A DNA stretch of 64,000 nt, taken from Asanoa siamensis (lineage in GTDB: Bacteria > Actinomycetota > Actinomycetes > Mycobacteriales > Micromonosporaceae). Below are positions 1 through 64,000 of the stretch, in pieces. The notes beneath the pieces were generated by a model. That model was not told the origin of the DNA and searched no databases. It worked only from the letters and a program-made list of their open reading frames with translations. The stretch spans positions 1 to 64,000 of the forward strand of contig NZ_BONE01000007.1 in assembly GCF_016862555.1 (NCBI RefSeq), in the 5' to 3' direction. How positions within the stretch are numbered: position 1 is the stretch's first letter; each line of letters begins with the position of its first letter. Both the position numbers and the translations under genes were made by a program.

Positions 1-534
1 GAGCCGCCGCGTGGTCAGCTCGCGGCCGGTCGCGTCGCGGGCCGAGACCGACGGCGGGCGGCGGTCGCCCCAGACCACCACCAGGTGACCGTGCGGCGGC
101 ACCCGCAGCACCCGTCCGGCCACCGCGACCGTCGTCACCGCGCGACCCACCAGCAGTGACGCCGAATGGATCCAGCGGTCGCGCCACGGCGTCAGCGTGC
201 TCGAGTCGCGGCGTACGGACGACCCGCCGTCGACCTGGATCCAGTCGGACGCCAGTTCCTCCCGCGCCGCGGCGAACGCGGCCGAGGAGAACATCCCGCT
301 GGAGCTGCCACCGCCGCCGCCCAGCAACCGCCACCCGTCGTCGTCGCGGGCGAAGAGGTGGAACTCGTCCCAGTAGCAACCGACGCCGCGGCGCACGAAC
401 CAGGTCGCCGCCACGTCGTCCGCGACGTCGACCGCCACGGGCGCGAAGCGGTGGCGGCGGCTCAGCCGTACGGGCCCCGGAGGCAACCCGTGCTCGATCA
501 GCCGCCGACTCTCGGCGCGGACGTCGTACGCCAC
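1..534 (-). CDS. Hypothetical protein, 3'-truncated by window edge
   Basis: An open frame of 178 codons runs from a GTG at 534 to the left edge without a stop, so the C-terminus is missing. The start follows an in-frame TAA and an AAGG-containing purine stretch. The protein has no signal peptide or membrane segment. It has a Gly/Ser-rich patch (GGGGGSSSG) in the middle and a beta-rich C-terminal part (LLVGRAVTTVAVAGRVLRVP) that looks like a small sandwich domain. I do not recognise the family. It is transcribed divergently from the chitinase gene. Codon use is typical of the host. Confidence 0.7.
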   Translation of the reverse strand, partial: MAYDVRAESRRLIEHGLPPGPVRLSRRHRFAPVAVDVADDVAATWFVRRGVGCYWDEFHLFARDDDGWRLLGGGGGSSSGMFSSAAFAAAREELASDWIQVDGGSSVRRDSSTLTPWRDRWIHSASLLVGRAVTTVAVAGRVLRVPPHGHLVVVWGDRRPPSVSARDATGRELTTRRL

Positions 535-546
535 CAGGCCACCTTA

Positions 547-626
547 TTGACAGCGTCCTTGACGCGGCGAACATCGACAGCCTACGTTTTGCGCACCGCA
601 ACAGGAAACAAGCCTTACTGTTTTCC
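547..626 (+). promoter_or_regulatory. Chitinase promoter region with inverted repeat
   Basis: A TTGACG (559-564) and a TACGTT (583-588) are separated by 18 nt and fit -35/-10 elements for the chitinase gene. Downstream lies an imperfect inverted repeat, GGAAACA (604-610) and TGTTTTCC (619-626), a possible operator just before the ribosome binding site. Assignment is by eye. Confidence 0.35.
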
Positions 627-644
627 GGATGGACAGGAGTCCAG

Positions 645-1970
645 ATGCGCAGATTCGCCGCCGTGGCGGCCGCAGTAACTCTCCTTGTCACCGCCGTGGG
701 CGCGGCGCCGGCCGCGGCGACCGAACGCAAGAGCCAGGGTTTCCGCCAGGTCGGCTACTTCACCCAGTGGGGCATCTACGGCCGCGCGTTCCCGGTCAAG
801 AAGCTCGACACCTCCGGCGCCGCCGCGCGCCTGACGCACCTCAACTACGCGTTCGGCAACGTCAGCCCCGACGGTAGGTGCTATGTGGATGGTGCGGCAC
901 CCGAGGGCGACTCGTGGGCCGACTACCAGCGGACTGTGCCGGCGGAGGAGAGCGTCGACGGGGTCGGCGACAACTGGGGCGAGCCGCTCAACGGCAACTT
1001 CGGTCAGCTCCAGAAGCTCAAGGCCAAGCACCCCAAGCTCAAGGTGCTGATCTCGCTGGGCGGCTGGTCCTGGTCGACGCACTTCTCGAACGCGTCACTC
1101 ACCGACGCGTCCCGCAAGGCGTTCGTCAGCTCCTGCATCGACCTCTACCTCAAGGGCAACCTGCCCAACCCCGACGGCAGCGCGGGCGGGCCGGGCACCC
1201 TGCACGGCGTCTTCGACGGCATCGACCTCGACTGGGAGTGGCCGGGCTCGCCCGGTGACGTCGACACGGTCTACCGCCCCGAGGACAAGCAGAACTTCAC
1301 GGCGCTGGTCGCCGAGTTCCGCAAGCAACTCGACGCGTACGGCAGGACCCAGAAGAAGCATTTCGAGCTGACCGCGTTCCTCCCGGCGAACCCCACGGCC
1401 ATCGACGCGGGCTACGAGGTTCCCAAGGTCATGAAGAACCTGGACTACGCGACCATCCAGGGGTACGACTTCCACGGCACCTGGGAGGCGACCGCCAACC
1501 AGCAGTCGGCGTTGCGTATCCCGGCCGGCGCGCCCGGGCCGTCGTTCTCGATCGAGAACACGATCAAGGCGTGGCGGGACCGCGGCGCACCGCGCGACAA
1601 GCTGGTCGTCGGCATCCCGTACTACGGCCGCGGCTGGACCGGCGTGACCGGCGGGCGCGACGGCCTCTTCGGCACCTCGACGGGCGGCGCCGCGCCGGCG
1701 ACGTTCGAGGCGGGTTCCGAGGACTGGAAGGTGCTCAAGACCAAGATCGGCACGGACGGCTACCGGGTGCACCGCGACCTGCGCGCCGGCACGGCCTGGC
1801 TCTACAACGGCACGACCTTCTGGACGTACGACGACCCGGTGGTGCTGCTGCAGAAGGCGCTGTGGATCCGCAGCGAGCGGCTCGGCGGCGCGATGGTCTG
1901 GTCGCTCGACGGCGACGACGACAACGCGACGCTGACGAAGACCCTCCACCTGGGACTTTGGACCCCCTGA
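645..1970 (+). CDS. Secreted GH18 chitinase
   Basis: Glycoside hydrolase family 18 endochitinase of 441 aa, predicted to cleave beta-1,4-GlcNAc linkages outside the cell. An N-terminal Sec signal peptide (MRRFAAVAAAV..., cleavage near the AAAT at residues 23-26) leads directly into the catalytic barrel. The family signature DGIDLDWE spans residues 191-198, with Glu198 as the acid/base. GYDFHGTWE and the C-terminal GAMVWSLDGDD match conserved GH18 strands. There is no carbohydrate-binding or fibronectin module, so this is a single-domain enzyme. The ATG at 645 is chosen because GGAGTCC precedes it and the signal peptide begins there; an upstream in-frame ATG adds only implausible sequence. It is probably monocistronic. 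Confidence 0.93.
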   Translation: MRRFAAVAAAVTLLVTAVGAAPAAATERKSQGFRQVGYFTQWGIYGRAFPVKKLDTSGAAARLTHLNYAFGNVSPDGRCYVDGAAPEGDSWADYQRTVPAEESVDGVGDNWGEPLNGNFGQLQKLKAKHPKLKVLISLGGWSWSTHFSNASLTDASRKAFVSSCIDLYLKGNLPNPDGSAGGPGTLHGVFDGIDLDWEWPGSPGDVDTVYRPEDKQNFTALVAEFRKQLDAYGRTQKKHFELTAFLPANPTAIDAGYEVPKVMKNLDYATIQGYDFHGTWEATANQQSALRIPAGAPGPSFSIENTIKAWRDRGAPRDKLVVGIPYYGRGWTGVTGGRDGLFGTSTGGAAPATFEAGSEDWKVLKTKIGTDGYRVHRDLRAGTAWLYNGTTFWTYDDPVVLLQKALWIRSERLGGAMVWSLDGDDDNATLTKTLHLGLWTP

Positions 1971-2053
1971 CCGGGGTGGCCGTTCGGCGCAGGTGAAGAA
2001 CCGTTCAGCGCGTCGGCTCCGTTGAACGGCGAGTTATGTCACACCGGACAGTT

Positions 2054-2092
2054 AACCTCCGGCCGTCGAAAAATCCATGGCGGCCGGAGGTT
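2054..2092 (+). promoter_or_regulatory. RBS-sequestering 5'-UTR hairpin
   Basis: AACCTCCGGCCG (2054-2065) and CGGCCGGAGGTT (2081-2092) are perfectly complementary over 12 bp around a 15-nt loop. The 3' arm contains the GGAGG Shine-Dalgarno (2086-2090) of the DUF3311 gene that starts at 2097, so in the folded RNA the ribosome binding site is paired. This is seen directly; a regulatory role (temperature, ligand or protein control of the symporter operon) is inferred. Confidence 0.7.
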
Positions 2093-2096
2093 TGTC

Positions 2097-2336
2097 ATGA
2101 GTGATCCAGAAGTGCCCGCGGACGGCGCGCCCGCGGTGGCACGGGCGAAAGACAAGAGCCCGTGGAACTGGTTGCTGTTCGTGCCCATCCTCGTCCCGTT
2201 GATCACGCCGCTGTTCAACCATGACTCGCCGCGGCTGTTCGGCTTCCCGACGTTCTACTGGCTGCAGCTGCTGTTCATCGTGCTCGGCGTGTCGACGACC
2301 ACGGTCGTCTACCAGATGACCAAGAAGCGGCGGTGA
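2097..2336 (+). CDS. DUF3311 small membrane protein
   Basis: A 79-aa protein with two predicted membrane segments (about residues 26-44 and 52-72) and a positively charged C-terminus (MTKKRR). The layout matches the DUF3311 family, whose members are regularly encoded immediately before sodium:solute symporters and are thought to be accessory subunits. The ATG at 2097 has GGAGG at 2086-2090, the same bases that lie in the hairpin at 2054-2092. Its TGA overlaps the GTG of the next gene (GTGA at 2333-2336), so the two are translationally coupled. Confidence 0.85.
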   Translation: MSDPEVPADGAPAVARAKDKSPWNWLLFVPILVPLITPLFNHDSPRLFGFPTFYWLQLLFIVLGVSTTTVVYQMTKKRR

Positions 2337-4015
2337 GCACGATGGGCGACCACGTTACCGAGATCGTCATCTTCACCGTCCTGTTCCTGCTGGTCAGCGG
2401 CATGGGCTTCGTCGCGGCGCGGTGGCGGGCCCCGAACGACATGGCCCACCTCGACGAGTGGGGCCTGGGCGGGCGCAGCTTCGGCGGCTGGATCACCTGG
2501 TTCCTCGTCGGCGGCGACCTCTACACCGCTTACACCTTCGTCGCCGTTCCGGCCCTGCTCTTCGGTGCCGGTGCGGCCGGGTTCTTCGCCGTGCCGTACA
2601 CGATCATCATCTATCCCCTGGTCTTCCTGATCCTGGTGCGGCTCTGGTCGGTCTCGCACCGGCACGGGTTCGTGACCCCGGCCGACTTCGTGCGGTCGCG
2701 GTTCCAGTCGCCGACGCTGGCGCTGCTGATCGCGATCACCGGCATCGTGGCGACGATGCCCTACATCGCGCTGCAACTCGTCGGCATCGAGGCCGTGCTC
2801 AAGACCATGGGCGTGACCGGCGACAGCACGATCGCCCGGCACCTGCCGATCATCATCGCGTTCGCGATCCTGGCGGCCTACACCTACCAGTCGGGGCTGC
2901 GGGCGCCGGCGCTGATCGCGTTCGTCAAGGACACGCTGATCTACATCGTCATCCTGGTGGCGATCATCTACTTGCCGTACAAGCTGGGTGGTTGGGGCAC
3001 GATCTTCGACGCCGCTGATGCGAAGTTCGACGCGTCACCCAATCCCAACGACGGCATATTGCTCAATGCCGGCAACCAGTGGCAATACATCACGCTGGCG
3101 CTGGGCTCGGCGCTCGCGCTGTTCCTCTACCCGCACAGCCTCACGGGCGTGCTGGCCAGTCGCAACCGTGACGTGATCAAGCGCAACATGTCGGCGCTGC
3201 CGGCCTACAGCCTGCTGCTCGGGCTGATCGCGCTGCTGGGCTTCATGGCGATCGCGGCGGGCGTCAAGCCGCTGCCGGGCGCCAAGGAGGGGTCGGTCGA
3301 CAGCAACACGGTGGTGCCGCTGCTGTTCGACCAGCAGTTCCCGTCGTGGTTCACCGGCATCGCGTTCGCCGCGATCGGCATCGGCGCGCTGGTGCCGGCC
3401 GCGATCATGTCGATCGCCGCGGCCAACCTGTTCACCCGCAACATCTACAAGGAATACCTGAAGCGCGACGCGACGCCGGCGCAGGAGGCCAACGTCTCCA
3501 AGATCACGTCGCTGGTCGTGAAGGTCGGCGCGGTCGCCTGCATCGTCTTCCTCGACCCGCAGTTCTCGATCGACCTGCAGCTCATCGGCGGCGTGATCAT
3601 CCTGCAGACGCTGCCGGCGGTCGCGCTGGGCATCTACACGCGCTGGTTCCACCGCGGCGGCCTGATCGCGGGCTGGGTGGCCGGCATGGGCCTCGGCACG
3701 TGGATGCTCTACGAGATCCCCAACGCCGCGACGGGCCGCGCCCACTTCGGCGGCTCGGCGTTCCCGTTGGAGAAGTTCGCGTTCATCGACTCCAAGACGA
3801 CGGTGTACGTGGGCCTGGTGGCCGTAGCGGTCAACCTGCTCGTGGCGGCGCTGGTGACGCTGGCACTACGGGCGGGCAAGGTGCCCGACGGCGGCGACGA
3901 CACACAGCCGGACGACTACTTCGCGGACGAGGGCGACCCGCGGGTCTCGGTGCCGACCCAGCCCGCCGGCAACACGGACCCCGACCTGGACCCGGCCCCG
4001 TCCCCGAAGGTCTGA
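2333..4015 (+). CDS. Sodium:solute symporter (SSS family)
   Basis: A 560-aa integral membrane transporter with about 13 hydrophobic segments and the SSS-type pattern in the N-terminal third (GGRSFGGWITWFLVGGDLYTAYTF). It should import a monocarboxylate or similar solute with Na+; pairing with DUF3311 is typical of MctP-like carriers, but the substrate cannot be read from sequence. The C-terminal tail is hydrophilic and acidic/proline-rich. GTG 2333 overlaps the upstream stop by 4 nt; ATG 2342 is an alternative start. A strong terminator hairpin follows at 4027. Confidence 0.88.
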   Translation: MSTMGDHVTEIVIFTVLFLLVSGMGFVAARWRAPNDMAHLDEWGLGGRSFGGWITWFLVGGDLYTAYTFVAVPALLFGAGAAGFFAVPYTIIIYPLVFLILVRLWSVSHRHGFVTPADFVRSRFQSPTLALLIAITGIVATMPYIALQLVGIEAVLKTMGVTGDSTIARHLPIIIAFAILAAYTYQSGLRAPALIAFVKDTLIYIVILVAIIYLPYKLGGWGTIFDAADAKFDASPNPNDGILLNAGNQWQYITLALGSALALFLYPHSLTGVLASRNRDVIKRNMSALPAYSLLLGLIALLGFMAIAAGVKPLPGAKEGSVDSNTVVPLLFDQQFPSWFTGIAFAAIGIGALVPAAIMSIAAANLFTRNIYKEYLKRDATPAQEANVSKITSLVVKVGAVACIVFLDPQFSIDLQLIGGVIILQTLPAVALGIYTRWFHRGGLIAGWVAGMGLGTWMLYEIPNAATGRAHFGGSAFPLEKFAFIDSKTTVYVGLVAVAVNLLVAALVTLALRAGKVPDGGDDTQPDDYFADEGDPRVSVPTQPAGNTDPDLDPAPSPKV

Positions 4016-4026
4016 GGCGGCTTGAC

Positions 4027-4056
4027 GGGCGCTCCCCTGCCGACAGGGGAGCGCCC
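4027..4056 (+). terminator. Intrinsic-type terminator of the symporter operon
   Basis: GGGCGCTCCCCTG (4027-4039) and CAGGGGAGCGCCC (4044-4056) form a perfect 13-bp GC-rich stem with a 4-nt loop, 11 nt after the symporter stop codon. There is no long U tract, as is common in high-GC actinobacteria. Confidence 0.85.
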
Positions 4057-4377
4057 ATCGTCTCGCCGGGCAACGTCACCGTCAGGTGCTGCCCTGACGT
4101 GCGGGTGTGCACACGCGGGTGAACGCGGGCGGCCCCGGCCCGGTTGGCCCGCCTTCGCGGCCCGCGGCGTCCGCGGTGGTCTCAGCCCCACCGCGGTGAC
4201 CTGCGATCGCGGCGACATGACCGCCTGGCCGGCCTTCAGCGGTCCGCCGACTCGGCGACCGCCTCAGCCCGCCGGGACACTGAGACGGCCGTCTGCGCGG
4301 CCTTTCCGGTATCGGTGCTGGTTCGTGGCGTCCGGGTCGGCGACGTCGTTGCGGTTGGGCACACCGGGAGAAGGAGC

Positions 4378-4457
4378 GTGACCAGCCGCGGACGCGGCAG
4401 CCAAGCGGAGCGAGCGGTGTCTGGCGGGAGCGACGGCCCGGCCCACGACGGGCCCGA
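4378..4457 (+). repeat. Dispersed palindromic intergenic repeat, copy A
   Basis: One of four copies of a roughly 75-85 bp element in this window (others at 33877, 40300 and, inverted, 42594). The shared core reads GGCAGC...AGCG-AGCGGTGTC, then GGCGGGAGCGACGG, then CCCGACGG-CCCG. The right half can fold, with GTCYGGCGGG against CCCGACGGAC. This copy lies between the 3' ends of the convergent symporter and TSUP genes. The rest of the 4057-4490 gap shows no gene. Confidence 0.75.
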
Positions 4458-4490
4458 GCGAAAAAGGGCCCTTGAACGGTCCGTAGGGCG

Positions 4491-5255
4491 TCAGGTGAAG
4501 GCACGTACCAGCAGGTAGAGGCCGATGCCCGTGCCGAAGATGACGATGACCAGCTTGAGGATGTCGCTGCGCAGGCGGCGGGCGAAGCGGGCACCCACGT
4601 ACCCGCCGACGATCGTCGCCGGCGCCAGCACCGCGACGGTCGCCCAGTTGACCGGGCCGAACAGGGCGAAGACCACCACGGTGGTCAGGCCCACGGTCGC
4701 CGACAGGACGTTCTTCACGGCGGTCACCCGGGCCAGCGTCTCGTCGAGCACCAGCGCCAGGCCGGCGACGAACATCACGCCGAGTGCGGCGCCGAAGTAT
4801 CCACCGTAGACCGCGCCGATCCCGACCAGCGTGTGCAGCAGCACCCGCTGCCGGATGACGCTGATCCGGGCCGGGTGCCCGACGACGCGGCGCAGCTGGT
4901 CCTGGAACGCCAGCACCGCGGTCGCGCCGAGCACGAGGAACGGTACGACGACGTCGAACGCGGCCTCCGGGGTGATCAGCAGCAGCACGCACCCGCCGAT
5001 GGACCCGGCGACGGCGGTCGGCAGGAGCAGGAACGTCCGGCGCTCCTGGCCGCGCAGGTCCTTGCGGCTCCCGTACACGCTGGCGAAGTAGCCCGGACAG
5101 ACGGCGACGCTGTTGCTGACGTTGGCGGGTACGGCCGGCAGACCGACCCCGAGCAGGGCGGGAAAGGTGATCAATGACCCCCCGCCCGCGAGCGCGTTCA
5201 TGAACCCGGCCGCGAGCCCGGCGGCGAGCAGCAGCACTGCGTGCAAGAGATCCAT
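4491..5255 (-). CDS. TSUP/TauE-SafE family exporter
   Basis: A 254-aa membrane protein of the TSUP (DUF81) family with about eight hydrophobic helices in two homologous halves. The first half starts with AAGLAAGFMNALAGGGSLITFPALL and the second with GIGAVYGGYFGAALG, both typical of the family. Members export sulfite, organosulfonates or similar anions. ATG 5255 is preferred: a TAGGCT -10 hexamer (5269-5264) lies 8 nt before it and there is no Shine-Dalgarno, suggesting a leaderless mRNA. GTG 5276 would add seven residues across that -10. It is divergent from rnpB, whose own -10 is about 11 bp away. Confidence 0.85.
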   Translation of the reverse strand: MDLLHAVLLLAAGLAAGFMNALAGGGSLITFPALLGVGLPAVPANVSNSVAVCPGYFASVYGSRKDLRGQERRTFLLLPTAVAGSIGGCVLLLITPEAAFDVVVPFLVLGATAVLAFQDQLRRVVGHPARISVIRQRVLLHTLVGIGAVYGGYFGAALGVMFVAGLALVLDETLARVTAVKNVLSATVGLTTVVVFALFGPVNWATVAVLAPATIVGGYVGARFARRLRSDILKLVIVIFGTGIGLYLLVRAFT

Positions 5256-5279
5256 CGGAGGGCAGCCTAACGGCACCGG

Positions 5280-5285
5280 TAGGAT
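5280..5285 (+). promoter_or_regulatory. rnpB -10 element
   Basis: TAGGAT at 5280-5285 lies 6 nt before the first base of the P1 helix of RNase P RNA (5292), a normal -10 to start-site distance. A clear -35 is not apparent. Confidence 0.6.
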
Positions 5286-5291
5286 GGGGCA

Positions 5292-5709
5292 TGACGGGCG
5301 AGTCGGCTGGGCGGTCGCGTCGACGGCTGTCAGGGCCGTCGCCGAGGAACGTCCGGACTCCGCAGGGCAGGGTGGTTGTTAACGGCAACCCGGGGTGACC
5401 CGCGGGACAGTGCCACAGAAAACAAACCGCCAGGCGTACGCGCCTGGTAAGGGTGAAACGGCGGGGTAAGAGCCCACCAGCGCACCGGGCGACCGGAGCG
5501 GCTAGGTAAACCCCACCCGGAGCAAGGCCAAAAGGGCCGTCCGAACGCAAGATCGGACGACCTGCGCAGGTGTTCGAGGGCTGCCCGCCCGAGCCTGCGG
5601 GTAGGCCGCTGGAGCCTGCCGGCAACGGCAGGCCGAGATGGATGACCGCCACCGGTCGCCGCGAGGCGACAGGACACAGAATCCGGCGTACAGGCCGACT
5701 CGCCCGTCA
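5292..5709 (+). ncRNA. rnpB: RNase P RNA (type A)
   Basis: Catalytic RNA subunit of RNase P, about 418 nt. The ends pair: TGACGGGCGAGTCGG (5292-5306) is complementary to CCGACTCGCCCGTCA (5695-5709), giving helix P1. Conserved core pieces appear in order: GAGGAACGTCCGGACTCC after the P2/P3 region, ACAGAAAACAAACCGCC, AAGGGTGAAACGG, AGAGCCCACC, GGTAAACCCCACCCGGAGCA, and near the 3' end CAGAATCCGGCGTACAGGCC. All are diagnostic of bacterial type A rnpB. The gene also marks the left edge of the atypical island that follows. Confidence 0.97.
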
Positions 5710-6369
5710 CACCCGAGTCGCCGGCCTGGTCACCCTGCTTGAGCTGCTGTTTCGAATGGCAGTGCTGGTCGACGTTGGTCGATGCCGGGCGGCGTTTGAC
5801 GGCCCGGACGGCCCACAGACGGCCCGGCGGAGATTGTTTACGTCTGGTTGTCGGCTGGCTTTTGACCTTCGCGCTGGTGGCGGTTGTGGGGGTCGGAGGC
5901 CCTACCCGCCGGAGGCATCGCGCTTTTGGTCCCGTTGCCAGGCCAGACTAGGCGATGTGGAGGCGCTTGCGATGACCCATCGTGTCCAATGTTCGACTAC
6001 TTTATGCCCTCTCGCCGGCGCGTCCGCGCGGCTTAGAATCCTTTGTGGCCGACCCGAAGCGTTGCCTAGCGCCTCTGGTCGTCTCACCTGGGAAGGTGGT
6101 GGCTAGTGGCGTGGACAGTTCACTGTGGGCGCGACCGTCGCCGACGGCAACGGGCCCACCCGGGCCGCCGTCCGGGCCGCCCGCTCCTTGTGGAGCGGGA
6201 CCGAACGGCGGCCCGGTGAGTGACACCGCGTCCTTGCCACCGTTGGAGTGCTGGTAATGACAGCACCCCGCTTGGGGGGAGAGGGACCGTTTGGGAAGTG
6301 GCCTCTCTCCTCCCAGGTCCTAGCCTTCTGGCTTCTTGGTCCCCTCCCAGGGGAGACAAGGAGACAGAT
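5710..6369 (+). other. Gene-poor structured segment at left end of island
   Basis: No convincing gene is visible in these 660 bp; the frames present lack ribosome sites and family features. Several hairpins can be drawn. GGGCCGCCG (6162-6170) pairs with CGGCGGCCC (6206-6214) around an inner CCCGCTCC (6180-6187)/GGAGCGGG (6192-6199) stem; GTGCTG pairs with CAGCAC near 6247-6265; purine- and pyrimidine-rich stretches near 6278-6350 are complementary. A structured RNA or a leader for the small ORF at 6370 is possible but unproven. Confidence 0.4.
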
Positions 6370-6546
6370 ATGGGTCAGCCACGTAAGGAAGAGGAGAACG
6401 CTCGATCGCCGTTGCCGCTTCGGTGGGCGGTGATCCTTTCCATCGGCGTTGCCGTGGGGATTGCAGTTGCGTTACTCAGCATCCCCGTTGCGGGAGTGCC
6501 GGCAGGAATCGCGGCTGCGGCAGCACTCGACAAGATGATCGGGTGA
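6370..6546 (+). CDS. Small single-span membrane protein (58 aa)
   Basis: A 58-aa product with a charged N-terminus (MGQPRKEEENARSPLPLR) and a hydrophobic remainder (WAVILSIGVAVGIAVALLSIPVAGVPAGIAAAAAL), giving one or two membrane segments. AAGGAG sits 6 nt before the ATG, a good Shine-Dalgarno. A terminator-like hairpin follows at 6572. No family is recognised. Its position between rnpB and the three-gene cassette, in DNA of lower GC than the host, suggests it belongs to the acquired island; a small toxin-like or membrane-modulating peptide is one possibility. Confidence 0.6.
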   Translation: MGQPRKEEENARSPLPLRWAVILSIGVAVGIAVALLSIPVAGVPAGIAAAAALDKMIG

Positions 6547-6571
6547 CCGTCGGAGCCGAAGCGTTCTAGGA

Positions 6572-6595
6572 GCTGACCCCTTAGGCAAGGGGCAG
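6572..6595 (+). terminator. Hairpin terminator after the 58-aa ORF
   Basis: GCTGACCCCTT (6572-6582) pairs with AAGGGGCAGC (6586-6595), with a bulged A and a short loop, 26 nt after the stop. It probably isolates the small ORF from the downstream cassette. Confidence 0.55.
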
Positions 6596-6919
6596 CCCGC
6601 TCGTGCGCCACCAACGGCAGCACTGCCTGGCTCGGCCAAGGTGCACTGGCAGCGCCGTATCCGCCGCCGGCCCCGCCGTCGCCGGAGGCGTAAGGCGGGT
6701 GTCGGCCGGGCATGGTTGCAGCGCGCGGCCCGAAGGGCCGCCTTGAAGACGTATAGAAAGTTCTCACAGGTAGGAGGCGGTCGCGCCTGCCTGACTGGTC
6801 GGGTCCGCCCGACCGGGTCTTGTTATCTGCGAGGGTGACGCCTGCGGCCCGTTGACAACTACACTGCAGTCCTACGACCGCTGGACCTGACGCCGACCCG
6901 CTAGCGCCCGGAGGAGACG
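6596..6919 (+). promoter_or_regulatory. Upstream region of the three-gene cassette
   Basis: No gene is evident. Two short hairpins, GCGGCCC/GGGCCGC near 6725 and GGTCGGG/CCCGACC near 6800, could be processing or termination structures. TTGACA (6852-6857) is a consensus -35, with TACGAC (6873-6878) a weak -10 at 15-nt spacing. The cassette's ribosome site GGAGGAG precedes ATG 6920. Confidence 0.4.
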
Positions 6920-7636
6920 ATGGCCCTGCCACCGCTAGCGTCAGACAGTGTCACCGTTGTCCTCCGAGGACAAGTTCCGATCGCGGATCTGTCGCCACGT
7001 TGGCTTCATGACAAGGGCCTAATCGGGGACTCCGAACTGGCTCAGGCGAAGCATCTGCTGCTGCTTCCCGGCGAAGTTAACAACTTCAGCGCAGACTGGC
7101 TAACCGTTACCGCGCAGTCGGGAACCCTTCAAGTATCGACAGATCGCGAAGAGGAATTTGAGCGCCTGCGAGACGTTGCCGCCGGAATTCTTGCGGCCTT
7201 TCCGGATGCTCCCCTCGTCGCCATGGGAATGAATAGAGCGGTGCACTTTGTCGCCCCCAGTCGCGAGGCATACCATCGAATCGGGGACTCGCTCGTGCCC
7301 AAGCAGCACTGGAGTGAGACCTTAGGGGATGCGGCACTTAAGAGTCTAACCTTGGTTGGACCCCGGGCAGATTCCTACGGTGGCCGCGTCGAGGTCAAGA
7401 TTGAGCCTTCTAACGTGTTTGGGATGGCCGTCTTCGTGACTTGCAATGATCATTACGACTTAACACTGCTAGACAAGCCCATTGTTTCTCGGGATGATCT
7501 AAAGCTCGATGGTGCCGCAGAAGAAGGCGTTGAGAAGAACTTGCAGGCACTGACGATCCTCAACGAGGAGTGGGGTAGCTCTCTTGCTCGTTCAATGACC
7601 ATCTTCGAACAGGTAGGAGCGTTGGGGTTGCCGTGA
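6920..7636 (+). CDS. Unknown protein, first gene of MBL cassette
   Basis: A 238-aa soluble protein opening a three-gene operon, with a GGAGGAG ribosome site 7 nt before the ATG. No signal peptide or membrane segment. The text alternates beta strands with conserved-looking pieces such as FSADWLTVTAQSGTLQVST, MGMNRAVHF, LVPKQHW and VFVTCNDHYDL. The general layout resembles sporadically distributed TIGR04255-like hypothetical proteins, but I cannot confirm that. Its GTGA overlap with the next gene indicates translational coupling and a shared function. GC content (about 58% in sampled stretches) is well below the host level, suggesting horizontal acquisition. Confidence 0.8.
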   Translation: MALPPLASDSVTVVLRGQVPIADLSPRWLHDKGLIGDSELAQAKHLLLLPGEVNNFSADWLTVTAQSGTLQVSTDREEEFERLRDVAAGILAAFPDAPLVAMGMNRAVHFVAPSREAYHRIGDSLVPKQHWSETLGDAALKSLTLVGPRADSYGGRVEVKIEPSNVFGMAVFVTCNDHYDLTLLDKPIVSRDDLKLDGAAEEGVEKNLQALTILNEEWGSSLARSMTIFEQVGALGLP

Positions 7637-8196
7637 CTAACCAAAGTGTAGCCGCTTACATCACCACTGCCTCACCGGGGACTTTCGTCTATGCTGCATC
7701 TTCGACCGACTCACTCGATCCGGGGGTGGTATCCGGATCCCTGCGCGCCAAGTTTGCTCGCTCACGGCGAGTTCAGCCTGGGAACCGTGCCAACAGTATC
7801 GGATCCAACGAACCTCTTGCGCGCAAGCCAGGCGTTAGTGCAGAGCAGATACAGTCGGTGACGCGCGTCGCCCCCGTCACAGGCTTGAAAAAGTGGCAAG
7901 GCGTGATCACCGATATCGAGGACGACGTTTTTACGGCGGAACTGTACCCGCTGGATCATGAGGGCCCTGAGCTGATGGCGGACTTTGAGCTGAGGCTCTT
8001 GGCGCCAGATGACCACGACGCACAGCCTGGAGACGTCGTCTATCTGACCACTCGTATTGTCAGCGACGGTCCCCGCTTCGGAGTCACTTCGCTGTTGCGT
8101 CGCAGGCACACAGGAGTCTGGACTCAACGCGACCTCGATGGCGCCTTCGAACGCGCTCGGAGTTTAGCTCGCCTGCTGGACGACGATGATTCTTGA
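7633..8196 (+). CDS. Unknown small beta-rich protein, second gene of MBL cassette
   Basis: A 187-aa protein whose GTG overlaps the previous stop by 4 nt. The N-terminal half (about 95 residues) is rich in Ser, Arg and Gly and looks poorly structured. The C-terminal half (WQGVITDIEDDVFTAEL... PGDVVYLTTRI... FGVTSLLRRRHTGVWTQRDLD) reads like a compact beta-barrel or OB-like domain ending in an amphipathic helix with an acidic DDDDS tail. No catalytic motif is visible. It may be an adaptor between its two partners. The gene overlaps the next by 11 nt. Confidence 0.8.
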   Translation: MTNQSVAAYITTASPGTFVYAASSTDSLDPGVVSGSLRAKFARSRRVQPGNRANSIGSNEPLARKPGVSAEQIQSVTRVAPVTGLKKWQGVITDIEDDVFTAELYPLDHEGPELMADFELRLLAPDDHDAQPGDVVYLTTRIVSDGPRFGVTSLLRRRHTGVWTQRDLDGAFERARSLARLLDDDDS

Positions 8197-9286
8197 CCAT
8201 CCGCCACCCGATGTCGTTGAAGTGTCAATATTCGGCCCAGGCGTCGGCGAGTCTATTGCGGTCCATCTTGGAAACGGCGAGTGGATCATAGTGGATTCTT
8301 GTGTAAACCCCGATCGTAGCGTGCCGGTAGTGTCGTACCTAGAGCGAATCGGTGTCGACCTCCCGTCGGCAGTCAGGCTTGTTGTCGCTACGCACGCTCA
8401 CGACGATCACTTCAATGGTATTTCGCGAATATTCGAGCGATGCAAGTCAGCTTATTTCGTGATGCCTCACGCCGGGTCGATTAGCGAGTACATTGCGCTC
8501 CTAGATATGAAGAGCAGAGTGCCTGGTGCCGGCCGGCCAAGTGCAATCGAGGAGTACTCGAACGTAATACAGGTGGTCGTAGATCGAGGAAGGGACTCTC
8601 GCGGCGATCGGTATCTGCGCTATGCAGACCGCGGCAAGGAGTTGTTATCCCTACAGCGAAGCGGCGGAGAGGTTAGTAGGGTGATGGCACTCTCGCCGTC
8701 CGACGAATCCGTGACCCGCTCTCGCGCGGCGATATCTCGTGCGATGCCAGCGATCGGTAGCGCTCGTAGGGCGCCTCGTTACGACGAAAACGAGACCGCT
8801 ATAGCCCTCTGGGTCGAGACTCAGGGTAAGGCCGTGCTGCTCGGAGCCGACGTCTTGGCGGGGCCGCAGGGATGCGGGTGGAAGGCAATCGTGGCGGGCT
8901 TCCAGCCCGCCAAACGTGCTTCCCTTTTCAAGGTCCCGCACCACGGATCTTCGAATGCGTACCTTGACGACGTATGGCAATCATTAGTAGAGCCAAATGC
9001 CGTTGCGGTCGTAGCGCCTTACACCAGGGGACGGTCTCCGGTCCCGTCTGCTAGAGAGATACTCATGCTGTGCGGTCACACAAAGCAGTCGTATATCACG
9101 GCCGCCCCAAGCACAGATGTCGCCCAAAGTCGAACGATACGCCATGCGGCTGCCGGGCTTGGCCCTCTGGCAAACAACGTTCGCGCCCGACGGCTGCCGG
9201 CCGGCCATGTGCGTGCGCGTTCGAGAGAAGGCAAGCAGGGATGGACCGTGGAGACGGCCCACCCGGCACGACGACTCTGCTCTTAG
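8186..9286 (+). CDS. ComEC-like metallo-beta-lactamase-fold hydrolase, third gene of cassette
   Basis: A 366-aa protein with the metallo-beta-lactamase fold. The metal site is H70-A-H72-D-D74-H75 (THAHDDH), Asp222 in LLGADV, and His252/His253 in PHHGS; DENETAIAL (200-208) matches the strand before the second metal ligand in ComEC C-terminal domains. Unlike ComEC there are no membrane segments, so this is a free soluble hydrolase, plausibly acting on nucleic acid or a nucleotide. The C-terminus (GHVRARSREGKQGWTVET) is an extra beta hairpin. ATG 8186 lies inside the preceding gene, so translation is coupled. The last 191 bp overlap the VOC gene on the other strand. Confidence 0.85.
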   Translation: MILDHPPPDVVEVSIFGPGVGESIAVHLGNGEWIIVDSCVNPDRSVPVVSYLERIGVDLPSAVRLVVATHAHDDHFNGISRIFERCKSAYFVMPHAGSISEYIALLDMKSRVPGAGRPSAIEEYSNVIQVVVDRGRDSRGDRYLRYADRGKELLSLQRSGGEVSRVMALSPSDESVTRSRAAISRAMPAIGSARRAPRYDENETAIALWVETQGKAVLLGADVLAGPQGCGWKAIVAGFQPAKRASLFKVPHHGSSNAYLDDVWQSLVEPNAVAVVAPYTRGRSPVPSAREILMLCGHTKQSYITAAPSTDVAQSRTIRHAAAGLGPLANNVRARRLPAGHVRARSREGKQGWTVETAHPARRLCS

Positions 9287-9725
9287 AACCTTGCGGCGCG
9301 GTCCGTTCGGTCAGCAACGCGGGTCGGCTCCTCTTGCCGACGGTCAAGGAGATCGGGAAAGACTGGTTGAGCACGCAGAATTCGTTGCTCCATGGGTCTC
9401 GCATGACCCAGAAGTCGAAGCCACGTGCCTGTTGGTGGTCGTAGCGCGTGGCGCCAAACTCCTCAAGCCGTTGAACCTCGGCCTCGACGTCGTCGGCTTC
9501 AAGGTCCAGGTGCATCCGCTCCTTGGATGTCTTCGGATCGGCGGTGTGTTGGAGCAGAATGCGGATCTCCGAGTCCGGCGGGCGTAGCAGTCGGTAGACC
9601 TGGTGGCTCCGCTCGGCCACAAGTTCCTCTTCCGCCTCCAGCGCAGCGGACCAGAAGCGCACGGCCTGCTCCAAGTCGTCGCAGTCGAGTACGAAGTGGC
9701 ACAGCCGACTTCTTCGCCCGGTCAT
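9096..9725 (-). CDS. VOC-family protein with abnormal C-terminal extension
   Basis: Glyoxalase/bleomycin-resistance-type (VOC) protein. Residues 1-124 form the usual two beta-alpha-beta-beta-beta units (RLCHFVLDCDDLEQAVRFWSAAL ... MHLDLEADDVEAEVQRLEEFGA ... PWSNEFCVLNQSF), the whole length of a normal family member. The frame then continues 85 residues through low-complexity sequence that is antisense to the MBL gene. The extension probably arose when the island joined here and removed the native stop near 9350. ATG 9725 has AGGAG 5 nt upstream, and its ATGA overlaps the stop of the cutA remnant. Substrate unknown. Confidence 0.75.
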   Translation of the reverse strand: MTGRRSRLCHFVLDCDDLEQAVRFWSAALEAEEELVAERSHQVYRLLRPPDSEIRILLQHTADPKTSKERMHLDLEADDVEAEVQRLEEFGATRYDHQQARGFDFWVMRDPWSNEFCVLNQSFPISLTVGKRSRPALLTERTAPQGSKSRVVVPGGPSPRSIPACLLSNAHAHGRPAAVGRERCLPEGQARQPHGVSFDFGRHLCLGRP

Positions 9726-9990
9726 TGACGCTCCTCTGGCTGTTTTGTTTCGGAGACGATCCACGAGAGGTACGCCGGGTTTCCCTGCTGGATCGGCCAG
9801 GCGACGACGCCGGAACCTCGTAGGGATGTTGGTCGTTCGCTAGATCCACAATCTCCGGCACCAACGCCGCTCGCGTGTGCAGCGCGACTCTGCCCTCGGC
9901 GACGTCGTGGATCTCTCCGCGCCAACAGAACACCGATCGGATCTCGTTGATAGTGCTCCTCACCGCGACCATCTTCGCCGCTGCCACGTG
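9722..9990 (-). pseudogene. cutA: cutA remnant (divalent-cation tolerance protein), frameshifted
   Basis: Reading leftward, one frame gives INEIRSVFCWRGEI ... VALHTRAALVPEIVDL ... HPYEVP and the next gives VVAWPIQQGNPAYLSWI, which together are the core and C-terminus of CutA1. The frame changes by one missing G near 9808-9813, and no proper N-terminal strand with LAAC is recognisable upstream. The stop TGA overlaps the VOC ATG (ATGA), showing that the two formed an operon. It could be a decayed gene or carry a sequencing error. The 9991-10056 stretch holds nothing else except the next gene's promoter. Confidence 0.75.
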
Positions 9991-10056
9991 GCGCCATCGG
10001 TCCCGGACGATAGGCGAGCACCGATAGACCAGCCACGGTCCACTACGCTCTCGATC

Positions 10057-10491
10057 ATGGTGGAGGATGGGCTGCCCCGGGGTGAGACGTTCGAGGATCT
10101 TGCCGCGTTTCTTCGGGAGCCTGAGCCGGGTGGATATCCGATTCAGGAGGTACGGGAGTGCGTCTGCCGTTCCTGCGGCGGCCGCTCGTTCGAGGTGGTC
10201 GTCGCCGCCGATGAGGGTGCGGTGCGGCGGACCTGTCTCGCCTGCGGCGCCCACGATTTCATCGGTGACAGCGACGAATACTGGGACGACGCGGAGGAGC
10301 ACGGCGTCTGCGAATGCCCGTGCGGCAACGAGACGTTCGCGGCCGCGGTCGGCTACTCGCTCCGCGAGGACGGCGAGGACGTGCGCTGGCTCTACGTGGC
10401 GCTCCGCTGCCTGTCCTGCGGCGGCATGGGCGTCTACGAGGACTGGAAGATCTCCTACGGGCCGAGCCTGCACCTCCTCGACCAGGCCTGA
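10057..10491 (+). CDS. Cys-rich zinc-ribbon-like protein
   Basis: A 144-aa acidic soluble protein with paired cysteines in four places (CVCRSCGG, CLACG, CECPCGN, CLSCGG), consistent with two zinc ribbons. It has no nuclease or binding motif that would assign a function. TACGCT (10044-10049) lies 7 nt before the ATG and no Shine-Dalgarno is present, so the mRNA is probably leaderless. It is transcribed away from the cutA-VOC remnant operon. Confidence 0.75.
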   Translation: MVEDGLPRGETFEDLAAFLREPEPGGYPIQEVRECVCRSCGGRSFEVVVAADEGAVRRTCLACGAHDFIGDSDEYWDDAEEHGVCECPCGNETFAAAVGYSLREDGEDVRWLYVALRCLSCGGMGVYEDWKISYGPSLHLLDQA

Positions 10492-10500
10492 CGCTGCCCG

Positions 10501-10956
10501 CTAGCGATCCGTGAACAGCGTCGGATCGAACTCCTGCGTGCCTTCCTCCACCGTCCAGACGGCGCCGAGGGGCATCAGATCCTTGATGCGTACGCTGCGG
10601 ACGCCCTGCTCCGTCGGCAACAGCACCCGAATCCCCGGGTGGTAGTCGAAGAGCACCTGCCGATCCCGCCCGCACGGCCCGACGGGCCCCCGCCCGAGGT
10701 TCCCGACCGCGACGATCGTCGACAGCTCCCGCGCACCCGACGCCCGGGCATGCCCCAACGCGACAAGCTCGGCGCACGGCCCGCCGGTGAAATGGTAGAG
10801 ATTGATCCCGCCGTAGATCCGCCCGTCGACACCGCGCACCGCCGCGCCCATGGTGTGCACCCCACCGTCACCATCGGTGTTGGCATCCACGATCCGCCGC
10901 GCGTACGCGATGAGCTCATGATCCTCGGCGGTCAACTCACGACTGGCGATCGACAT
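10501..10956 (-). CDS. Cytidine/blasticidin-deaminase-like protein
   Basis: A 151-aa member of the cytidine deaminase-like zinc-enzyme superfamily. C61-A-E63 (GGPCAELVALG) supplies one zinc ligand and the catalytic Glu, and PCGRDRQ (94-100) the second ligand. The usual second Cys of the PCxxC pair is Asp98, so zinc binding is either altered or uses another residue. The substrate may be a pyrimidine nucleoside or related compound. TAGAGT (10968-10963) sits 6 nt before ATG 10956, a leaderless arrangement. Confidence 0.8.
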   Translation of the reverse strand: MSIASRELTAEDHELIAYARRIVDANTDGDGGVHTMGAAVRGVDGRIYGGINLYHFTGGPCAELVALGHARASGARELSTIVAVGNLGRGPVGPCGRDRQVLFDYHPGIRVLLPTEQGVRSVRIKDLMPLGAVWTVEEGTQEFDPTLFTDR

Positions 10957-10987
10957 CCCGAAACTCTAGGACAACGCGCCGCGGCGG

Positions 10988-11728
10988 CTACCGGGACGCG
11001 ACTTCGCCGAGGATGAACGGGGTGATGAGGAGCCAGTCGTTGAGGACGTGGGCTCCGTACGCCACCCAGAGGTTCTTCGTTCTGATGTAGGACCACGTCA
11101 GGACCAGGCGGGCCGCGCCCACCACCAGCACGCACTGCAGAACGTTCCACTGGTACGCCGGCAGGTGGACCAGGCCGAAGCCGACCGACGAGATCACCCA
11201 GGCCAGTACGACGGCCTTCGTGCGGTCCATGGCGCGGCGCACCGCGAACCAGTGCAGCAGCGCCAGGAACGGCAGGATCGTCAGCAGTTCCTCTCCTAGG
11301 AGTTGCACCGCCGACTGTGGATAGAACATCGCCAGCCACGTCGGTGTCGCGTACTCGATCTGGTCGAAGACCGCGTTTCTCGTCGCGCCCGAGACCTGGC
11401 CGACGAAGAAGCCCATCACCACAGTGGCGACGATGCAGAGCAGCGCGTAACCCAGCATCGCCAACAGGTCCCGGCCCGTCACCCGGCGGAACAGGCCGCC
11501 GATCGAGCCCCGTGTCGCCACCGCGAGTGCCGTCAACGGGACCGCGACGAACAGCGCGGTCGGGACCAGCACGGTGTACGTGTCGTGCAGGAACCAGCCC
11601 ACGCCCCAGAACGCCGCCAGGCCGGCCAGGCCGCCAGCACCCAGGAGCAGCACGCGCCGACGCGACAGCGTGCGGTAGTAAGGGAAATCGCCCGCCTGCG
11701 CGGACTCCAGCGTCAGCGCCTCGGTCAC
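10988..11728 (-). CDS. CPBP-family intramembrane metalloprotease
   Basis: A 246-aa membrane protein with about seven hydrophobic segments and the CAAX-prenyl-protease/bacteriocin-processing (CPBP) motifs: paired glutamates in LLGEELLTILPF, FGLVH (FxxxH) and HVLND (HxxxN/D) near the C-terminus. The arginine often following the paired Glu is replaced. It probably cleaves membrane-embedded substrates; no partner is evident. GTG 11728 overlaps the stop of the upstream aldo/keto reductase gene (GTGA), so it is the downstream gene of an operon. Confidence 0.82.
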   Translation of the reverse strand: MTEALTLESAQAGDFPYYRTLSRRRVLLLGAGGLAGLAAFWGVGWFLHDTYTVLVPTALFVAVPLTALAVATRGSIGGLFRRVTGRDLLAMLGYALLCIVATVVMGFFVGQVSGATRNAVFDQIEYATPTWLAMFYPQSAVQLLGEELLTILPFLALLHWFAVRRAMDRTKAVVLAWVISSVGFGLVHLPAYQWNVLQCVLVVGAARLVLTWSYIRTKNLWVAYGAHVLNDWLLITPFILGEVASR

Positions 11729-12486
11729 GGCCGGCCGAGTGCGTCGATGGCCGCCACCTCGTCGGGCGACAGCACCAGGTCGGCGGCGGCCAGGTTGCTG
11801 CGCTGGCGTTCCGGGTCGGCGGAGCGCGGGATCGCGACCACGTCGTGGGCCAGGTGCCAGGCGATGACCACTTCGGACACCGGTACGCCGCGGGCCGCGG
11901 CCACCGAACGCAGAGCGGGATGGTCCAGGGCCGTACGCCGCAACGGGCTGTAGCCTTCGACCACCACGCCCCGGGCGCGGAACTCCGCCAGCAGCGCGGG
12001 GGAGTGCAGCGACGGGCTCCACGGGATCTGGTTGACCGCCGGCGCCACCCCGGTCGCCGCCACGAGCTCGTCGATCTGGGCCGGCGCGTAGTTGGACACC
12101 CCGACGGCCCGCACCAGACCCTCGGCGCGGGCCCGCAGCATCGCCTCCCACGACGGGACCCCGGCTCCGCCCGCGACCGGCCAGTGGATGAGCCACAGGT
12201 CGAGCCGCTCCACGCCCAGGGCGTGCAGCGAGGCCGCCAGCACCGCCGGCTCCCGGCCGGCGTCCTCCGGGCGCAGCTTGGTGGTCAGGAAGGCCGAAAC
12301 GCCCGACGCCCGCAGGGCCTGGCCGACCTCGCGCTCGTTGCCGTAGGCCGTGGCGGTGTCGACCAGCCGGTAGCCCGTCTCCAGCGCCGCCAGCACGGCC
12401 CGGCCGCCGCCGGCGCCGTGCAGACCCGCGGTGCCCAGGCCGATCATCGGCATCGCCACGCCGTCGGCGGTCTGGATCTCCCGCAT
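11725..12486 (-). CDS. Aldo/keto reductase
   Basis: A 253-aa NADPH-dependent oxidoreductase with the complete AKR tetrad: Asp43 and Tyr48 in DTATAYGNE, Lys70 in LTTKL, His101 in LIHWP. The C-terminal IPRSADPERQRSNL binds the cofactor phosphate. It resembles the 2,5-diketo-gluconate reductase/YvgN type that reduces small aldehydes and keto-sugars. ATG 12486 is chosen because the alignment to family starts (MREIQTADGVAMPMIGLGT) begins there. The preceding small gene ends 3 nt upstream, and the CPBP gene overlaps its stop. Confidence 0.9.
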   Translation of the reverse strand: MREIQTADGVAMPMIGLGTAGLHGAGGGRAVLAALETGYRLVDTATAYGNEREVGQALRASGVSAFLTTKLRPEDAGREPAVLAASLHALGVERLDLWLIHWPVAGGAGVPSWEAMLRARAEGLVRAVGVSNYAPAQIDELVAATGVAPAVNQIPWSPSLHSPALLAEFRARGVVVEGYSPLRRTALDHPALRSVAAARGVPVSEVVIAWHLAHDVVAIPRSADPERQRSNLAAADLVLSPDEVAAIDALGRP

Positions 12487-12488
12487 GG

Positions 12489-12809
12489 CTACAGCTTGAC
12501 CGGTTCCCACTCGAACCGCGCTTCCCACCCCGGTTCCCGCCGGCCGTGCGCCTGGAACGCCCAGACCACCTCGTCGAGCGTGTCGACCGAGGTGCCCACC
12601 TGCGTCTCGTCGCCCCCGGCCCGCCGTTCCAGCGCGTACGAGGAGGCCCGGACCGCCACCTGGAGGAAGGTGTCCTCGCTCTCCTCGAGGATCACGAACC
12701 AGTTGTCGATGGTCAGGGCCCGCACCGCGGCGGCGATCTGGGCGGGGTCGGGCCGCGGCGTACGCGAGCCGTCGAAGCCGACGAGCGTCAACGAGGCAGA
12801 ACCAGTCAT
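12489..12809 (-). CDS. Hypothetical 106-aa protein
   Basis: Small soluble protein with an alpha/beta pattern (IAAAVRALTIDNWFVILEE ... FLQVAVRASSYALERR ... VVWAFQAHGR). It loosely recalls small immunity-type or CdiI-like folds, but no family is recognised. ATACTG lies about 7 nt upstream, and a 6-bp inverted repeat GGGGCA-GTA-TGCCCC (12812-12826) overlaps this promoter and the stop of marR. It leads the operon with the aldo/keto reductase (3-nt gap) and CPBP genes. Confidence 0.75.
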   Translation of the reverse strand: MTGSASLTLVGFDGSRTPRPDPAQIAAAVRALTIDNWFVILEESEDTFLQVAVRASSYALERRAGGDETQVGTSVDTLDEVVWAFQAHGRREPGWEARFEWEPVKL

Positions 12810-12825
12810 GCGGGGCAGTATGCCC

Positions 12826-13287
12826 CTAACGGCGGCGCGCGCGGGTCCTGGCGGCGAGCGCCTCGTTGAGGCGGGCCAGCAGTGTGGCCAGTTCCGTGCG
12901 GTCGCGGTCGGACCACTCGGCCAGCAACTCCGCGTAGACCTCGGCCCGGGCGTTGCGGACCACCGACATCCGGCGCAGGCCCGCCGCGGTGGCCGAGACC
13001 AGCGTGCCGCGGCCGTCGCTCGGGTCGGCCTCGCGGGCGATCAGGCCTTCGCGCTCCATCGCGCCCACCTGGCGGGTCACGGTCGAGCCGTCGAGGTTGA
13101 GCCGGGCGGCGAGCGCGGAGACGTTCTGCGGGCCGGCCTCCTCGAGGTGCCGGAGGATGACGTACGCGGCCCGATCGAGGGAACGGTGCGGCTCGACCGG
13201 GATGGCCCGCCGGGTGGCCTCGCCGAAGCGCATGAGGAGCGCGACCTCGGTCTCGATCCGCCCGATGACGGACTCGTCCGCGTTCAT
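12826..13287 (-). CDS. MarR-family transcriptional regulator
   Basis: A 153-aa winged-helix regulator. The DNA-binding core is VSALAARLNLDGSTVTRQVGAMEREGLIAREADPSDGRGTLVSAT (about residues 55-100), with the wing at DPSDGRGT and dimerisation helices at both ends. It is a likely ligand-responsive repressor of its neighbours, the 106-aa/AKR/CPBP operon downstream. TAACAT (13299-13294) lies 6 nt before ATG 13287, so it is probably leaderless. Confidence 0.9.
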   Translation of the reverse strand: MNADESVIGRIETEVALLMRFGEATRRAIPVEPHRSLDRAAYVILRHLEEAGPQNVSALAARLNLDGSTVTRQVGAMEREGLIAREADPSDGRGTLVSATAAGLRRMSVVRNARAEVYAELLAEWSDRDRTELATLLARLNEALAARTRARRR

Positions 13288-13456
13288 CTCTGTATGTTAC
13301 AGGCGCCAGGAGAGCCGAAAACCGGGCCCCGTCACACGGTCGGGACACGCGGCGGCGATTGCGTCCGCACCCGGCGCAGCGGGTCTACAGTGGATGTGAC
13401 CCCTCTTTTTGTGTGAAACGGTGGCGCTTACCCGTTTTGCGGTGCACAGTGATCCC

Positions 13457-13660
13457 ATGAGTGACAGCGGTAGTGGGACGGAGTACTTCTGGTGCACCCG
13501 TCACCACAGGGTCGAGACCGAAGCTGACGTGTGCCCGTCGGTCTACGTCCTCGGTCCCTACCGGTCCAAGGCCGACGCCGAGAACGCCCTGCAGACCGTG
13601 CAGGAGCGCAACGAGGTGTGGGACGAGGAGGACCGCCGCTGGGCAGGGGAGGAGAGGTAG
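13457..13660 (+). CDS. Small SPOR-like conserved protein (67 aa)
   Basis: A 67-aa protein reading EYFWCTRHHRVETEADVC ... LGPYRSKADAENAL ... WDEEDRRWAGEE. The pattern (short Cys-containing opening, Gly-Pro-Tyr turn, then an acidic amphipathic helix) matches small uncharacterised actinobacterial proteins usually found near lysine-rich DNA-binding proteins, and the LGPY...A..AL part resembles a SPOR half-domain. ATG 13457 is preferred over GTG 13409. It precedes the histone-like gene by 88 nt on the same strand. Confidence 0.75.
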   Translation: MSDSGSGTEYFWCTRHHRVETEADVCPSVYVLGPYRSKADAENALQTVQERNEVWDEEDRRWAGEER

Positions 13661-13748
13661 GCGCCGCGGCGCAGTCGTCACGGCGAGCAACTCCGCGGTC
13701 TCCGCGACGGAGCCGGACCCGCGTACGTCTCGCAAGGAGGAACCCACC

Positions 13749-14489
13749 ATGGCCGAAGCGTCGAAGGCCAAGACACCAAGGGCCGCCAAACGCGCGGCGG
13801 CGAAGAGGACCACCACTGCCAAGCGTACGAGCGCGGCGTCCCGCGCCTCTGGCACAGCCCGTAAGACCGTTTCCGCGCAGACGCCCGCGCGCAAGACGGT
13901 GACCAGCAAGGCAACCGCCAAGAAGGCGCCCGCGAAACGGGCGACCGCCAAGAAGACCACCGCGCGGAAGACCGCCGCCGCCAAGCGGACCACCACCGCG
14001 AAGCGGGCGCCGGCGACCAAGCGCACGACGGCCAAGCGCACGACCGCTGCCAAGCGGACCACGGCCGCCAAGCGCACGACCGCCGCCAAGCGGACCACCG
14101 CGAAGAAGACCACGGCGCGCAAGACCACCACCGCGCGCAAGACCGCGGCCAAGAAGACCACGACGCGCCCCACGGCGCGTAAGGCGGCGACCAAGGCCCC
14201 CGCCAAGCGGGCCACCGCCAAGAAGACCGCGGCCAAGAAGACCACGGCGAAGAAGACCAGCGCGGCGCGCAAGACGGCGACCAAGCGGGCGACCACCGCC
14301 AAGACCGCCGCCAAGCGGGCGCCGGCGAAGCGGGCCACCGCCAAGAAGGCGCCGGCCAAGCGCACCGCCGCCAAGAAGACCACGACCGCCCGCAAGACGG
14401 CGGCCAAGCGGACCACCACGGCCCGCAAGAGCACGGTCCGCAAGGCGGCCAGCCCGCGCAAGACCACGGCTCGCCGGACATCGCGCTAG
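13749..14489 (+). CDS. Lysine/alanine/threonine-rich histone H1-like protein
   Basis: A 246-aa highly basic, low-complexity protein made of short degenerate repeats of the form AAKRTT, AKKTTARKT and APAKRATAKK over nearly its whole length, with no globular domain. This is the composition of eukaryotic H1 tails and of the C-terminal tail of actinobacterial HU (HupS/Hlp), so nonspecific DNA compaction is the likely role. A strong AAGGAGG lies just before the ATG. The repeats make the gene prone to length variation. No terminator is obvious before the next promoter. Confidence 0.85.
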   Translation: MAEASKAKTPRAAKRAAAKRTTTAKRTSAASRASGTARKTVSAQTPARKTVTSKATAKKAPAKRATAKKTTARKTAAAKRTTTAKRAPATKRTTAKRTTAAKRTTAAKRTTAAKRTTAKKTTARKTTTARKTAAKKTTTRPTARKAATKAPAKRATAKKTAAKKTTAKKTSAARKTATKRATTAKTAAKRAPAKRATAKKAPAKRTAAKKTTTARKTAAKRTTTARKSTVRKAASPRKTTARRTSR

Positions 14490-14555
14490 GTGTCCGAAAT
14501 ATAAGCAGAAAATACGACCCGAAGCGGGGCGCTCGGGAACTGGTATGAAGTACCG

Positions 14556-16016
14556 GTGGTGACCAGACGCGTCCGAGCGCCCCACTTCGACTTCGCCGCG
14601 CTCCGCCGCGAGCTGGACCTGCCCGACGGGTTCCCGGACGAGGCGCAGCGCGAGGCCCAGGAGGCCGCGGCGGCCCCGCTGCCGCAGCGACCCGACCGCA
14701 CCGACATCCCGTTCGTCACGATCGACCCGGTCGGGTCCCGCGACCTCGACCAGGCGATGTGCCTGACCCGCCGCCCGGGCGGCTATCGCGTCCACTACGC
14801 GATCGCCGACGTGGCGGCGTTCGTGCGTCCGGGCGGCGCGCTGGAGGCCGAGACCTGGCGCCGCGGCCAGACGGTCTACCTGCCCGACGGCAACGTCCCG
14901 CTGCACCCGGTCGCGCTCAGCGAGGGCGCGGCGAGCCTGCTGCCCGACGTCACCCGGGCCGCCGTGCTCTGGACCATCGACCTCGACGCCGACGGCGCCA
15001 CCACCGCGGTCGGCCTGGAGCGCGCGCTCGTCCGCAGCCGCGCCCAGCTCGACTACGACACCGTCCAGGGTCAGTTCGCCGCCGGCACCGCCGCCGAGCC
15101 GATCGCCCTGCTGCCCGAGATCGGCGCGAAGCTCGTCGAGCGCGGCCTCGACCGCGGCGCGATCAACCTGCCGCTGCCCGAACAGGAGATCGAACGCGAC
15201 GGTGCCGGCTACCGGCTGGTGCTCCGCGCGCCGCTGCCGGCGGAGGAGCACAACGCCCAGATCTCGCTGCTGACCGGCGTGGCCGCGGCCGACATCATGC
15301 TGGCCGGCGGGGTCGGCCTGCTGCGCACGATGCCCACGCCGGAGGAGGCCGCGGTCGACCGGCTGCGCGCCGCCGCCCGCGCGCTGGGCATCGACTGGCC
15401 GGCCGGGAAGCCCGTGGGCCGGGTGATCGCCGCCGTCGACGCCGCCGACCCGCGCGGCGCCGCCTTCCTCGACCAGGCGGCGGAGCTCATGCGTGGGGCG
15501 GGCTACACGGCCTTCGACGGCGAGCGGCCGGAGCAGCCCGGGCACGGCGGCGTAGCGGCCCCGTACGCCCACGTGACGGCCCCGCTGCGGCGTCTGGCCG
15601 ACCGGTACGCCACCGAGGTGTGCCTGGCCCTCACGGCCGGCCTGACGGTGCCGGAGTGGGCCCGCGCGGCCCTGCCGAAGCTGCCCAAGGTGATGACCGG
15701 CACCGACCGGGTCTCCGGCGCGGCGGCCCGGGGCGCCGTCGACCTGACCGAGGCGGTGCTGCTGCAGGACCGCGTCGGCGAGACGTTCGAGGCCGCGGTC
15801 GTCGACGTCGACTCCCCGCGCCGCACGGCACCGGCCCCCGCCGCGGGGCCGCCAATGACCGCCGAGGACGGCCGCCGGCCTGGCGGCACCGTCGCCCTCG
15901 ACGAGCCGGCCGTCCGCGCCCGGTGCGTGGGCGACCTCCCGCTCGGCGAGCGGGTCCGGGTGACCCTGGTCACCGCCGACCCGGTCAAGCGGACGGTCCG
16001 GTTCGAGCGGAAGTGA
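14556..16016 (+). CDS. RNB-domain 3'-5' exoribonuclease (RNase II/R family)
   Basis: A 486-aa ribonuclease. The RNB catalytic domain is recognised by FVTIDPVGSRDLDQAMCL, which holds the Mg2+-binding aspartates, followed by YRVHYAIADVAAFV and, near residue 330, YAHVTAPLRRLADRY. Cold-shock and S1 domains of canonical RNase R are absent or reduced, as in the short actinobacterial form. It should degrade RNA processively from 3' ends. TATGAA (14544-14549) lies 6 nt before GTG 14556, suggesting a leaderless transcript; GTG 14559 is an alternative. Confidence 0.88.
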   Translation: MVTRRVRAPHFDFAALRRELDLPDGFPDEAQREAQEAAAAPLPQRPDRTDIPFVTIDPVGSRDLDQAMCLTRRPGGYRVHYAIADVAAFVRPGGALEAETWRRGQTVYLPDGNVPLHPVALSEGAASLLPDVTRAAVLWTIDLDADGATTAVGLERALVRSRAQLDYDTVQGQFAAGTAAEPIALLPEIGAKLVERGLDRGAINLPLPEQEIERDGAGYRLVLRAPLPAEEHNAQISLLTGVAAADIMLAGGVGLLRTMPTPEEAAVDRLRAAARALGIDWPAGKPVGRVIAAVDAADPRGAAFLDQAAELMRGAGYTAFDGERPEQPGHGGVAAPYAHVTAPLRRLADRYATEVCLALTAGLTVPEWARAALPKLPKVMTGTDRVSGAAARGAVDLTEAVLLQDRVGETFEAAVVDVDSPRRTAPAPAAGPPMTAEDGRRPGGTVALDEPAVRARCVGDLPLGERVRVTLVTADPVKRTVRFERK

Positions 16017-16048
16017 CGCCCGGGGCGATCTTTTGGGACGATGGCCGC

Positions 16049-16741
16049 ATGGCCTACGACCCCAGCGCGCTCCCCGACGTGTCCGGCTTGACCGTCGCCA
16101 TCATCGGCGGCACCGGCGACCAGGGCAGGGGCCTGGCCTACCGGTTCGCCCGGGCGGGCCAGCGGGTGCTGATCGGCTCCCGCCAGGCGGCCCGCGCGGC
16201 GGCCTCGGCGGAGGAGATCTCGGCGCTGCCCGGTGTCAGCCGTGCGGTCGAGGGCGGCGCCAACGCCGACGTCGCGGCCGAGGCCGACCTGACGATCATC
16301 GCGGTGCCCTGGGCGGGTCACCACGACACGGTGGCCGCGCTGCGCCTCCCCCTGGCCGGCAAGCTGGTCGTCGACTGCGTCAACCCGCTCGGCTTCGACA
16401 GCCATGGGCCGTACCCCCTGCATGTCGAGGAGGGCAGCGCCGCGCAGCAGGCGGCGGCGCTGTTGCCCGAGTCGACCGTGGCCGCGGCGTTCAACCACGT
16501 GAGCGCGCCGCTGCTGGCCGACCCGGCGGTCGAGACGATGGACCTCGACGTGCTGATCTGCACCGAGGACCGGCATCTGGCGGGCGTGGTGGCGGCGCTG
16601 ACCGCGCGGATCCCCGGCATGCGCGGGATCTACGCGGGCCGGCTGCGCAACGCCCACCAGGTCGAGGCGCTGACCGCCAACCTGATCGCGATCAACCGCC
16701 GCTACAAGGCGCACGCCGGGCTCCGGGTGACCGACGTCTGA
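16049..16741 (+). CDS. npdG: NADPH-dependent F420 reductase
   Basis: A 230-aa Rossmann protein transferring hydride between NADPH and the deazaflavin cofactor F420. VAIIGGTGDQGRGLAYRFARAG binds the dinucleotide, IGSRQ contacts the 2'-phosphate, and IIAVPWAGH, VDCVNPLGF and AAFNHVSA line the F420 pocket as in archaeal Fno and actinobacterial FGD-linked homologues. It supplies reduced F420 to oxidoreductases. It lies 32 nt after the RNase gene, and its stop overlaps the CTG start of the next gene. Length is normal for the family. Confidence 0.88.
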   Translation: MAYDPSALPDVSGLTVAIIGGTGDQGRGLAYRFARAGQRVLIGSRQAARAAASAEEISALPGVSRAVEGGANADVAAEADLTIIAVPWAGHHDTVAALRLPLAGKLVVDCVNPLGFDSHGPYPLHVEEGSAAQQAAALLPESTVAAAFNHVSAPLLADPAVETMDLDVLICTEDRHLAGVVAALTARIPGMRGIYAGRLRNAHQVEALTANLIAINRRYKAHAGLRVTDV

Positions 16742-17481
16742 ACGACGACCTCGGCACGCCGCTCGCGCTGACCCGCCCGCCGCGCCGGGTCGTCTCGCTC
16801 GTGCCGTCGCTGACCGAGGCGGTCGCCCGCACCGTGCCCGACCTGCTGGTCGGCGCGACCGACTGGTGCGTGGAGCCGGCCGGTCTCGACGTGCTCCGGG
16901 TGGGCGGGACGAAGTTCCCCGACCTGGAGAAGGTCCGGGCGGCCCGGCCCGATCTCGTGCTGGCCAACGCCGAGGAGAACCGCCGCGCGGACGTCAAGGC
17001 CCTGCGTGCGGCGGGCATCCCGGTCTGGGTGACCTACCCGCGGACCCTGGACGCGGCGTTGACCTCGCTGGAACGGATGCTGGCCGCGCTCGGGGCGCGC
17101 GACCCCGGTTGGTTGCGCGCCGCCCGAGATGCCTGGTCAGAGCCCTTCACGGGGGTACGCCGCCGCGCGCTGATCCCGGTCTGGCGGCGCCCCTGGGTCG
17201 TGCTGGGCGCCGACACGTTCGCCGGCGACCTGCTCGCCCGCCTGGGCGTGGACAACGTCTACGCGACCGCGCCGGAGCGCTATCCGCGCCCACCGCTCGC
17301 GGAGCTGCGGGCGGCGGGCGCGGACCTGGTCGTGCTGCCGGACGAGCCGTACGCGTTCACCGCCGGCGACGGCCCGGAAGCGTTCCCCGGACTGCCGTAC
17401 GCCCTGGTCAGCGGCCGCCATCTCACCTGGTACGGCCCGTCCCTGGCGGAAGCGCGGGAACGGCTAGAAGCTGTGCTCTGA
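16738..17481 (+). CDS. Metal/cobalamin-receptor-like protein (BtuF fold), CTG start
   Basis: A 247-aa protein with the helical-backbone metal-receptor fold ([15 protein letters not shown] ... [10 protein letters not shown] ... [20 protein letters not shown] ... [11 protein letters not shown]). It lacks a signal peptide or lipobox, so despite similarity to ABC substrate-binding proteins it should be cytoplasmic, a known actinobacterial variant of unknown role. No ATG, GTG or TTG sits where homologues begin; CTG 16738 ([11 protein letters not shown]) overlaps the npdG stop as CTGA and is the best start. It converges with panB with an 18-bp 3' overlap. Confidence 0.8.
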
Positions 17482-18294
17482 GCTGGGGAACTGCCCGCCC
17501 CGCACCTCGTCGCCGAACCGGGTCGCGGCGTCGAGCATGGTGCCGTGCAGGTCAGCGTATTTTTTGACGAACCGCGGCAGCTTGCCCGTGCGCAGGCCCA
17601 CCATGTCCTGCCAGACCAGCACCTGGGCGTCGGTCTCGGGCCCGGCGCCGATGCCGATCGTCGGCACCGCGATCTCGTTGGTGATCCGCTTGGCGACGTG
17701 CGCGGGCACCATCTCCAGCACGACGGCGAACGCGCCGGCCTCGGCCACGGCGTGCGCGTCGGCGATGACCTCCTCGGCGGCGTCGCCCCGGCCCTGCACC
17801 CGGTAGCCGCCCAGGGTGTGCTCGCTCTGCGGCGTGAAGCCGATGTGGGCCATGACCGGGATCCCGGCCGCGGTGATCGCCTCGATCTGCGGCGCCGTCC
17901 GCCGCCCACCCTCGAGCTTGACGGCGTGGCAGCCGCCCTCCTTCATGAACCGGACCGCGGTGCGCAGGGCCTGGGTCGGCCCTTCCTCGTAGGAGCCGAA
18001 CGGCAGGTCGCCGACGACCAGGGCCCGCTTCGTGGCCCGGACGACGGCCTTGACCAGGGGCAGCAGCTCGTCGGCGGTCACCGACAGCGTGGTCTCGTAA
18101 CCGAAGACGTTGTTGGCCGCCGAGTCACCGACGAGCAGCACGGGGATGCCGGCCTCGTCGAAGATCGCGGCCGTGTACTGGTCGTACGCGGTCAGCATGG
18201 GCCACTTCTCACCGCGCTCCTTGGCGGCGATCAGCTCCCGGGTGCGGACCCGGCGGGTAGGGGGCCCGCCGTAGAGGGACGGTTGCTCCGACAT
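17464..18294 (-). CDS. panB: 3-methyl-2-oxobutanoate hydroxymethyltransferase
   Basis: First committed enzyme of pantothenate synthesis: transfers a hydroxymethyl group from methylene-tetrahydrofolate to ketoisovalerate. The 276-aa sequence is full length and carries [52 protein letters not shown] and the C-terminal [11 protein letters not shown], all family hallmarks including the Mg2+-binding Asp and the active-site Glu. GAGAGGAGAG precedes the ATG. It lies downstream of nadE in the same direction with a 101-nt gap. Confidence 0.97.
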
Positions 18295-18395
18295 AGCAGC
18301 TCTCCTCTCGCCTCAAGGCCGCCGCGGTGCGGTCCCTGGGCACCCTCCGATGGTCCCACCGGGAACCCCCGGCGGAGAGACGAGCGTGGAATCTT

Positions 18396-20198
18396 TCACA
18401 CCCCGGGCGGGCCGGTCTCGCGCCAGCGGTTGGTGATCGGGAGGCGGCGGTCGCGGCCGAAGGCCTTGATGGAGATCTTGGTGCCCGGGGCCGACTGGCG
18501 GCGCTTGTATTCGGCCAGGTCGACCAGCCTGACCACCCGGTCGACCAGCTCCGGGTCGTGGCCCGCGGCGACCAGGTCGGCGCGGCCCTTGTCGCCGTCG
18601 ACGTAGGACAGCAGGATCGCGTCGAGCTCGTCGTAGTCGGGCAGCGAGTCGGTGTCGAGCTGGCCCGGGCGCAGCTCCGCGCTGGGCGGCTTGGAGATCG
18701 AGTTCTCCGGGATCGGCGGCTCCTCGCCCGTGCGCAGCGCCTCGTCGTTGCGCCAGCGGGCCAGCTTCCAGACCAGTGTCTTGGGGACGTCCTTGAGCGG
18801 GTTGAAGCCGCCCACCGAGTCGCCGTAGAGCGTCGAGTAGCCGACCGACAGCTCGCTCTTGTTGCCCGTGGTCAGGACCAGCGGGCCTTCCTGGTTGGAG
18901 ATCGACATCAGGATCACGCCGCGGACCCGGGCCTGCAGGTTCTCCAGGGCCAGGCCCGAGAGCGACATGGTCGCGAGGAAGCTGTCGACCATCGGCTGGA
19001 TCTCGTGGACCCGCAGCTCGAGGCCGGTGCGCTTGGCCATCTCGGCGGCGTCCTCGCGGGAGTGCGCCGACGAGTTCCGGCTCGGCATCGACACGCCGAT
19101 GACGTCCGCCGGCCCCAGCGCGTCGACCGCGATCGCGGCGACCACCGACGAGTCGATGCCGCCCGAGAGGCCGAAGGCCACCTTGTCGAAGCCGTTCTTG
19201 CGGACGTAGTCGCGCAGCCCCAGCACCAGCGCCTGCCAGACCTCGGCCTCGTCGGAGAGCCGCGCGGCGTGCCCGCCGTGGACCGGAACCCCGGGCAGCG
19301 CCGGGTGCGGGTCGGAGATGTGCACCCGCCGGATGCCCATCTCGTCGCCACCCATCTCGCCGGTCGCCGGCCGGGGCGCGGGCGGCTCCGAGGGCGGGGG
19401 CGGCAGCAGCCCCAGCGGCAGGTCGAGGTCGTGGATCATCAGGTGCTCGGCCATCTGCGGGGAACGGGCCAGCACCTCACCGGCCGCCGTCACGATCACC
19501 GAGTCGCCGTCGAAGACCAGCTCGTCCTGACCGCCGACCATGTTGAGGTAGGCGACCGTCGCACCCGCCTCCGCCGCCCGGCGGCGTACCAGAGCCAGTC
19601 TGGTGTCGTCCTTGTGCAGCTCGAACGGTGAGCCGTTGACCGTCAGCACCAGGCCCACCCCGGCCCGGCGGGCGGCCACGAACGGGCCGCCGGTCTGCCA
19701 CATGTCCTCGCAGATCGTCAGGCCGACGTCGATGCCGTCGATCCGGACCACGACGAGCGTGTCACCGGGTACGAAATAGCGGTTCTCGTCGAAGACGCCG
19801 TAGTTGGGCAGGTGATGCTTGAAATAGCGGGCGGCCACCCGGCCGCGGTGGAGCACGGCGAGCGCGTTGCGCGGCCCGGCGCTCGGGTCGGTGGCGGCGT
19901 TGACCGCCGGCGGCCCGTCGGCGTCGAGGTAGCCGACCGCCACCGGGGTGTCGCCGAGGCCGCCTGCGTCGAGGTCGGCGGCCAGGCGCTCGATCGCGGC
20001 CCGGGAGGCGGCCAGGAACGACTGCCGGAACACCAGGTCCTCGACGGGGTAGCCCGTGAGCATCATCTCGGGGAACACGACCAGCCGGGCGCCCGCGTCG
20101 ACGGCGGCGCGCGCGGTGGACCGGACGATCCCGGAGTTGCCGGTCAGATCGCCAACGGTCGGATTCACCTGTGCGAGCGCGATGCGCAACGTGGGCAT
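18396..20198 (-). CDS. nadE: Glutamine-dependent NAD+ synthetase
   Basis: A 600-aa two-domain enzyme converting deamido-NAD to NAD with glutamine as nitrogen donor. The N-terminal nitrilase-type glutaminase has the triad Glu44 (FPEMMLTGYP), Lys127 (FKHHLPNYG) and Cys163 (TICEDMW). The C-terminal ATP-pyrophosphatase synthetase has SGGIDSS at 345-351. Linker residues 268-285 are Pro/Glu-rich. ATG 20198 follows GGGAGG and matches family starts (MPTLRIALAQVNPTVGDL). It is divergent from glnA2, sharing a 152-bp intergenic region. Confidence 0.97.
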   Translation of the reverse strand: MPTLRIALAQVNPTVGDLTGNSGIVRSTARAAVDAGARLVVFPEMMLTGYPVEDLVFRQSFLAASRAAIERLAADLDAGGLGDTPVAVGYLDADGPPAVNAATDPSAGPRNALAVLHRGRVAARYFKHHLPNYGVFDENRYFVPGDTLVVVRIDGIDVGLTICEDMWQTGGPFVAARRAGVGLVLTVNGSPFELHKDDTRLALVRRRAAEAGATVAYLNMVGGQDELVFDGDSVIVTAAGEVLARSPQMAEHLMIHDLDLPLGLLPPPPSEPPAPRPATGEMGGDEMGIRRVHISDPHPALPGVPVHGGHAARLSDEAEVWQALVLGLRDYVRKNGFDKVAFGLSGGIDSSVVAAIAVDALGPADVIGVSMPSRNSSAHSREDAAEMAKRTGLELRVHEIQPMVDSFLATMSLSGLALENLQARVRGVILMSISNQEGPLVLTTGNKSELSVGYSTLYGDSVGGFNPLKDVPKTLVWKLARWRNDEALRTGEEPPIPENSISKPPSAELRPGQLDTDSLPDYDELDAILLSYVDGDKGRADLVAAGHDPELVDRVVRLVDLAEYKRRQSAPGTKISIKAFGRDRRLPITNRWRETGPPGV

Positions 20199-20281
20199 GG
20201 TCCAATCCTCCCACCCACCATCGGGGGGCACGGGGCACCGATGACCCGCCGGGGCACCGGATCGGCGGGCATCGTCCTACC

Positions 20282-20297
20282 GTAACGTTGGCGTAAC
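20282..20297 (+). promoter_or_regulatory. GlnR-type half site upstream of glnA2
   Basis: GTAAC-N6-GTAAC (20282-20286 and 20293-20297) fits the a/b spacing of actinobacterial GlnR boxes (GTnAC-N6-GaAAC), but the second box is imperfect and no good second pair follows. It lies about 55 nt upstream of the glnA2 start. This is weaker than the glnA1 site. Confidence 0.35.
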
Positions 20298-20350
20298 GAG
20301 ACCGAGCAACACTGGTCAGCTAGCACACATGCAGCTCAGAGGGGTTGGCA

Positions 20351-21703
20351 GTGGATCGTCAGCAGGAGTTCGTGCTCCGTACCCTGGAGGAGCGCGACAT
20401 CCGGTTTGTCCGGTTGTGGTTCACCGACGTCCTCGGCACGCTTAAGAGCGTCTCCGTCGCGCCGGCCGAGCTCGAGGCGGCGTTCGACGAGGGCATCGGG
20501 TTCGACGGCTCGGCGATCGAGGGCTTCGCCCGGGTGTTCGAGTCCGACATGATCGCCATGCCCGACCCGACGACCTTCCAGGTGTTCCCGTTCGAGGGCG
20601 GGGTCAGCGGCGAGAGCGCCCGGATGTTCTGCGACGTGCTGCTGCCCGACCGCACCCCGTCCTGGGCCGACCCCCGGCACGTGCTGCGCCGCGCCCTGTC
20701 CCGGGCGGCCGAGAAGGGCTTCACCTTCTACACCCACCCCGAGATCGAGTTCTTCCTGCTGGAGGACGGCCCCAACGACGGGTCGGTGCCGGTGCCGGTC
20801 GACGCGGGCGGCTACTTCGACCACACCACCCACGCCGTGGCCCGCGACTTCCGCCGGCAGGCGGTGCTCGCGCTGGAGCGGATCGGCATCTCGGTCGAGT
20901 TCAGCCACCACGAGGTCGCGCCGGGCCAGCAGGAGATCGACCTGCGGTACGCGGACGCGCTGACCACGGCCGACAACATCATGACGTTCCGGCACGTGGT
21001 CAAGGAGGTGGCGCTCAGCCACGGCGTCCAGGCGACCTTCATGCCGAAGCCGTTCACCGACCAGCCCGGCAGCGGGATGCACACCCACCTGTCGCTGTTC
21101 GAGGGCGAACGCAATGCGTTCCACGACGCCAGCGACCCGATGAAGCTGTCCAAGGTGGCCCGTGCGTTCATCGCCGGCCTGCTCGTGCACGCCCGCGAAT
21201 ACACCGCGGTCACCAACCAGTGGGTCAACTCCTACAAGCGGCTGTTCCCGCAGGCGCTGCCCGACCGGATCACCGAGTCACCGGCGTACGTGTGCTGGGG
21301 CCACCTCAACCGGTCGGCGCTTGTCCGCGTCCCGGCCTACGGCAAGCCCAACTCGGCCCGCGTCGAGGTCCGCTCGATCGACGCCGCGGCCAACCCCTAT
21401 CTGGCCTTCGCCGTGATGCTCGGCGCGGGGCTCAAGGGCATCGAGGAGGGCTACGAGCTGCCCCCGGGTGCCGAGGACGACGTCTGGGCACTGTCCAACG
21501 CGGAGCGCAAGGCGGCCGGCTACGAGGCGCTGCCGGAGAACCTGGCCGAGGCGATCGACGTGATGGCCGGCTCCGAGCTCGTCGCCGAGGTGCTGGGCGA
21601 GCACGTCTTCGACTACTTCCTGCGCAACAAGCGGGCCGAGTGGGAGCAGTACCGCCGTGAGGTCACGCCGTACGAGCGCGAGCGCTATCTCGGCGCCCTC
21701 TAG
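20351..21703 (+). CDS. glnA2: Type I glutamine synthetase, GlnA2 class
   Basis: A 450-aa glutamine synthetase closely matching the mycobacterial GlnA2 pattern (MDRQQEFVLRTLEERDIRFVRLWFTDVLG). Catalytic-site pieces are present: FDGSAIEGFARV, the metal-ligand segment HPEIEFFLL, GSGMHTHLSLF and NRSALVRVP. The adenylylation loop of GlnA1 (NLYDLPP-type) is absent, so GlnE should not control it. The exact substrate (glutamate or a polyamine-type variant) is less certain for this class. GTG 20351 is preferred over TTG 20345 because homologues begin with MDRQ. It is followed by a hairpin and then an ABC operon. Confidence 0.92.
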   Translation: MDRQQEFVLRTLEERDIRFVRLWFTDVLGTLKSVSVAPAELEAAFDEGIGFDGSAIEGFARVFESDMIAMPDPTTFQVFPFEGGVSGESARMFCDVLLPDRTPSWADPRHVLRRALSRAAEKGFTFYTHPEIEFFLLEDGPNDGSVPVPVDAGGYFDHTTHAVARDFRRQAVLALERIGISVEFSHHEVAPGQQEIDLRYADALTTADNIMTFRHVVKEVALSHGVQATFMPKPFTDQPGSGMHTHLSLFEGERNAFHDASDPMKLSKVARAFIAGLLVHAREYTAVTNQWVNSYKRLFPQALPDRITESPAYVCWGHLNRSALVRVPAYGKPNSARVEVRSIDAAANPYLAFAVMLGAGLKGIEEGYELPPGAEDDVWALSNAERKAAGYEALPENLAEAIDVMAGSELVAEVLGEHVFDYFLRNKRAEWEQYRREVTPYERERYLGAL

Positions 21704-21708
21704 ATCAC

Positions 21709-21763
21709 TGACATTTGTCACGATGACCTCGTGACGCGCGGCCCGCTGTTCGAGGCGGGCCGC
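21709..21763 (+). promoter_or_regulatory. Clustered inverted repeats and hairpin between glnA2 and ABC operon
   Basis: TGACA-TT-TGTCA (21709-21720) overlaps GTCACGA-N5-TCGTGAC (21717-21735); both are perfect dyads typical of dimeric operators. Immediately after, GCGGCCCGC/GCGGGCCGC (21738-21746 and 21755-21763) forms a 9-bp stem that could terminate glnA2. A further GTGTCA abuts the ATG at 21781. The dyads are candidate binding sites for the response regulator encoded at 24734. Confidence 0.55.
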
Positions 21764-21780
21764 ACCCGACAGTAAGTGTC

Positions 21781-22731
21781 ATGCAGACGGAGACGCTCGC
21801 GTCGAGCGAGCACACGGGGACCCGCACTCCGGCCGTACACATGCGGGGTCTGACCAAACGGTTCGGCGCGGTGACCGCGGTGAACCAGCTCGACCTCCGG
21901 ATCGAGCCCGGCGAGGTCGTCGCGTTCCTCGGCCCCAACGGCGCCGGGAAGACCACGACCATCGACATGATGCTCGGCCTGGCCCGCCCCACGGCGGGAA
22001 CGGTGCAGGTGTACGGGCACACGCCGACCGAGGCGATCGCCCGCGGCCGGATCGCGGCCGTGATGCAGACCGGCGGCCTGCTCAAGGACGTGACGGTCGC
22101 CGAGACGGTACGGATGACCGCCTCCTTCTTCAGCCACACGCGGCCGGTGGCCGAGGTGCTGGAGCGGGCGGGCATCGCCGACATCAAGGACCGCCGGGTG
22201 GCCAAGTGCTCCGGCGGGCAGCAGCAGCGGCTGCGGTTCGCGCTGGCGCTGCTGCCGGACCCGGACCTGATGGTCCTGGACGAGCCGACCACGGGGATGG
22301 ACGTCGAGGGGCGGCGTGACTTCTGGAACGCCATCCGCACCGACGCCCAGGCCGGCCGCACGGTGCTGTTCGCGACCCACTACCTGGAAGAGGCGGACGC
22401 GTACGCCGACCGGATCGTGCTGATCCGCAAGGGCCAGGTGGTCGCGGACGGCACCGCGAGCGAGGTCAAGGCGCTGGCCGCCGGCCGGCAGGTGCGGGCG
22501 ACGCTGCCCGGCGCCGACGAGGTCCGGCTGGCCGCGCTGCCCGGCGTCGACCGGGCCGAGGTGCGTGGCGACACCGTGCTGCTGCACACCAACGACTCCG
22601 ACGGGATCGCCCGCTACCTGCTCACCCAGACGCCCGCCCGGGATCTGGAGATCACCTCGCGCAACCTCGAGGACGCCTTCCTCGCCCTGACCAGCGGCGA
22701 AGACCTGGAGCTGGAAGGAGCGGCCCGATGA
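21781..22731 (+). CDS. ABC transporter ATP-binding protein
   Basis: A 316-aa ABC ATPase with Walker A GPNGAGKTTT (about residue 55), signature CSGGQQQRL, Walker B LMVLDEPTTG and switch His in FATHYLEEAD. The C-terminal 80 residues form the extension typical of DrrA/YhaQ-like exporters paired with ABC-2 permeases. It energises export of an unidentified lipid or drug by the permease encoded next (ATGA overlap at 22728). The operon continues into a histidine kinase and response regulator. Confidence 0.93.
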   Translation: MQTETLASSEHTGTRTPAVHMRGLTKRFGAVTAVNQLDLRIEPGEVVAFLGPNGAGKTTTIDMMLGLARPTAGTVQVYGHTPTEAIARGRIAAVMQTGGLLKDVTVAETVRMTASFFSHTRPVAEVLERAGIADIKDRRVAKCSGGQQQRLRFALALLPDPDLMVLDEPTTGMDVEGRRDFWNAIRTDAQAGRTVLFATHYLEEADAYADRIVLIRKGQVVADGTASEVKALAAGRQVRATLPGADEVRLAALPGVDRAEVRGDTVLLHTNDSDGIARYLLTQTPARDLEITSRNLEDAFLALTSGEDLELEGAAR

Positions 22732-23507
22732 CCGCCGCCACACTGACCGACCGGCGCCCGGCCTTCGGCGGCTTCTCGCTGACCTATCTCTCCCTGGAGA
22801 TCCGCCGGGTGCTGCGCAACCGCCGCAGCCTGTTCTTCATCCTGGTCATGCCGGCGGTGTTCTTCCTGCTCTTCGGCCTGCCGCAGAAGGGCCAGAACAT
22901 CGACGAGGCCAACAGCGCGGCCGCCATCGCGTACATCATGATCAGTCTGGCCGTGTACGGCGCGATGACGGCCTCGACGGCGACGGGTGGCGCGGTGGCG
23001 GTGGAGCGGGCCCAGGGGTGGAGCCGCCAGCTCCGGCTGACCCCGCTGCGACCGCCGGCGTACGTGGCCACCAAGGTGCTCTCGGCGCTCTCGCTCAGCC
23101 TGCTCGCGGTGATCGTCGAGTTCGTGGTCGGCGCGGCCGGCGGGGTGCGGATGCCGGCCCACGTCTGGCTGCTGGCCGGGCTCGGCGCGTGGCTCGGCTC
23201 GCTGGTCTTCGCGGCGCTCGGGCTGTTCGTCGGCTACCTGGCGCCCGCGGAGAACGTGATGCAGTTCATGGGCCCGATCCTCGCGCTGCTCGCGCTCTTC
23301 GGCGGCCTGTTCGTGCCGCTCGAGGTGCTGCCGCACGTGATGCGGACGATCGCCAAGTTCACTCCTGTGTACGGCGTGGGCTCGATCGCCCGCAGCCCGC
23401 TCACCCACGACTTCAGCTGGGTCGCGGTGCTCAACGTGGTGCTCTGGACGGCGGGTCTGGGCGTGGGCGCGGCGCTGCTGTTCCGGCGCGATACCGCCCG
23501 GGTCTGA
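22728..23507 (+). CDS. ABC-2 type permease
   Basis: A 259-aa membrane subunit with six predicted helices: an N-terminal helix around LFFILVMPAVFFLLFG, four central helices, and a final helix near LNVVLWTAGLGVGAALLF, before the charged tail FRRDTARV. GWSRQLRLTPLRPPAYVATKVL is the cytoplasmic coupling region typical of ABC-2 permeases. It forms the exporter with the upstream ATPase; translation is coupled through ATGA. Substrate unknown. Confidence 0.9.
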   Translation: MTAATLTDRRPAFGGFSLTYLSLEIRRVLRNRRSLFFILVMPAVFFLLFGLPQKGQNIDEANSAAAIAYIMISLAVYGAMTASTATGGAVAVERAQGWSRQLRLTPLRPPAYVATKVLSALSLSLLAVIVEFVVGAAGGVRMPAHVWLLAGLGAWLGSLVFAALGLFVGYLAPAENVMQFMGPILALLALFGGLFVPLEVLPHVMRTIAKFTPVYGVGSIARSPLTHDFSWVAVLNVVLWTAGLGVGAALLFRRDTARV

Positions 23508-23528
23508 GCCCGGGCTAGCGTGTCTGCC

Positions 23529-24737
23529 ATGACCTCCTCCCCGACGACCGGTCCGGCCACCGCCGGGCCGGCGTCGGCGGGTCCGGCGATGCTGCAGGCG
23601 ACGAACGTGCCGGGCATGCACACCTACGGACCGCCGCTGCCGCAGCCGAACCGGTTCTTCCAGCGCGGCTTCGGCTGGGTGCTCGGTGCCGTCTGGCTCT
23701 TCTACCTCGGCCAGCCGCTGAACACGATCCTCGCCCGGCCCGGCGGCTTCGCGAAGTGGTTCAGCCTCGGGGCGCTGGCGCTGTTCGCGCTCTCGTACGT
23801 CCTCGTGTTCCTCTGGACCCGGCGGATGCACCTGGAGCGGCGCGACCCGCCGTTGAAGGCGGCTCTGGGCTGGCTCGCGGCGACCCTGCTGCTCGGGCTC
23901 GCGATGATCCCCGGCGCGGGCGGCGACTGGATGGTCGGCCTGGTCTACATCGCGGCCTCGGCGATCATGGTGCTGCCGCCGCGGGCCGCGGTGCCCGTGG
24001 TGGCGGCCATCGCCGCCCAGCCGCTGGTCCTGCCGATGTTCATCCCGTCGTGGCAGCACGAGAACGGGCTCTTCTTCTCGATCGTGCTGGCCGCCATCGC
24101 GATGTTCGGTGTCACCCGCATGATCGACCACAACATGCGCCTCACCGACGCCAACCGCGAGATCGCCCGGCTCGCGGTCGCCGAGGAGCGCGCCCGGGCC
24201 GCCCGCGACCTGCACGACATCCTCGGCCACTCGCTGACCGTGATCACCATCAAGGCCGAGCTGGCCGGGCGGCTGCTGCCCGTGGCGCCCGAGCGGGCCG
24301 AGGCCGAGGTCAACGACCTGGAGAAGCTGGCCCGCCAGGCGCTGGCGGACATCCGGCGCACCGCCTTCGCGTACCGCGAGGTCTCTCTGGAGGAGGAGCT
24401 CGCGAGCGCCCGGTCGGCGCTGTCGGCGGCCGGCATCGAGGCCAAGCTGCCGCGCGCGGTCGCCGAGGTGCCCGAGCCGCGCGGCACGCTGTTCAGCTGG
24501 GCGATCCGCGAGGGCGTGACCAACGTGGTCCGGCACAGCGGCGCGACCCGCTGCGTGATCACGGTGCGGCCCGACCAGGTCGAGATCGCCGACAACGGCC
24601 GGGGCCCGGCGGCGTCCGGCGCGGGCGGGTCCGGCCTGCGCGGGCTGCGGGAGCGGGCCGAGGCGTGCGGCGCGCAGCTGTCCGTCGGGCGGGCCGAGGG
24701 CTCCGGGTTCGTGCTGCGCGTGAGCGTTCCGGCGTGA
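23529..24737 (+). CDS. DesK-like sensor histidine kinase
   Basis: A 402-aa kinase. A Pro/Ala-rich N-terminal tail precedes about five or six membrane helices (residues 48-197), then a coiled HisKA_3 domain with His229 in ARDLHDILGHSL, and a compact HATPase with GVTNVVRHSGA and DNGRGP. The topology resembles DesK-type sensors of membrane state. A TAGCGT (23516-23521) lies 7 nt before ATG 23529, so the two-component genes may also have their own leaderless promoter inside the ABC operon. GTGA overlaps the regulator gene. Confidence 0.92.
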   Translation: MTSSPTTGPATAGPASAGPAMLQATNVPGMHTYGPPLPQPNRFFQRGFGWVLGAVWLFYLGQPLNTILARPGGFAKWFSLGALALFALSYVLVFLWTRRMHLERRDPPLKAALGWLAATLLLGLAMIPGAGGDWMVGLVYIAASAIMVLPPRAAVPVVAAIAAQPLVLPMFIPSWQHENGLFFSIVLAAIAMFGVTRMIDHNMRLTDANREIARLAVAEERARAARDLHDILGHSLTVITIKAELAGRLLPVAPERAEAEVNDLEKLARQALADIRRTAFAYREVSLEEELASARSALSAAGIEAKLPRAVAEVPEPRGTLFSWAIREGVTNVVRHSGATRCVITVRPDQVEIADNGRGPAASGAGGSGLRGLRERAEACGAQLSVGRAEGSGFVLRVSVPA

Positions 24738-25345
24738 CGCCCATCCGGGTGCTGCTCGCCGACGACCAGGCCCTGGTCCGCGGCGCGCTGGCGGCGTTGC
24801 TGTCGCTGGAGCCCGACCTGGAGGTCGTGGCCGAGGTGGGGCGGGGCGACGAGGTGGTCGCCGCCGCCCGGCGCAGCTCGCCCGACGTCGCCCTGCTCGA
24901 CGTCGAGATGCCCGGCGCCGACGGGATCGCGGCCTGTGCCGAGCTGACCGCGGCGTTGCCCGGTTGCCGGGTGCTGGTGGTGACCACGTTCGGGCGACCC
25001 GGGTATCTCCGTCGGGCGATGGAGGCCGGCGCGATGGGCTTCGTCGTCAAGGACACGCCGGCCCGGCAGCTCGCCGAGGCCGTCCGGCGGGTGCACGCGG
25101 GGCTGCGGGTGGTCGACCCGTCGCTGGCGGCGGAGACCCTGGTCGCCGGGCGCAGCCCGTTGACGGCGCGGGAGACCGACGTGCTGCGCGCGGCGCGCGA
25201 CGGCGGCACGGTGGCCGACCTGGCCGCGGTCGTCCACCTCTCCGAGGGCACGGTCCGCAACCACCTGTCGGCGGCGATGGGCAAGACCGGCGCGCGTACG
25301 CGCGCCGAGGCGGTCCGCATCGCGGAGCAGAACGGCTGGTTGTGA
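24734..25345 (+). CDS. NarL/DesR-family response regulator
   Basis: A 203-aa regulator: a receiver domain with acidic pocket D10/D11, phosphoacceptor Asp56 (LLDVEMPG) and Lys in VVKDTPAR, followed by a LuxR-type helix-turn-helix (SPLTARETDVLRAARDG ... LSEGTVRNHLSAAMGKTGARTRAEAV). It is the partner of the kinase whose stop it overlaps (GTGA). It probably controls the ABC genes upstream, perhaps through the dyads at 21709-21735. Confidence 0.93.
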   Translation: MTPIRVLLADDQALVRGALAALLSLEPDLEVVAEVGRGDEVVAAARRSSPDVALLDVEMPGADGIAACAELTAALPGCRVLVVTTFGRPGYLRRAMEAGAMGFVVKDTPARQLAEAVRRVHAGLRVVDPSLAAETLVAGRSPLTARETDVLRAARDGGTVADLAAVVHLSEGTVRNHLSAAMGKTGARTRAEAVRIAEQNGWL

Positions 25346-25437
25346 GCGCCCGTACTGGCCGATCGGGCATAGCCCGGCTTGCATGATCGCGCTATCGTCC
25401 CTTCGACGTCACGACGGTGAGGGAGAGGACGCGCGCG

Positions 25438-25863
25438 ATGTGGGAGGACCTGTTCGTCGGCGCCTGGCACAGCATCGTCTACGGCGCGGTCGGCATCGGC
25501 CTGATGGCCGCCGGCTTCATGCTGGTCGACATGCTGACGCCGGGCAAGCTGCGTGAGCTGATCTGGATCCAACGCAACAGCAACGCGGCGCTGCTCCTGT
25601 CGGCCAACCAGCTCGGCATCGCGGTGATCGTCTTCACGGCGATCCTGACGAGCTACGACGAGTTCTCCAAGGGCCTGGCCTCGACGGTCCTCTTCGGACT
25701 GCTCGGCATCGTGCTGATGGGTCTCGCGTTCCTGGTCCTCGACATGCTGACGCCGGGCAAGCTGGGCGACATCATCTGCGAGGACCAGCCGCACCCGGCG
25801 GCCCGCGTGAGCGCGGCGAGCCACTTCGGCGTCGCCCTGATCGTCGCGGCCTGCATCGCCTAG
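25438..25863 (+). CDS. DUF350 membrane protein
   Basis: A 141-aa protein with four membrane helices arranged as two internal repeats. Each ends its second helix with the same motif (LVDMLTPGKLRELI and VLDMLTPGKLGDII), the DUF350 signature. Function unknown; related proteins occur with potassium-channel or spermidine-synthase-like genes. A GAGGGAGAGG stretch precedes the ATG. It converges with the NIT-domain gene, 11 nt away. Confidence 0.85.
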   Translation: MWEDLFVGAWHSIVYGAVGIGLMAAGFMLVDMLTPGKLRELIWIQRNSNAALLLSANQLGIAVIVFTAILTSYDEFSKGLASTVLFGLLGIVLMGLAFLVLDMLTPGKLGDIICEDQPHPAARVSAASHFGVALIVAACIA

Positions 25864-25874
25864 GGCCGGTTCTG

Positions 25875-26918
25875 TCAGCCGCGCTTCGTCGAGCGGGCGA
25901 ACAGCACCGATCCCACGATTATCAGCAGCAGGATGCCGACCGGTATGCCGGTCTCCAGGAGCATCTCCCGGCGCTCGTCGGCGCGAGCCGCGGCCACCGC
26001 GGCGACGATGTCGGTGTCGATCTCACGTTCGACGTCGCGGAGGAGCCGACCGTGGCCGGCCAGGGCGGCGTCCCACGAGTCGCTCGTGAACGGCGCGCCG
26101 CGCAGGTCGCCGCCGGGCGGCATCGTGTCCAGGATCCAGCTCTCGAAGTCGGTCGACGCGCGTAGGTCGGGCCCTGCCACGATCCGGTCGAACCTTGCCT
26201 TGTCGGCCGCGGACGCGAGCGTGGCGAACGACTCGGCCAGCTGCCCCCGGGACTCGTGTGCCGCGACGAACTCCGTCTTGTCCACCGTCCCGGTCGCGTG
26301 GCCGTGGAGCACGACCGTCCGTTCCTGGTGCAGCCGCTCCTTCTGCTCCGCGATCGCGGCGGCCGTCAGCATCCGCCGGCTCGAGGGCGGGTCCTCGGCG
26401 GCCGTCGCGGCCTGCCGGCGTAGCTGGATCAGGCCGTCGACCAGCGCGTCGTAGGCGTTGATCGCGTCGGTCGGCGCGAGCGCGCCGCGGGTGACCCCGG
26501 GTCGCACCTGCGCCAGATCACGCAGGCCGCCGTCGATCTGGCCCAGCCGCTCGCGCACGTCCGCGGGCAGGTCGGACGGCAGGTCCGCCAGCCGCGCCGC
26601 GTAGTCGCCGGCCGCCCGGTCCACCGCCGCCCCCGCCTCGGTGAAGGCCGTCTGGTGCCGCGACCGCTCGGGGGTCGTGCCGGCGCCCAGCAGCCGCACC
26701 GCCGCCGCACGCTCGTCCTGGACGGCCTCGACGAGGGCGCCGGAGGCCAGCACGGCGGTGGCGAGGTCGCGGGTGCGGTCGAGGCTGCGCGTGGTGTCGC
26801 GCGCGTCGGTCAGGCTGCTGCCGACCAGCACGGCCGTGATGATCGTCGGGACGACCAGGAGAAACGCGACCGTCGGCCAGCCGGCCCGGCGCGCGGGTGC
26901 TGTCGGGTGCTGGCTCAT
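25875..26918 (-). CDS. Stand-alone NIT-domain membrane sensor without output domain
   Basis: A 347-aa protein with one membrane helix near residues 17-37 and another near residues 322-342. Between them lies a roughly 280-residue extracellular helical domain (SGALVEAVQDERAAAVRLLGAG ... NAYDALVDGLIQLRRQAA ... IAEQKERLHQERTVVLHGHATG) that matches nitrate/nitrite-sensing NIT domains. Normally such a domain is followed by HAMP plus kinase or chemotaxis signalling modules; here the protein ends nine residues after the second helix. ATG 26918 has GGAGG 5 nt upstream. It may work with a separate kinase, or be a truncated receptor. Confidence 0.8.
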   Translation of the reverse strand: MSQHPTAPARRAGWPTVAFLLVVPTIITAVLVGSSLTDARDTTRSLDRTRDLATAVLASGALVEAVQDERAAAVRLLGAGTTPERSRHQTAFTEAGAAVDRAAGDYAARLADLPSDLPADVRERLGQIDGGLRDLAQVRPGVTRGALAPTDAINAYDALVDGLIQLRRQAATAAEDPPSSRRMLTAAAIAEQKERLHQERTVVLHGHATGTVDKTEFVAAHESRGQLAESFATLASAADKARFDRIVAGPDLRASTDFESWILDTMPPGGDLRGAPFTSDSWDAALAGHGRLLRDVEREIDTDIVAAVAAARADERREMLLETGIPVGILLLIIVGSVLFARSTKRG

Positions 26919-27059
26919 CCCGCCTCCATGACGCCTGCCCGCCGGCCGGACCCGGGACGGGTCAGGCCTCCCGCATTCCACCACGTCGATCCGGCCGAGG
27001 CGGCCCCGCGTCGAAGCCGTAGGAAGACGGCGGACCCGATCGAGACCGGATGCCCTGGA

Positions 27060-27190
27060 GGCGGTCCCGTCGGGGTCGGGCGACGGGCGAGCGGGGAACG
27101 CCACGGCGGTCCCGTCGGGGTCGGGCGGGGGGAGCGGCGAACGCCGAGGCGGTCCCGCTGGGGGTTGTCGGGCAGCGGGGCAGGTGGCCG
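27060..27190. repeat. Tandem repeat, three units of about 44 bp
   Basis: Units begin GGCGGTCCCG at 27060, 27105 and 27148. The first two share GGCGGTCCCGTCGGGGTCGG exactly and continue with similar G-rich sequence ending GAACGCC; the third is degenerate. The array lies in the 307-bp gap between the LD-carboxypeptidase stop and the NIT gene start (both minus strand). No gene is visible in this gap. Confidence 0.7.
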
Positions 27191-27225
27191 AGGGCGGATG
27201 GCCCGGAGGCGGGCCGCCGAGATGG

Positions 27226-28146
27226 TCAGGCGACCGCGGCTTCGACCGTGAGCAGGCCCGTGTCTGCGTCTACTGTGGCCAGTGCGCCGACCGGGACGCT
27301 GAGTTGGCCCGGGCCGTGGCCGATCGGGAGGCCGCCGAGGATCGGGATGCCCAGGTCGCCCAGGCGGTCCAGGAGCATCGTGGTCAGGCCTGTGCCCCAG
27401 TCGTCGGAACAGTCCGTGAACTGGCCGAGCGCCACGCCCGCCAGGCCGTCGAGGGAGCCCGCCCGGCGCAGGTGCGTGAGCATCCGGTCGATCTTGTACA
27501 GCGGCTCCTGCACCTCCTCGATCAACAGGATCGCGCCCGACAAGTCGGGCATGTCCGGGGTGCCGATCGAGGCCGTGATCAGGCAGAGGTTGCCGCCGAG
27601 CAGGGGGCCGGCGGCGATGCCGGGCACCCGTACCCCCGCCGTGTCCTCGCCCGGAACCGCCGCCACCGTGACCGGGTCCGTCGTCATCAGCGCCGATCGC
27701 AGCGACTCCGCCGACGCCGCCGGCGTCCGCTCGTCGTTCCAGGCCACCCCCGGCCCGTGCACGGCGGCGAGCCGCGCCCCGCGCCAGAGCGCGAACTGCA
27801 ACGCCGTGATGTCGCTGAAGCCGGCGACCACCTTCGGGTCGCGACGCACCGCGGCCATGTCGATCGCGTCCACCATCCGCTGCGCGCCGTAGCCACCCCG
27901 CGTGCACAGCACGCCCCGGATCGACGCGTCCGCGAACGCGGCGTTCAGGTCGGCCGCCCGGGCCGCGTCGTCGCCCGCCAGATAACCCGTCCGGGCGTAC
28001 GCGTGGGGTCCGAGCACCGCCCGCAGCCCCCAGCTCTCGACCAGTTCCAGCCCGCGGACCATCCGCTCGGGCCGCGTCGGTCCGGACGGTGAGACCAGCA
28101 TCACGGCGTCGCCGGGTCGCAGGGCAGGAGCCTTGATCGCGTGCAC
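27226..28146 (-). CDS. LD-carboxypeptidase (peptidase S66)
   Basis: A 306-aa serine peptidase of the S66 family, which removes the terminal D-Ala from muropeptide tetrapeptides (LdcA) or hydrolyses related amide bonds such as microcin C7 (MccF). The nucleophile is Ser111 in GFSDIT; TRGGYGAQRMVD and LEEVQEP-like ILLIEEVQEPLYKIDRML supply the rest of the pocket. GTG 28146 lies 6 nt after a TAGTGT -10 (28158-28153), so it is leaderless. It is divergent from the amidotransferase gene with only 33 bp between start codons. Confidence 0.9.
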   Translation of the reverse strand: MHAIKAPALRPGDAVMLVSPSGPTRPERMVRGLELVESWGLRAVLGPHAYARTGYLAGDDAARAADLNAAFADASIRGVLCTRGGYGAQRMVDAIDMAAVRRDPKVVAGFSDITALQFALWRGARLAAVHGPGVAWNDERTPAASAESLRSALMTTDPVTVAAVPGEDTAGVRVPGIAAGPLLGGNLCLITASIGTPDMPDLSGAILLIEEVQEPLYKIDRMLTHLRRAGSLDGLAGVALGQFTDCSDDWGTGLTTMLLDRLGDLGIPILGGLPIGHGPGQLSVPVGALATVDADTGLLTVEAAVA

Positions 28147-28179
28147 GACCGAACACTAGCTGCCAGTAGGCTCGACCTC
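28147..28179. promoter_or_regulatory. Compact divergent leaderless promoter pair
   Basis: Only 33 bp separate the start codons of two divergent genes. TAGTGT (28158-28153, minus) and TAGGCT (28167-28172, plus) are -10 hexamers 6 and 7 nt from their GTG starts. Each promoter's -35 region must lie within or beyond the other gene's -10, so the two polymerases compete for the same DNA. Confidence 0.65.
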
Positions 28180-28941
28180 GTGGCTACCGCGCTCGTGATC
28201 GAAAACGACCCCACCGATGACCTGCGCCGGCTGGGTGACTGGCTCACCGAGGGGGGCCTGGAGCAGCACGTGCTGCGGCCGTACGACGACGACCAGCTCC
28301 CCGACGACCTGACCGGCTACGACGCGTTCGTGGTGATGGGTGGCGAGCAGCGGGCCTACCCCGACGAGGACGGCACGTACGACGCCTGGTGGCTGCCGAA
28401 GGTCGAAGGCCTGCTGCGCAAGGCGGTCCGCACCAACCTGCCGACGCTCGGCATCTGCCTGGGCGCCCAGCTGCTCGCCACCGCGCACGCCGGCGCCGTC
28501 GAGCGCAGCGCGTCCGGGCCCGAGATCGGGCCCGCGCTGGTCGCCAAGCGGGACGCCGCCGAGGCCGACCCGCTGTTCCGCTGGGTGCCGATCGCGCCCG
28601 ACGTGCTGCAGTGGCACTCCGACGAGATCACCGAGCTGCCGCGCGGCGCGACCCTGCTGGCGGCCTCGACCTACTACCCCAACCAGGCGTTCCGGATGGG
28701 GGAGCGGGCCTGGGGCCTGCAGTTCCACATCGAGTGCGACGCCGCGATGATCGCCGACTGGGCGGCCGGGTCGACCGAGTTGAAGGAGCTGGGCCTCTCG
28801 GTGGAGGCGGTGGTCGACGCCTGCGCGTCGGTGCTGCCCGACCTCGAGGACGTCTGGCAGCCCTTCGCCGTCCGGTTCGCCTCGCTGGCCCAGGGCGAGC
28901 TGGACCTGCCCCGCACCACCCTCCCGCTGCTCGGGCGGTGA
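28180..28941 (+). CDS. Class I glutamine amidotransferase-like protein
   Basis: A 253-aa GATase1 domain protein with nucleophile Cys93 in GICLGAQLLA and the His183/Glu185 pair in LQFHIECD, a complete triad. Stand-alone members hydrolyse glutamine or gamma-glutamyl compounds, such as gamma-glutamyl-polyamine intermediates or GMP-synthase-like reactions. Its position directly before glnE, with a 3-nt gap, suggests a role in glutamine or gamma-glutamyl metabolism. GTG 28180 follows TAGGCT by 7 nt (leaderless). Confidence 0.88.
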   Translation: MATALVIENDPTDDLRRLGDWLTEGGLEQHVLRPYDDDQLPDDLTGYDAFVVMGGEQRAYPDEDGTYDAWWLPKVEGLLRKAVRTNLPTLGICLGAQLLATAHAGAVERSASGPEIGPALVAKRDAAEADPLFRWVPIAPDVLQWHSDEITELPRGATLLAASTYYPNQAFRMGERAWGLQFHIECDAAMIADWAAGSTELKELGLSVEAVVDACASVLPDLEDVWQPFAVRFASLAQGELDLPRTTLPLLGR

Positions 28942-28944
28942 GCC

Positions 28945-31881
28945 GTGGGCCGGCCGACGAGCGAACGGAACCGGCTGGCCCGGTTCGGGTTCGGTGACCG
29001 GGCCGCGGAGCTGCTCGGCGGTCTCGGGCTCTGGGACCCGGCGACGCAGGAGCCGACCGGCGAGCCCGCGACCGGCCTGATCACCGCGCTGTCCCGGGCC
29101 GCCGACCCCGACCTCGCGCTGCGCCAGCTCCACCGGCTGGTCGAGGCGCTGGACCGCACCGAGGGCGGCCGCGACGGGCTGATCGACGCCGTGCTCGTCG
29201 ACAACGGCGTGCGCCGCCGGCTGGTCGCGGTGCTGGGCGCGTCGTCGGCCCTCGGCGACCACCTGGTGGCCAACCCGACACAATGGACGGCGCTGCGCGA
29301 CCGCGACGGGCGGGCGCCCGAGGCGACCGGTGCGCTGGAGCCGGTCGAGGCGGCCAACCCGGTGGCGGCGCTGCGGCTCGCGTACCGGCTGGCCCTGTTG
29401 AAGATCGCCGCCGCGGACCTGACGGGTGGCCGCGGCCTGGAGCCGACGATGGCTGCCCTGTCGGCGCTGGCGGACGCGACGCTGCGGGCGGCCTACGACA
29501 TCGCGGCGACCGAGATCGACGCCGCGCCGCGGCTCGGGGTCGTCGCCCTCGGCAAGTGCGGCGGCAACGAGCTCAACTACGTCTCCGACGTCGACGTCAT
29601 CTTCGTCGCGGCCACCGACGACGACCTGGCCGCCGGCACCACGATCGCGACCCGGCTGATCGAGATCTGCGGACTGGTCGCCTGGCCGGTCGACGCCGCG
29701 CTGCGGCCCGAGGGCAGCCGCGGCCCGCTGGTCCGCACGCTCGCCAGCCACGCGGCCTACTACCAGCGCTGGGCGCGCACGTGGGAGTTCCAGGCCCTGC
29801 TCAAGGCCCGCCCGGCGGCCGGCGACACCGACCTGGCCCAGGAGTGGATCGACGCGCTCGCGCCGCTGGTCTGGCACGCCGCCGAGCGACCCGAGGCGGT
29901 CGAGGACGTACGGGCGATGCGCCGGCGGATCGTCGACAACGTGCCGCCGCGGGACGTCGAGCGGGAGATCAAGCGGGGGCCGGGCGGGCTGCGCGACATC
30001 GAGTTCGCGGTGCAGCTCCTCCAGCTCGTGCACGGCCGGGCCGACGAGACGCTGCGGGTCACGGGGACGATGCCGGCGTTGCGGGCGCTGGTCGGCGGCG
30101 GCTACGTCGGGCGGGCCGACGGTGAGGCGCTGCTGCGGGGTTACCGCTTCCTGCGTACGGTCGAGCACCGGCTGCAGTTGCAGGCGCTGCGGCGCACGCA
30201 CACCGTCCCCGCCGACCCGGCCGGCCTGCGCTGGCTGGCCGCGGCGCTCGGCTACACCGCGACGCCCGGGAAGGACGCGGTCGAGCAGTTCCGGTCCGAC
30301 TGGGTCGCGCACGCCAGCGAGGTCCGCCGCCTGCACGTCAAGCTGCTCTACCGGCCGCTGCTGGAGGCGGTCGCCCGGGTGCCGGCCGAGTCGTTGCGGC
30401 TGACCCCCGAGGCCGCCCGCCGCCAGCTCGAAGTGCTCGGCTTCGCCGACCCGACCGGTGCGCTGCGCCACCTGGAGGCGCTCACCGGCGGCGTCACCCG
30501 CACGGCCGCGATCCAGCGCACGCTGCTGCCGGTGCTGCTGCAGGAGTTCGCGGACTCGGCCGAGCCGGACCGCGGCCTGCTCAGCTACCGGCAGGTCTCC
30601 GACACGCTCGGCTCGACGCCCTGGTACCTGCGGCTGCTGCGGGACGAGGGCCCGGTGGCCCGGCGGCTGGCCCGGGTGCTGAGCCTGTCCCGGTACGCGG
30701 CCGACCTGCTCGCCCGGGACCCGGAGGCGCTGCGGCTGCTGGCCGAGGACGCGGAGCTGGCGCCCCGGCCGGGCGACGTGGTGCGCGAGGGCTTCGGCGC
30801 GGCGTCGGACCGGCACGACGATCCCGGCGCCGCGATCCGGGCCGTCCGCGGGCTGCGCCGCCGCGAGCTGTTCCGGATCGCCTGTGCCGACGCGCTCAGC
30901 CACGGTTCGCTGGCACCGTCGCCGGTGCTCGACGTCCGCGGCGTCGGCACCGCACTGTCCGATGTGGCCGACGCGACGCTGGGCGCGGCACTGCGGGCGG
31001 CGGCCCGCGCCTATCCGCTGCCCGACGGGCTCACCTTCGCGGTCATCGGGATGGGTCGCCTGGGCGGCGAGGAGATGAGCTTCTCGTCCGACGCCGACGT
31101 GCTCTTCGTGTACGACCCGCCGCCCGGCCTGCCCGACGACGCCGCCAGTGCCGCCGCGCACGCGGTGGCCGAGGAGCTGCGCCGGCTGCTCGGCATGCCG
31201 GCCCCGGACCCGCCGCTCGGCGTCGACGCCGACCTGCGTCCCGAGGGCCGGCAGGGCCCGCTGGTGCGCAGCCTGGCCGCGTACGCGCAGTACTACGCCC
31301 GCTGGTCGAAGGTGTGGGAGGCGCAGGCGCTGCTGCGCGCCCGGCCGGTCGCCGGCGACGTGGGGCTGGGGGAGCGGTTCATCGCGCTGGCCGACACGGT
31401 GCGCTATCCGGCCGCGGGCCTCACCCGTGAGCAGCACGTGGAGATCCGGCGCATCAAGGCCCGGGTCGAGAACGAGCGGCTGCCCCGCGGCGCCGACCCG
31501 GCCACGCACGTGAAGCTGGGCCGGGGCGGCCTGGCCGACGTGGAGTGGGCGGCGCAGGTGCTGCAGTTGCGGCACGCGGGCGCGCATCCCGCGTTGCGGA
31601 CGCCCCGGACGGTCGACGCGATCGCCGCCGCCGAGGCCGCGGGCCTGCTGGATCCGGCGGACGCCGCCGCGCTGGCCGCGGGTTGGCAGCAGGCGGCCCG
31701 CGTCCGCAACGCGCTGACCCTGGTCCGCGGCAAGCCCGGCGACCAACTGCCCCGGCACGGCGTCGAGTTGGCGGGCGTGGTCCGCCTGCTGGGCCGCGAC
31801 GACGCGGGCGAGTTCATCGACGACTACCTCCGCACCGCGCGCCGCGCGCGGGCGGCCCTGGAGCACGTGTTGGAGGGCTGA
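28945..31881 (+). CDS. glnE: Bifunctional glutamine synthetase adenylyltransferase/deadenylylase
   Basis: A 978-aa enzyme that attaches AMP to, and removes it from, a tyrosine of GlnA1. Two nucleotidyltransferase domains are present. The N-terminal one has VVALGKCGGNELNYVSDVDVIFV, and the C-terminal one has IGMGRLGGEEMSFSSDADVLFVYD. Each is followed by a LRPEG-(S/R)-GPLVR motif and helical regions. Both GG...SD.D metal motifs are intact. GTG 28945 follows the amidotransferase stop by 3 nt, so expression is probably coupled. The next gene overlaps by 1 nt (TGATG). Confidence 0.97.
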   Translation: MGRPTSERNRLARFGFGDRAAELLGGLGLWDPATQEPTGEPATGLITALSRAADPDLALRQLHRLVEALDRTEGGRDGLIDAVLVDNGVRRRLVAVLGASSALGDHLVANPTQWTALRDRDGRAPEATGALEPVEAANPVAALRLAYRLALLKIAAADLTGGRGLEPTMAALSALADATLRAAYDIAATEIDAAPRLGVVALGKCGGNELNYVSDVDVIFVAATDDDLAAGTTIATRLIEICGLVAWPVDAALRPEGSRGPLVRTLASHAAYYQRWARTWEFQALLKARPAAGDTDLAQEWIDALAPLVWHAAERPEAVEDVRAMRRRIVDNVPPRDVEREIKRGPGGLRDIEFAVQLLQLVHGRADETLRVTGTMPALRALVGGGYVGRADGEALLRGYRFLRTVEHRLQLQALRRTHTVPADPAGLRWLAAALGYTATPGKDAVEQFRSDWVAHASEVRRLHVKLLYRPLLEAVARVPAESLRLTPEAARRQLEVLGFADPTGALRHLEALTGGVTRTAAIQRTLLPVLLQEFADSAEPDRGLLSYRQVSDTLGSTPWYLRLLRDEGPVARRLARVLSLSRYAADLLARDPEALRLLAEDAELAPRPGDVVREGFGAASDRHDDPGAAIRAVRGLRRRELFRIACADALSHGSLAPSPVLDVRGVGTALSDVADATLGAALRAAARAYPLPDGLTFAVIGMGRLGGEEMSFSSDADVLFVYDPPPGLPDDAASAAAHAVAEELRRLLGMPAPDPPLGVDADLRPEGRQGPLVRSLAAYAQYYARWSKVWEAQALLRARPVAGDVGLGERFIALADTVRYPAAGLTREQHVEIRRIKARVENERLPRGADPATHVKLGRGGLADVEWAAQVLQLRHAGAHPALRTPRTVDAIAAAEAAGLLDPADAAALAAGWQQAARVRNALTLVRGKPGDQLPRHGVELAGVVRLLGRDDAGEFIDDYLRTARRARAALEHVLEG

Positions 31882-33281
31882 TGGACCCCTTGCACGAATC
31901 CGGCACGCCGGCGGCGTTGCGGGCCGTCTTCGACGCCGCGGTGCCCTACCTGGACTCCCTCGCGGACCGCCCCGTGTATGCCGGCTCGGCGCGGGTCAAG
32001 GAGCTGTTGTCGGACCTGCCGTCCGCCGGCGAGGGCGCGGCCGCCGTCGTGGAGCGGCTGCTCTCGGTGGGCACGGCGGCCGCCACGCACTCGGCCGGCC
32101 CGCGGTTCTTCCATTTCGTGACCGGCGGCGTGACACCGGCCGCGCTGGCCGCGGACTGGACGGTGTCGCTGCTCGACCAGAACGCGTTCTCGCGGGCGGC
32201 GTCGGAGTTCGCGCACGCGGTGGAGACGGTGGCGCTGGACTGGTTGCGGGAGCTGTTCGGCCTGCCGGCGTCGTTCGGCGGTGCGCTGGTGGGCAGCGCG
32301 ACGTTCGCCAACTTCACCTCACTGGGCGCGGCGACGCACTGGTGGGCGTCGCGACACGGGGTGGACGTGGCGGCGGACGGGTTGGCCGGGCTGCCGCGGA
32401 TGCCGGTGTTCTCGGGCGGCTACGTGCACGCGAGCGCCCGCAAGGCCCTGCAGATGCTCGGGCACGGGCGGGACAGCGTGTCGGTGCTCGGCGCCGGGCG
32501 GGTCGATCTGTCCTCGTTGGACCGTGCGCTGGCCGACTCGGGGCCTGCGGTGGTCGTCGCGAACGCGGGCGAGGTGAACACCGGCGACTTCGACCCGCTC
32601 GCGGGGATCGCCGAGGTCGTGTCGCGGCACGACGCGTGGCTGCACGTGGACGGGGCGTTCGGGTTGTTCGCCGCGCTGTCGCCGCGGACCGCCGGGTTGG
32701 TCGCGGGGCTGGAGCGGGCCGACTCGATCGCCTGCGACGGGCACAAGTGGCTCAACGTGCCGTACGAGAGCGGGTTCGCGTTCCTGCGCGAGCCGGCGCG
32801 GCTGGGCGCGGCGTTCGGGATGCCGGGTGCGCCGTACCTGCCGGGGGCCGACTCGCCGCGGGCCGGCTACGGGCTGCTGGGGCCGGAGTCGTCGCGGCGG
32901 GCGCGGTGCGTGCCGATCTGGGCGACGCTCGCCGCGTACGGGCGGTCGGGTTATCGGGCGATGGTGGAGCGGCACCTGGACCTGGCGCAGGAGTTGGCCG
33001 GGCTGGTGGACGCGGCGCCCGACCTGGAGCGGCTGGCCGAGGTGCCGCTGTGCGTGGTCTGCTTCCGGGTCCGCCCGCCGGGTGTGCCGAAGGCGGAGTT
33101 GGACGACCTCAACCGGCGCGTGGGCGAGGCGCTGCTGGAGGACGGGCGGGTCTTCGCCGGCACGACGGTCTGGGAGGGCAAGGTGGCGCTGCGGCCGGCG
33201 ATCGTCAACTGGCGCACGACGTCCCGGGACATCGAGCTGTTCGTGTCGGTCGTGCGGGAGTTGGCGGCGTCAGTTCGCTAG
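31881..33281 (+). CDS. PLP-dependent group II amino-acid decarboxylase-like protein
   Basis: A 466-aa fold-type I PLP enzyme of the aromatic-amino-acid/glutamate decarboxylase group. Lys289 in DGHKWLNVP forms the Schiff base, HVDGAFG supplies the Asp that pairs with the pyridine nitrogen, and PRFFHFVTGG and SAxxANFTSL-like GSATFANFTSLGAA line the substrate pocket. The exact amino acid cannot be assigned. Its ATG overlaps the glnE stop by 1 nt. The 3' end overlaps the convergent lipoprotein gene by 12 bp. Confidence 0.88.
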   Translation: MDPLHESGTPAALRAVFDAAVPYLDSLADRPVYAGSARVKELLSDLPSAGEGAAAVVERLLSVGTAAATHSAGPRFFHFVTGGVTPAALAADWTVSLLDQNAFSRAASEFAHAVETVALDWLRELFGLPASFGGALVGSATFANFTSLGAATHWWASRHGVDVAADGLAGLPRMPVFSGGYVHASARKALQMLGHGRDSVSVLGAGRVDLSSLDRALADSGPAVVVANAGEVNTGDFDPLAGIAEVVSRHDAWLHVDGAFGLFAALSPRTAGLVAGLERADSIACDGHKWLNVPYESGFAFLREPARLGAAFGMPGAPYLPGADSPRAGYGLLGPESSRRARCVPIWATLAAYGRSGYRAMVERHLDLAQELAGLVDAAPDLERLAEVPLCVVCFRVRPPGVPKAELDDLNRRVGEALLEDGRVFAGTTVWEGKVALRPAIVNWRTTSRDIELFVSVVRELAASVR

Positions 33282-33830
33282 GTCTGCCGCGGTGACGGTC
33301 AGGGTGTTGTCGCCGACGGGGCGGTAGCCGGTGGGCTCGACGACGTACTGCGCCTGGGTGGGGTTGAGCAGTGACGCGGGTGCGTCCGGGTAGGTCTCCA
33401 GGAACAGGAGGTACGGGGTGCCTTCCGCGAAGGGGACGGCGCCGGGCTGCTCGTAGACGACGCCGTCGCGCTCGCCGCCTGTCTGCTGGACCTCGATGAG
33501 GGCACCCGGTTTCGTCCGGCCCTTGTGGACCTGGGTGACGGTGGCGGTCCAGATCGTGATGACGACACCGGAGTCGCCCGGTGGCGCGCCCGCCTGTGGG
33601 TCGGTCACGGGGTCGGTGCCGCCTGCGCCACTCGGGTAGAGGACGCCGTCGCGGGGATCGGCCAGCGTGGCCTCCACAACGAGGGACGCCTTGTCGACCA
33701 GTTCGGCGACGGTCGCGTAGGAGGGGTAGTCGCCCTGGTAGACCACGCGCCCACCGAACGGCCGCCCGCAGCCGGCGACGGCCAGCGTCACGGCTGCGAT
33801 GACGGCGAACTTCCTCATCCGTCCGACCAT
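33270..33830 (-). CDS. Lipoprotein of unknown function
   Basis: A 186-aa exported lipoprotein. After MVGRMRKFAVIAAV the hydrophobic stretch ends in the lipobox LAVAGC, so the mature protein starts at that Cys. The remainder is a beta-rich domain (ASLVVEATLADP ... VVITIWTATVTQVHKG ... LIEVQQTGGERDGVVY ... YLLFLETYPD) like a small secreted fibronectin- or sandwich-type fold. ATG 33830 or ATG 33818 could start translation; the second also gives a complete signal peptide. No function is recognised. Confidence 0.8.
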   Translation of the reverse strand: MVGRMRKFAVIAAVTLAVAGCGRPFGGRVVYQGDYPSYATVAELVDKASLVVEATLADPRDGVLYPSGAGGTDPVTDPQAGAPPGDSGVVITIWTATVTQVHKGRTKPGALIEVQQTGGERDGVVYEQPGAVPFAEGTPYLLFLETYPDAPASLLNPTQAQYVVEPTGYRPVGDNTLTVTAADLAN

Positions 33831-33876
33831 GCTTGTGTAGACGCCGGTGCGGCTCGTGTCGTTCCTGTCTTCGAGC

Positions 33877-33962
33877 GCGACCGGCCGCGGACGTGGCAGC
33901 GGAGCGAAGCGCAGCGGTGCCCGGCGGGAGCGACGGTCGCGCCCCCGACGAATCCGGGACCC
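33877..33962 (+). repeat. Dispersed palindromic intergenic repeat, copy B
   Basis: Matches the family described at 4378: GCGACCGGCCGCGGAC, GGCAGCGGAGCGAAGCGCAGC, GGCGGGAGCGACGGTCGCGC, CCCCGACG-ATCCGGGACC. It lies between the lipoprotein start and the MFS stop, both minus strand. Confidence 0.8.
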
Positions 33963-33970
33963 CTTGCTCC

Positions 33971-35221
33971 TCACGCGTTCGCCGTGGTTCTTTCTGGTTC
34001 TGCTCGTGCTGGCGAGACGTGGCGGAAATGTCGGATGGCGGGAACTCCCAGGAGTGTGAGCCCTGAGATGACTTGCCAGGCGACGCCGATGAGGAGCACG
34101 GTGGTGATGCTGGTGGAGGCGGCGGCGGGGCCGGCGAGGGCGAGGCCGATCGGCCCCACGGAGAACGAGCCGAAGACCACATAGGAATTGACGCGCGACA
34201 TCGCGTCGGCGGGCACGCGTTGGTGGATGGCGGTCATCCAGAGCGTGCCGAAGACCGCGCTGACGATGCCGGCGACGAGCCCGCCGGCGCAGACGACCAG
34301 CAGCGGCGCGCGGACGGCGAGGGCCGCGGACGGTGCCGCCCAGAGGATCGTCGCGGCGGTGGCGACCAGCAGCGGACGCGCCGGTTTCCAGCCCAGCACG
34401 GTGAGGCCGCCGACGATGGCACCCGCGCCGTACGCCGCGGTGATCGCGGCCCACGCGCCCGCCCCGCCGTAGAAGAGGTCGGCGGAGACGGGGCCGAGCA
34501 CGAGGTAGGGCGCCCAGAGCAGCAGGTTGAACAGCGTGAACTGCAGCGTGATCGTCCACAGCCAGGGCAGCGACGCGAACTGGCGCCAGCCGGCCCGCAT
34601 CTCGCGCAGCATCGAGGTGCGCGCGGCCGGATCGGGGTCGGGGACACGGATCCAGAGCAGGGCCAGGATGCTGGGTACGTAGGTGAGCGCGTCGATCAGG
34701 AGCACCGTCGCCGGGTCGGTGAGCACGACGAGCAGGCCGGCGAGGGCGGGGCCGGCGACGGTGGCGGTCGACCGGACGAGGCCGAGGAAGGTGTTGGCCT
34801 CGTGCCTGCGGTCGTCCGGGACCAGTTGGGGCACCAGGCCGTCGAAGGACGGGCGGAAGACGGCCTCGCCCAGGCCGCCCAGGGCCGCGAGGGTCAGCAA
34901 CAGTCCGATGTGGGGGGTCGTGGTGGTGAAGAAGAGCACGGCGATGGCCGCCTGGGTTGCGGCGCGCAGCACGTCGGCCCAGAGCATCACCAGACGGCGG
35001 GGGAAGCGGTCGCCGAGGACGCCGGCGAACGGGAGCACGGCGACCATCGGCACGATCCGGGCCGCCAGCACGTAGCTGAGGGTCGTGGGGGAGCCGCCGC
35101 TGTCGAGGACCGCGAACGCCAGGGCCACGCCGGCCATCAGGGTGCCGAGCGCGCTCGTGGCGTAGCCCGCGACGAAGACGCGGAAGGCGGGGAGGCGCAG
35201 CACGTCGAGGCGGGAACGCAC
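33971..35221 (-). CDS. MFS transporter (multidrug-type)
   Basis: A 416-aa major facilitator with 12 predicted helices, starting RLPAFRVFVAGYATSALG and carrying the loop-2 motif GVLGDRFPRRLVMLWADVLR. Helix 6-7 loop is Pro/Asp/Arg-rich (WIRVPDPDPAARTSML). It resembles the MFS_3/enterobactin- or macrolide-exporter group. GTG 35221 has GGAGGG 7 nt upstream. Substrate not assignable. No operon partner is obvious. Confidence 0.87.
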   Translation of the reverse strand: MRSRLDVLRLPAFRVFVAGYATSALGTLMAGVALAFAVLDSGGSPTTLSYVLAARIVPMVAVLPFAGVLGDRFPRRLVMLWADVLRAATQAAIAVLFFTTTTPHIGLLLTLAALGGLGEAVFRPSFDGLVPQLVPDDRRHEANTFLGLVRSTATVAGPALAGLLVVLTDPATVLLIDALTYVPSILALLWIRVPDPDPAARTSMLREMRAGWRQFASLPWLWTITLQFTLFNLLLWAPYLVLGPVSADLFYGGAGAWAAITAAYGAGAIVGGLTVLGWKPARPLLVATAATILWAAPSAALAVRAPLLVVCAGGLVAGIVSAVFGTLWMTAIHQRVPADAMSRVNSYVVFGSFSVGPIGLALAGPAAASTSITTVLLIGVAWQVISGLTLLGVPAIRHFRHVSPARAEPERTTANA

Positions 35222-35284
35222 AGTTTGCCCTCCGAGGACTTGAGCCGATGCGACTCAGATCCTGGCGGAGGGTGTGCGGCGGTG

Positions 35285-35851
35285 TCAATCCTTGGTTGAG
35301 TTTTGGTGGCTCAACTCGGCGCGGACCCGGTCGGCGGCTTCGGCGATGGTCGGGGGCAGGCCGGTGGCGGGTAGGTCGTCGAGGGCGCTGGTGGCCAGGG
35401 AGAACAGGGCACCCGGTGGGGCTTCGGCGGCCAGGGCGATGGTGTGGCGGGCGAGGGCGGCGCGGGTGAACCTCGTGGGCCAGGCGTCGTCGGCCTCGAC
35501 GCGGCGCAGGAGGGCGCGGGTCGCGGCGCGGAGCGCGGTGATGGCTGGACCGTGGAGATTGTCAACAGATTGTTGACGGTGCCGGGCGGCGCGGGTCGGC
35601 GTGACGGCGCGGGTTCCGCCGGTGTCGGTCAGGCGCAGGAAGCGTTGCTCGGCCGCCTGGCGGGTGCGCAGTCCGAGGGCGGTGGCGATCCGGGACCAAC
35701 TCGTGCCGCCCGCGCGGGCCGACTCGATCAGCGCGCGCTCGGTGGCGTCGAGACGGTCGCGGACGGTGCGGAGCAGCGCGAGCGCGTCGACGGCCACCGC
35801 GGGATCGTCGCTCCGGGTCGCGGCGAGAAGCTTCTCCACATCGGATTCCAC
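35285..35851 (-). CDS. Helix-turn-helix protein, likely autoregulated
   Basis: A 188-aa protein. Residues 30-75 (RDRLDATERALIESARAGGTSWSRIATALGLRTRQAAEQRFLRL) form a helix-turn-helix of the kind seen in actinobacterial small-heat-shock-operon (HSP18-type) regulators; the remainder is helical and Ala-rich. TATGAT (35863-35858) lies 6 nt before GTG 35851 (leaderless). The dyad GTCAAC-N5-GTTGAC sits directly upstream of that -10, and an identical dyad lies inside the gene, suggesting negative autoregulation. No hsp20 gene is adjacent. Confidence 0.78.
   Translation of the reverse strand: MESDVEKLLAATRSDDPAVAVDALALLRTVRDRLDATERALIESARAGGTSWSRIATALGLRTRQAAEQRFLRLTDTGGTRAVTPTRAARHRQQSVDNLHGPAITALRAATRALLRRVEADDAWPTRFTRAALARHTIALAAEAPPGALFSLATSALDDLPATGLPPTIAEAADRVRAELSHQNSTKD
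35561..35577. promoter_or_regulatory. Inverted repeat GTCAAC-N5-GTTGAC inside HTH gene
   Basis: Same half-sites and spacing as the dyad in the HTH promoter 287 bp away (35864). It is located in codons for the SVDN region of that protein. Two identical 17-bp architectures so close together suggest one DNA-binding protein, possibly looping. Confidence 0.55.
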
Positions 35852-35863
35852 GACGCGATCATA

Positions 35864-35897
35864 GTCAACGGAATGTTGACGAGTAAGTACCTTACTC
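35864..35897. promoter_or_regulatory. HTH-gene operator dyads
   Basis: GTCAAC-GGAAT-GTTGAC (35864-35880) directly abuts the TATGAT -10 of the minus-strand gene and fills its -10/-35 spacer. The adjacent GAGTAAG-TAC-CTTACTC (35881-35897) is a second perfect 7-bp dyad covering the -35 position. Two different operators side by side imply at least two regulators. Confidence 0.65.
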
Positions 35898-36021
35898 GCC
35901 TTACCTGGGTCGGGTCCGGGGGTAAGGAGGCGTGGATTAGGGCCGGCGCCGGGTGTGCGGGGGTTACCTGCGGGCGGAACGTCAACGTCGACACCGAACC
36001 ACGACGGCCGAGGAGCTCTCG

Positions 36022-36186
36022 ATGATCAACGACCCGTACGTCACCCTGGACCTCTACCGCGCCCGCGTCGAGGCGATGACCGAGGACGCGCGCGTCGGCC
36101 GGCTGGCCCGTGCCCTGCGCCGCCACGCGTCGTCGACGTCCGCGACGTCCCGGGCCCCGGCCCGCCGGCGCCGCGGCTCGGCCTGA
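36022..36186 (+). CDS. Small conserved-type protein (54 aa)
   Basis: A 54-aa basic protein beginning MINDPYVTLDLYRARVEAMTEDARVGRLARALRRH, followed by a Ser/Arg-rich tail. The opening resembles short uncharacterised actinobacterial ORFs that combine a DPY motif with an amphipathic helix. GAGGAG lies 6 nt before the ATG. It precedes the LAL regulator on the same strand by 53 nt. Confidence 0.6.
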   Translation: MINDPYVTLDLYRARVEAMTEDARVGRLARALRRHASSTSATSRAPARRRRGSA

Positions 36187-36239
36187 GCCCGGAAAATCTC
36201 GGCGGCGACATGTCGTACCCCCATGGCATTCTCGATGCC

Positions 36240-39200
36240 GTGACCGTTCGCGCCCGCAGCACCGCGTTCGTCGGCCGAGATGCCGAGATCGCGGCGCTGC
36301 GTGACGCGCTCAAGCGGGTGCGCACCGACGAGCCGGCGATGGTGCTCGTCGGCGGCGAGGCCGGCGTGGGCAAGACCCGACTGATCGAGGAGTTCGCCCG
36401 ACACGGGGGCGACGCGCGCTTCGTGGTCGGCCAATGCCTGGAGCTCGGCGAGGAGGGCCTGCCCTACGCGCCGTTCTGCGGCATCCTGCGCGACCTGATC
36501 CGCGCCGACGGGGTCGCGGTGCTCGACGGTCACGAGGCGGAGTTCGCCCGGCTTCTCCCCGAGCTGGGCCCCGCCGCGCCCGGCGCCAACCGCGGCGTGC
36601 TGTTCGACCAGGTGTCCGCGCTGCTCGCCCGGCTGGCCGCCGCCCGGCCGCTGGTGGTCGTCCTCGAAGACCTGCACTGGGCCGACCGGTCCACCCGCGA
36701 CCTGATCGAGTTCCTGGTCCGCGCCGCCCGCACGGCGCGGGTGCTGATCATCGGCACCTACCGCACCGACGAGCTCCACCGCGGCCACCCGCTGCGGGCG
36801 TTCGTGGCCGAGCTCGACCGGGCCCGCGGCGTCGAGCGCCTCGACGTCGGCCGGCTCGACCGCGACGGCACCGCCGACATCCTGGCCAGCATCTTCGGCG
36901 GCGAGCCGGCCCAGCGCGCGATCGACAAGGTGCACCAGCGGGCCCAGGGCAACCCGTTCTTCGTCGAGGAGCTGGCCGCCTCGGGTGACCCGGCCGCCTG
37001 CGCCGACATCCCCGAGAGCTTGCGCGACCTGCTGCTGGCGCGGGTCGACCGGCTGCCGGAAGCGGCCCAGCCCGTGCTCCGGATCGCGGCCGCCGGCGGC
37101 AACCGGATCGGCCACGAGCTGTTGACCACGGTGGCCGACCTGCCCGAGTCCGCCCTCGACGCCGCGCTGCGCAGCGCGGTGACCGCCCAGTTGCTGGTGG
37201 CCGACGCCGACGGCGGCTACGAGTTCCGGCACGCGCTGGTCCGCGAGGCGGTGCACGACGACCTGCTCCCGGGCGAGCACGCGCGGCTGCACGCCCGCTA
37301 CGCCGCGGCCATCGAGGCCGCGCCGGGGTTGGTCGGTGCCGGTCGGGCGCCGGCCGAGATCGCCCACCACTGGTACGCGGCGCACGACCATCCCCGCGCC
37401 CTCGTCAGCTCGCGGGCGGCGGCAGTCGCGGCCGGCGAACGCTACGCCCACGCCGAGCAGGCCCGCCTGCTGGAGCGGGTGCTCGAGCTGTGGGAGCAGG
37501 TGCCCGACGCCGCCGACCGCCTGGGCGTCGACCACCTCACGCTGCTCGAGGAGACGCTGGCCGCCACCTACACGGCGGGCGACTTCAAGCGGGCGCTGAG
37601 CCTCAACCGGGCCTGCCTGCAGGCGATCTCCCGCGAGGCCGAGCCGCTGCGGGCCGCCCGCCTGCTCACCCGGCGCGGCAAGCTGCTGGCGTCCCTCGGC
37701 AAGAGCGACGGCGTGGCCTCGCTGCGCGAGGCGGTCGCGCTCGCGGAGTCGTCGCCCGACGACGAGGCCCGCGCGATGCTGCTGGCCGACATCGCCTACC
37801 AGATCAGCCGCGCCGACCGGGCCGAGGGAGCGCGGATCGCCGCCCTGGCGCAGGCGTCCGCCGAGTCGCTCGGGCACTCGGCCGCCGCGGTCTACGCGAC
37901 GCTGACGCTGGGCCGGGTCTGCGCCCGTCACATCGCCGCCGAGGCCGGCCTCACGGCGCTCCGCCAGGCCGAGGCCCGCGCGAGGGCGTCCGGCGACATC
38001 GAGGGCCTGGTCCACGCCCGGGTCAACATCTCCGACGCGCTGTTCGAGATCGGCGACTACCCGGGCTCGGCCGAGGTGGCGGCGCTCGGCACCCGCGACG
38101 CCGGCAAGGTCGGCGTCGACCGTTCCAGCGGCGCGTTCGTGCGCTCCAACCACGCCGAGGCCCTGATGGCACTGGGCCGCTGGGACGAGGCCGACGCGAT
38201 CTGCGCCGAGTCGGCCCGCTTCGACCCACCGGGCCACCTGGGCCTGCACTGGCTGCAGCTACGCGCCGGCCTACGCCTGGCCCGGGGCGACGCGTCGGCG
38301 CCCGAGCTGATCGGCCGCGCGCTGGCCTTCCTGTCGCGCCCCTACGTCAGCCCCCAACACCGGATGCCGCTGCTGGTCCTGCGGATCGACGCGGCCCTGG
38401 CCGCGGGCGACCCGGCCGCCGCGGCCGAGGCGGCCCGCGGCGGCCTCACCGCCTGGGCGACGGAGCGGGACGACGCGGAGTCCCACTGGTCGGCGCCGCC
38501 GGGGGCCAGCGACCTGGTGGCCAACCCCCGCTACGCCTGGCCCCTCCTGGCCGCGGCGTCCCGCGCGACGGTCGCGGCGGGCGACCTCGAGCTGGGCGCG
38601 CTGATCGCCGGTGTGGTGCCGCAGGTCGAGTGCCTCTATTCCGCGGACCGCGCCTACGCGGCGCAGATCGCGGCCTGCCTGGCCACGACAGTCGCGGCAG
38701 CGGTTCCCCGCAGCTCTGTCGCGGACCGTGCGTCTGTCGCGGACCGGGCCTCTGCTGCGGACCGTGCCTCTGCCGCGGACCGTGCCTCTGCCGCGGACCG
38801 TGCCTACGTGGCGCAGATCGTCGCGTGCCTGGCCACGCTTGCCGCTGCGGCGGTGTCCGGCAGCCTCGCCGCGGACTCGGCCGTGTCCGGCGGTTCGTTC
38901 CGCCCCGGGGTCGCGGCGGATGCGCCGGGGCAAGCGGCCGGCCCCGCGGGAGGCGAAGCCGGCGTGATTCCGGCGCGGGTCGGGGTGTCCGCGGCTGACG
39001 TGCGGGAATGGTGGCTGTCGGCGGTCGCGGCGTGGCGGGTCGACGGGCAGCCCTATGCGCTGGCCCGCGCCTTGGTCGCGCTGGCCGAGGCGGCGGCCGC
39101 TGTGGGCGACCGGGTGGCGGCGGGGGAGGCGCTGGAAGAGGCCGGCTCGATCGCGGCTGATCTGGATGCCCGGCCGCTGCGCGACGAGGTGGCCAGGCTG

Positions 39201-39479
39201 GCCCGGCGGGTCGGGCTGCGTGGGGCCGTCGGCGCCGGGCCCGACGTGCTGACCGCGCGCGAGCGCGAGGTGCTGCGGCTGGTGGCGGTCGGGCACAGCA
39301 ACAGCCGAATCGCCGCGGAACTCTATCTATCGCCGAAAACGGTCAGCGTGCACGTTTCCCGCATTATCGCCAAGTTGGAAGTGACGAACCGGATCGAAGC
39401 GGCTGCTGTCGCCCACCGCCTGGGGCTGCTCGGCGCCGACATGATTGCCGGCGGACAGACGACGGCATCCGGACACTAG
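36240..39479 (+). CDS. LAL-type LuxR-family ATPase regulator
   Basis: A 1079-aa transcriptional activator. The N-terminal AAA-like ATPase has Walker A VGGEAGVGKTRL and Walker B LVVVLEDLHWAD, followed by FFVEEL (sensor region), a long helical tetratricopeptide-like middle, and a C-terminal LuxR helix-turn-helix (DVLTAREREVLRLVAVGHSNSRIAAELYLSPKTVSVHVSRI). GTG 36240 is preferred because FVGRDAEIAALRDAL starts a few residues later and CATTCT lies 7 nt upstream; ATG 36210 is an alternative. Around codon 826-855 it contains five 18-bp tandem repeats flanked by a duplicated AYxAQIxACLAT segment. Target genes unknown. Confidence 0.9.
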   Translation: MTVRARSTAFVGRDAEIAALRDALKRVRTDEPAMVLVGGEAGVGKTRLIEEFARHGGDARFVVGQCLELGEEGLPYAPFCGILRDLIRADGVAVLDGHEAEFARLLPELGPAAPGANRGVLFDQVSALLARLAAARPLVVVLEDLHWADRSTRDLIEFLVRAARTARVLIIGTYRTDELHRGHPLRAFVAELDRARGVERLDVGRLDRDGTADILASIFGGEPAQRAIDKVHQRAQGNPFFVEELAASGDPAACADIPESLRDLLLARVDRLPEAAQPVLRIAAAGGNRIGHELLTTVADLPESALDAALRSAVTAQLLVADADGGYEFRHALVREAVHDDLLPGEHARLHARYAAAIEAAPGLVGAGRAPAEIAHHWYAAHDHPRALVSSRAAAVAAGERYAHAEQARLLERVLELWEQVPDAADRLGVDHLTLLEETLAATYTAGDFKRALSLNRACLQAISREAEPLRAARLLTRRGKLLASLGKSDGVASLREAVALAESSPDDEARAMLLADIAYQISRADRAEGARIAALAQASAESLGHSAAAVYATLTLGRVCARHIAAEAGLTALRQAEARARASGDIEGLVHARVNISDALFEIGDYPGSAEVAALGTRDAGKVGVDRSSGAFVRSNHAEALMALGRWDEADAICAESARFDPPGHLGLHWLQLRAGLRLARGDASAPELIGRALAFLSRPYVSPQHRMPLLVLRIDAALAAGDPAAAAEAARGGLTAWATERDDAESHWSAPPGASDLVANPRYAWPLLAAASRATVAAGDLELGALIAGVVPQVECLYSADRAYAAQIAACLATTVAAAVPRSSVADRASVADRASAADRASAADRASAADRAYVAQIVACLATLAAAAVSGSLAADSAVSGGSFRPGVAADAPGQAAGPAGGEAGVIPARVGVSAADVREWWLSAVAAWRVDGQPYALARALVALAEAAAAVGDRVAAGEALEEAGSIAADLDARPLRDEVARLARRVGLRGAVGAGPDVLTAREREVLRLVAVGHSNSRIAAELYLSPKTVSVHVSRIIAKLEVTNRIEAAAVAHRLGLLGADMIAGGQTTASGH
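38715..38804 (+). repeat. Five 18-bp tandem repeats inside LAL gene
   Basis: Units starting TCTGYCGCGGACCGTGC at 38715, 38733, 38751, 38769 and 38787 encode S(V/A)ADRA. They sit between two copies of a longer segment encoding ADRAYxAQIxACLAT (around 38646 and 38792), indicating a duplication with internal slippage. Unit number changes keep the frame. Confidence 0.85.
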
Positions 39480-39489
39480 ACTGCGTGCC

Positions 39490-40185
39490 ATGGCCAGGGC
39501 AGAAGAGAAGGTGTCGTTCGGCGGACGCCTGAAGCAGATCGGGATGGTTTTCTCGTTCACCGCCAAACAGGACAAGATGTTCGTCCCATTGGCAGTGGGC
39601 GCGGTACTGATCCCATTGCTGCTGGCCGCGCTGGCGGTCGTACTCGGCTGGGGCCTGATCTTCATCCCCCTTGGCATCCTCGTCGCTCTGCTGGCCCTCC
39701 TCATCGTCCTCAACCTGCGCTCCAACCGCGCGATGATGAACGCGGCCGAGGGCCAACCGGGCGCGGCGGCCTCGATCATCGAAAACATGCGCGGCGACTG
39801 GCGGGTCCGCCCGGCGGTGAGCTCCACGACGGCCATGGACATGGTCCACCTGGTCGTCGGCAAGCCGGGCGTCATCCTCCTGGCGGAGGGCAACCCCCAG
39901 CGGGTCCGCAGCATGCTGGGCCAGGAGAAGCGCCGCCTGGCCAAGGTCATCGGCAACGCACCGCTGCACGACTACGTGATCGGCAACGGCGACGACGAGG
40001 TCCCGATCCGCAAGCTCCGGATGACCCTGACCAAGCTGCCCCGCGCCCTGAGCGGCAAGGACGTGAACTCCCTGGACAAGCGCCTGACGGCGCTGTCGGC
40101 GGCCCGCCCCCAGATCCCGAAGGGCGCGATCCCCAAGAACATGCGCCCGCCGAAGGGCGCCTTCCGCCAGACCCGCGGCCGCTGA
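39490..40185 (+). CDS. DUF4191 membrane protein
   Basis: A 231-aa protein with two adjacent membrane helices (about residues 32-72) and a soluble C-terminal domain (RSMLGQEKRRLAKVIGNAPLHDYVIGNG ... IRKLRMTLTKLPRALSGKDVNSLDKRL). This matches DUF4191, conserved in actinobacteria beside lipA/lipB and glnA1 (Rv2219-like). Function unknown. TAGACT (39477-39482) lies 7 nt before the ATG and overlaps the preceding gene's stop, giving a leaderless start. A terminator follows. Confidence 0.92.
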   Translation: MARAEEKVSFGGRLKQIGMVFSFTAKQDKMFVPLAVGAVLIPLLLAALAVVLGWGLIFIPLGILVALLALLIVLNLRSNRAMMNAAEGQPGAAASIIENMRGDWRVRPAVSSTTAMDMVHLVVGKPGVILLAEGNPQRVRSMLGQEKRRLAKVIGNAPLHDYVIGNGDDEVPIRKLRMTLTKLPRALSGKDVNSLDKRLTALSAARPQIPKGAIPKNMRPPKGAFRQTRGR

Positions 40186-40192
40186 TCTCCCG

Positions 40193-40230
40193 AACCCGCG
40201 CCTCAGCCCCCAACGGCTGGGGCGCGGGTT
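40193..40230 (+). terminator. Terminator after DUF4191 gene
   Basis: AACCCGCGCCTCAGCC (40193-40208) pairs with GGCTGGGGCGCGGGTT (40215-40230), a 16-bp stem with one T-G wobble and a 6-nt loop, followed by TCGTTTCG. Confidence 0.85.
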
Positions 40231-40299
40231 TCGTTTCGGGCGGCGACGCGTCGTCAGCCGCAAGCGCCGCGGCGACTGTGCTCGGTGGGCAATGGGTGG

Positions 40300-40378
40300 G
40301 TCGCGCGGGCCTGGCAGCGACGCGAAGCGAGCGGTGTCTGGCGGGAGCAACGGTCGTGCCCCCGACGGACCCGAGTCC
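40300..40378 (+). repeat. Dispersed palindromic intergenic repeat, copy C
   Basis: Contains TGGCAGCGACGCGAAGCGAG, GGTGTCTGGCGGGAGCAACG, GTCGTGCCCCCGACGGACCC, closely matching copies A, B and D. It lies between the DUF4191 terminator and the glnA1 promoter; nothing else but promoter sequence is seen in the rest of 40231-40639. Confidence 0.8.
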
Positions 40379-40515
40379 CGCATCTGGACCTTGATCCATG
40401 GTCGGCGTCACACGCCTCGGCGAGTCCGCCAACCCCTGCCATCTGCGGGTATATGTTCAAGTTTGGCCGGTTGTATCGCTGGCCAAACGGGCATTCCTGG
40501 CGGCTCGCGGGTGAC

Positions 40516-40553
40516 GTAACACGGCAGAAACTTTTGCGACACGCTCGGGCAAC
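40516..40553 (+). promoter_or_regulatory. Four-box GlnR-type operator of glnA1
   Basis: GTAAC (40516), GAAAC (40527), GACAC (40538) and GCAAC (40549) are each spaced by exactly 6 nt, giving the a1-b1-a2-b2 layout of actinobacterial GlnR boxes (GTnAC-N6-GAAAC repeated at 22 bp). The first pair is consensus. It lies 87-124 nt upstream of the glnA1 start. GlnR itself is not in the window. Confidence 0.75.
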
Positions 40554-40639
40554 GGCCCGGCCATAGCGTCGCTGCCAGCCTTGCCGAAGACAGACGGCCT
40601 TACAGAAGCCGCTTACAGAGTGCGACGTGCCAGGAGGAC

Positions 40640-42067
40640 GTGTTGTTCGCCAATCCCGAGGAACTCCTGCGATACCTCAAGGACGAGGACGTGAAGTTCG
40701 TCGACGTCCGGTTCTGCGACCTGCCCGGCGTGATGCAGCACTTCAACGCCCCGGTCGAGTCCATCGACGACGACATCTTCACCACCGGCCTCGCGTTCGA
40801 CGGTTCGTCGATCCGTGGTTTCCAGCAGATCCACGAGTCCGACATGCTGCTGCTGCCGGACGTGGCTTCCGCGTTCATCGATCCGTTCCGCGCGCAGAAG
40901 ACGCTGGCGCTGAACTTCTTCATCCACGACCCGTTCACCCGCGAGCCCTACTCGCGTGACCCGCGGAACGTGGCGAAGAAGGCCGAGGCCTACTTGGCCG
41001 CGAGCGGCATCGCCGACACCGCCTACTTCGGTCCCGAGGCCGAGTTCTACATCTTCGACTCGATCCGTCACGAGACGAGCGCGCACCAGGCCTTCTACTA
41101 CATCGACTCGATCGAGGGCGCCTGGAACACCGGTCGTGAGGAGGCGGGCGGCAACCGCGGCTACAAGACGCCTTACAAGGGCGGCTACTTCCCGGTGCCG
41201 CCGGTCGACCACTACGCCGACCTGCGCGACACCATCGTGCGCAACCTGGTCGACTCCGGCTTCACCGTCGAGCGGTCGCACCACGAGGTCGGCACCGCCG
41301 GCCAGGCCGAGATCAACTACAAGTTCTCGACGCTGCTGCACGCGGGTGACCAGCTCCAGCTGTTCAAGTACATCGTCAAGAACACCGCCTGGGCCGCCGG
41401 CAAGACCGCGACGTTCATGCCCAAGCCGCTGTTCGGTGACAACGGCTCCGGCATGCACACCCACCAGAGCCTCTGGCTGAACGGCGAGCCGCTGTTCTAC
41501 GACGAGACCGGGTACGCCGGGCTGTCCGACACCGCCCGCTGGTACATCGGCGGCCTGCTGCACCACGCGCCGTCGCTGCTCGCGTTCACCAACCCGACCG
41601 TCAACTCGTACCGCCGCCTCGTGCCCGGTTTCGAGGCCCCGGTCAACCTGGTCTACTCGCAGCGCAACCGCTCCGCCTGCACCCGCATCCCGGTGACGGG
41701 CAGCAACGCCAAGGCGAAGCGCGTCGAGTTCCGCGTGCCGGACCCGTCGGCCAACGTCTACCTCGCCTTCTCGGCGATGCTGATGGCCGGCCTCGACGGC
41801 ATCAAGAGCAAGATCGAGCCGCCGGAGCCGATCGACAAGGACCTGTACGACCTGCCGCCGGAGGAGTTCAACTCCGTCAAGCAGGTGCCGGGCTCCCTGC
41901 CGGAGGTCCTCAACTCGCTCGAGGCCGACCACGACTTCCTGCTCGAGGGCGGCGTCTTCACGCCGGACCTGATCTCGACGTGGATCGACTACAAGCGCGA
42001 GAACGAGGTCGACCCGGTCCGCCTGCGCCCGACCCCGCACGAGTTCGCGATGTACTACGACGTGTAG
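40640..42067 (+). CDS. glnA: Type I-beta glutamine synthetase
   Basis: The main ammonia-assimilating glutamine synthetase, 475 aa, dodecameric in relatives. Signatures include [10 protein letters not shown], the Glu-rich site [33 protein letters not shown] and the adenylylation loop [10 protein letters not shown] with Tyr403, the GlnE target. GTG 40640 has AGGAGG 5 nt upstream. Transcription is probably controlled by the four-box GlnR-type site. A terminator hairpin lies at 42083. The neighbourhood (DUF4191 before it, glnE and glnA2 nearby) matches GlnA1 of Mycobacterium. Confidence 0.98.
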
Positions 42068-42082
42068 CCACGACGGACCGCG

Positions 42083-42117
42083 AGCGAGCCATCGACCGAT
42101 GTGGTCGGTGGCTCGCT
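42083..42117 (+). terminator. Terminator after glnA1
   Basis: AGCGAGCCATCGACC (42083-42097) pairs with GGTCGGTGGCTCGCT (42103-42117) through 15 bp with one wobble and a 5-nt loop, 16 nt after the stop, followed by TCGTGCG. Confidence 0.85.
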
Positions 42118-42142
42118 TCGTGCGTGCCCTACCATCGTGCGA

Positions 42143-42589
42143 ATGACTCAGTCCAAGAAGGACGATTGGCAGCCGCCGCGCCAGCCTGACTGCGCCTGCC
42201 GTGAGCATCTCGACGACGTGCGTGCCCTCGTCATCCCCAACGCCGACTGGGACGAGGACCCGACGTTCGAGCAGTTGCTCGAGACCGGATCCCTCGGCGT
42301 GCGGCCGATCGAGGCCAAGGAGCGCTACATGGCCTATTTCGACGCCGATCAGAACGAGACGCGGCTCGGGCCGCTCCACTGGGGAATGTGGGCCGCCGAC
42401 GAGATCTACGGCTGCTACGCCGACGACGCCGAACTGCCCGTGGACAAGGCGATCGCCGCCCAGCCCGGGGTGACGCTCGTCGAGTGGTACGACCGCGAGG
42501 AGTTCCTCATCGGCGCGCCCGAGTTGTGTGAGAGCGGCCTGCTCGCCGCCATCGCGCGGGCGTTCGAGGATCCGCGCGTACGCGCATAA
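42143..42589 (+). CDS. Hypothetical 148-aa protein
   Basis: A soluble acidic protein (HLDDVRALVIPNADWDEDPTFEQLLE ... HWGMWAADEIYGCYADDAELPVDKAIAAQPGVTLVEWYDREEFLIGAP). The C-terminal half has an alternating beta-alpha pattern with a possible CREHLDD metal or turn motif at the start. No family recognised. TACCAT (42130-42135) lies 7 nt before the ATG, a leaderless arrangement. Repeat copy D follows immediately after the stop. Confidence 0.75.
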   Translation: MTQSKKDDWQPPRQPDCACREHLDDVRALVIPNADWDEDPTFEQLLETGSLGVRPIEAKERYMAYFDADQNETRLGPLHWGMWAADEIYGCYADDAELPVDKAIAAQPGVTLVEWYDREEFLIGAPELCESGLLAAIARAFEDPRVRA

Positions 42590-42593
42590 CGAT

Positions 42594-42669
42594 GGTCCCG
42601 GGTCCGCCGGGGGCGCGACCGTCGCTCCCGCCGGACAACGCTGCGCTGCCAGGCTCGCGGCGGGTCGCC
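42594..42669 (-). repeat. Dispersed palindromic intergenic repeat, copy D (inverted)
   Basis: Read on the minus strand it gives GCGACCCGCCGCGAGCCTGG, CAGCGCAGCG, TTGTCCGGCGGGAGCGACGG, TCGCGCCCCCGGCGGACCCG, GGACC. It is the only copy in this orientation and begins 5 nt after the stop of the upstream gene. Confidence 0.8.
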
Positions 42670-42774
42670 GTCACAGCCCGAGCCAGACCCGGTTCATGTG
42701 CGTGAATGTTCAGCGGTGTCGCTACGCCCGCCGAGCCCGGCCGGTAGATTCGGATCTCTGGGAGGGCGGTGACG

Positions 42775-43353
42775 ATGGCGGGTGCGGAGCGGTGGATGCG
42801 GCGGGCCGCGGAGGCCGGCGACACCGACGCCATGGCCGCGGTGGGGCAGATCTTCCAGGACCGCTGGGAGATGGCCGAGGCCGAGGAGTGGTATCAGCGC
42901 GCCGCCGACGCCGGCCACGTCGGTGCCATGGTCAACCTCGGCGTGCTGCTCACGATGCGCGGTGACCTGGTCGGCGCCGAGCACTGGTACCGCCGCTCCG
43001 CCGAGGCCGCCGACACCGACGCCATGCTCAACCTGGCGGGCCTGCTCGCCGACCGCGAGGACGTCGCCGAGGCACAGCACTGGCTGCACCGCGCCGCGGC
43101 GGCGGGGGAGAGCGACGCCCTCGTCAACCTCGGCGCGCTGGCGCAGCCGGAGGAGGCCCGCCGCTGGTACCAACTGGCCGTCGACGCCGGCAACTCCGAC
43201 GGCATGTTCGCCCTCGGCGCCCTGGCGGAGGAGGACGGCGACCGCCGCACGGCCGAGGAGTGGTACGAACGCGCCGCCGACGCCGGCAACCACCACGCCC
43301 TCGTCAACCTGGGCCGCCTCCGCGCCGAACGGGGCGACTTCGGCCCGTCCTAG
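42775..43353 (+). CDS. Sel1/TPR-repeat protein
   Basis: A 192-aa protein composed almost wholly of Sel1-like helical repeats (units such as AEEWYQRAADAGHVGAMVNLGVLL, AEHWYRRSAEAADTDAMLNLAGLL, ARRWYQLAVDAGNSDGMFALGALA, AEEWYERAADAGNHHALVNLGRLR), about five units. It lacks a signal peptide, so it is probably an intracellular protein-binding scaffold. TAGATT (42745-42750) and GGGAGGG (42760-42766) precede ATG 42775; GTG 42769 is possible. Confidence 0.85.
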   Translation: MAGAERWMRRAAEAGDTDAMAAVGQIFQDRWEMAEAEEWYQRAADAGHVGAMVNLGVLLTMRGDLVGAEHWYRRSAEAADTDAMLNLAGLLADREDVAEAQHWLHRAAAAGESDALVNLGALAQPEEARRWYQLAVDAGNSDGMFALGALAEEDGDRRTAEEWYERAADAGNHHALVNLGRLRAERGDFGPS

Positions 43354-43478
43354 CCGACCGAGACGGCCCGCATTGCGAGGCGAGAATCGCCTCCACGCCG
43401 TCCATGTCACCCGACGGCGTCCGCAAAGGGCTCGGCCGCCTCTAGCGTGTCCGGCCCGCGGAGCCCTACCCTGCGACG

Positions 43479-43808
43479 ATGGCGGACGAGTTCGCGCGGG
43501 CCCTGTTGCTGATGCACCGCCGCGACCCACAGCTGGTCGAGGACGGGTTCCAGCGGCTGCGGGCCATTGCCGGTGACCACGTCGATCGGCTCATCGCCGA
43601 GTTCCGGCAGGAGCCCGACCACGACACGCGGTGCCGGCTGCTCGAGCTGATCGCGGAGGCCCGCTCCGAACGGGCCTTCGACCTGCTGGCGAGCCAGCTG
43701 GAAACCGGCGACGAGGCACTGCGTGACTGCGCGGCCCGGGGCCTCCGGCTCCTCGACACCGACGCCGCCCGCGCGCTGCTGACGAACGCCCCGGCACCCC
43801 GCCCCTGA
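43479..43808 (+). CDS. Small HEAT-repeat-like protein
   Basis: A 109-aa all-helical protein (DPQLVEDGFQRLRAIAGDHVDRLIAEFR ... CRLLELIAEARSERAFDLLASQLETGDEALRDCAARGLRLLDTDAARALL) whose helix pairs read like two or three HEAT repeats. Similar short proteins occur as isolated genes in actinobacteria and may be immunity or binding proteins. TACCCT (43467-43472) lies 6 nt before the ATG (leaderless). It is followed by a perfect 32-bp palindrome. Confidence 0.75.
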   Translation: MADEFARALLLMHRRDPQLVEDGFQRLRAIAGDHVDRLIAEFRQEPDHDTRCRLLELIAEARSERAFDLLASQLETGDEALRDCAARGLRLLDTDAARALLTNAPAPRP

Positions 43809-43884
43809 CTGTCTCCCGGCGGCCGGCATCGGTCAGTAGGTGCGCGCGGCGGTGGTGGACGCGCGCCGCCGACCAGGGACACGA

Positions 43885-43916
43885 AGGCGCCCTGGCCGAG
43901 CTCGGCCAGGGCGCCT
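43885..43916. terminator. Perfect palindromic bidirectional terminator
   Basis: AGGCGCCCTGGCCGAG (43885-43900) and CTCGGCCAGGGCGCCT (43901-43916) are exact reverse complements, a 32-bp palindrome with no spacer, between the convergent HEAT-repeat and lipA genes. Confidence 0.85.
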
Positions 43917-43928
43917 GACGAAAGGGGA

Positions 43929-44861
43929 TCAGGCGGCCGGCGTACGCGCCGCCAGCGCCTGCTGGTAGAGACGGCCGGCCCGGTAGCTGGAGCGGACCAG
44001 CGGCCCGCTCATCACGCCCGCGAAGCCGATCTGCTCCGCCTCCTGGGACAGCTCCATGAACTCCTCCGGCTTGACCCAGCGCTCGACCGGGTGGTGCCGC
44101 GGTGACGGGCGCAGGTACTGCGTGATCGTGATCAGCTCGCAGCCCGCCGCGTGCAGGTCGCGCAGCGCCTGGGAGATCTCCGACCGGTCCTCGCCCATGC
44201 CGAGGATCAGGTTGGACTTCGTGACCAGGCCGAAGGCGCGCGCCTGCGTCAGCACGTCCAGCGAACGCTCGTACCGGAAACCGGGTCGGATCCGCTTGAA
44301 GATCCGGGGGACCGTCTCCAGGTTGTGCGCCAGCACCTCGGGCCGCGACTCGAAGACCTCGCGGAGCAGCTCCGGCGTCCCGTTGAAGTCCGGGATGAGC
44401 AGCTCGACGCCGCAGCCCTCCTGGAGGGCGTGGATCTGGCGGACCGTCTCCGCGTAGAGCCACGCGCCGCCGTCCGGCAGGTCGTCGCGGGCCACGCCGG
44501 TGACCGTCGCGTAGCGCAGGCCCATCGTCGCCACCGACTCCGCGACCCGGCGCGGCTCGTCGGCGTCGAACTCGGCCGGCTTGCCCGTGTCGATCTGGCA
44601 GAAGTCGCAGCGCCGGGTGCACTGGTCACCCCCGATCAGGAAGGTGGCCTCCCGGTCTTCCCAACACTCGTAGATGTTGGGACAGCCAGCCTCCTGGCAC
44701 ACGGTGTGCAAGCCTTCGCGCTGCACCAGACCGTGGAGCGAGGTGAACTCGGGGCCCATCTTGGCCTTCACCTTGATCCACGGCGGCTTGCGCTCGATCG
44801 GCGTCTCGGCGTTCCGCGCCTCGATGCGCAGGAGCCGGCGGCCTTCTGGAGCGATCGTCAC
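43929..44861 (-). CDS. lipA: Lipoyl synthase
   Basis: A 310-aa radical-SAM enzyme inserting two sulfurs into the octanoyl chain on lipoyl domains. The auxiliary cluster ligands are Cys55, Cys60 and Cys66 ([14 protein letters not shown]); the radical-SAM ligands are Cys81, Cys85 and Cys88 (CTRRCDFC). The C-terminal RSSY motif ([11 protein letters not shown]) that binds the sacrificial cluster is intact. GTG 44861 follows TACGCT (44874-44869) by 7 nt, so it is leaderless. It acts after LipB and on the E2 protein encoded at the right edge of the window. Confidence 0.98.
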
Positions 44862-44973
44862 GAATCCGAGCGTATCCCGCTGGGCATCCAACCCACATGC
44901 GGGGCGACACGGTTCACATGCGCAACAGGCCATGTGACCCCTGTCATAGGGCCACATCGGTGGCACCGTCCGG

Positions 44974-45213
44974 TAACCTCACCCGCAACGGCGCAGACGG
45001 AACCAAGTAGCGATCGACCACGCCGGCAGAGAGAGCCACCACGTGCTGTGACGGTGGCCCGGCGCCGGTCGCGAAGACACTCCCGAGCCGGAGCACGACA
45101 AATGAGGCCCGGGCGCCGCCACAGCGCCAGGGCGAAGGTGTGGTGGCACCGCGAGGAACCCGCTCGCCCACACCTCCCGGGGATCGCGTTGCGACCGACG
45201 AGGAGGTCCACTC
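44974..45213 (+). promoter_or_regulatory. T-box leader (Asp) of aspS2 with SD-sequestering switch
   Basis: TAACCT (44974-44979) is a likely -10, placing the RNA 5' end near 44986. Stem I holds AAGTAG (45005-45010), an AGAGAGAG bulge (45028-45035), and a helix CGACC (45015-45019)/GGTCG (45067-45071) next to a specifier loop GAAGACA, where GAC (45076-45078) is an Asp codon. The conserved T-box GGTGGCACCGCG lies at 45143-45154; its TGGC (45144-45147) would pair with a tRNA ending GCCA, as expected for tRNA-Asp (G73). GGTGTG (45137-45142) can pair with CACACC (45169-45174), while overlapping ACCTCC (45172-45177) can instead pair with the GGAGGT Shine-Dalgarno (45202-45207). Confidence 0.82.
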
Positions 45214-46473
45214 ATGCAACGCATCCTGTCCAGCCAGCTGCCCGCCCACGCCGGCAGCACCGTCACCGTCGCCGGCTGGGTCCATCGCCGCCGCGTGCTG
45301 AAGGCGGTCGCCTTCCTGATCCTGCGCGACCGGGCCGGCCTGGTCCAGATCGTCATCACCGACCCTGACCTGCGCGAACAGCTCGAGGAGCTGACCGAGG
45401 AGACGGTCGTCGAGGTCACGGGCCTGGTGACGATCAACAGCGCCGCGCCGCTGGGAGTGGAGATCACCGAGCCGGTGGTACGCCCGTTGAGCGCCGCCGC
45501 CGCGCCGCCCCCCTTCGACCTTTACCGGCCGCTGCTCTCGGCGACCCTGCCCACCCAGCTCGACCACGCGTCGGTGGCGCTGCGGCACGCGACACGACGC
45601 CGCGCCGTCACGGCCGCGGCTGCCGCCGCCGAGGGTTTCCGGCGCACCCTCGACGCCCGCGGCTTCACCGAGATCTTCACGCCGAAGATCGTCGCCTCGG
45701 CCACCGAGGGCGGGGCCAACGTCTTCGGCATCGACTACTTCGGCAGCCGCGCCTTCCTGGCCCAGAGCCCGCAGTTCTACAAGCAGCTCATGGTCGGGGT
45801 CTTCGAGCAGGTCTACGAGGTCGGCCCGGTGTTCCGCGCGGAGCCGCACGACACCGCCCGGCACCTGGCCCAGTACACGTCGCTCGACGTCGAGCTCGGC
45901 TTCATCGAGGACCACCGCGACGTGATGGCGGTGCTGCGCGACGTCGTGGCCGGCATGACCGACGCGGTCTCCGAGCGGCTGCCCGGCGTCAAGATGCCGG
46001 ACGTGCCCGCCGAGATCCCGGCCGTCCACTTCACGACCGCGCTGGAGATCGCCGGCGCGCCGGACGACGAGCCCGACCTGGCTCCCGCGCACGAGCGCGC
46101 GCTGGGCGAGTGGGCGGTCCGCGAGCACGGCTCGGACTTCCTCTTCGTGACCGGCTACCCGATGCGGAAGCGGCCGTTCTACACGCACCCCGAGCCGGGC
46201 CGACCGACCCACTCGAACTCGTTCGACCTGCTCTTCCGCGGCCTGGAGATGGTCACCGGTGGGCAGCGGCTGCACGAGCACGCCGACTACGTCGCCGCGC
46301 TGAACGGCGACCTGACCGGCGTCGAGACCTACGTCGAGGCGTTCCGGCACGGGATGCCGCCGCACGGCGGTTTCGCCATCGGCCTCGAGCGCTTCGTGGC
46401 CCGCCTGCTCGGCGCGACCAACGTCCGCGAGGTCGCGGTCTTCCCCCGCGACCTGCACCGCCTGACGCCGTAA
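45214..46473 (+). CDS. aspS: Archaeal-type aspartate--tRNA ligase
   Basis: A 419-aa class II synthetase: N-terminal OB-fold anticodon-binding domain (TVTVAGWVHRRRVLKAVAFLILRDRAGLVQIVI) and catalytic domain with motif 2 (YEVGPVFRAEPHDTARHLAQYTSLDVELGF) and motif 3 (GGFAIGLERFVARLLG). It lacks the roughly 100-residue insertion of bacterial AspRS, so it belongs to the short archaeal/eukaryal AspS2 type, often non-discriminating. A housekeeping bacterial-type AspRS probably exists elsewhere in the genome. Expression is apparently controlled by the T-box leader. GGAGGT precedes ATG 45214. It is inserted between lipA and lipB. Confidence 0.92.
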   Translation: MQRILSSQLPAHAGSTVTVAGWVHRRRVLKAVAFLILRDRAGLVQIVITDPDLREQLEELTEETVVEVTGLVTINSAAPLGVEITEPVVRPLSAAAAPPPFDLYRPLLSATLPTQLDHASVALRHATRRRAVTAAAAAAEGFRRTLDARGFTEIFTPKIVASATEGGANVFGIDYFGSRAFLAQSPQFYKQLMVGVFEQVYEVGPVFRAEPHDTARHLAQYTSLDVELGFIEDHRDVMAVLRDVVAGMTDAVSERLPGVKMPDVPAEIPAVHFTTALEIAGAPDDEPDLAPAHERALGEWAVREHGSDFLFVTGYPMRKRPFYTHPEPGRPTHSNSFDLLFRGLEMVTGGQRLHEHADYVAALNGDLTGVETYVEAFRHGMPPHGGFAIGLERFVARLLGATNVREVAVFPRDLHRLTP

Positions 46474-46483
46474 CGCACGGAAC

Positions 46484-46506
46484 GGGGGCCCCGACCAGGG
46501 GCCCCC
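46484..46506. terminator. Bidirectional terminator between aspS and lipB
   Basis: GGGGGCCCC (46484-46492) and GGGGCCCCC (46498-46506) form a 9-bp all-GC stem with a 5-nt loop between convergent 3' ends. Confidence 0.8.
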
Positions 46507-46512
46507 GGGAAC

Positions 46513-47151
46513 TCAGCCCAGCAGGGTGGGCAGGCGGCGCTCCACGATCGGGAGCACGTCGTCGACGGTCACCTGGCGGCCCAGCTCGGCCGTCAGCGAC
46601 GTGGTCGTCGCGTCGCGGATGCCGCAGGCCACGATGTGGTCGTAGGCGGCCAGGTCGCAGTCGGCGTTGATCGAGAAGCCGTGCTGGGTGACGCCGCGAG
46701 AGACCCGGATGCCGATCGCGGCGACCTTGCGGGCCGGCCCGCGGTCGTCCTCGGGCACCCAGACGCCGCTGCGGCCCTCGATGCGGTCGGTGTGCAGGCC
46801 CAGCTCGGCGCAGGTGTCGATGAGCATCTGCTCGGTGCGCCGCACGTAGGCGACCACGTCGATCGGCGCGGGCAGGCGCAGGATCGGGTAGCCGACGAGC
46901 TGGCCCGGGCCATGCCAGGTGATCTTGCCGCCACGGTCGACGTCGATCACGGGGCTGCCGTCGGTCGGCCGGTCCCAGGGCTCGGTCCGCTTGCCGGCGG
47001 TGTACACGTACGGGTGCTCCAGGAGCAGCACGGTGTCGGGAGTGACGCCGTTGGCCACCTCGTCGTGGAGGCGGCGCTGCTCGTCCCAGGCCGCCAGGTA
47101 GTCGATCGTGCCGAGGCGGCGGGTCAGGAGCTCGGGAAGCACGCTGGTCAC
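46513..47151 (-). CDS. lipB: Lipoyl(octanoyl) transferase
   Basis: A 212-aa enzyme moving octanoate from acyl-carrier protein to lipoyl domains. The catalytic Lys142 (RKVAAIGIR) and Cys176 (VACGIRD) are present, as are the [18 protein letters not shown] and [15 protein letters not shown] segments. GTG 47151 lies 6 nt after TACAGT (47163-47158), giving a leaderless start. It provides the substrate for LipA; in mycobacteria lipB and lipA are adjacent, whereas here aspS is between them. Confidence 0.97.
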
Positions 47152-47208
47152 AGTCGAACTGTAACCCTCAGCGGCGGGCCAGGCTCCCGGACATGACCCG
47201 CGTCATGG

Positions 47209-49002
47209 TCACCCCTTGACCCGCCACACCCAGACGTCGTCGACCCGTTCGCCCTCCCCGAGCAGTTGGCGGGTCGCCGTGAGCAGCGCGTCGTGCTGGA
47301 CCGGCCACTTGGCGCCGTGGATCCGGTCGGCCAGCACCACCGCGTCCACCTGCCAGTACGCCAGGTCCGCGCGGGCCTGGGCCTGCTCCGCCGGCCCGAT
47401 CGGCGGGACCACCCCGCTGCGGGCCACCTCGTAGAGCATCCCGTCCGTGTAGCGCGGCACCGGCCCGATCCGGCCCCGCCCGTCCGGCCCGCCGGGGCCC
47501 AGGTAGAAGCCGGACACCAGGTGGAACTCGCCCTGGCCGTGCGTCCACGCGTACGCCTGCCAGCGTTGCCCGTCCGGGACGGTGTCGAGCGTGAACGGCA
47601 CCGTGGCCATGACCCCGCCGGGCGGCACGACCGAGGTCCAGGCGCCGGACGTCACGAACGTCGGGATCGGCTCGCGCGCCACCGTCAGCAGGGTGACCGG
47701 CAGGATCGGCACGAGGGCGACCGCGAAGGCGACAGGCCAGACCCGCCCGCGCGGCCGGGCGTCGACCAGCAGCGCCAGCAGCAGGCCCACGATCGGGGTG
47801 ACCACCAGGGCCAGCCGCTGGGGCAGGGCCGCGTTGAACACGGGCAGCGGGTTCAGCAGCGCGTACGGCAGCGGCACGTCGGTGTAGTTCTTGAAGATCT
47901 TCACCGCCGGCCCCCAGGACAGCACCGTGAAGACCAGCGCGGTCACCCCGAGGGCGCGCAGCGTGGCCCGCCGGCCCGGCGCGGCGCTCCGCCACAGGTA
48001 CCAGAACGCGGCGATCGTGAGCAGCACCAGCGGCAGGCCGAAGAACGAGTTCTCCTCGGTCTCGTTGGGCGCGAGCCGCGTGTCGAGCCCGGCCAGACCG
48101 GCCAGCGAGCGTTGCGGGAACGCGAAGTACCCGGCCACGTCCTCGCTGTGCACGCGCGCGTCGAAGCCGGTGCCGTGGAAGCGTTGCGGGCCGAGGAAAT
48201 GCATCCAGATGGGGTACGCGAGCAGCGCGAACGCGACGACCGCGGTGACGCCCAGGCCGCGCAGCACGCCGGGCAGCGCCGCCCGTGCCTCGGCCCGGGT
48301 CGCCCGCGAGAGCGACCAGGTGCCCAGGAAGACCAGGCAGGCCAGCGCGATGAAGAACAGGCCCTCGGCGGCGATCGAGAAGGCGATGGCGACCAGCACG
48401 CCGAGCAGCACGCCGTCGCGGAGCCAGCGGCCCTCGCGCAGGCGGAGCACCCGCCAGACCACGATCGGCACGAGCCAGCCCGCGGTCCAGTTCAGGTGGG
48501 CGTTGGCGTGCGAGACCATGCTCGGCGCGAACGCGATGAACAGCGCCCCGATCGCCGCCGCCAGGCGCGCGCTGACCAGGTGCCGGGAGAGCAGCCAGTA
48601 CCAGGCGTACGCGGTGGCGACCAGGTTGAGCGTCAGGATCACCAGGAACGTGACCGGGGCGCCCAGCAGGAAGGTCAGCGGCGCGAACAGCACGGCGTAC
48701 ACCGTGATCGAGGTGTTGACGGCGAGATTGGTACCGTCGGGGAACCCGATCAGGTGGGTGAAGAACGGGTTCTCCCCGTGCGTGATCGCCCGGGCGCCGT
48801 AGGAGAGCAACCACTCGAACAGGGCCTGGTCGCTGGAGTTGACCTTGATGGCCCGCCCGTTCGGGTCGATCCAGAGCCCGCTGGTCACCCAGACCGCGAG
48901 CACCAGGGCGATGCCGGTGACCAGCAGGTCTGCCCGCCGGCGCGAGGTGCGGGCGGGCACCGCCGGTGCGACGTCTGGGGGAGCGGGGGACGCGATCGAC
49001 AC
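47209..49002 (-). CDS. Polytopic membrane glycosyltransferase-like protein
   Basis: A 597-aa protein with about 11-12 membrane helices and a C-terminal extracytoplasmic domain (about residues 430-597: PTFVTSGAWTSVVPPGGVMATVPF ... DAVVLADRI). An early acidic loop (NSSDQALFEWLLSYG) and the overall topology resemble GT-C polyprenyl-phosphate-dependent glycosyltransferases or the YfhO/GT39-like group. The sugar donor and acceptor cannot be assigned. TAGCCT (49014-49009) lies 6 nt before GTG 49002 (leaderless). Confidence 0.78.
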   Translation of the reverse strand: MSIASPAPPDVAPAVPARTSRRRADLLVTGIALVLAVWVTSGLWIDPNGRAIKVNSSDQALFEWLLSYGARAITHGENPFFTHLIGFPDGTNLAVNTSITVYAVLFAPLTFLLGAPVTFLVILTLNLVATAYAWYWLLSRHLVSARLAAAIGALFIAFAPSMVSHANAHLNWTAGWLVPIVVWRVLRLREGRWLRDGVLLGVLVAIAFSIAAEGLFFIALACLVFLGTWSLSRATRAEARAALPGVLRGLGVTAVVAFALLAYPIWMHFLGPQRFHGTGFDARVHSEDVAGYFAFPQRSLAGLAGLDTRLAPNETEENSFFGLPLVLLTIAAFWYLWRSAAPGRRATLRALGVTALVFTVLSWGPAVKIFKNYTDVPLPYALLNPLPVFNAALPQRLALVVTPIVGLLLALLVDARPRGRVWPVAFAVALVPILPVTLLTVAREPIPTFVTSGAWTSVVPPGGVMATVPFTLDTVPDGQRWQAYAWTHGQGEFHLVSGFYLGPGGPDGRGRIGPVPRYTDGMLYEVARSGVVPPIGPAEQAQARADLAYWQVDAVVLADRIHGAKWPVQHDALLTATRQLLGEGERVDDVWVWRVKG

Positions 49003-49061
49003 GGGCGGAGGCTACCAATCGGGACGACACGCCCAGGAAGCGCCCGTGGTTGTGATCTTAT

Positions 49062-49076
49062 TGAAAATGACATCCA
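49062..49076 (+). promoter_or_regulatory. Zur-like box upstream of CooC-like ATPase
   Basis: TGAAAATGACATCCA agrees at 12 of 15 positions with the actinobacterial Zur operator TGAAAATGATTTTCA. It lies in an unusually AT-rich stretch (49051-49080) just before the start codon. Site identity is by eye only. Confidence 0.35.
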
Positions 49077-49084
49077 ATACCAGC

Positions 49085-50041
49085 ATGAAAATCGCCTTCG
49101 TCGGAAAGGGCGGCAGCGGCAAGACGACACTGGCCGCCCTGCTCGCCCGCCACCTGGCCGCCGCGCCGGACCAGCCGCCGCTGCTCGCCGTCGACGCGGA
49201 CATCAACCAGCACCTGGCTGCCGCGCTCGGTGCGGTGCAGGACGCGGCGCTGCCGGCGCTGGGCGACCACCTGGCGGAGATCAAGGAGTACCTGCGCGGC
49301 GACAACCCCCGGATCTCGTCGGCCGCCGCGATGGTCAAGACCACGCCGCCGGGTCGCGGCTCGCGGCTGCTCACGATCGCCGGGACCAATCCGGTGTACG
49401 ACGCGACGGTGCGCGAGGTCGACGGCGTGCGGCTGGCGGTGACCGGGCCGTTCGCGGAGCGGGACCTGGGCGTCGCCTGCTACCACAGCAAGGTCGGCGC
49501 CGTGGAGCTCCTGCTCAACCACCTGGTCGACGGCCCGGGGGAGTACGCGGTCGTGGATATGACCGCCGGCGCCGACTCGTTCGCGTCGGGGCTGTTCACC
49601 CGCTTCGACGCGACGTTCCTGGTCTGCGAGCCGACCGTGCGCAGCGTCGGCGTCTACAAGCAGTACCTCGGCTACGCCGCGGACCACGGCGTACGCGTGC
49701 ACGTGGTGGGCAACAAGGTGGCCGACGAGTCGGACGTGGAGTTCCTCCGCACGCACGTCGGCCCTGACCTGCTGACCTGGTTCAGCCGGTCCGACTGGGT
49801 GCGGGCCGCCGAGCGCGGCCAGACGCTCTCGTTGGACGCCCTCGAACCGGCCAACCACGCCGCCCTGCGGCGGATCCGCGCGGCGGCCGACGCGGCGGAG
49901 AAGGACTGGCCCCGGTACGCCCGGCAGGCCGCCGAGTTCCATCGGCGCAACGCCGCCGCCTGGGCCAACGACCGCACCGGCGAGGACCTCGCCGACCAGA
50001 TCGACCCGGACTTCGTCCTGGGTGACCAGCTCGTCCACTGA
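49085..50041 (+). CDS. CooC/ParA-like P-loop ATPase
   Basis: A 318-aa SIMIBI-class ATPase. The deviant Walker A is GKGGSGKTT in MKIAFVGKGGSGKTTL; AVDADINQHL is Walker A' and VVDMTAGADS Walker B. It resembles CooC-type nickel-insertion and related metallochaperone ATPases and the SCO5388-type protein of Streptomyces. ATG 49085 starts exactly at the fold; ATG 49067 lies within the Zur-like box and is less likely. It is followed 9 nt later by the SCO5389-type gene, with which it forms a two-gene operon. Confidence 0.85.
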   Translation: MKIAFVGKGGSGKTTLAALLARHLAAAPDQPPLLAVDADINQHLAAALGAVQDAALPALGDHLAEIKEYLRGDNPRISSAAAMVKTTPPGRGSRLLTIAGTNPVYDATVREVDGVRLAVTGPFAERDLGVACYHSKVGAVELLLNHLVDGPGEYAVVDMTAGADSFASGLFTRFDATFLVCEPTVRSVGVYKQYLGYAADHGVRVHVVGNKVADESDVEFLRTHVGPDLLTWFSRSDWVRAAERGQTLSLDALEPANHAALRRIRAAADAAEKDWPRYARQAAEFHRRNAAAWANDRTGEDLADQIDPDFVLGDQLVH

Positions 50042-50050
50042 GGAGAGACC

Positions 50051-50434
50051 ATGTCCCTTGCCGTTCACGCCGACCTGCTCGCCCGCGCGCAGGAGGGCGT
50101 GGTCGACGACGCCGAGTTCGTCGACTGCGTGCGCGTCTCGCTCCCGTACGCCTGGGAGGTCGTCTCCGACGTCGCCGCCCGGGCCGGTGCCGATGTCGCC
50201 GAGCATGCCGTGCCGCCGCCGAGCGAGGCCGAGCGCGGGCAGTTGCTGCGCGCGCTGGCCAGCGACTCGATCCGCGGCGGGCTGGAGCGCCACTTCGGGG
50301 TGAAGCTGGCGTTCCAGAACTGCCACCGGGTCGCCGCGTTCGCGCCGGCCGCGGTCGACAGCGCCCGCTACCGGGAGTTCGTCTCGCCGCTCGCGCAGAT
50401 CCGCAACCAGACCCCCGAGCTCCGGGACTGTTAG
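50051..50434 (+). CDS. SCO5389-like conserved protein
   Basis: A 127-aa soluble protein (LARAQEGVVDDAEFVDCVRVSLPYAWEVVSDVAARAG ... LLRALASDSIRGGLERHFGVKLAFQNCHRVAAFAP) of the uncharacterised SCO5389-type actinobacterial family, regularly encoded next to the CooC-like ATPase. Cys22 and Cys near FQNC could bind metal. GAGGAGAG precedes the ATG. Function unknown; probably works with the ATPase. Confidence 0.82.
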   Translation: MSLAVHADLLARAQEGVVDDAEFVDCVRVSLPYAWEVVSDVAARAGADVAEHAVPPPSEAERGQLLRALASDSIRGGLERHFGVKLAFQNCHRVAAFAPAAVDSARYREFVSPLAQIRNQTPELRDC

Positions 50435-50535
50435 CTACGCCACATCCAGGGTCGGCGATATGTGTGATCGTCGACCATGTCAGATCGATGGTCGCGAATC
50501 GTAGCCTCACGGGAACCGTCCCCGAGGAGGTCGTC

Positions 50536-51729
50536 GTGACCAGACGCATCCTGTCCCTCTGTGCCGCCGGCGCGGCGCTGGTCGTCGCGGCGGTGCTCGC
50601 GCTGGCCGCGCCCGCGCAGGCGGCACAGCTCACCGCGGTCAGCGGCTTCGGGTCCAACCCCGGAAACCTGGCCATGTACGCGTACCGGCCCGACAACCTG
50701 CCCGGCGGCGCGCCGGCCGTGGTGCTGCTGCACGGCTGCGGGCAGGACGCCAGCACCTACTTCACCAACAGCGGCTGGCGTACGTTCGCCGACCGGTGGC
50801 GGTTCGCGCTGATCGTGCCGCAGCAGAACAGCGGCAACAACGCGACGTCGTGCTTCAACTGGTTCGAGACCGGCGACATCAGCCGGGGGCAGGGCGAGGC
50901 GGCGTCGATCCGGAGCATGGTCGGGTACGCGGTGTCGTCGTACGGGATCGCCGCCAACCGGGTCTACGTCAGCGGGCTGTCGGCCGGCGGCGCGATGAGC
51001 GCGGCCATGCTGGCCACCTATCCGGACGTGTTCGCGGGCGGATCCGTCGTGGCCGGCATCCCCTATCGCTGCGCGACCAGCATGGTCAACGCGTTCAGCT
51101 GCATGAACCCGGGCGTCGACAAGACGCCGGCGCAGTGGGGCGACCTCGTCCGCGGGGCCTATCCGGGCTATTCCGGCGCGCGGCCGAAGGTGGCCGTCTG
51201 GCACGGCACGTCGGACTTCACCGTCGCGTCGGCCAACGCCAACGAGTCGCGGGACCAGTGGACCAACGTGCTGGGCGTGTCGGCGAGCCCGACCGGGACC
51301 GTGTCGCTCGGTGGCGGCACCACGATGGAGCGGTACGGGAACGACGTCGTGCGGGTCTACCGGGTGTCCGGGATGGGGCACGGGACGCCGGTCGACCCCG
51401 GTAGCGGGGCCGAGCAGTGCGGCACGGCGGCCGCGTACTTCCTCGACACCATCTGCTCGGCGTACCACGACGCGACGTTCTTCGGGCTGAACACCGGCGG
51501 GCCCGGGCCGAGCACGCCGCCGACGACCGCACCGCCCACGACGCCGCCGCCGACGGGTGGGCCGTGCGTGACCGCGACCAACTACGCGCACGTCGCCGCC
51601 GGACGGGCCTACCAGCAGCTCGGGTACGTGTACGCGCGCGGCTCGAACCAGGCGATGGGGCTTTACAACGTGTTCCAGACGAACGCGCTGCGCCAGACCG
51701 GGCCGGCCTACTGGGTGGTCGGCTGCTGA
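50536..51729 (+). CDS. Secreted PHB-depolymerase-like esterase
   Basis: A 397-aa exported alpha/beta hydrolase of the extracellular PHB depolymerase (LpqC/feruloyl-esterase) family. The signal peptide ends near AQAAQ (residue 30). The catalytic triad is Ser149 (SGLSAGG), Asp227 (WHGTSDFTV) and His282 (GMGHGTPVD); HGCGQD forms the oxyanion hole. A Pro/Thr linker (STPPTTAPPTTPPP) leads to a C-terminal ~50-residue Cys-bounded module (CVTATNYAHV ... GC) seen in streptomycete homologues. GTG 50536 has GAGGAGG 5 nt upstream. Confidence 0.88.
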   Translation: MTRRILSLCAAGAALVVAAVLALAAPAQAAQLTAVSGFGSNPGNLAMYAYRPDNLPGGAPAVVLLHGCGQDASTYFTNSGWRTFADRWRFALIVPQQNSGNNATSCFNWFETGDISRGQGEAASIRSMVGYAVSSYGIAANRVYVSGLSAGGAMSAAMLATYPDVFAGGSVVAGIPYRCATSMVNAFSCMNPGVDKTPAQWGDLVRGAYPGYSGARPKVAVWHGTSDFTVASANANESRDQWTNVLGVSASPTGTVSLGGGTTMERYGNDVVRVYRVSGMGHGTPVDPGSGAEQCGTAAAYFLDTICSAYHDATFFGLNTGGPGPSTPPTTAPPTTPPPTGGPCVTATNYAHVAAGRAYQQLGYVYARGSNQAMGLYNVFQTNALRQTGPAYWVVGC

Positions 51730-51734
51730 GCGCG

Positions 51735-53456
51735 TTACGCCGCGCGGTCCCGGTCCCTGGTGCCGGGGCCGCCGAAGCGGGACCCGTACGGCCGGCCCGT
51801 CCTGTCCGGGGCGTGCACGATGCCGCCCAGTAGGGCGCTCTCGTAGCCCTCGAGCGGTGTCGGTGACCACCGTTCGACGTCGGCCCGCGCCGCGGCCAGG
51901 GACTGGTTCGCCAGCGACTCCGCGGCCCGGGCGGCGACCAGCGCCTCCACCGGCTCCGCCTCGGTGGCCGCGGCCGCCTGGCCGAGCTCGCCGCGCGCGG
52001 AGAACAGCCGCGTGCGGGCGCGGGCACCGACCGCGCCGCGCCGGGTCACCAGGAAGGCGGCGGCCGCGTCGATCGTCGCGCGGGCCGCGAACATGGCCTG
52101 GTCGAGCTGCTCGCGGGCGTGCGCCACGCGGGAGGACGGGTCGCGGACCGCGCCGAGCGACTCGCCGAGCGGCCCGGAGACCTCCTGCAGGCGACGCAGG
52201 CCGGCCACCGGGTCCGGCCGCGCCTCGGCCAGCTCGGTCGCCAGGGTGGAGGCGGCCTCGTCGGCGCGGGACACGTCGGCGGCGAGGCCGATCTTGTCGC
52301 CCCGGGCGTTGCCCGGCGGGCGGCCCGCCATGGCCAGCACCGCCTTGCCGGCCGCGACCTCGGCGTGCAGGTCGGCCAGCAGCTCCGCGGCGGCGTCCTC
52401 GGCGGTGGCCAGGTCGGCCGCGAACGCGTCCAGGGTGTCCAGCAGGGCCTCGGCCTGACCGAGCGCCTGCTGGGCGGTGCGCAGGCCGGTCCGGCGGCCG
52501 TCCTGCTCGAGCTCGGCGGTGGCGAAGTCGATCCGGGCGGCGGCCTGGGTGAGGTTGTCGGCGACGGGACGCAGGGCGCTGTCCGCGTACGCCGCCGTCA
52601 GCTCCTTCCACGTCCGGGCCGCGACCGTCAGGCGCGTGCGGGCCTCGTCCCGGCGGACGGTGAGGCGGCTGCCCAGCCGGGCCTCCTCGCTCGCCCGGAG
52701 CAGCTCGAACGGCTCGGCCCGGGCGTCGAGGCGCTGGTTGGCGGCCGCGCAGTGCTCGACGATCGCGCGCAGCACCCGGCGCCGGCTGAACTCGTCCTCC
52801 GGCTCGTGGTCGTCGAGGTGCTGGCGGATCCGGAACGCCTCGGCGATGTCCGCGCGGGCCGCGGTGACCGCCTCCACGAAGCCGACGGTCGCGTCCCGGC
52901 CGTGCTGGGCCTGGGCGAAGGTCAGCTCCTGCTCGCTCGTGCACAGGGCGTTGTCGGCGGCGACCAGCGCCGCGTCCGCCTGCGCGAGCAGGCGGGCCGT
53001 GGGCAGGTCGCCGCCGAGATCCAGGGTGTCGGCGTTGGCGTCGGCCGGGCCGGCTCGCTCCGGCGGCGCGGCCTGCTCCGGGGGCCCGGCCGGCTCCTCG
53101 GGCCCGGCCCGTTCCGCCGGCCCCGCGGGCCCGGCCGGGCGGGTCGCGCCGCCGGTGCTGGTGTCGGGCGGTGGAGCGCCGCCCTGGTCCGGTGGCGCCC
53201 AGACGGAGGCGGGCAGGTCCTCGGCCTCGACGCGCTCCGGCTCGCGTACCCGCGGCTGTTGTTCCCGCTTCTCCTGGCGGCTGAAGAGGCGCCTGCGGCG
53301 ACCGTGGCCCGTGCGTCCGGCGATGCGGTGCTTGGGCGTGGTGCGGCCGGTCCCGCGGCGGCGGGCGACCGCCAGCGTGACCACCACCACCCCGAGGACG
53401 AACAACACGCACGCCAACAGCGACAGTGCGTTGTTGTCGCCCGATGCCGCCGACAT
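51735..53456 (-). CDS. Membrane-anchored coiled-coil protein (TPM-protein C-terminal-like)
   Basis: A 573-aa protein with one N-terminal membrane helix (LSLLACVLFVLGVVVVTLAVA), then a basic stretch, a Pro/Ala/Glu-rich linker (residues 85-140) and a long Ala/Glu/Arg-rich helical region to about residue 520. The helical part resembles the C-terminal half of actinobacterial TPM-domain (YgcG-like) proteins, but the extracellular TPM domain itself is missing. TAGCCT (53468-53463) lies 6 nt before the ATG (leaderless). Role unknown, perhaps a cell-envelope scaffold. Confidence 0.75.
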   Translation of the reverse strand: MSAASGDNNALSLLACVLFVLGVVVVTLAVARRRGTGRTTPKHRIAGRTGHGRRRRLFSRQEKREQQPRVREPERVEAEDLPASVWAPPDQGGAPPPDTSTGGATRPAGPAGPAERAGPEEPAGPPEQAAPPERAGPADANADTLDLGGDLPTARLLAQADAALVAADNALCTSEQELTFAQAQHGRDATVGFVEAVTAARADIAEAFRIRQHLDDHEPEDEFSRRRVLRAIVEHCAAANQRLDARAEPFELLRASEEARLGSRLTVRRDEARTRLTVAARTWKELTAAYADSALRPVADNLTQAAARIDFATAELEQDGRRTGLRTAQQALGQAEALLDTLDAFAADLATAEDAAAELLADLHAEVAAGKAVLAMAGRPPGNARGDKIGLAADVSRADEAASTLATELAEARPDPVAGLRRLQEVSGPLGESLGAVRDPSSRVAHAREQLDQAMFAARATIDAAAAFLVTRRGAVGARARTRLFSARGELGQAAAATEAEPVEALVAARAAESLANQSLAAARADVERWSPTPLEGYESALLGGIVHAPDRTGRPYGSRFGGPGTRDRDRAA

Positions 53457-53503
53457 GCGGTCAGGCTATTCGCGGGCGGACGCACCGTCTGCCGAATAGG
53501 CAG

Positions 53504-54400
53504 TCATTGATCCCGGAGGGCGTCGGCGAGCGCGGAACGGACCTCCGTGTGCCGGAACGGGAATCCGGCTCTCTGCAGGACACCGGGCACGGCGCGGGTG
53601 CTCATGACCGCCAGCTCCGCCACGCCGCCCACCACCAGCCGCACGCCGAACTCCGGGATGGGCAGGAACGCCGGGCGGTGCAAAGCCGCGCCGAACGCCC
53701 GGGTGAACTCCGCGTTGGTCACCGGGACGGGCGCGCTCACGTTGACGGGGCCCGCGATGTCGGTGCGCTCGGTGAGCAGGAAGCCGACCGCGCGCAGCCA
53801 GTCGTCCAGCGAGATCCACGGGACCCACTGCCGGCCGCCGGCGATCGGGCCGCCGATGCCGAGCCGGAAGGGGAGCATCTGCGGCTTGAGGAAACCCTCA
53901 TTCTTCTCCAGGGGGACGCCGCTGCGGAGCAGGACGACGCGTACGCCGGCCTCCTCGGCCGGCCGGGTCGACGCCTCCCAGACCCGGCACAGGTCGGGGA
54001 AGAAGCCCTCGCCGGGGGCCGCCGACTCGTCGACGACCCGGTCACCCGTGTCGCCGTACACGTTGATGCCGCTGGAGCTGATGAAGGTCTTCGGCTTTTC
54101 CGGGTGTTTCGCGATCGCCTCGGCCAGGGTCCGGGTGGGTTCGACGCGGCTGTCCCGCAGCAGGCGGCGGTAGGCCGGGGTCCAGCGCTGGTCGCCGATG
54201 TTCGCGCCGGACAGGTTGATCACCGCGTCCACGCCGTCGAGGGCGGCGGGATCGAGCTGGCCGCCGGCGGGGGTCCAGCGGATCTCGTCGGGGCCTTTCG
54301 GCGCGCGCCGGACCAGCCGGACGATCTCGTGACCGCGGAGGGGTCCGGCGATGAGCCGGTTGCCGAGGAAGCCGGACGCACCGGCCATGAGGATCCGCAT
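53504..54400 (-). CDS. SDR39U1/TIGR01777-type epimerase
   Basis: A 298-aa extended short-chain dehydrogenase. GASGFLGNRL is the NAD(P)-binding loop, followed by VINLSGANI and FISSSGINVYGD with the Ser-Tyr active-site pair, and the C-terminal TIGR01777 region (RAGFPFRHTEVRSALADAL). The family is usually encoded beside E2/lipB genes in actinobacteria (Rv2216-like), fitting the conserved neighbourhood here. Substrate unknown. GACAAT (54412-54407) lies 6 nt before the ATG (leaderless). Confidence 0.9.
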   Translation of the reverse strand: MRILMAGASGFLGNRLIAGPLRGHEIVRLVRRAPKGPDEIRWTPAGGQLDPAALDGVDAVINLSGANIGDQRWTPAYRRLLRDSRVEPTRTLAEAIAKHPEKPKTFISSSGINVYGDTGDRVVDESAAPGEGFFPDLCRVWEASTRPAEEAGVRVVLLRSGVPLEKNEGFLKPQMLPFRLGIGGPIAGGRQWVPWISLDDWLRAVGFLLTERTDIAGPVNVSAPVPVTNAEFTRAFGAALHRPAFLPIPEFGVRLVVGGVAELAVMSTRAVPGVLQRAGFPFRHTEVRSALADALRDQ

Positions 54401-54464
54401 GCCTTCATTGTCGTGGATTTCGCGGGGACAGGAGTTGTCGGTGGGCCCGGGTAACCTGCTTTTC

Positions 54465-57214
54465 GTGCGGACGACCAGGGGAGGCGCCAGCCCGGTGATG
54501 ATCGGGCGCGACCGTGAGCTGCGCCAGTTGCGCAAGCTCGTCGCGGCCCGCCGCCCCGGCGTGGCCATGATCTGCGGCGAGCCCGGCGTCGGCAAGACCC
54601 GCCTGGTCCGCGAGCTGCTGTCCACCCTCGACGCTGACACGGTCGTCCTGGTCGGCCAGGCCGAGCCGGGCTCCCTCTCCCGGCCCTACGAGGTGCTGAT
54701 GGACGCCCTCGACGGCCGGGCCGGTGTCGACGGGGTCCTGCTGGCCGAGCTGGGCGACTCGGCCCGCAGCCCGGTCGAGCGCCTGCACAGCGGCGTGCGC
54801 CTGGTCGGCGACCTGATCGCGGGCCGGCCGGCCGTGATCGTCTTCGAGGACCTGCACTGGGCCGACTCCGAGAGCGCGGCGCTGTTCGAGCGCATCGCCG
54901 ACCTCGACGGGCCCTATGTCGTGCTCGGTTCCTACCGGCCGGCCGAGGTGACCGGCCGCGACCCGGTCAGCGCGCTGCTCGCCCGGCTCGGGCGCCGCCA
55001 CGCGGTGACCCGGCTCGACCTGGCCCCCTTCGACGAGGCCGACACCGCGACGCTGCTGGCCGCCGTCACCGGCCGCCCCCCGCGCCACCGCGCGCCGTGG
55101 CCGCGCTGCACCAGCGCACGGGCGGCAACCCGTTCTTCCTCGAGGAGCTGCTCCGCGGCCACGAGCACGACGACCTCGACGCGGTCCACGAGCGCCCGTT
55201 GCCGTGGAGCCTCGCCGAGGTGCTCCGGCGCCAGGTCGACGACCTGGAGCCCGACCAGCGCCGCATCGTCGAGGCGGCGTCCGTGCTCGGCCACCGGGTC
55301 CACTTCGACCTGCTGGCGGCGGTCACCGGCGCCGACGAGGACGAGCTGATCCGCGCGCTGGGCGCGCTGGTCGGCCGCGACGTGCTGGTCGAGACCGGCG
55401 AGGACGAGTTCAGCTTCCGGCACGCGCTGCTGCGCGAGGCGATCGCCGGCCATCTGATCGGGCGGCAGCGCCGGCGCCTGCACGAGGCGGCGTTGGAGGC
55501 GTTGCTGGCCGATGCCGACGGCCGCCTGCCGCACGACCCGGCGATGGTCGCCCACCACGCCCAGGCGGCGGGACGCTACGACGACATGCTGGCGGCGGCC
55601 CGTCGCGGTGTCGCCCTCTACCTGTCGATCGGCTCCGCCTACCAGGCGTTGGAGCTGGCCGAGATGGGCCTGGCCGAGGACGCCGAGGACCCGTCGCTGC
55701 TGTCCGGCGCGGCCCGCGCGGCCTGGCTCGCGGGGCTGCTGACCGACGCGATCGGCTACGCGCGCCGCTGGCGCGACCGGGCCGTCTCGGCCCCCGACCG
55801 CAACGAGGCTCTCTACCTGATGATCCGGCTCGCCTGGGAGGCCGACGAGCTGGCCGAGATGGACGAGCTGACCCACGAGGTCGAGCTGCTGATCGCCGAG
55901 CTGCCGGCGGGCGCCGACCAGGCGCTGGCGATGACCGCGGTGGCCCAGTCGTCGATGCTCCGCGACGACATCGCGGCCGCGATCTCGTGGGCCGACCGGG
56001 CGCTGGCGATCGCCGACTCCCTGTCACTGCCGCGGATCCGGCTCGCCGCGCTGGTGGAGAAGGGCCTGGCGATGACCGAGTGGCCGTCGACGGCGGCCGA
56101 GGGCCAGGCGATCCTGGCGGGGCTGATCGACGAGGCCGAGAAGGCGGGCGAGTGGGTGCTCGCGGCCCGGGCGCTCAACGAGCTGGTCCAGGGCGTGCCA
56201 CCCAACTCGCCGGCGGAGCACGCCGAGCTGCTGGAGCGGATGCGGGTCGACGCCGAGCGGGCGGGCTTCGAGTCGCTGTCGGTCGCGGCCTATTTCCAGG
56301 GGCAGGCCCGGATCGCCGTGCGCGAGGGCGCGCTGTCGGTCGCGATCGCGGCTCTGGAGCAGGGCCGCGAACGCGACCGTTCCTATCTGCGGCGGGGTCG
56401 GTGGGCCGACTACCACGCGGTCTTCCTGGCGGGCCTCTATCTGGAGTCGGGGGCCCACGACGGTGTCGCGGCGATCATCGCCGCGCTCAGCGAAGGCCCC
56501 AACGTGGAGCCACTGACGGTGCCCGGGCTGGCGTTCCACCTGGCGTGCCGCCGCCCGGGCTACGGCGACGTGTCGGCGCTGCTCGACTCCGTGCTGGCGG
56601 CGGTGACCGACCAGAGCTGGCGCAGCGGCTCCCAGGCACACGACCTGCTCTCGGCGGCCATCGAGGGCGGGGTGCCGGAGCCGCGCCTGCACGAGCTGGT
56701 GCGGGCGCTGCTCGACGAGAACGTCTGGGACGACTACCGCACGCTGGTCGACGCACAGCTGGCCGAGGTCGGCGGGCGCGTGGCCGAGGCGCTGGCGGGT
56801 TATCAGGCCGTGTGCGGGTCACAGATCCTGCCGCCGTCGGTGCGTGGCACGGCGGCGGTCGGTGCGGCGCGGTGTGCGCTGGCCCTGGACCGCGCCGGCG
56901 AAGCGGAGGTCGAGGCCGGGCGGGCGGCCGAGCTGCTCTCCCGATGGGGCGGGTGGCGGGTGGCCGCTCTGGGCCGGGTCCGGGAACAGCTGGGTCTGCT
57001 CCCCGACGACGGCGAGCGCGCCGTCTCGGGCGCGGCGGCTCTGACGCCGCGGGAGCGGGAGGTCGCGTTGCTGATCGCTGACGGGTTGACCAATGCCGAG
57101 CTGGCTCGGCGTCTTTACATCTCGCCCAAGACGGCGGCTGTGCATGTCAGCAATATTCTGCACAAGCTTGGGGTGTCGTCGCGGACTCAGGTTGCTGAGG
57201 TTGTCGGGCGGTAG
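54465..57214 (+). pseudogene. LAL-type LuxR regulator split by a frameshift
   Basis: One LAL regulator gene read in two frames. The first frame (GTG 54465; runs to 55349) gives Walker A ICGEPGVGKTRL and Walker [11 protein letters not shown] and breaks at VTGRPP. The second (open from about 55097, stop 57214) resumes with [18 protein letters not shown], the helical middle and the LuxR helix-turn-helix ([39 protein letters not shown]). The switch point is a run of six C (55076-55081); one more C restores a roughly 917-aa protein. Either inactivated, phase-variable or an assembly error. TAACCT (54452-54457) lies 7 nt before GTG. Confidence 0.85.
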
Positions 57215-57277
57215 GGGCCGTCCCATGAGCGGTCGTCCTTGTTCGCTCGGGGTCGGTCTGGTGTGTTGGTCGCTCTT

Positions 57278-57365
57278 CAGGGCGGGGGAGAATTCTGTGA
57301 GTGCCGACAGGTCGCAGAAGGCGCGCCCCTTATAGTCGGCACTCACAAAATCCTCCCCCGCCCTG
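57278..57365. repeat. Near-perfect 31-bp inverted repeat with 26-nt loop
   Basis: Left arm 57278-57308 starts CAGGGCGGGGGAG and ends TGTGAGTGCCGAC; right arm 57335-57365 is its reverse complement with only two differences (29 of 31). The arms enclose 26 nt containing GGCGCGCC. The element is about 88 bp with self-complementary ends, consistent with a MITE-like insertion or a very stable RNA hairpin. Confidence 0.8.
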
Positions 57366-57551
57366 ACCCAGTTCATCCTGGTCGACTCCGGTGTCTGGTT
57401 CGGGGGACACAGTCCATTGGTCGCGGCTCGTCGGGTCGCTTCGTCGGGTCGATCTTCAGGGGTAGCTGCCGTCGCGTGTCCGACGGTGGAATCGTTGCGC
57501 TGCTTCGAAGCCGGTGGATGCGGTCGTTGCGGACAGTCGATGCGGCGTTTC

Positions 57552-57685
57552 GCGGCGCGGTGGACCAGGTCGTGGCGGGCGGATGAGTTCGGCTTTCGTG
57601 TCGAGTCAATTCAGCTCGCGGCGGCGCGGTGGACCAGGTCGTGGGCGGGCCGAGGAAGTCGGCTTTCGTGTCGAGTCAACTCAGC
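57552..57685 (+). repeat. Direct repeat, two copies, 69-bp period
   Basis: Copies at 57552-57615 and 57621-57685 both read GCGGCGCGGTGGACCAGGTCGTGG, then after a variable centre TCGGCTTTCGTGTCGAGTCAA and TTCAGC/CTCAGC. Not part of any recognisable gene. Confidence 0.75.
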
Positions 57686-57836
57686 GCCCTGGGCATCAGG
57701 ACGAACGAGCCGGGCATTAGCTGCCGGTCGCCTTGTCGGGGTGGTGGTCAGTGGCTTTCGCCCTACCGAGGTTATGGACCCCCCGAGGTTCGTGGTCGGC
57801 TGTCTATCGTGGACATAGCGGGCCCTGCCCAACGGG

Positions 57837-59021
57837 TCAACCGTCGGATGGGTGCGGCTCGGCAGTGGTTTGGGTGCGGGGTCGGCCGATCGCCCAGATC
57901 GCCAGGGCCGCGCAGCTCGCGGCCGCGCCTGTGGTAGTGATCGTCGGCCAGCCGCCCGTTGACCAGAGGGTGGTCGCGGCCGCCGAGCCGAGCGCGCCGC
58001 CCGTGAAGGTTGCCACGACGAAGGCCGTGTTGAGGCGGCTGCGGGCCGTCGTGGACGTGGCGAAGATGCGGGTCTGGTTGAGGATCGCCGCCACCTGGAA
58101 GGCCACGTCCAGCACGACCACGGCGATCAGCAACAGGGTCACCGAGCCGCCGAAGAAGGCCGCCGCGACGTAGGCCAGCAGGATCGCCAGCCAGGCCGCG
58201 CCCGTGGCCGGGATCGAAACGCCCGTGTCGTGCAGGCGGCCCGCGCGGCGGGCGGCCAGGGCGCCCGCCAGGCCGGCCAGGCCGAAGAGGCCGATGACCG
58301 AGACCGGGTACGCGAACGGTGGCGCGCTCAGCAGGAACGTCAGCGACGTCCAGAACATCGTGAACACGGCGAAACCCAGCGCCGTCAGCAGCAGCGTCCA
58401 GCGCACCGTGCGGTCGCGCAGGGCCAGCGGCGCGATCGAGGCGATGAGCCGCGGGTACGGCAGCGCTGTCCGCGGGGGCAGCGCGGGCAGGGTGCGGCGC
58501 AGCGCCACCGCGAGCGTCGCCGTGACCAGCGCCGCCAGGGCGAAGACCGCGCGCCAGCCCGCCGCCGCGGCGAGCAGGCCGCTGATCGTGCGGGCCGCGA
58601 GGATGCCGGTCAGCAGGCCCGCCGCCACGGTGCCGACCACGCGGCCCCGGGTGGCCGGGTCGGCCAGGTCGCCGGACAGCGGCATCAGGATCGGGCCCGC
58701 CACCGTGGTCAGGCCGAGCACCGCGCCCGCCGCCAGCAGCACCGGCATCGTCGGCGCCGTCGCGCACAGCAGCAGCGCGCCGGCGCAGGCCAGCAGCACG
58801 CCGGGCAGCAGGCGGCGGCGGTCCGCGACGTCACCGAGCGGGACGATCAGCAGGACGCCGACGGCGTACCCGATCTGGGTCGTCGTGACCAGCCAGCCCG
58901 CGCTCGCCGGCGAAGAGTCCAGGGAGGCGGCGATCAGATCGAGCAGCGGCTGCGCCCAGTAGAGGTTGCCGACCGCGACCCCCGCCGTCACCGCGAACAG
59001 GACGGTCAGGCCCCGCGTCAT
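57837..59021 (-). CDS. MFS transporter, first of a homologous pair
   Basis: A 394-aa 12-helix major facilitator of the DHA1/YtbD-like multidrug type, with NLYWAQPLLDL in helix 1, PLGDVADRRRLLPG in loop 2-3 and GWLVTTTQIGYAVGV in helix 2. It is clearly homologous at protein and DNA level to the MFS gene at 62348, in the same orientation. The stop of the response-regulator gene borders its start (59022). Substrate unknown; small-drug export is likely. Confidence 0.88.
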   Translation of the reverse strand: MTRGLTVLFAVTAGVAVGNLYWAQPLLDLIAASLDSSPASAGWLVTTTQIGYAVGVLLIVPLGDVADRRRLLPGVLLACAGALLLCATAPTMPVLLAAGAVLGLTTVAGPILMPLSGDLADPATRGRVVGTVAAGLLTGILAARTISGLLAAAAGWRAVFALAALVTATLAVALRRTLPALPPRTALPYPRLIASIAPLALRDRTVRWTLLLTALGFAVFTMFWTSLTFLLSAPPFAYPVSVIGLFGLAGLAGALAARRAGRLHDTGVSIPATGAAWLAILLAYVAAAFFGGSVTLLLIAVVVLDVAFQVAAILNQTRIFATSTTARSRLNTAFVVATFTGGALGSAAATTLWSTGGWPTITTTGAAASCAALAIWAIGRPRTQTTAEPHPSDG

Positions 59022-59651
59022 CTACGCGCCGAGGTCGAGGAGGCCGCGTTGCAGGGCGACGGTGACCGCCGCGGTGCGGTCGTCCACGCCCAGCTTCGCG
59101 AACGCCCGCACCAGGTGCGTCTTGACGGTGGTTTCGCTGACCCGCAGTCGCCCGCCGATCTGGCGGTTCGTCAGGCCGTCGGCGACCAGTGCCAGCACCT
59201 GGCGCTCGCGGGCCGTCAACGGGTCGGTGGGTGGTCCCGCCGACCGCGCCATCAGCTTCGCGGCCACCGATGGGGCCAGCGCCGCCTCGCCGCGGGCCGC
59301 TGCCCGCACGCCGCGGACGAGGTCGCCCCGCGCGGCGTCCTTGAGCAGGTAGCCGACCGCGCCGGCGGCGATCGCGCGGTGGATGTCCTGGTCGGTGTCG
59401 AAGGTCGTGAGGACCAGCACGCGTACGGTCGGCAGCTCGCCGCGCAGGGCGACCGTGGCCGCCACGCCGTCGACGCCGGGCATGCGCAGGTCCATCAGCA
59501 CCACGTCCGGGCGGAGCCGCCGGGCCGCGACGACCGCCTCGGTGCCGTTGGTCGCCTCGCCGACTACCTCGATGCCCGGCTCGTCGGCCAGCATCCCGCG
59601 CAGCCCGTCGCGGACGACCGGGTGGTCGTCGACCAGGACCACCCGGATCAT
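59022..59651 (-). CDS. NarL-family response regulator
   Basis: A 209-aa regulator: receiver domain with D8/D9 pocket, phosphoacceptor Asp54 (LMDLRMPG) and LLKDAARGD, then the LuxR helix-turn-helix (DPLTARERQVLALVADGLTNRQIGGRLRVSETTVKTHLVRAFAKLGV). Its ATG overlaps the kinase stop (ATGA at 59648-59651). It probably controls the linked ABC exporter and possibly the flanking MFS genes. Confidence 0.93.
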   Translation of the reverse strand: MIRVVLVDDHPVVRDGLRGMLADEPGIEVVGEATNGTEAVVAARRLRPDVVLMDLRMPGVDGVAATVALRGELPTVRVLVLTTFDTDQDIHRAIAAGAVGYLLKDAARGDLVRGVRAAARGEAALAPSVAAKLMARSAGPPTDPLTARERQVLALVADGLTNRQIGGRLRVSETTVKTHLVRAFAKLGVDDRTAAVTVALQRGLLDLGA

Positions 59652-60853
59652 CGCGCCACCCGCAGGATGACCGTGGTGCCGGAGCCGGGCGCGCTGTCGA
59701 TCGAGACGGTGCCGCCCGTCGCGGCCAGCCGGTCGCGCATGGCGGCGAGCCCGAACCCACCGTCGCGCCTGGCCGGGTCGAAAGGGTCGGAAGGGTCGGA
59801 AGGGTCGAAACCCCGGCCGTCGTCGGCGACCCGGACCGTCACCCGGTCGTCCGCGGCGCTGATCGTCAGCCGGACGGCGTTGGCGCCCGCGTGCCGGGCG
59901 ACGTTGGCCAGCGCCTCCTGCACCCCGCGCAGCAGCGCGTGCGCCGTGTCGGCACCGACGTCGCCGGGGTCGCCCAGGACGCGCACCTCGACGGGCAGGC
60001 CCGTGTCGTGCGACCAGCGGTGGGCCGCCACCCGGGTGGCGGCGACCAGGCCGTCGTCCAACGTGTCCGGACGGATCGCCTGCACGGCCGCCCGCATCTC
60101 GCCGAGCCCGTCCCGGGCGGCGGCGACCGCCCGGGTCAGGTGCCCCCGGGCGCGGGCGCCGTCGGTGTCCAGCGACCGCTGTGCCGCCTCGAGCTGGGTG
60201 ACGACACCGACCATCAGTTGCGCCACCGTGTCGTGCACCTCGCCGGCCAGCCGCTGCCGTTCGGCCAGTACGCCCTCGCGGCGCGCGGACGCCGCGAGCT
60301 CGGCCCGTGCGGCCGCCAGCGCGCGCAACGCCTCCCGCCGGCGCAGGCCCTGCCGGGCGATCAGGTGGACGAACGCGCCGACCGCCAGCGACACGACCAC
60401 CGTGCCGAGCAGCTCGACGACGCTGAACCCGGCGCCGGTCAGGTCGCGGACGCGTAACCCGATGAGCACGACGACGACCGCCGCGGCGACCATGCCCCAC
60501 CGCCCGGCGAGGACGAAGGCCTGCGGGATCAGCCCGTAGATGCCGAGGGTGAGCGCCTCGCCGAGTCCGAAGAGGACCAGCACGCCGGCGCAGCTGCCGG
60601 CCAGGGCCAGCAGGCCGCGCCGCAGCGGCAGGTCGACGCCGGGCCGGTGGGCGGGCAGCACGATCGCGGCATGCCAGGCGACGGTCGCCAGCGTCAGCCC
60701 CCAGACGACCGGCCATCGGTCGGGGGTCGTGCCCAGCACCGCCGCGCCGACCAGCATCAGGTAGAAGAGCCCGTGCCAGGCCAGGTCCGCGTGGTCCCAC
60801 ACGTCGCGCTCCACCGCCGGGTCAGCCCGCACCCGACCAGCCTGCCGGATCAT
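59648..60853 (-). CDS. Sensor histidine kinase (HisKA_3)
   Basis: A 401-aa kinase with about five membrane helices (residues 25-167), a HisKA_3 domain with His207 (LAGEVHDTVAQLMVGVV) and an HATPase with EALANVARHAGA and VADDGRGFDP. After the G1 box lies a repeated DPSDPSDPFDP tract encoded by GGGTCGGAA-type nonamer repeats (59780-59808), an unusual hinge likely to vary in length. ATG 60853 overlaps the permease stop by 1 nt. Partner of the regulator encoded next. Confidence 0.92.
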   Translation of the reverse strand: MIRQAGRVRADPAVERDVWDHADLAWHGLFYLMLVGAAVLGTTPDRWPVVWGLTLATVAWHAAIVLPAHRPGVDLPLRRGLLALAGSCAGVLVLFGLGEALTLGIYGLIPQAFVLAGRWGMVAAAVVVVLIGLRVRDLTGAGFSVVELLGTVVVSLAVGAFVHLIARQGLRRREALRALAAARAELAASARREGVLAERQRLAGEVHDTVAQLMVGVVTQLEAAQRSLDTDGARARGHLTRAVAAARDGLGEMRAAVQAIRPDTLDDGLVAATRVAAHRWSHDTGLPVEVRVLGDPGDVGADTAHALLRGVQEALANVARHAGANAVRLTISAADDRVTVRVADDGRGFDPSDPSDPFDPARRDGGFGLAAMRDRLAATGGTVSIDSAPGSGTTVILRVAR

Positions 60854-61590
60854 CACGACCAACGGAACAGCCGGGTGGCCGCCGCGGCGCAGACCGCCGC
60901 TGTCGCGATGCCGACGCCGAGCGCGGTGCCGTCGACCTCGCCGTGCCACCACGCCGCGCGCAGGCCGTCGACCAGGTAGCTGAACGGCAGCCAGTCGTTG
61001 ATCGCGCGGACCGCGGCCGGCAGCCCTTCCTCGGGGATCACGGCGCCGGACACGAACAGGGCGGGGAAATAGAGCGCCGCGCCGATCGCCTGCGCCGAGC
61101 GGGTGGTCGGTGCGCGACCGGCGATCAGGAACCCGACGCCGAGCACCGCCGCCAGCGCGGTCGACAGGGCCAGCACGAACGGCGCCAGCACGGGCAGCCG
61201 GGCCCCGAACGCGACGACCGCGAGCCCGGTCAGCAGCACCAGGCCGATGACCGTGACGAGGGCCTGCAGGCCCGCCTGGGCGGCCAGCACCTGCCAGGAC
61301 CGGATCGGGCTGACCCGCAACCGGCGCAGCACGCCGCGCTCGCGGTAGCCGGCGACCGTCTCGGGGAGCACCATCAGGCCGGCGGTGAGGATGACCATCA
61401 CGATCAGGCCCGGCGTTATGCCGTCGGCCGTGGTCAGGCCCGCCTCCCGCAGGGCCGGCCACGGTGTGTTGCCGGCGTTGATGGACACCAGCAGCACGGG
61501 CAGGGCAAGCGTGAAGAACACGTTGGCCGGCTCGCGCAGGAACATGGCGAGCTCGATCCGGATGCTGACGAGCAGGAGGCGCACAGTCAT
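60853..61590 (-). CDS. ABC-2 type permease
   Basis: A 245-aa membrane subunit with six helices. FLREPANVFFTLALPVLLV opens helix 1 and YRERGVLRRLRVSPIRSWQVLAAQ is the coupling segment; IPEEGLPAAVRAINDWLPFSYLVDGLR before the last helix is typical of drug/lipid ABC-2 exporters. Coupled to the ATPase gene by ATGA (61587-61590) and to the kinase gene by a 1-nt overlap. Confidence 0.9.
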   Translation of the reverse strand: MTVRLLLVSIRIELAMFLREPANVFFTLALPVLLVSINAGNTPWPALREAGLTTADGITPGLIVMVILTAGLMVLPETVAGYRERGVLRRLRVSPIRSWQVLAAQAGLQALVTVIGLVLLTGLAVVAFGARLPVLAPFVLALSTALAAVLGVGFLIAGRAPTTRSAQAIGAALYFPALFVSGAVIPEEGLPAAVRAINDWLPFSYLVDGLRAAWWHGEVDGTALGVGIATAAVCAAAATRLFRWS

Positions 61591-62267
61591 TCCCTTCCGA
61601 CCAGCGTGAAGTACGCGGACTCGAGGTCGAGGGCGGCGGGCGTGTCCAGGGCGACGAGCCGGCCGCCGGCCAGCACGGCGACCCGGTCGCAGAGCGCGGC
61701 CACCTCGGCCAGGTCGTGCGAGACCAGCACCACGGTGCCGCCCCGCGCGCGCAGCCGGCGCACCAGCGCCCAGGTCTCCTGGCGCGCCTCGGGGTCGAGC
61801 CCGGCGGTGATCTCGTCGAGGAACACCAGGTCCGGGTCGTTGACGAGGGCGAGCGCGATGAACAGCCGCTGCCGCTGGCCCCCGGAGAGCGAGCCGAACG
61901 CCGCCCGCGCGCGGTCCGCCAGGCCCCACTCGTCGAGCAGGCCCTGCCACGGTCGCCGCCGCCCGTACGCGGTCGCGAACAGCGTCATCGCCTCGCCCAC
62001 CCGCATCCGGTCCGGCAACGCCGCCTGCTGGAGCTGCACGCCGATCCGCGCGCGGACCGCCGGCGTCGCCGGATCGCCGCCCAGCACCCGGATCCGGCCC
62101 GCGTCCGGAGCACGCAACCCGGTCAGGCACTCGACGGTCGTGGTCTTGCCCGCGCCGTTGCGCCCGACGATCCCGAACACCTCGCCCCGGTCGACGGCGA
62201 AGCTGACACCGTCCACGGCGGACAGTCCGCCGTACCGCTTGGTCAGTCCCGATATCTCGATCACCAT
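61587..62267 (-). CDS. ABC transporter ATP-binding protein
   Basis: A 226-aa ABC ATPase: Walker A GRNGAGKTTT, Q-loop IGVQLQQAALP, signature LSGGQRQRL, Walker B LVFLDEITAG (Glu-Ile in place of the usual Glu-Pro), switch His in LVSHDLAE. It lacks the C-terminal extension of the other exporter ATPase in this window (21781). First gene of the ATPase-permease-kinase-regulator operon. GACGAT lies 6 nt before the ATG, a possible weak leaderless promoter. Confidence 0.92.
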   Translation of the reverse strand: MVIEISGLTKRYGGLSAVDGVSFAVDRGEVFGIVGRNGAGKTTTVECLTGLRAPDAGRIRVLGGDPATPAVRARIGVQLQQAALPDRMRVGEAMTLFATAYGRRRPWQGLLDEWGLADRARAAFGSLSGGQRQRLFIALALVNDPDLVFLDEITAGLDPEARQETWALVRRLRARGGTVVLVSHDLAEVAALCDRVAVLAGGRLVALDTPAALDLESAYFTLVGRE

Positions 62268-62347
62268 GCGTCGATCGTCGCCGCGGAACGGGCCGGCGGG
62301 GTCGTGCGGTGGATGGCCGGGTTCGTCGTCCATCCGGAGGACACCGG

Positions 62348-63517
62348 TCAGGAGGGCGCCACCTCGAGGGCGCCGCGGCGGCCGGCCGCCCAGACCGCCA
62401 GGGCCACGCCGCTGCACGCCATGCCTGCCGCCGTCACGGCCGGCCAACCGCCCGCCGACCACAGGGTCGTGGCCGCGGCCGAGCCCAGGGCGCCGCCGAC
62501 GAAGTTGGTGACCACGAAGGCCGTGTTGATGCGGCTGCGGGCCTCGTCGGTGACGTCGAAGAGGCGGGCCCGGTTGAGCAGCGAGCTGGTCTGCAGCGCG
62601 ACGTCCAGGGCCAGGATCGCGACCACCAGCAGCGGCACCGAGTCGCCCGCGAGACCGATCAGGACGAACGAGAGCAGGGCGAGCAGCCAGGCCGCGCCCT
62701 GGGCCGGCAGCGACCAGCCGCGGTCGTGCAGGCGGCCGCCGCGCTGGCCCGCCAGCACACCCGCGAGGCCCGCCAGGCCGAACAGGCCGATCACCATGGG
62801 GGAGTAGCCGAACGGCGGGGCGCTGAGCCGGAACGTCAGCGCCGTCCAGAACATCGCGAAGACCGCGAAGCCGAGCGCGCCCAGCAGCAGTGTCCAGCGG
62901 ACCGCGCGGTCGCGCAGCGCCACCGTGGCCACCGATGCGAGCAGCGCGGGGTAGGGCAGGCGGGCCTTGGGCGTCAGCGGCGGGAGCACCCGGAAGAGCA
63001 CCACCGCGAGCAGGACCACGACCACGGCGGCGGCCGCGTAGATCGTGCGCCAGCCGGTCGTGCCCGCGACGAGGCCGCTGACGGTCCTGGCGGTGAGGAT
63101 GCCCGTCAGGATGCCCGAGCCGACCACCCCGACGACCTGGCCCCGGCGCGCGGGCGGAGCCAGGTCACCGGCGAGCGGGGTGAGGATCTGGCCCGCGACC
63201 GTCGTCAGGCCGAGCAGCGCGGTCGCCGCCAGCAGCACGCCGATGGTGGGCGCGACCGCACAGCACACGAGGGCGACGGCGGAACAGAGGAGCATCCCGG
63301 GTACGAGCCGGCGGCGGTCGACGACGTCGCCGAGCGGGACGATCAGCAGGACGCCGACCGCGTACCCGACCTGGGTCGAGGTGATCAGCCAGCCCGCGCT
63401 CGTCGGGGACGCGCCAAGCGAGCGCGCGATCAGGTCGAGCAGCGGCTGCGCCCAGTAGAGGTTGCCGATCGCGACACCGGCGGCCACCGCGAACAGGACC
63501 GTCAGCCGGCGGTCCAT
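62348..63517 (-). CDS. MFS transporter, second of a homologous pair
   Basis: A 389-aa paralogue of the MFS protein at 57837; the first 40 residues are nearly the same (MDRRLTVLFAVAAGVAIGNLYWAQPLLDLIARSLG) and loop 2-3 (PLGDVVDRRRLVPG) matches. ATG 63517 is preferred over GTG 63529 by comparison with that paralogue. The pair flanks the ABC/two-component module in direct orientation. Probably a drug exporter. Confidence 0.88.
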   Translation of the reverse strand: MDRRLTVLFAVAAGVAIGNLYWAQPLLDLIARSLGASPTSAGWLITSTQVGYAVGVLLIVPLGDVVDRRRLVPGMLLCSAVALVCCAVAPTIGVLLAATALLGLTTVAGQILTPLAGDLAPPARRGQVVGVVGSGILTGILTARTVSGLVAGTTGWRTIYAAAAVVVVLLAVVLFRVLPPLTPKARLPYPALLASVATVALRDRAVRWTLLLGALGFAVFAMFWTALTFRLSAPPFGYSPMVIGLFGLAGLAGVLAGQRGGRLHDRGWSLPAQGAAWLLALLSFVLIGLAGDSVPLLVVAILALDVALQTSSLLNRARLFDVTDEARSRINTAFVVTNFVGGALGSAAATTLWSAGGWPAVTAAGMACSGVALAVWAAGRRGALEVAPS

Positions 63518-63563
63518 GGCGGGTTGCACCCCGACATGCTCGCGTGTGTCGCCGGAAAAGCGA

Positions 63564-63587
63564 AAGGCCCGGCCGAAGCCGGGCCTT
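63564..63587 (-). terminator. Intrinsic terminator of the E2 gene
   Basis: On the minus strand AAGGCCCGGC, loop TTCG, GCCGGGCCTT forms a perfect 10-bp stem with a stable tetraloop, followed by TCGCTTTTCC. It lies 12 nt after the stop of the acyltransferase gene. Confidence 0.9.
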
Positions 63588-63598
63588 CCACAGGGAGA

Positions 63599-64000
63599 TC
63601 AGAGACCGAGCTCGGCCTCGAAGTTGCCGGCCTCGAGCCGCTCCTTGATCGCGGTCAGGAACCGGGCCGCGTCGGCGCCGTCGACGATCCGGTGGTCGTA
63701 CGACAGCGACAGGTAGACCATCGAGCGCGGCACGATGACCTCGCCCAGGTCGGGGTCGTTGACGACGACCGCCCGCTTGACCACCGCGCCCGTGCCCAGG
63801 ATGGCGACCTGGGGCTGGTTGATGATCGGGGTGTCGATGAGCGCGCCCCGGCTGCCGGTGTTGGTCAGCGTGAACGTGCCGCCCGACAGCTCGTCCGGGC
63901 TGATCTTGTTGGCCCGGGTGCGCTCGGCGACGTCGGCGATCCGCCGGGCCAGGCCGGCCAGGTTGAGGTCGCCCGCGTCCTTGATGACCGGGACGACCAG
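63599..64000 (-). CDS. sucB: 2-oxo-acid dehydrogenase E2 dihydrolipoamide acyltransferase, C-terminal part
   Basis: The last 133 codons of an E2 acyltransferase; the N-terminus, including the lipoyl domains, lies beyond the window. The trimer-forming catalytic domain is recognised by [30 protein letters not shown] and the active-site motif [16 protein letters not shown]. It transfers acyl groups in the pyruvate or 2-oxoglutarate dehydrogenase complex and carries the lipoyl group made by LipB/LipA. Which complex (sucB or dlaT) cannot be told from this fragment. Terminator at 63564. Confidence 0.93.

Follow-up and report, generated by a model that had tools for sequence, protein, structure and literature searches.

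The 5′ leader of aspS2 in Asanoa siamensis is very probably a T-box riboswitch that is specific for tRNA-Asp, has a translational output and controls a back-up aspartyl-tRNA synthetase (AspRS), judging from its sequence and those of its relatives. The leader occupies positions 44989–45213 of the window, the whole 64,000-nt stretch of DNA that was analyzed, and lies directly 5′ of aspS2 (45214–46473), which encodes an archaeal-type AspRS of 419 aa; both are on the forward strand, as are all leader features below. From this arrangement we infer tRNA binding, switching and a physiological role. An uncharged tRNA-Asp would pair at two places, through its GUC anticodon with the GAC specifier of Stem I and through its G73-CCA end with a UGGC bulge, stabilizing the antisequestrator helices A1 and A2; the antisequestrator would then take an ACC from the sequestrator, expose the Shine-Dalgarno sequence GGAGGT and allow AspS2 to be translated. 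A charged tRNA-Asp would make no end contact, leaving the sequestrator to mask the ribosome site. AspS2 would serve as a back-up AspRS, supplied whenever tRNA-Asp is left uncharged by the bacterial-type AspS1; the proposed triggers are aspartate shortage, or inhibition or overload of AspS1.

The transcribed leader probably starts near 44984 and not at 44974, because TAACCT (44974–44979) resembles a −10 element. The element is a weak call from the sequence; TANNNT occurs 24–42 nt 5′ of the AGTA motif in 82 of 87 long-Stem-I leaders, and a sigma-70 scan of 44850–45300 found no consensus promoter-like site near the leader. Just 5′ of the probable −10 element, and probably outside the RNA, there is a T-box-core-like palindrome (CGGTGGCACCG, 44958–44968). 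Long Stem I (44989–45090), delimited by alignment to the Rfam model RF00230 and by covariation, consists of a basal helix (CGGC/GCCG), a kink-turn-like GA/GA, a GGA/TCC helix, the specifier loop, a middle helix, an AGAGA bulge and a distal loop. The two GA steps at its base are on opposite strands between covarying helices, a resemblance to a kink-turn that is read from sequence only. The 5′ side of the specifier loop is AGTA (45006–45009), which aligns to the AGUA of RF00230 and is invariant in an alignment of 33 leaders, whose members were selected for AGTA and GAAGA[C/T]; together with the AGAGA bulge and the distal loop, it corresponds to conserved Stem I parts in the Rfam alignment. The specifier codon GAC (45076–45078) is within GAAGACA (45073–45079), and is directly followed by the A at 45079, a position that is A or C across the long-Stem-I leaders.

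Downstream, the sequence and the RF00230 alignment place a Stem III hairpin (GCCC/GGGC plus inner pairs) at 45107–45133, followed by the T-box core GGTGGCACCGCG at 45142–45153. The 5′ strand of antisequestrator helix A1 (GGTGTGG, 45137–45143) pairs with its 3′ strand (CCACACC, 45168–45174), enclosing the T-box bulge UGGCACC (45144–45150), whose UGGC is predicted to pair with the G73-CCA end, and helix A2 (GCGAG/CTCGC) with its loop (45151–45167). The 5′ strand of the sequestrator, the anti-Shine-Dalgarno ACCTCC (45172–45177), folds onto the Shine-Dalgarno sequence (45202–45207), 6 nt before the ATG at 45214. The ACC at 45172–45174 is common to both competing pairings. A first-pass annotation of this DNA had named the core, the GAAGACA motif with its GAC, the TGGC bulge and both pairings of the switch, and each of them is located where it had put them.

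The annotation's identification of a T-box holds through a full-length alignment and through covariation in both domains. RF00230 aligns over its whole length (model positions 1–219) to 44985–45174 with 35.1 bits at a relaxed threshold (E of 2.5e-6 for the 411 bases searched, and 1.2e-5 for the whole genome); at the default Rfam threshold, a gathering score of 93 bits, no T-box is reported in the leader, so that the covariance model bears out the annotation by alignment and E-value and falls short by score. The gathering score is a curation rule and not a property of the RNA. A search of the whole genome finds two places, the aspS2 leader and a second leader with 50.9 bits, which we take from the adjoining reading frame to be that of ileS; because this second T-box also falls under 93 bits, the threshold looks too stringent for this genome. 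Among 16 other aspS2 leaders, none scores above the gathering score and ten match at E ≤ 0.01. The leader of aspS1 has no T-box core. Elsewhere in the window, there is a class A RNase P RNA at 5299–5706 (282 bits).

A chance occurrence of the motifs was considered and rejected. When the 240-nt leader was shuffled 20,000 times with its dinucleotides preserved, the core motif appeared 136 times, AGTA followed by GAAGAC at a distance of 50 to 90 nt appeared 72 times, and the two appeared together only once, even with their order left free. Single-sequence folding is uninformative, its energies being ordinary (z of −1.25 for the leader and 0.06 for an isolated Stem I). Folded at minimum energy, the whole leader lacks the T-box form of Stem I, and Stem I by itself forms its upper helices only.

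The alignments carry the structural evidence. For Stem I, 33 less-alike leaders were picked from 87, and the tested structure omits some of the helix that lies above the specifier loop, where the alignment is unsure; 95.1% of cells are paired, 15 of 21 tested pairs are changed on both sides, and the covariation score of 0.336 compares with 0.031–0.073 for slid partners and is reached in none of 500 shuffles. For A1 and A2, 96.4% of cells are paired across 54 distinct rows, as against at most 58.1% for slid partners. Five of the 13 pairs are changed on both sides, three of them among the five pairs of A2, and the double changes in A1 include U-A to C-G and G-C to A-U. There are 23 double-change cells versus 4.8 in shuffles, with none of 500 shuffles as high; on one of the five measures, further pair types, the shuffles were not exceeded (137 of 500).

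Specificity for tRNA-Asp was examined across 96 leaders, comprising the window, 79 named relatives, 15 leaders from an even sample of the class, and the leader of genome G007; one named relative (L032) was dropped for having no core, and two members (L087 and L088) may repeat Micromonospora already present among the named relatives. In 87 of the 96, GAAGAC is present with A or C after it, under a pattern that permitted only GAC or GAT, and GAT is absent. The remaining nine comprise eight leaders with a short Stem I, in which GAC is in the loop of a hairpin of 4–6 pairs, and one without Stem I (L030); in three of the eight (L090, L096 and L099), the hairpin was assigned by reading, as the automatic search ranked other hairpins first. 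All readable specifiers in the set are GAC and none is AAC. The bulge is TGGC in 90 of the 96 leaders and TGGT in six. The window's genome has one tRNA-Asp (GTC) and one tRNA-Asn (GTT) by the tRNA pattern that was used, both with G73; since the bulge would fit either, discrimination between them must come from the specifier. GAC complements the GTC anticodon of the host's tRNA-Asp, and the gene downstream encodes an AspRS. The aspartate specificity named in the first reading is thus upheld by the specifier, by the G73 of tRNA-Asp, and by the lack of any other codon among the long-Stem-I leaders.

The enzyme adds a complication to this specificity. AspS2 scores 510.2 bits against NF003483, the equivalog for aspartate--tRNA(Asn) ligase (cut-off 353), and 345.9 bits against TIGR00458 (aspS_nondisc), under its cut-off of 368.4; because the second cut-off is missed, AspS2 is called only probably non-discriminating. 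Its nearest solved structure is the non-discriminating AspRS-2 of T. thermophilus (1n9w/3kfu), and its H24 and P79 align with H and P of that enzyme (1n9w), the corresponding residues of the T. kodakarensis enzyme being W and K. These positions in the anticodon-binding region are presumably determinants of tRNA-Asn charging. Further, an AsnRS is above cut-off in none of the 17 aspS2 genomes of the class sample, which makes charging of tRNA-Asn by AspS2 plausible. The T-box might accordingly be supposed to sense tRNA-Asn, or both tRNAs, with AspS2 serving a tRNA-dependent route to Asn: the matching H and P, the lack of AsnRS and the shared G73 all favor it, tRNA-Asn could read GAC by a first-position G-U pair, and the lysK T-box of B. 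cereus, on an archaeal-type class I LysRS, responds to both tRNA-Lys and tRNA-Asn according to the accessible part of its description (PMC2916919). It is an unlikely reading, since GAC is found in every leader with a readable specifier and AAC in none, and since TBDB, in the portion of its paper that is available, reports that canonical pairing is strictly preferred at the specifier (PMC7778990).

With tRNA-Asp as the probable ligand, an inducible back-up AspRS is the simplest and best reading of aspS2 and its switch. A bacterial-type aspS1 is above cut-off in all 17 aspS2 genomes of the class sample. The AspS2 of the window, whose assembly is 8.8 Mb, is 94–95% identical to those of three Asanoa species and 35% identical to AspS1 over part of its length; by its sequence, it is a distant archaeal-type enzyme and no recent duplicate of AspS1. 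The first-pass annotation had considered an Asp T-box on a duplicated AspS2 to be unusual; AspS2 is indeed an extra AspRS, and the arrangement extends beyond one strain, to 17 of 296 genomes of the class. The leader is between aspS2 and a divergent gene (43929–44966, reverse strand), which we take from its sequence to be lipA; a second reverse-strand gene, 3′ of aspS2 (46513–47151), we likewise take to be lipB. Within 1.5-kb flanks of the named loci (the best 80 of 188), lipA is found at 80 and lipB at 58. Neither gene was found in 8–20 kb around aspS2 in 13 genomes from other families, two of them with little upstream sequence, which indicates either that the switch and the gene travelled together or that the gene order around them changed. 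A different role, in which AspS2 serves a special Asp-tRNA pathway such as natural product synthesis or peptide ligation, is improbable: at the named loci the lip genes are a housekeeping setting, and a T-box answers a shortage of charged tRNA, as suits a back-up supply. Its precedent is that extra synthetase-like enzymes can serve biosynthesis, as stated in the accessible text of a review (PMC9437257).

The output of the T-box is most likely translational, as the first reading had it, with the Shine-Dalgarno sequence paired to the antisequestrator strand and no terminator-like site in 44850–45300. In the isolated 81-nt segment 45136–45216, the sequestrator has a predicted energy of −33.3 kcal/mol versus −29.6 kcal/mol for the antisequestrator, and this preference of about 3.7 kcal/mol agrees with a default off state of the switch. 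Even in the enforced antisequestrator state, GGA of the Shine-Dalgarno sequence stays paired to UCC, so that the unmasking of this sequence may be partial. Across the 96 leaders, the Shine-Dalgarno sequence folds onto the 3′ strand of A1 or the next 5 nt in 74, compared to a mean of 0.16 per leader in shuffles of the part upstream of it, and in 67 it has no more than one unpaired base, compared to 0.32 in shuffles. Sequestration is not predicted in the other 22, comprising 17 Micromonospora leaders, which have an additional hairpin and a longer spacer, and five from other families (L089, L090, L091, L094 and L101).

Those 22 leaders leave some room for a T-box whose main output is transcriptional, by way of Rho or a terminator that escaped detection, with the Shine-Dalgarno pairing being secondary; the accessible part of a review also notes that most annotated T-boxes act on transcription (PMC7583486). 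The probability of such an output is low, given that no terminator-like site was found and that pairing of the Shine-Dalgarno sequence with the antisequestrator strand is much commoner in the leaders than in shuffles. By reading, a ACCTCCAGG..CCTGGAGG(T) helix of 8–9 pairs is also present in four leaders (L096, L099, L100 and L097; three from family f28 and one from f38), and one of 8 pairs in a fifth (L098).

Persistence of the translational T-box was followed in two directions. Among named genomes, where the best 80 of 188 loci were kept, all of them from Micromonosporaceae, the core TGG[C/T]ACCGCG precedes aspS2 in 79, with L032 as the exception. In the class sample, an even draw searched at E 1e-80, all 17 aspS2 genomes have a T-box leader before the gene, two of them with a core that is one base off (L093 of G131, TGGCACCGGG, and the leader of G007). 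The comparison of leaders agrees with the first-pass annotation, as the core, GAC and the switch helices are kept in most of them. The aspS2 frame is uninterrupted in 16 of the 17 (431–635 aa); in G007 (L107, 267–4742), whose assembly is fragmented, an insert of about 3.2 kb interrupts it beneath the changed-core T-box, which suggests that aspS2 is dispensable there. In L030, Stem I is gone and the leader adjoins a Micromonospora intergenic repeat; this repeat (TAAGGAAGGGCCCC-type) is in the T-box linker 5′ of aspS2 in both L011 and L030. A leader that is non-regulatory, as a decayed or chance T-box-like sequence, is very improbable: the score under the Rfam cut-off and the decay of single leaders (L030 without Stem I, L032 without a core) point that way, and are set against covariation in both domains, persistence over several families and the single joint occurrence of both motifs in 20,000 shuffles.

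A pattern search for long Stem I, which cannot find the short-Stem-I forms, returned 74 places in 62 of the 296 class genomes. Of the 49 that were assessed, 12 have T-box features (11 before aspS2 and one, in G182, before another AspRS) and 37 do not. In a sample of the phylum, AspS2 is found in three of 396 genomes (E 1e-70), two of them being Micromonosporaceae; the third (G497, 42% identity) has no T-box core in 400 nt. Records of phages contain nine distant AspRS matches.

Several lineages lack most of Stem I, or Stem II, in what is a single regulator of a single gene, and keep GAC. Micromonospora and several families have a long Stem I and a Stem II before aspS2; Asanoa, the Actinoplanes group and G007 have a long Stem I without Stem II; and the short Stem I is found in Catellatospora, in G068 and in a group drawn from families f28 and f38. 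In particular, the leader in the window has the distal AGAGA and loop elements, a short linker and no Stem II, unlike the short-Stem-I archetype of ileS. On the AspS2 tree (without G007), the short form needs three changes, and well-supported branches force at least two; the short-Stem-I G068 and the long-Stem-I G084 are sisters with support of 100/99. In the same genome as the window, the ileS T-box (G000:C10:15312-15475, L005) apparently has, by reading, a short Stem I with ATC and a UGGU bulge, so that one genome contains both layouts, a long one (aspS2) and an apparently short one (ileS).

The base 3′ of the specifier varies with Stem II. It is A in all 17 long-Stem-I leaders that have a linker shorter than 90 nt and no Stem II, and C in 69 of the 70 with a linker of 90 nt or longer; the sole exception (L093) and the leader of Nonomuraea (L184) have A, and by reading their Stem II is reduced to a small hairpin. 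The short-Stem-I forms have A or G at this position, also by reading. The pattern, which rests on few independent lineages, makes sense in light of structural work which, according to the accessible part of a review, indicates that a purine after the specifier matters much more without Stem II (PMC7583486). These lineage variants are ready-made tests of domain roles, and of how Stem II is linked to the base that follows the specifier.

The same switch also precedes a second kind of AspRS. G182, probably a Streptomyces, has a full Asp T-box (69.8 bits, under 93) upstream of a different archaeal-type AspRS, probably on its chromosome (L168, 13604–14920, reverse strand), and carries aspS1 too. 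The genes around it are, as we take them from their sequences, transposase-like, DnaE-like and phage-like. Among solved structures, its archaeal-type AspRS is closest to the T. kodakarensis enzyme. Nine other relatives of this AspRS in the class (E 1e-100) are all from family f38; none of the nine has a T-box core before the gene and none has aspS1 above cut-off, and for both reasons it is probably the ordinary AspRS of that family.

Some copies are on plasmids. A plasmid of Streptomyces sp. NBC_01724 (L181) has the same arrangement as G182, an Asp T-box with a G182-type AspRS. Asp T-boxes also precede aspS2-like genes in Nonomuraea gerenzanensis (in a record of 11.9 Mb that is labelled as a plasmid), on pSCAT of Streptantibioticus cattleyicolor (where the match covers residues 3–336 only) and, in a short form that RF00230 did not find, on a Rhodococcus plasmid. 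The cores of NBC_01724, pSCAT and Nonomuraea are one base off each. Plasmid-borne archaeal-type AspRS genes occur well beyond the actinomycetes, in Rhizobium leguminosarum, Devosia, Macrococcus and Paraclostridium. The Paraclostridium bifermentans plasmid (L185) has a T-box with GAC and UGGC before aspS, at 118.8 bits and thus above 93; before the AspRS gene on pRLa12 of Rhizobium leguminosarum (L186), no T-box core was found.

These observations allow a more tentative proposal, that an Asp T-box with an archaeal-type AspRS might be a portable, self-inducing shield against microcin C-like inhibitors of AspRS. A drug would block AspS1, uncharged tRNA-Asp would build up and be sensed by the T-box, and a distant, drug-insensitive AspRS would be translated. 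Microcin C inhibits AspRS so that uncharged tRNA-Asp accumulates, according to the accessible part of PMC7136475, and this is exactly the signal that an Asp T-box would read. Two distinct archaeal-type AspRS branches stand behind the same switch, some of them on plasmids. The sporadic distribution, the plasmid copies and the tolerated loss (G007, L030 and L032) would fit a role in defense against AspRS inhibitors, which is plausible. If the back-up role is true, the leader would provide an RNA-sensed rescue of tRNA-Asp charging, possibly against antibiotics that target AspRS.

T-boxes, Asp specifiers and T-box-controlled second synthetases are already known, as the accessible parts of earlier reports attest (PMC2494555, PMC7778990 and PMC2916919); the literature that was accessible yielded no account of a translational T-box for Asp in actinomycetes, and TBDB may contain Asp entries from them. 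The nearest relatives in mechanism are the actinobacterial translational T-boxes, which the accessible literature describes for ileS and to which the leader would add an aspartate branch, one that the Rfam threshold misses in the window as well as in each of the 16 other leaders that were scored. Like the ileS T-boxes of M. tuberculosis and N. farcinica (RF00230; TBDB class II), the aspS2 leader sets an antisequestrator against a Shine-Dalgarno sequestrator and has a bulge and a specifier; unlike them, it specifies Asp instead of Ile and controls an extra synthetase instead of the only one. It also differs from most translational T-boxes, which have a short Stem I according to the available part of PMC7583486, in having a long Stem I with distal elements and no Stem II.

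T-boxes before an extra AspRS have a counterpart in C. acetobutylicum, where one is located before one of three aspS genes (the type of AspRS not being stated in the part of PMC2494555 that is accessible), and in the plasmid aspS of Paraclostridium bifermentans. The latter shares with the window GAC followed by A, the UGGC bulge and an archaeal-type AspRS, the enzymes being 40–41% identical; its leader scores above the Rfam cut-off, in contrast to that of the window, and by reading has a T-rich, terminator-like tail in place of Shine-Dalgarno sequestration. Like the lysK T-box of B. cereus, the aspS2 switch controls an archaeal-type second synthetase beside a bacterial one; the lysK case concerns lysine, in Bacillus, and T-boxes of LysRS are reported for only four species in a study of 891 genomes (PMC2916919, accessible part), in contrast to 17 of 296 class genomes for the Asp type. 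Finally, the auxiliary synthetases TrpRS1, IleRS2 and SerRS2 are described as antibiotic resistant in the portion of PMC9437257 that is available, where no auxiliary function is tabulated for AspRS. For AspS2, antibiotic resistance would be a prediction; in common with them, it is a second, distant synthetase beside a housekeeping one, with what would be its own expression pattern.
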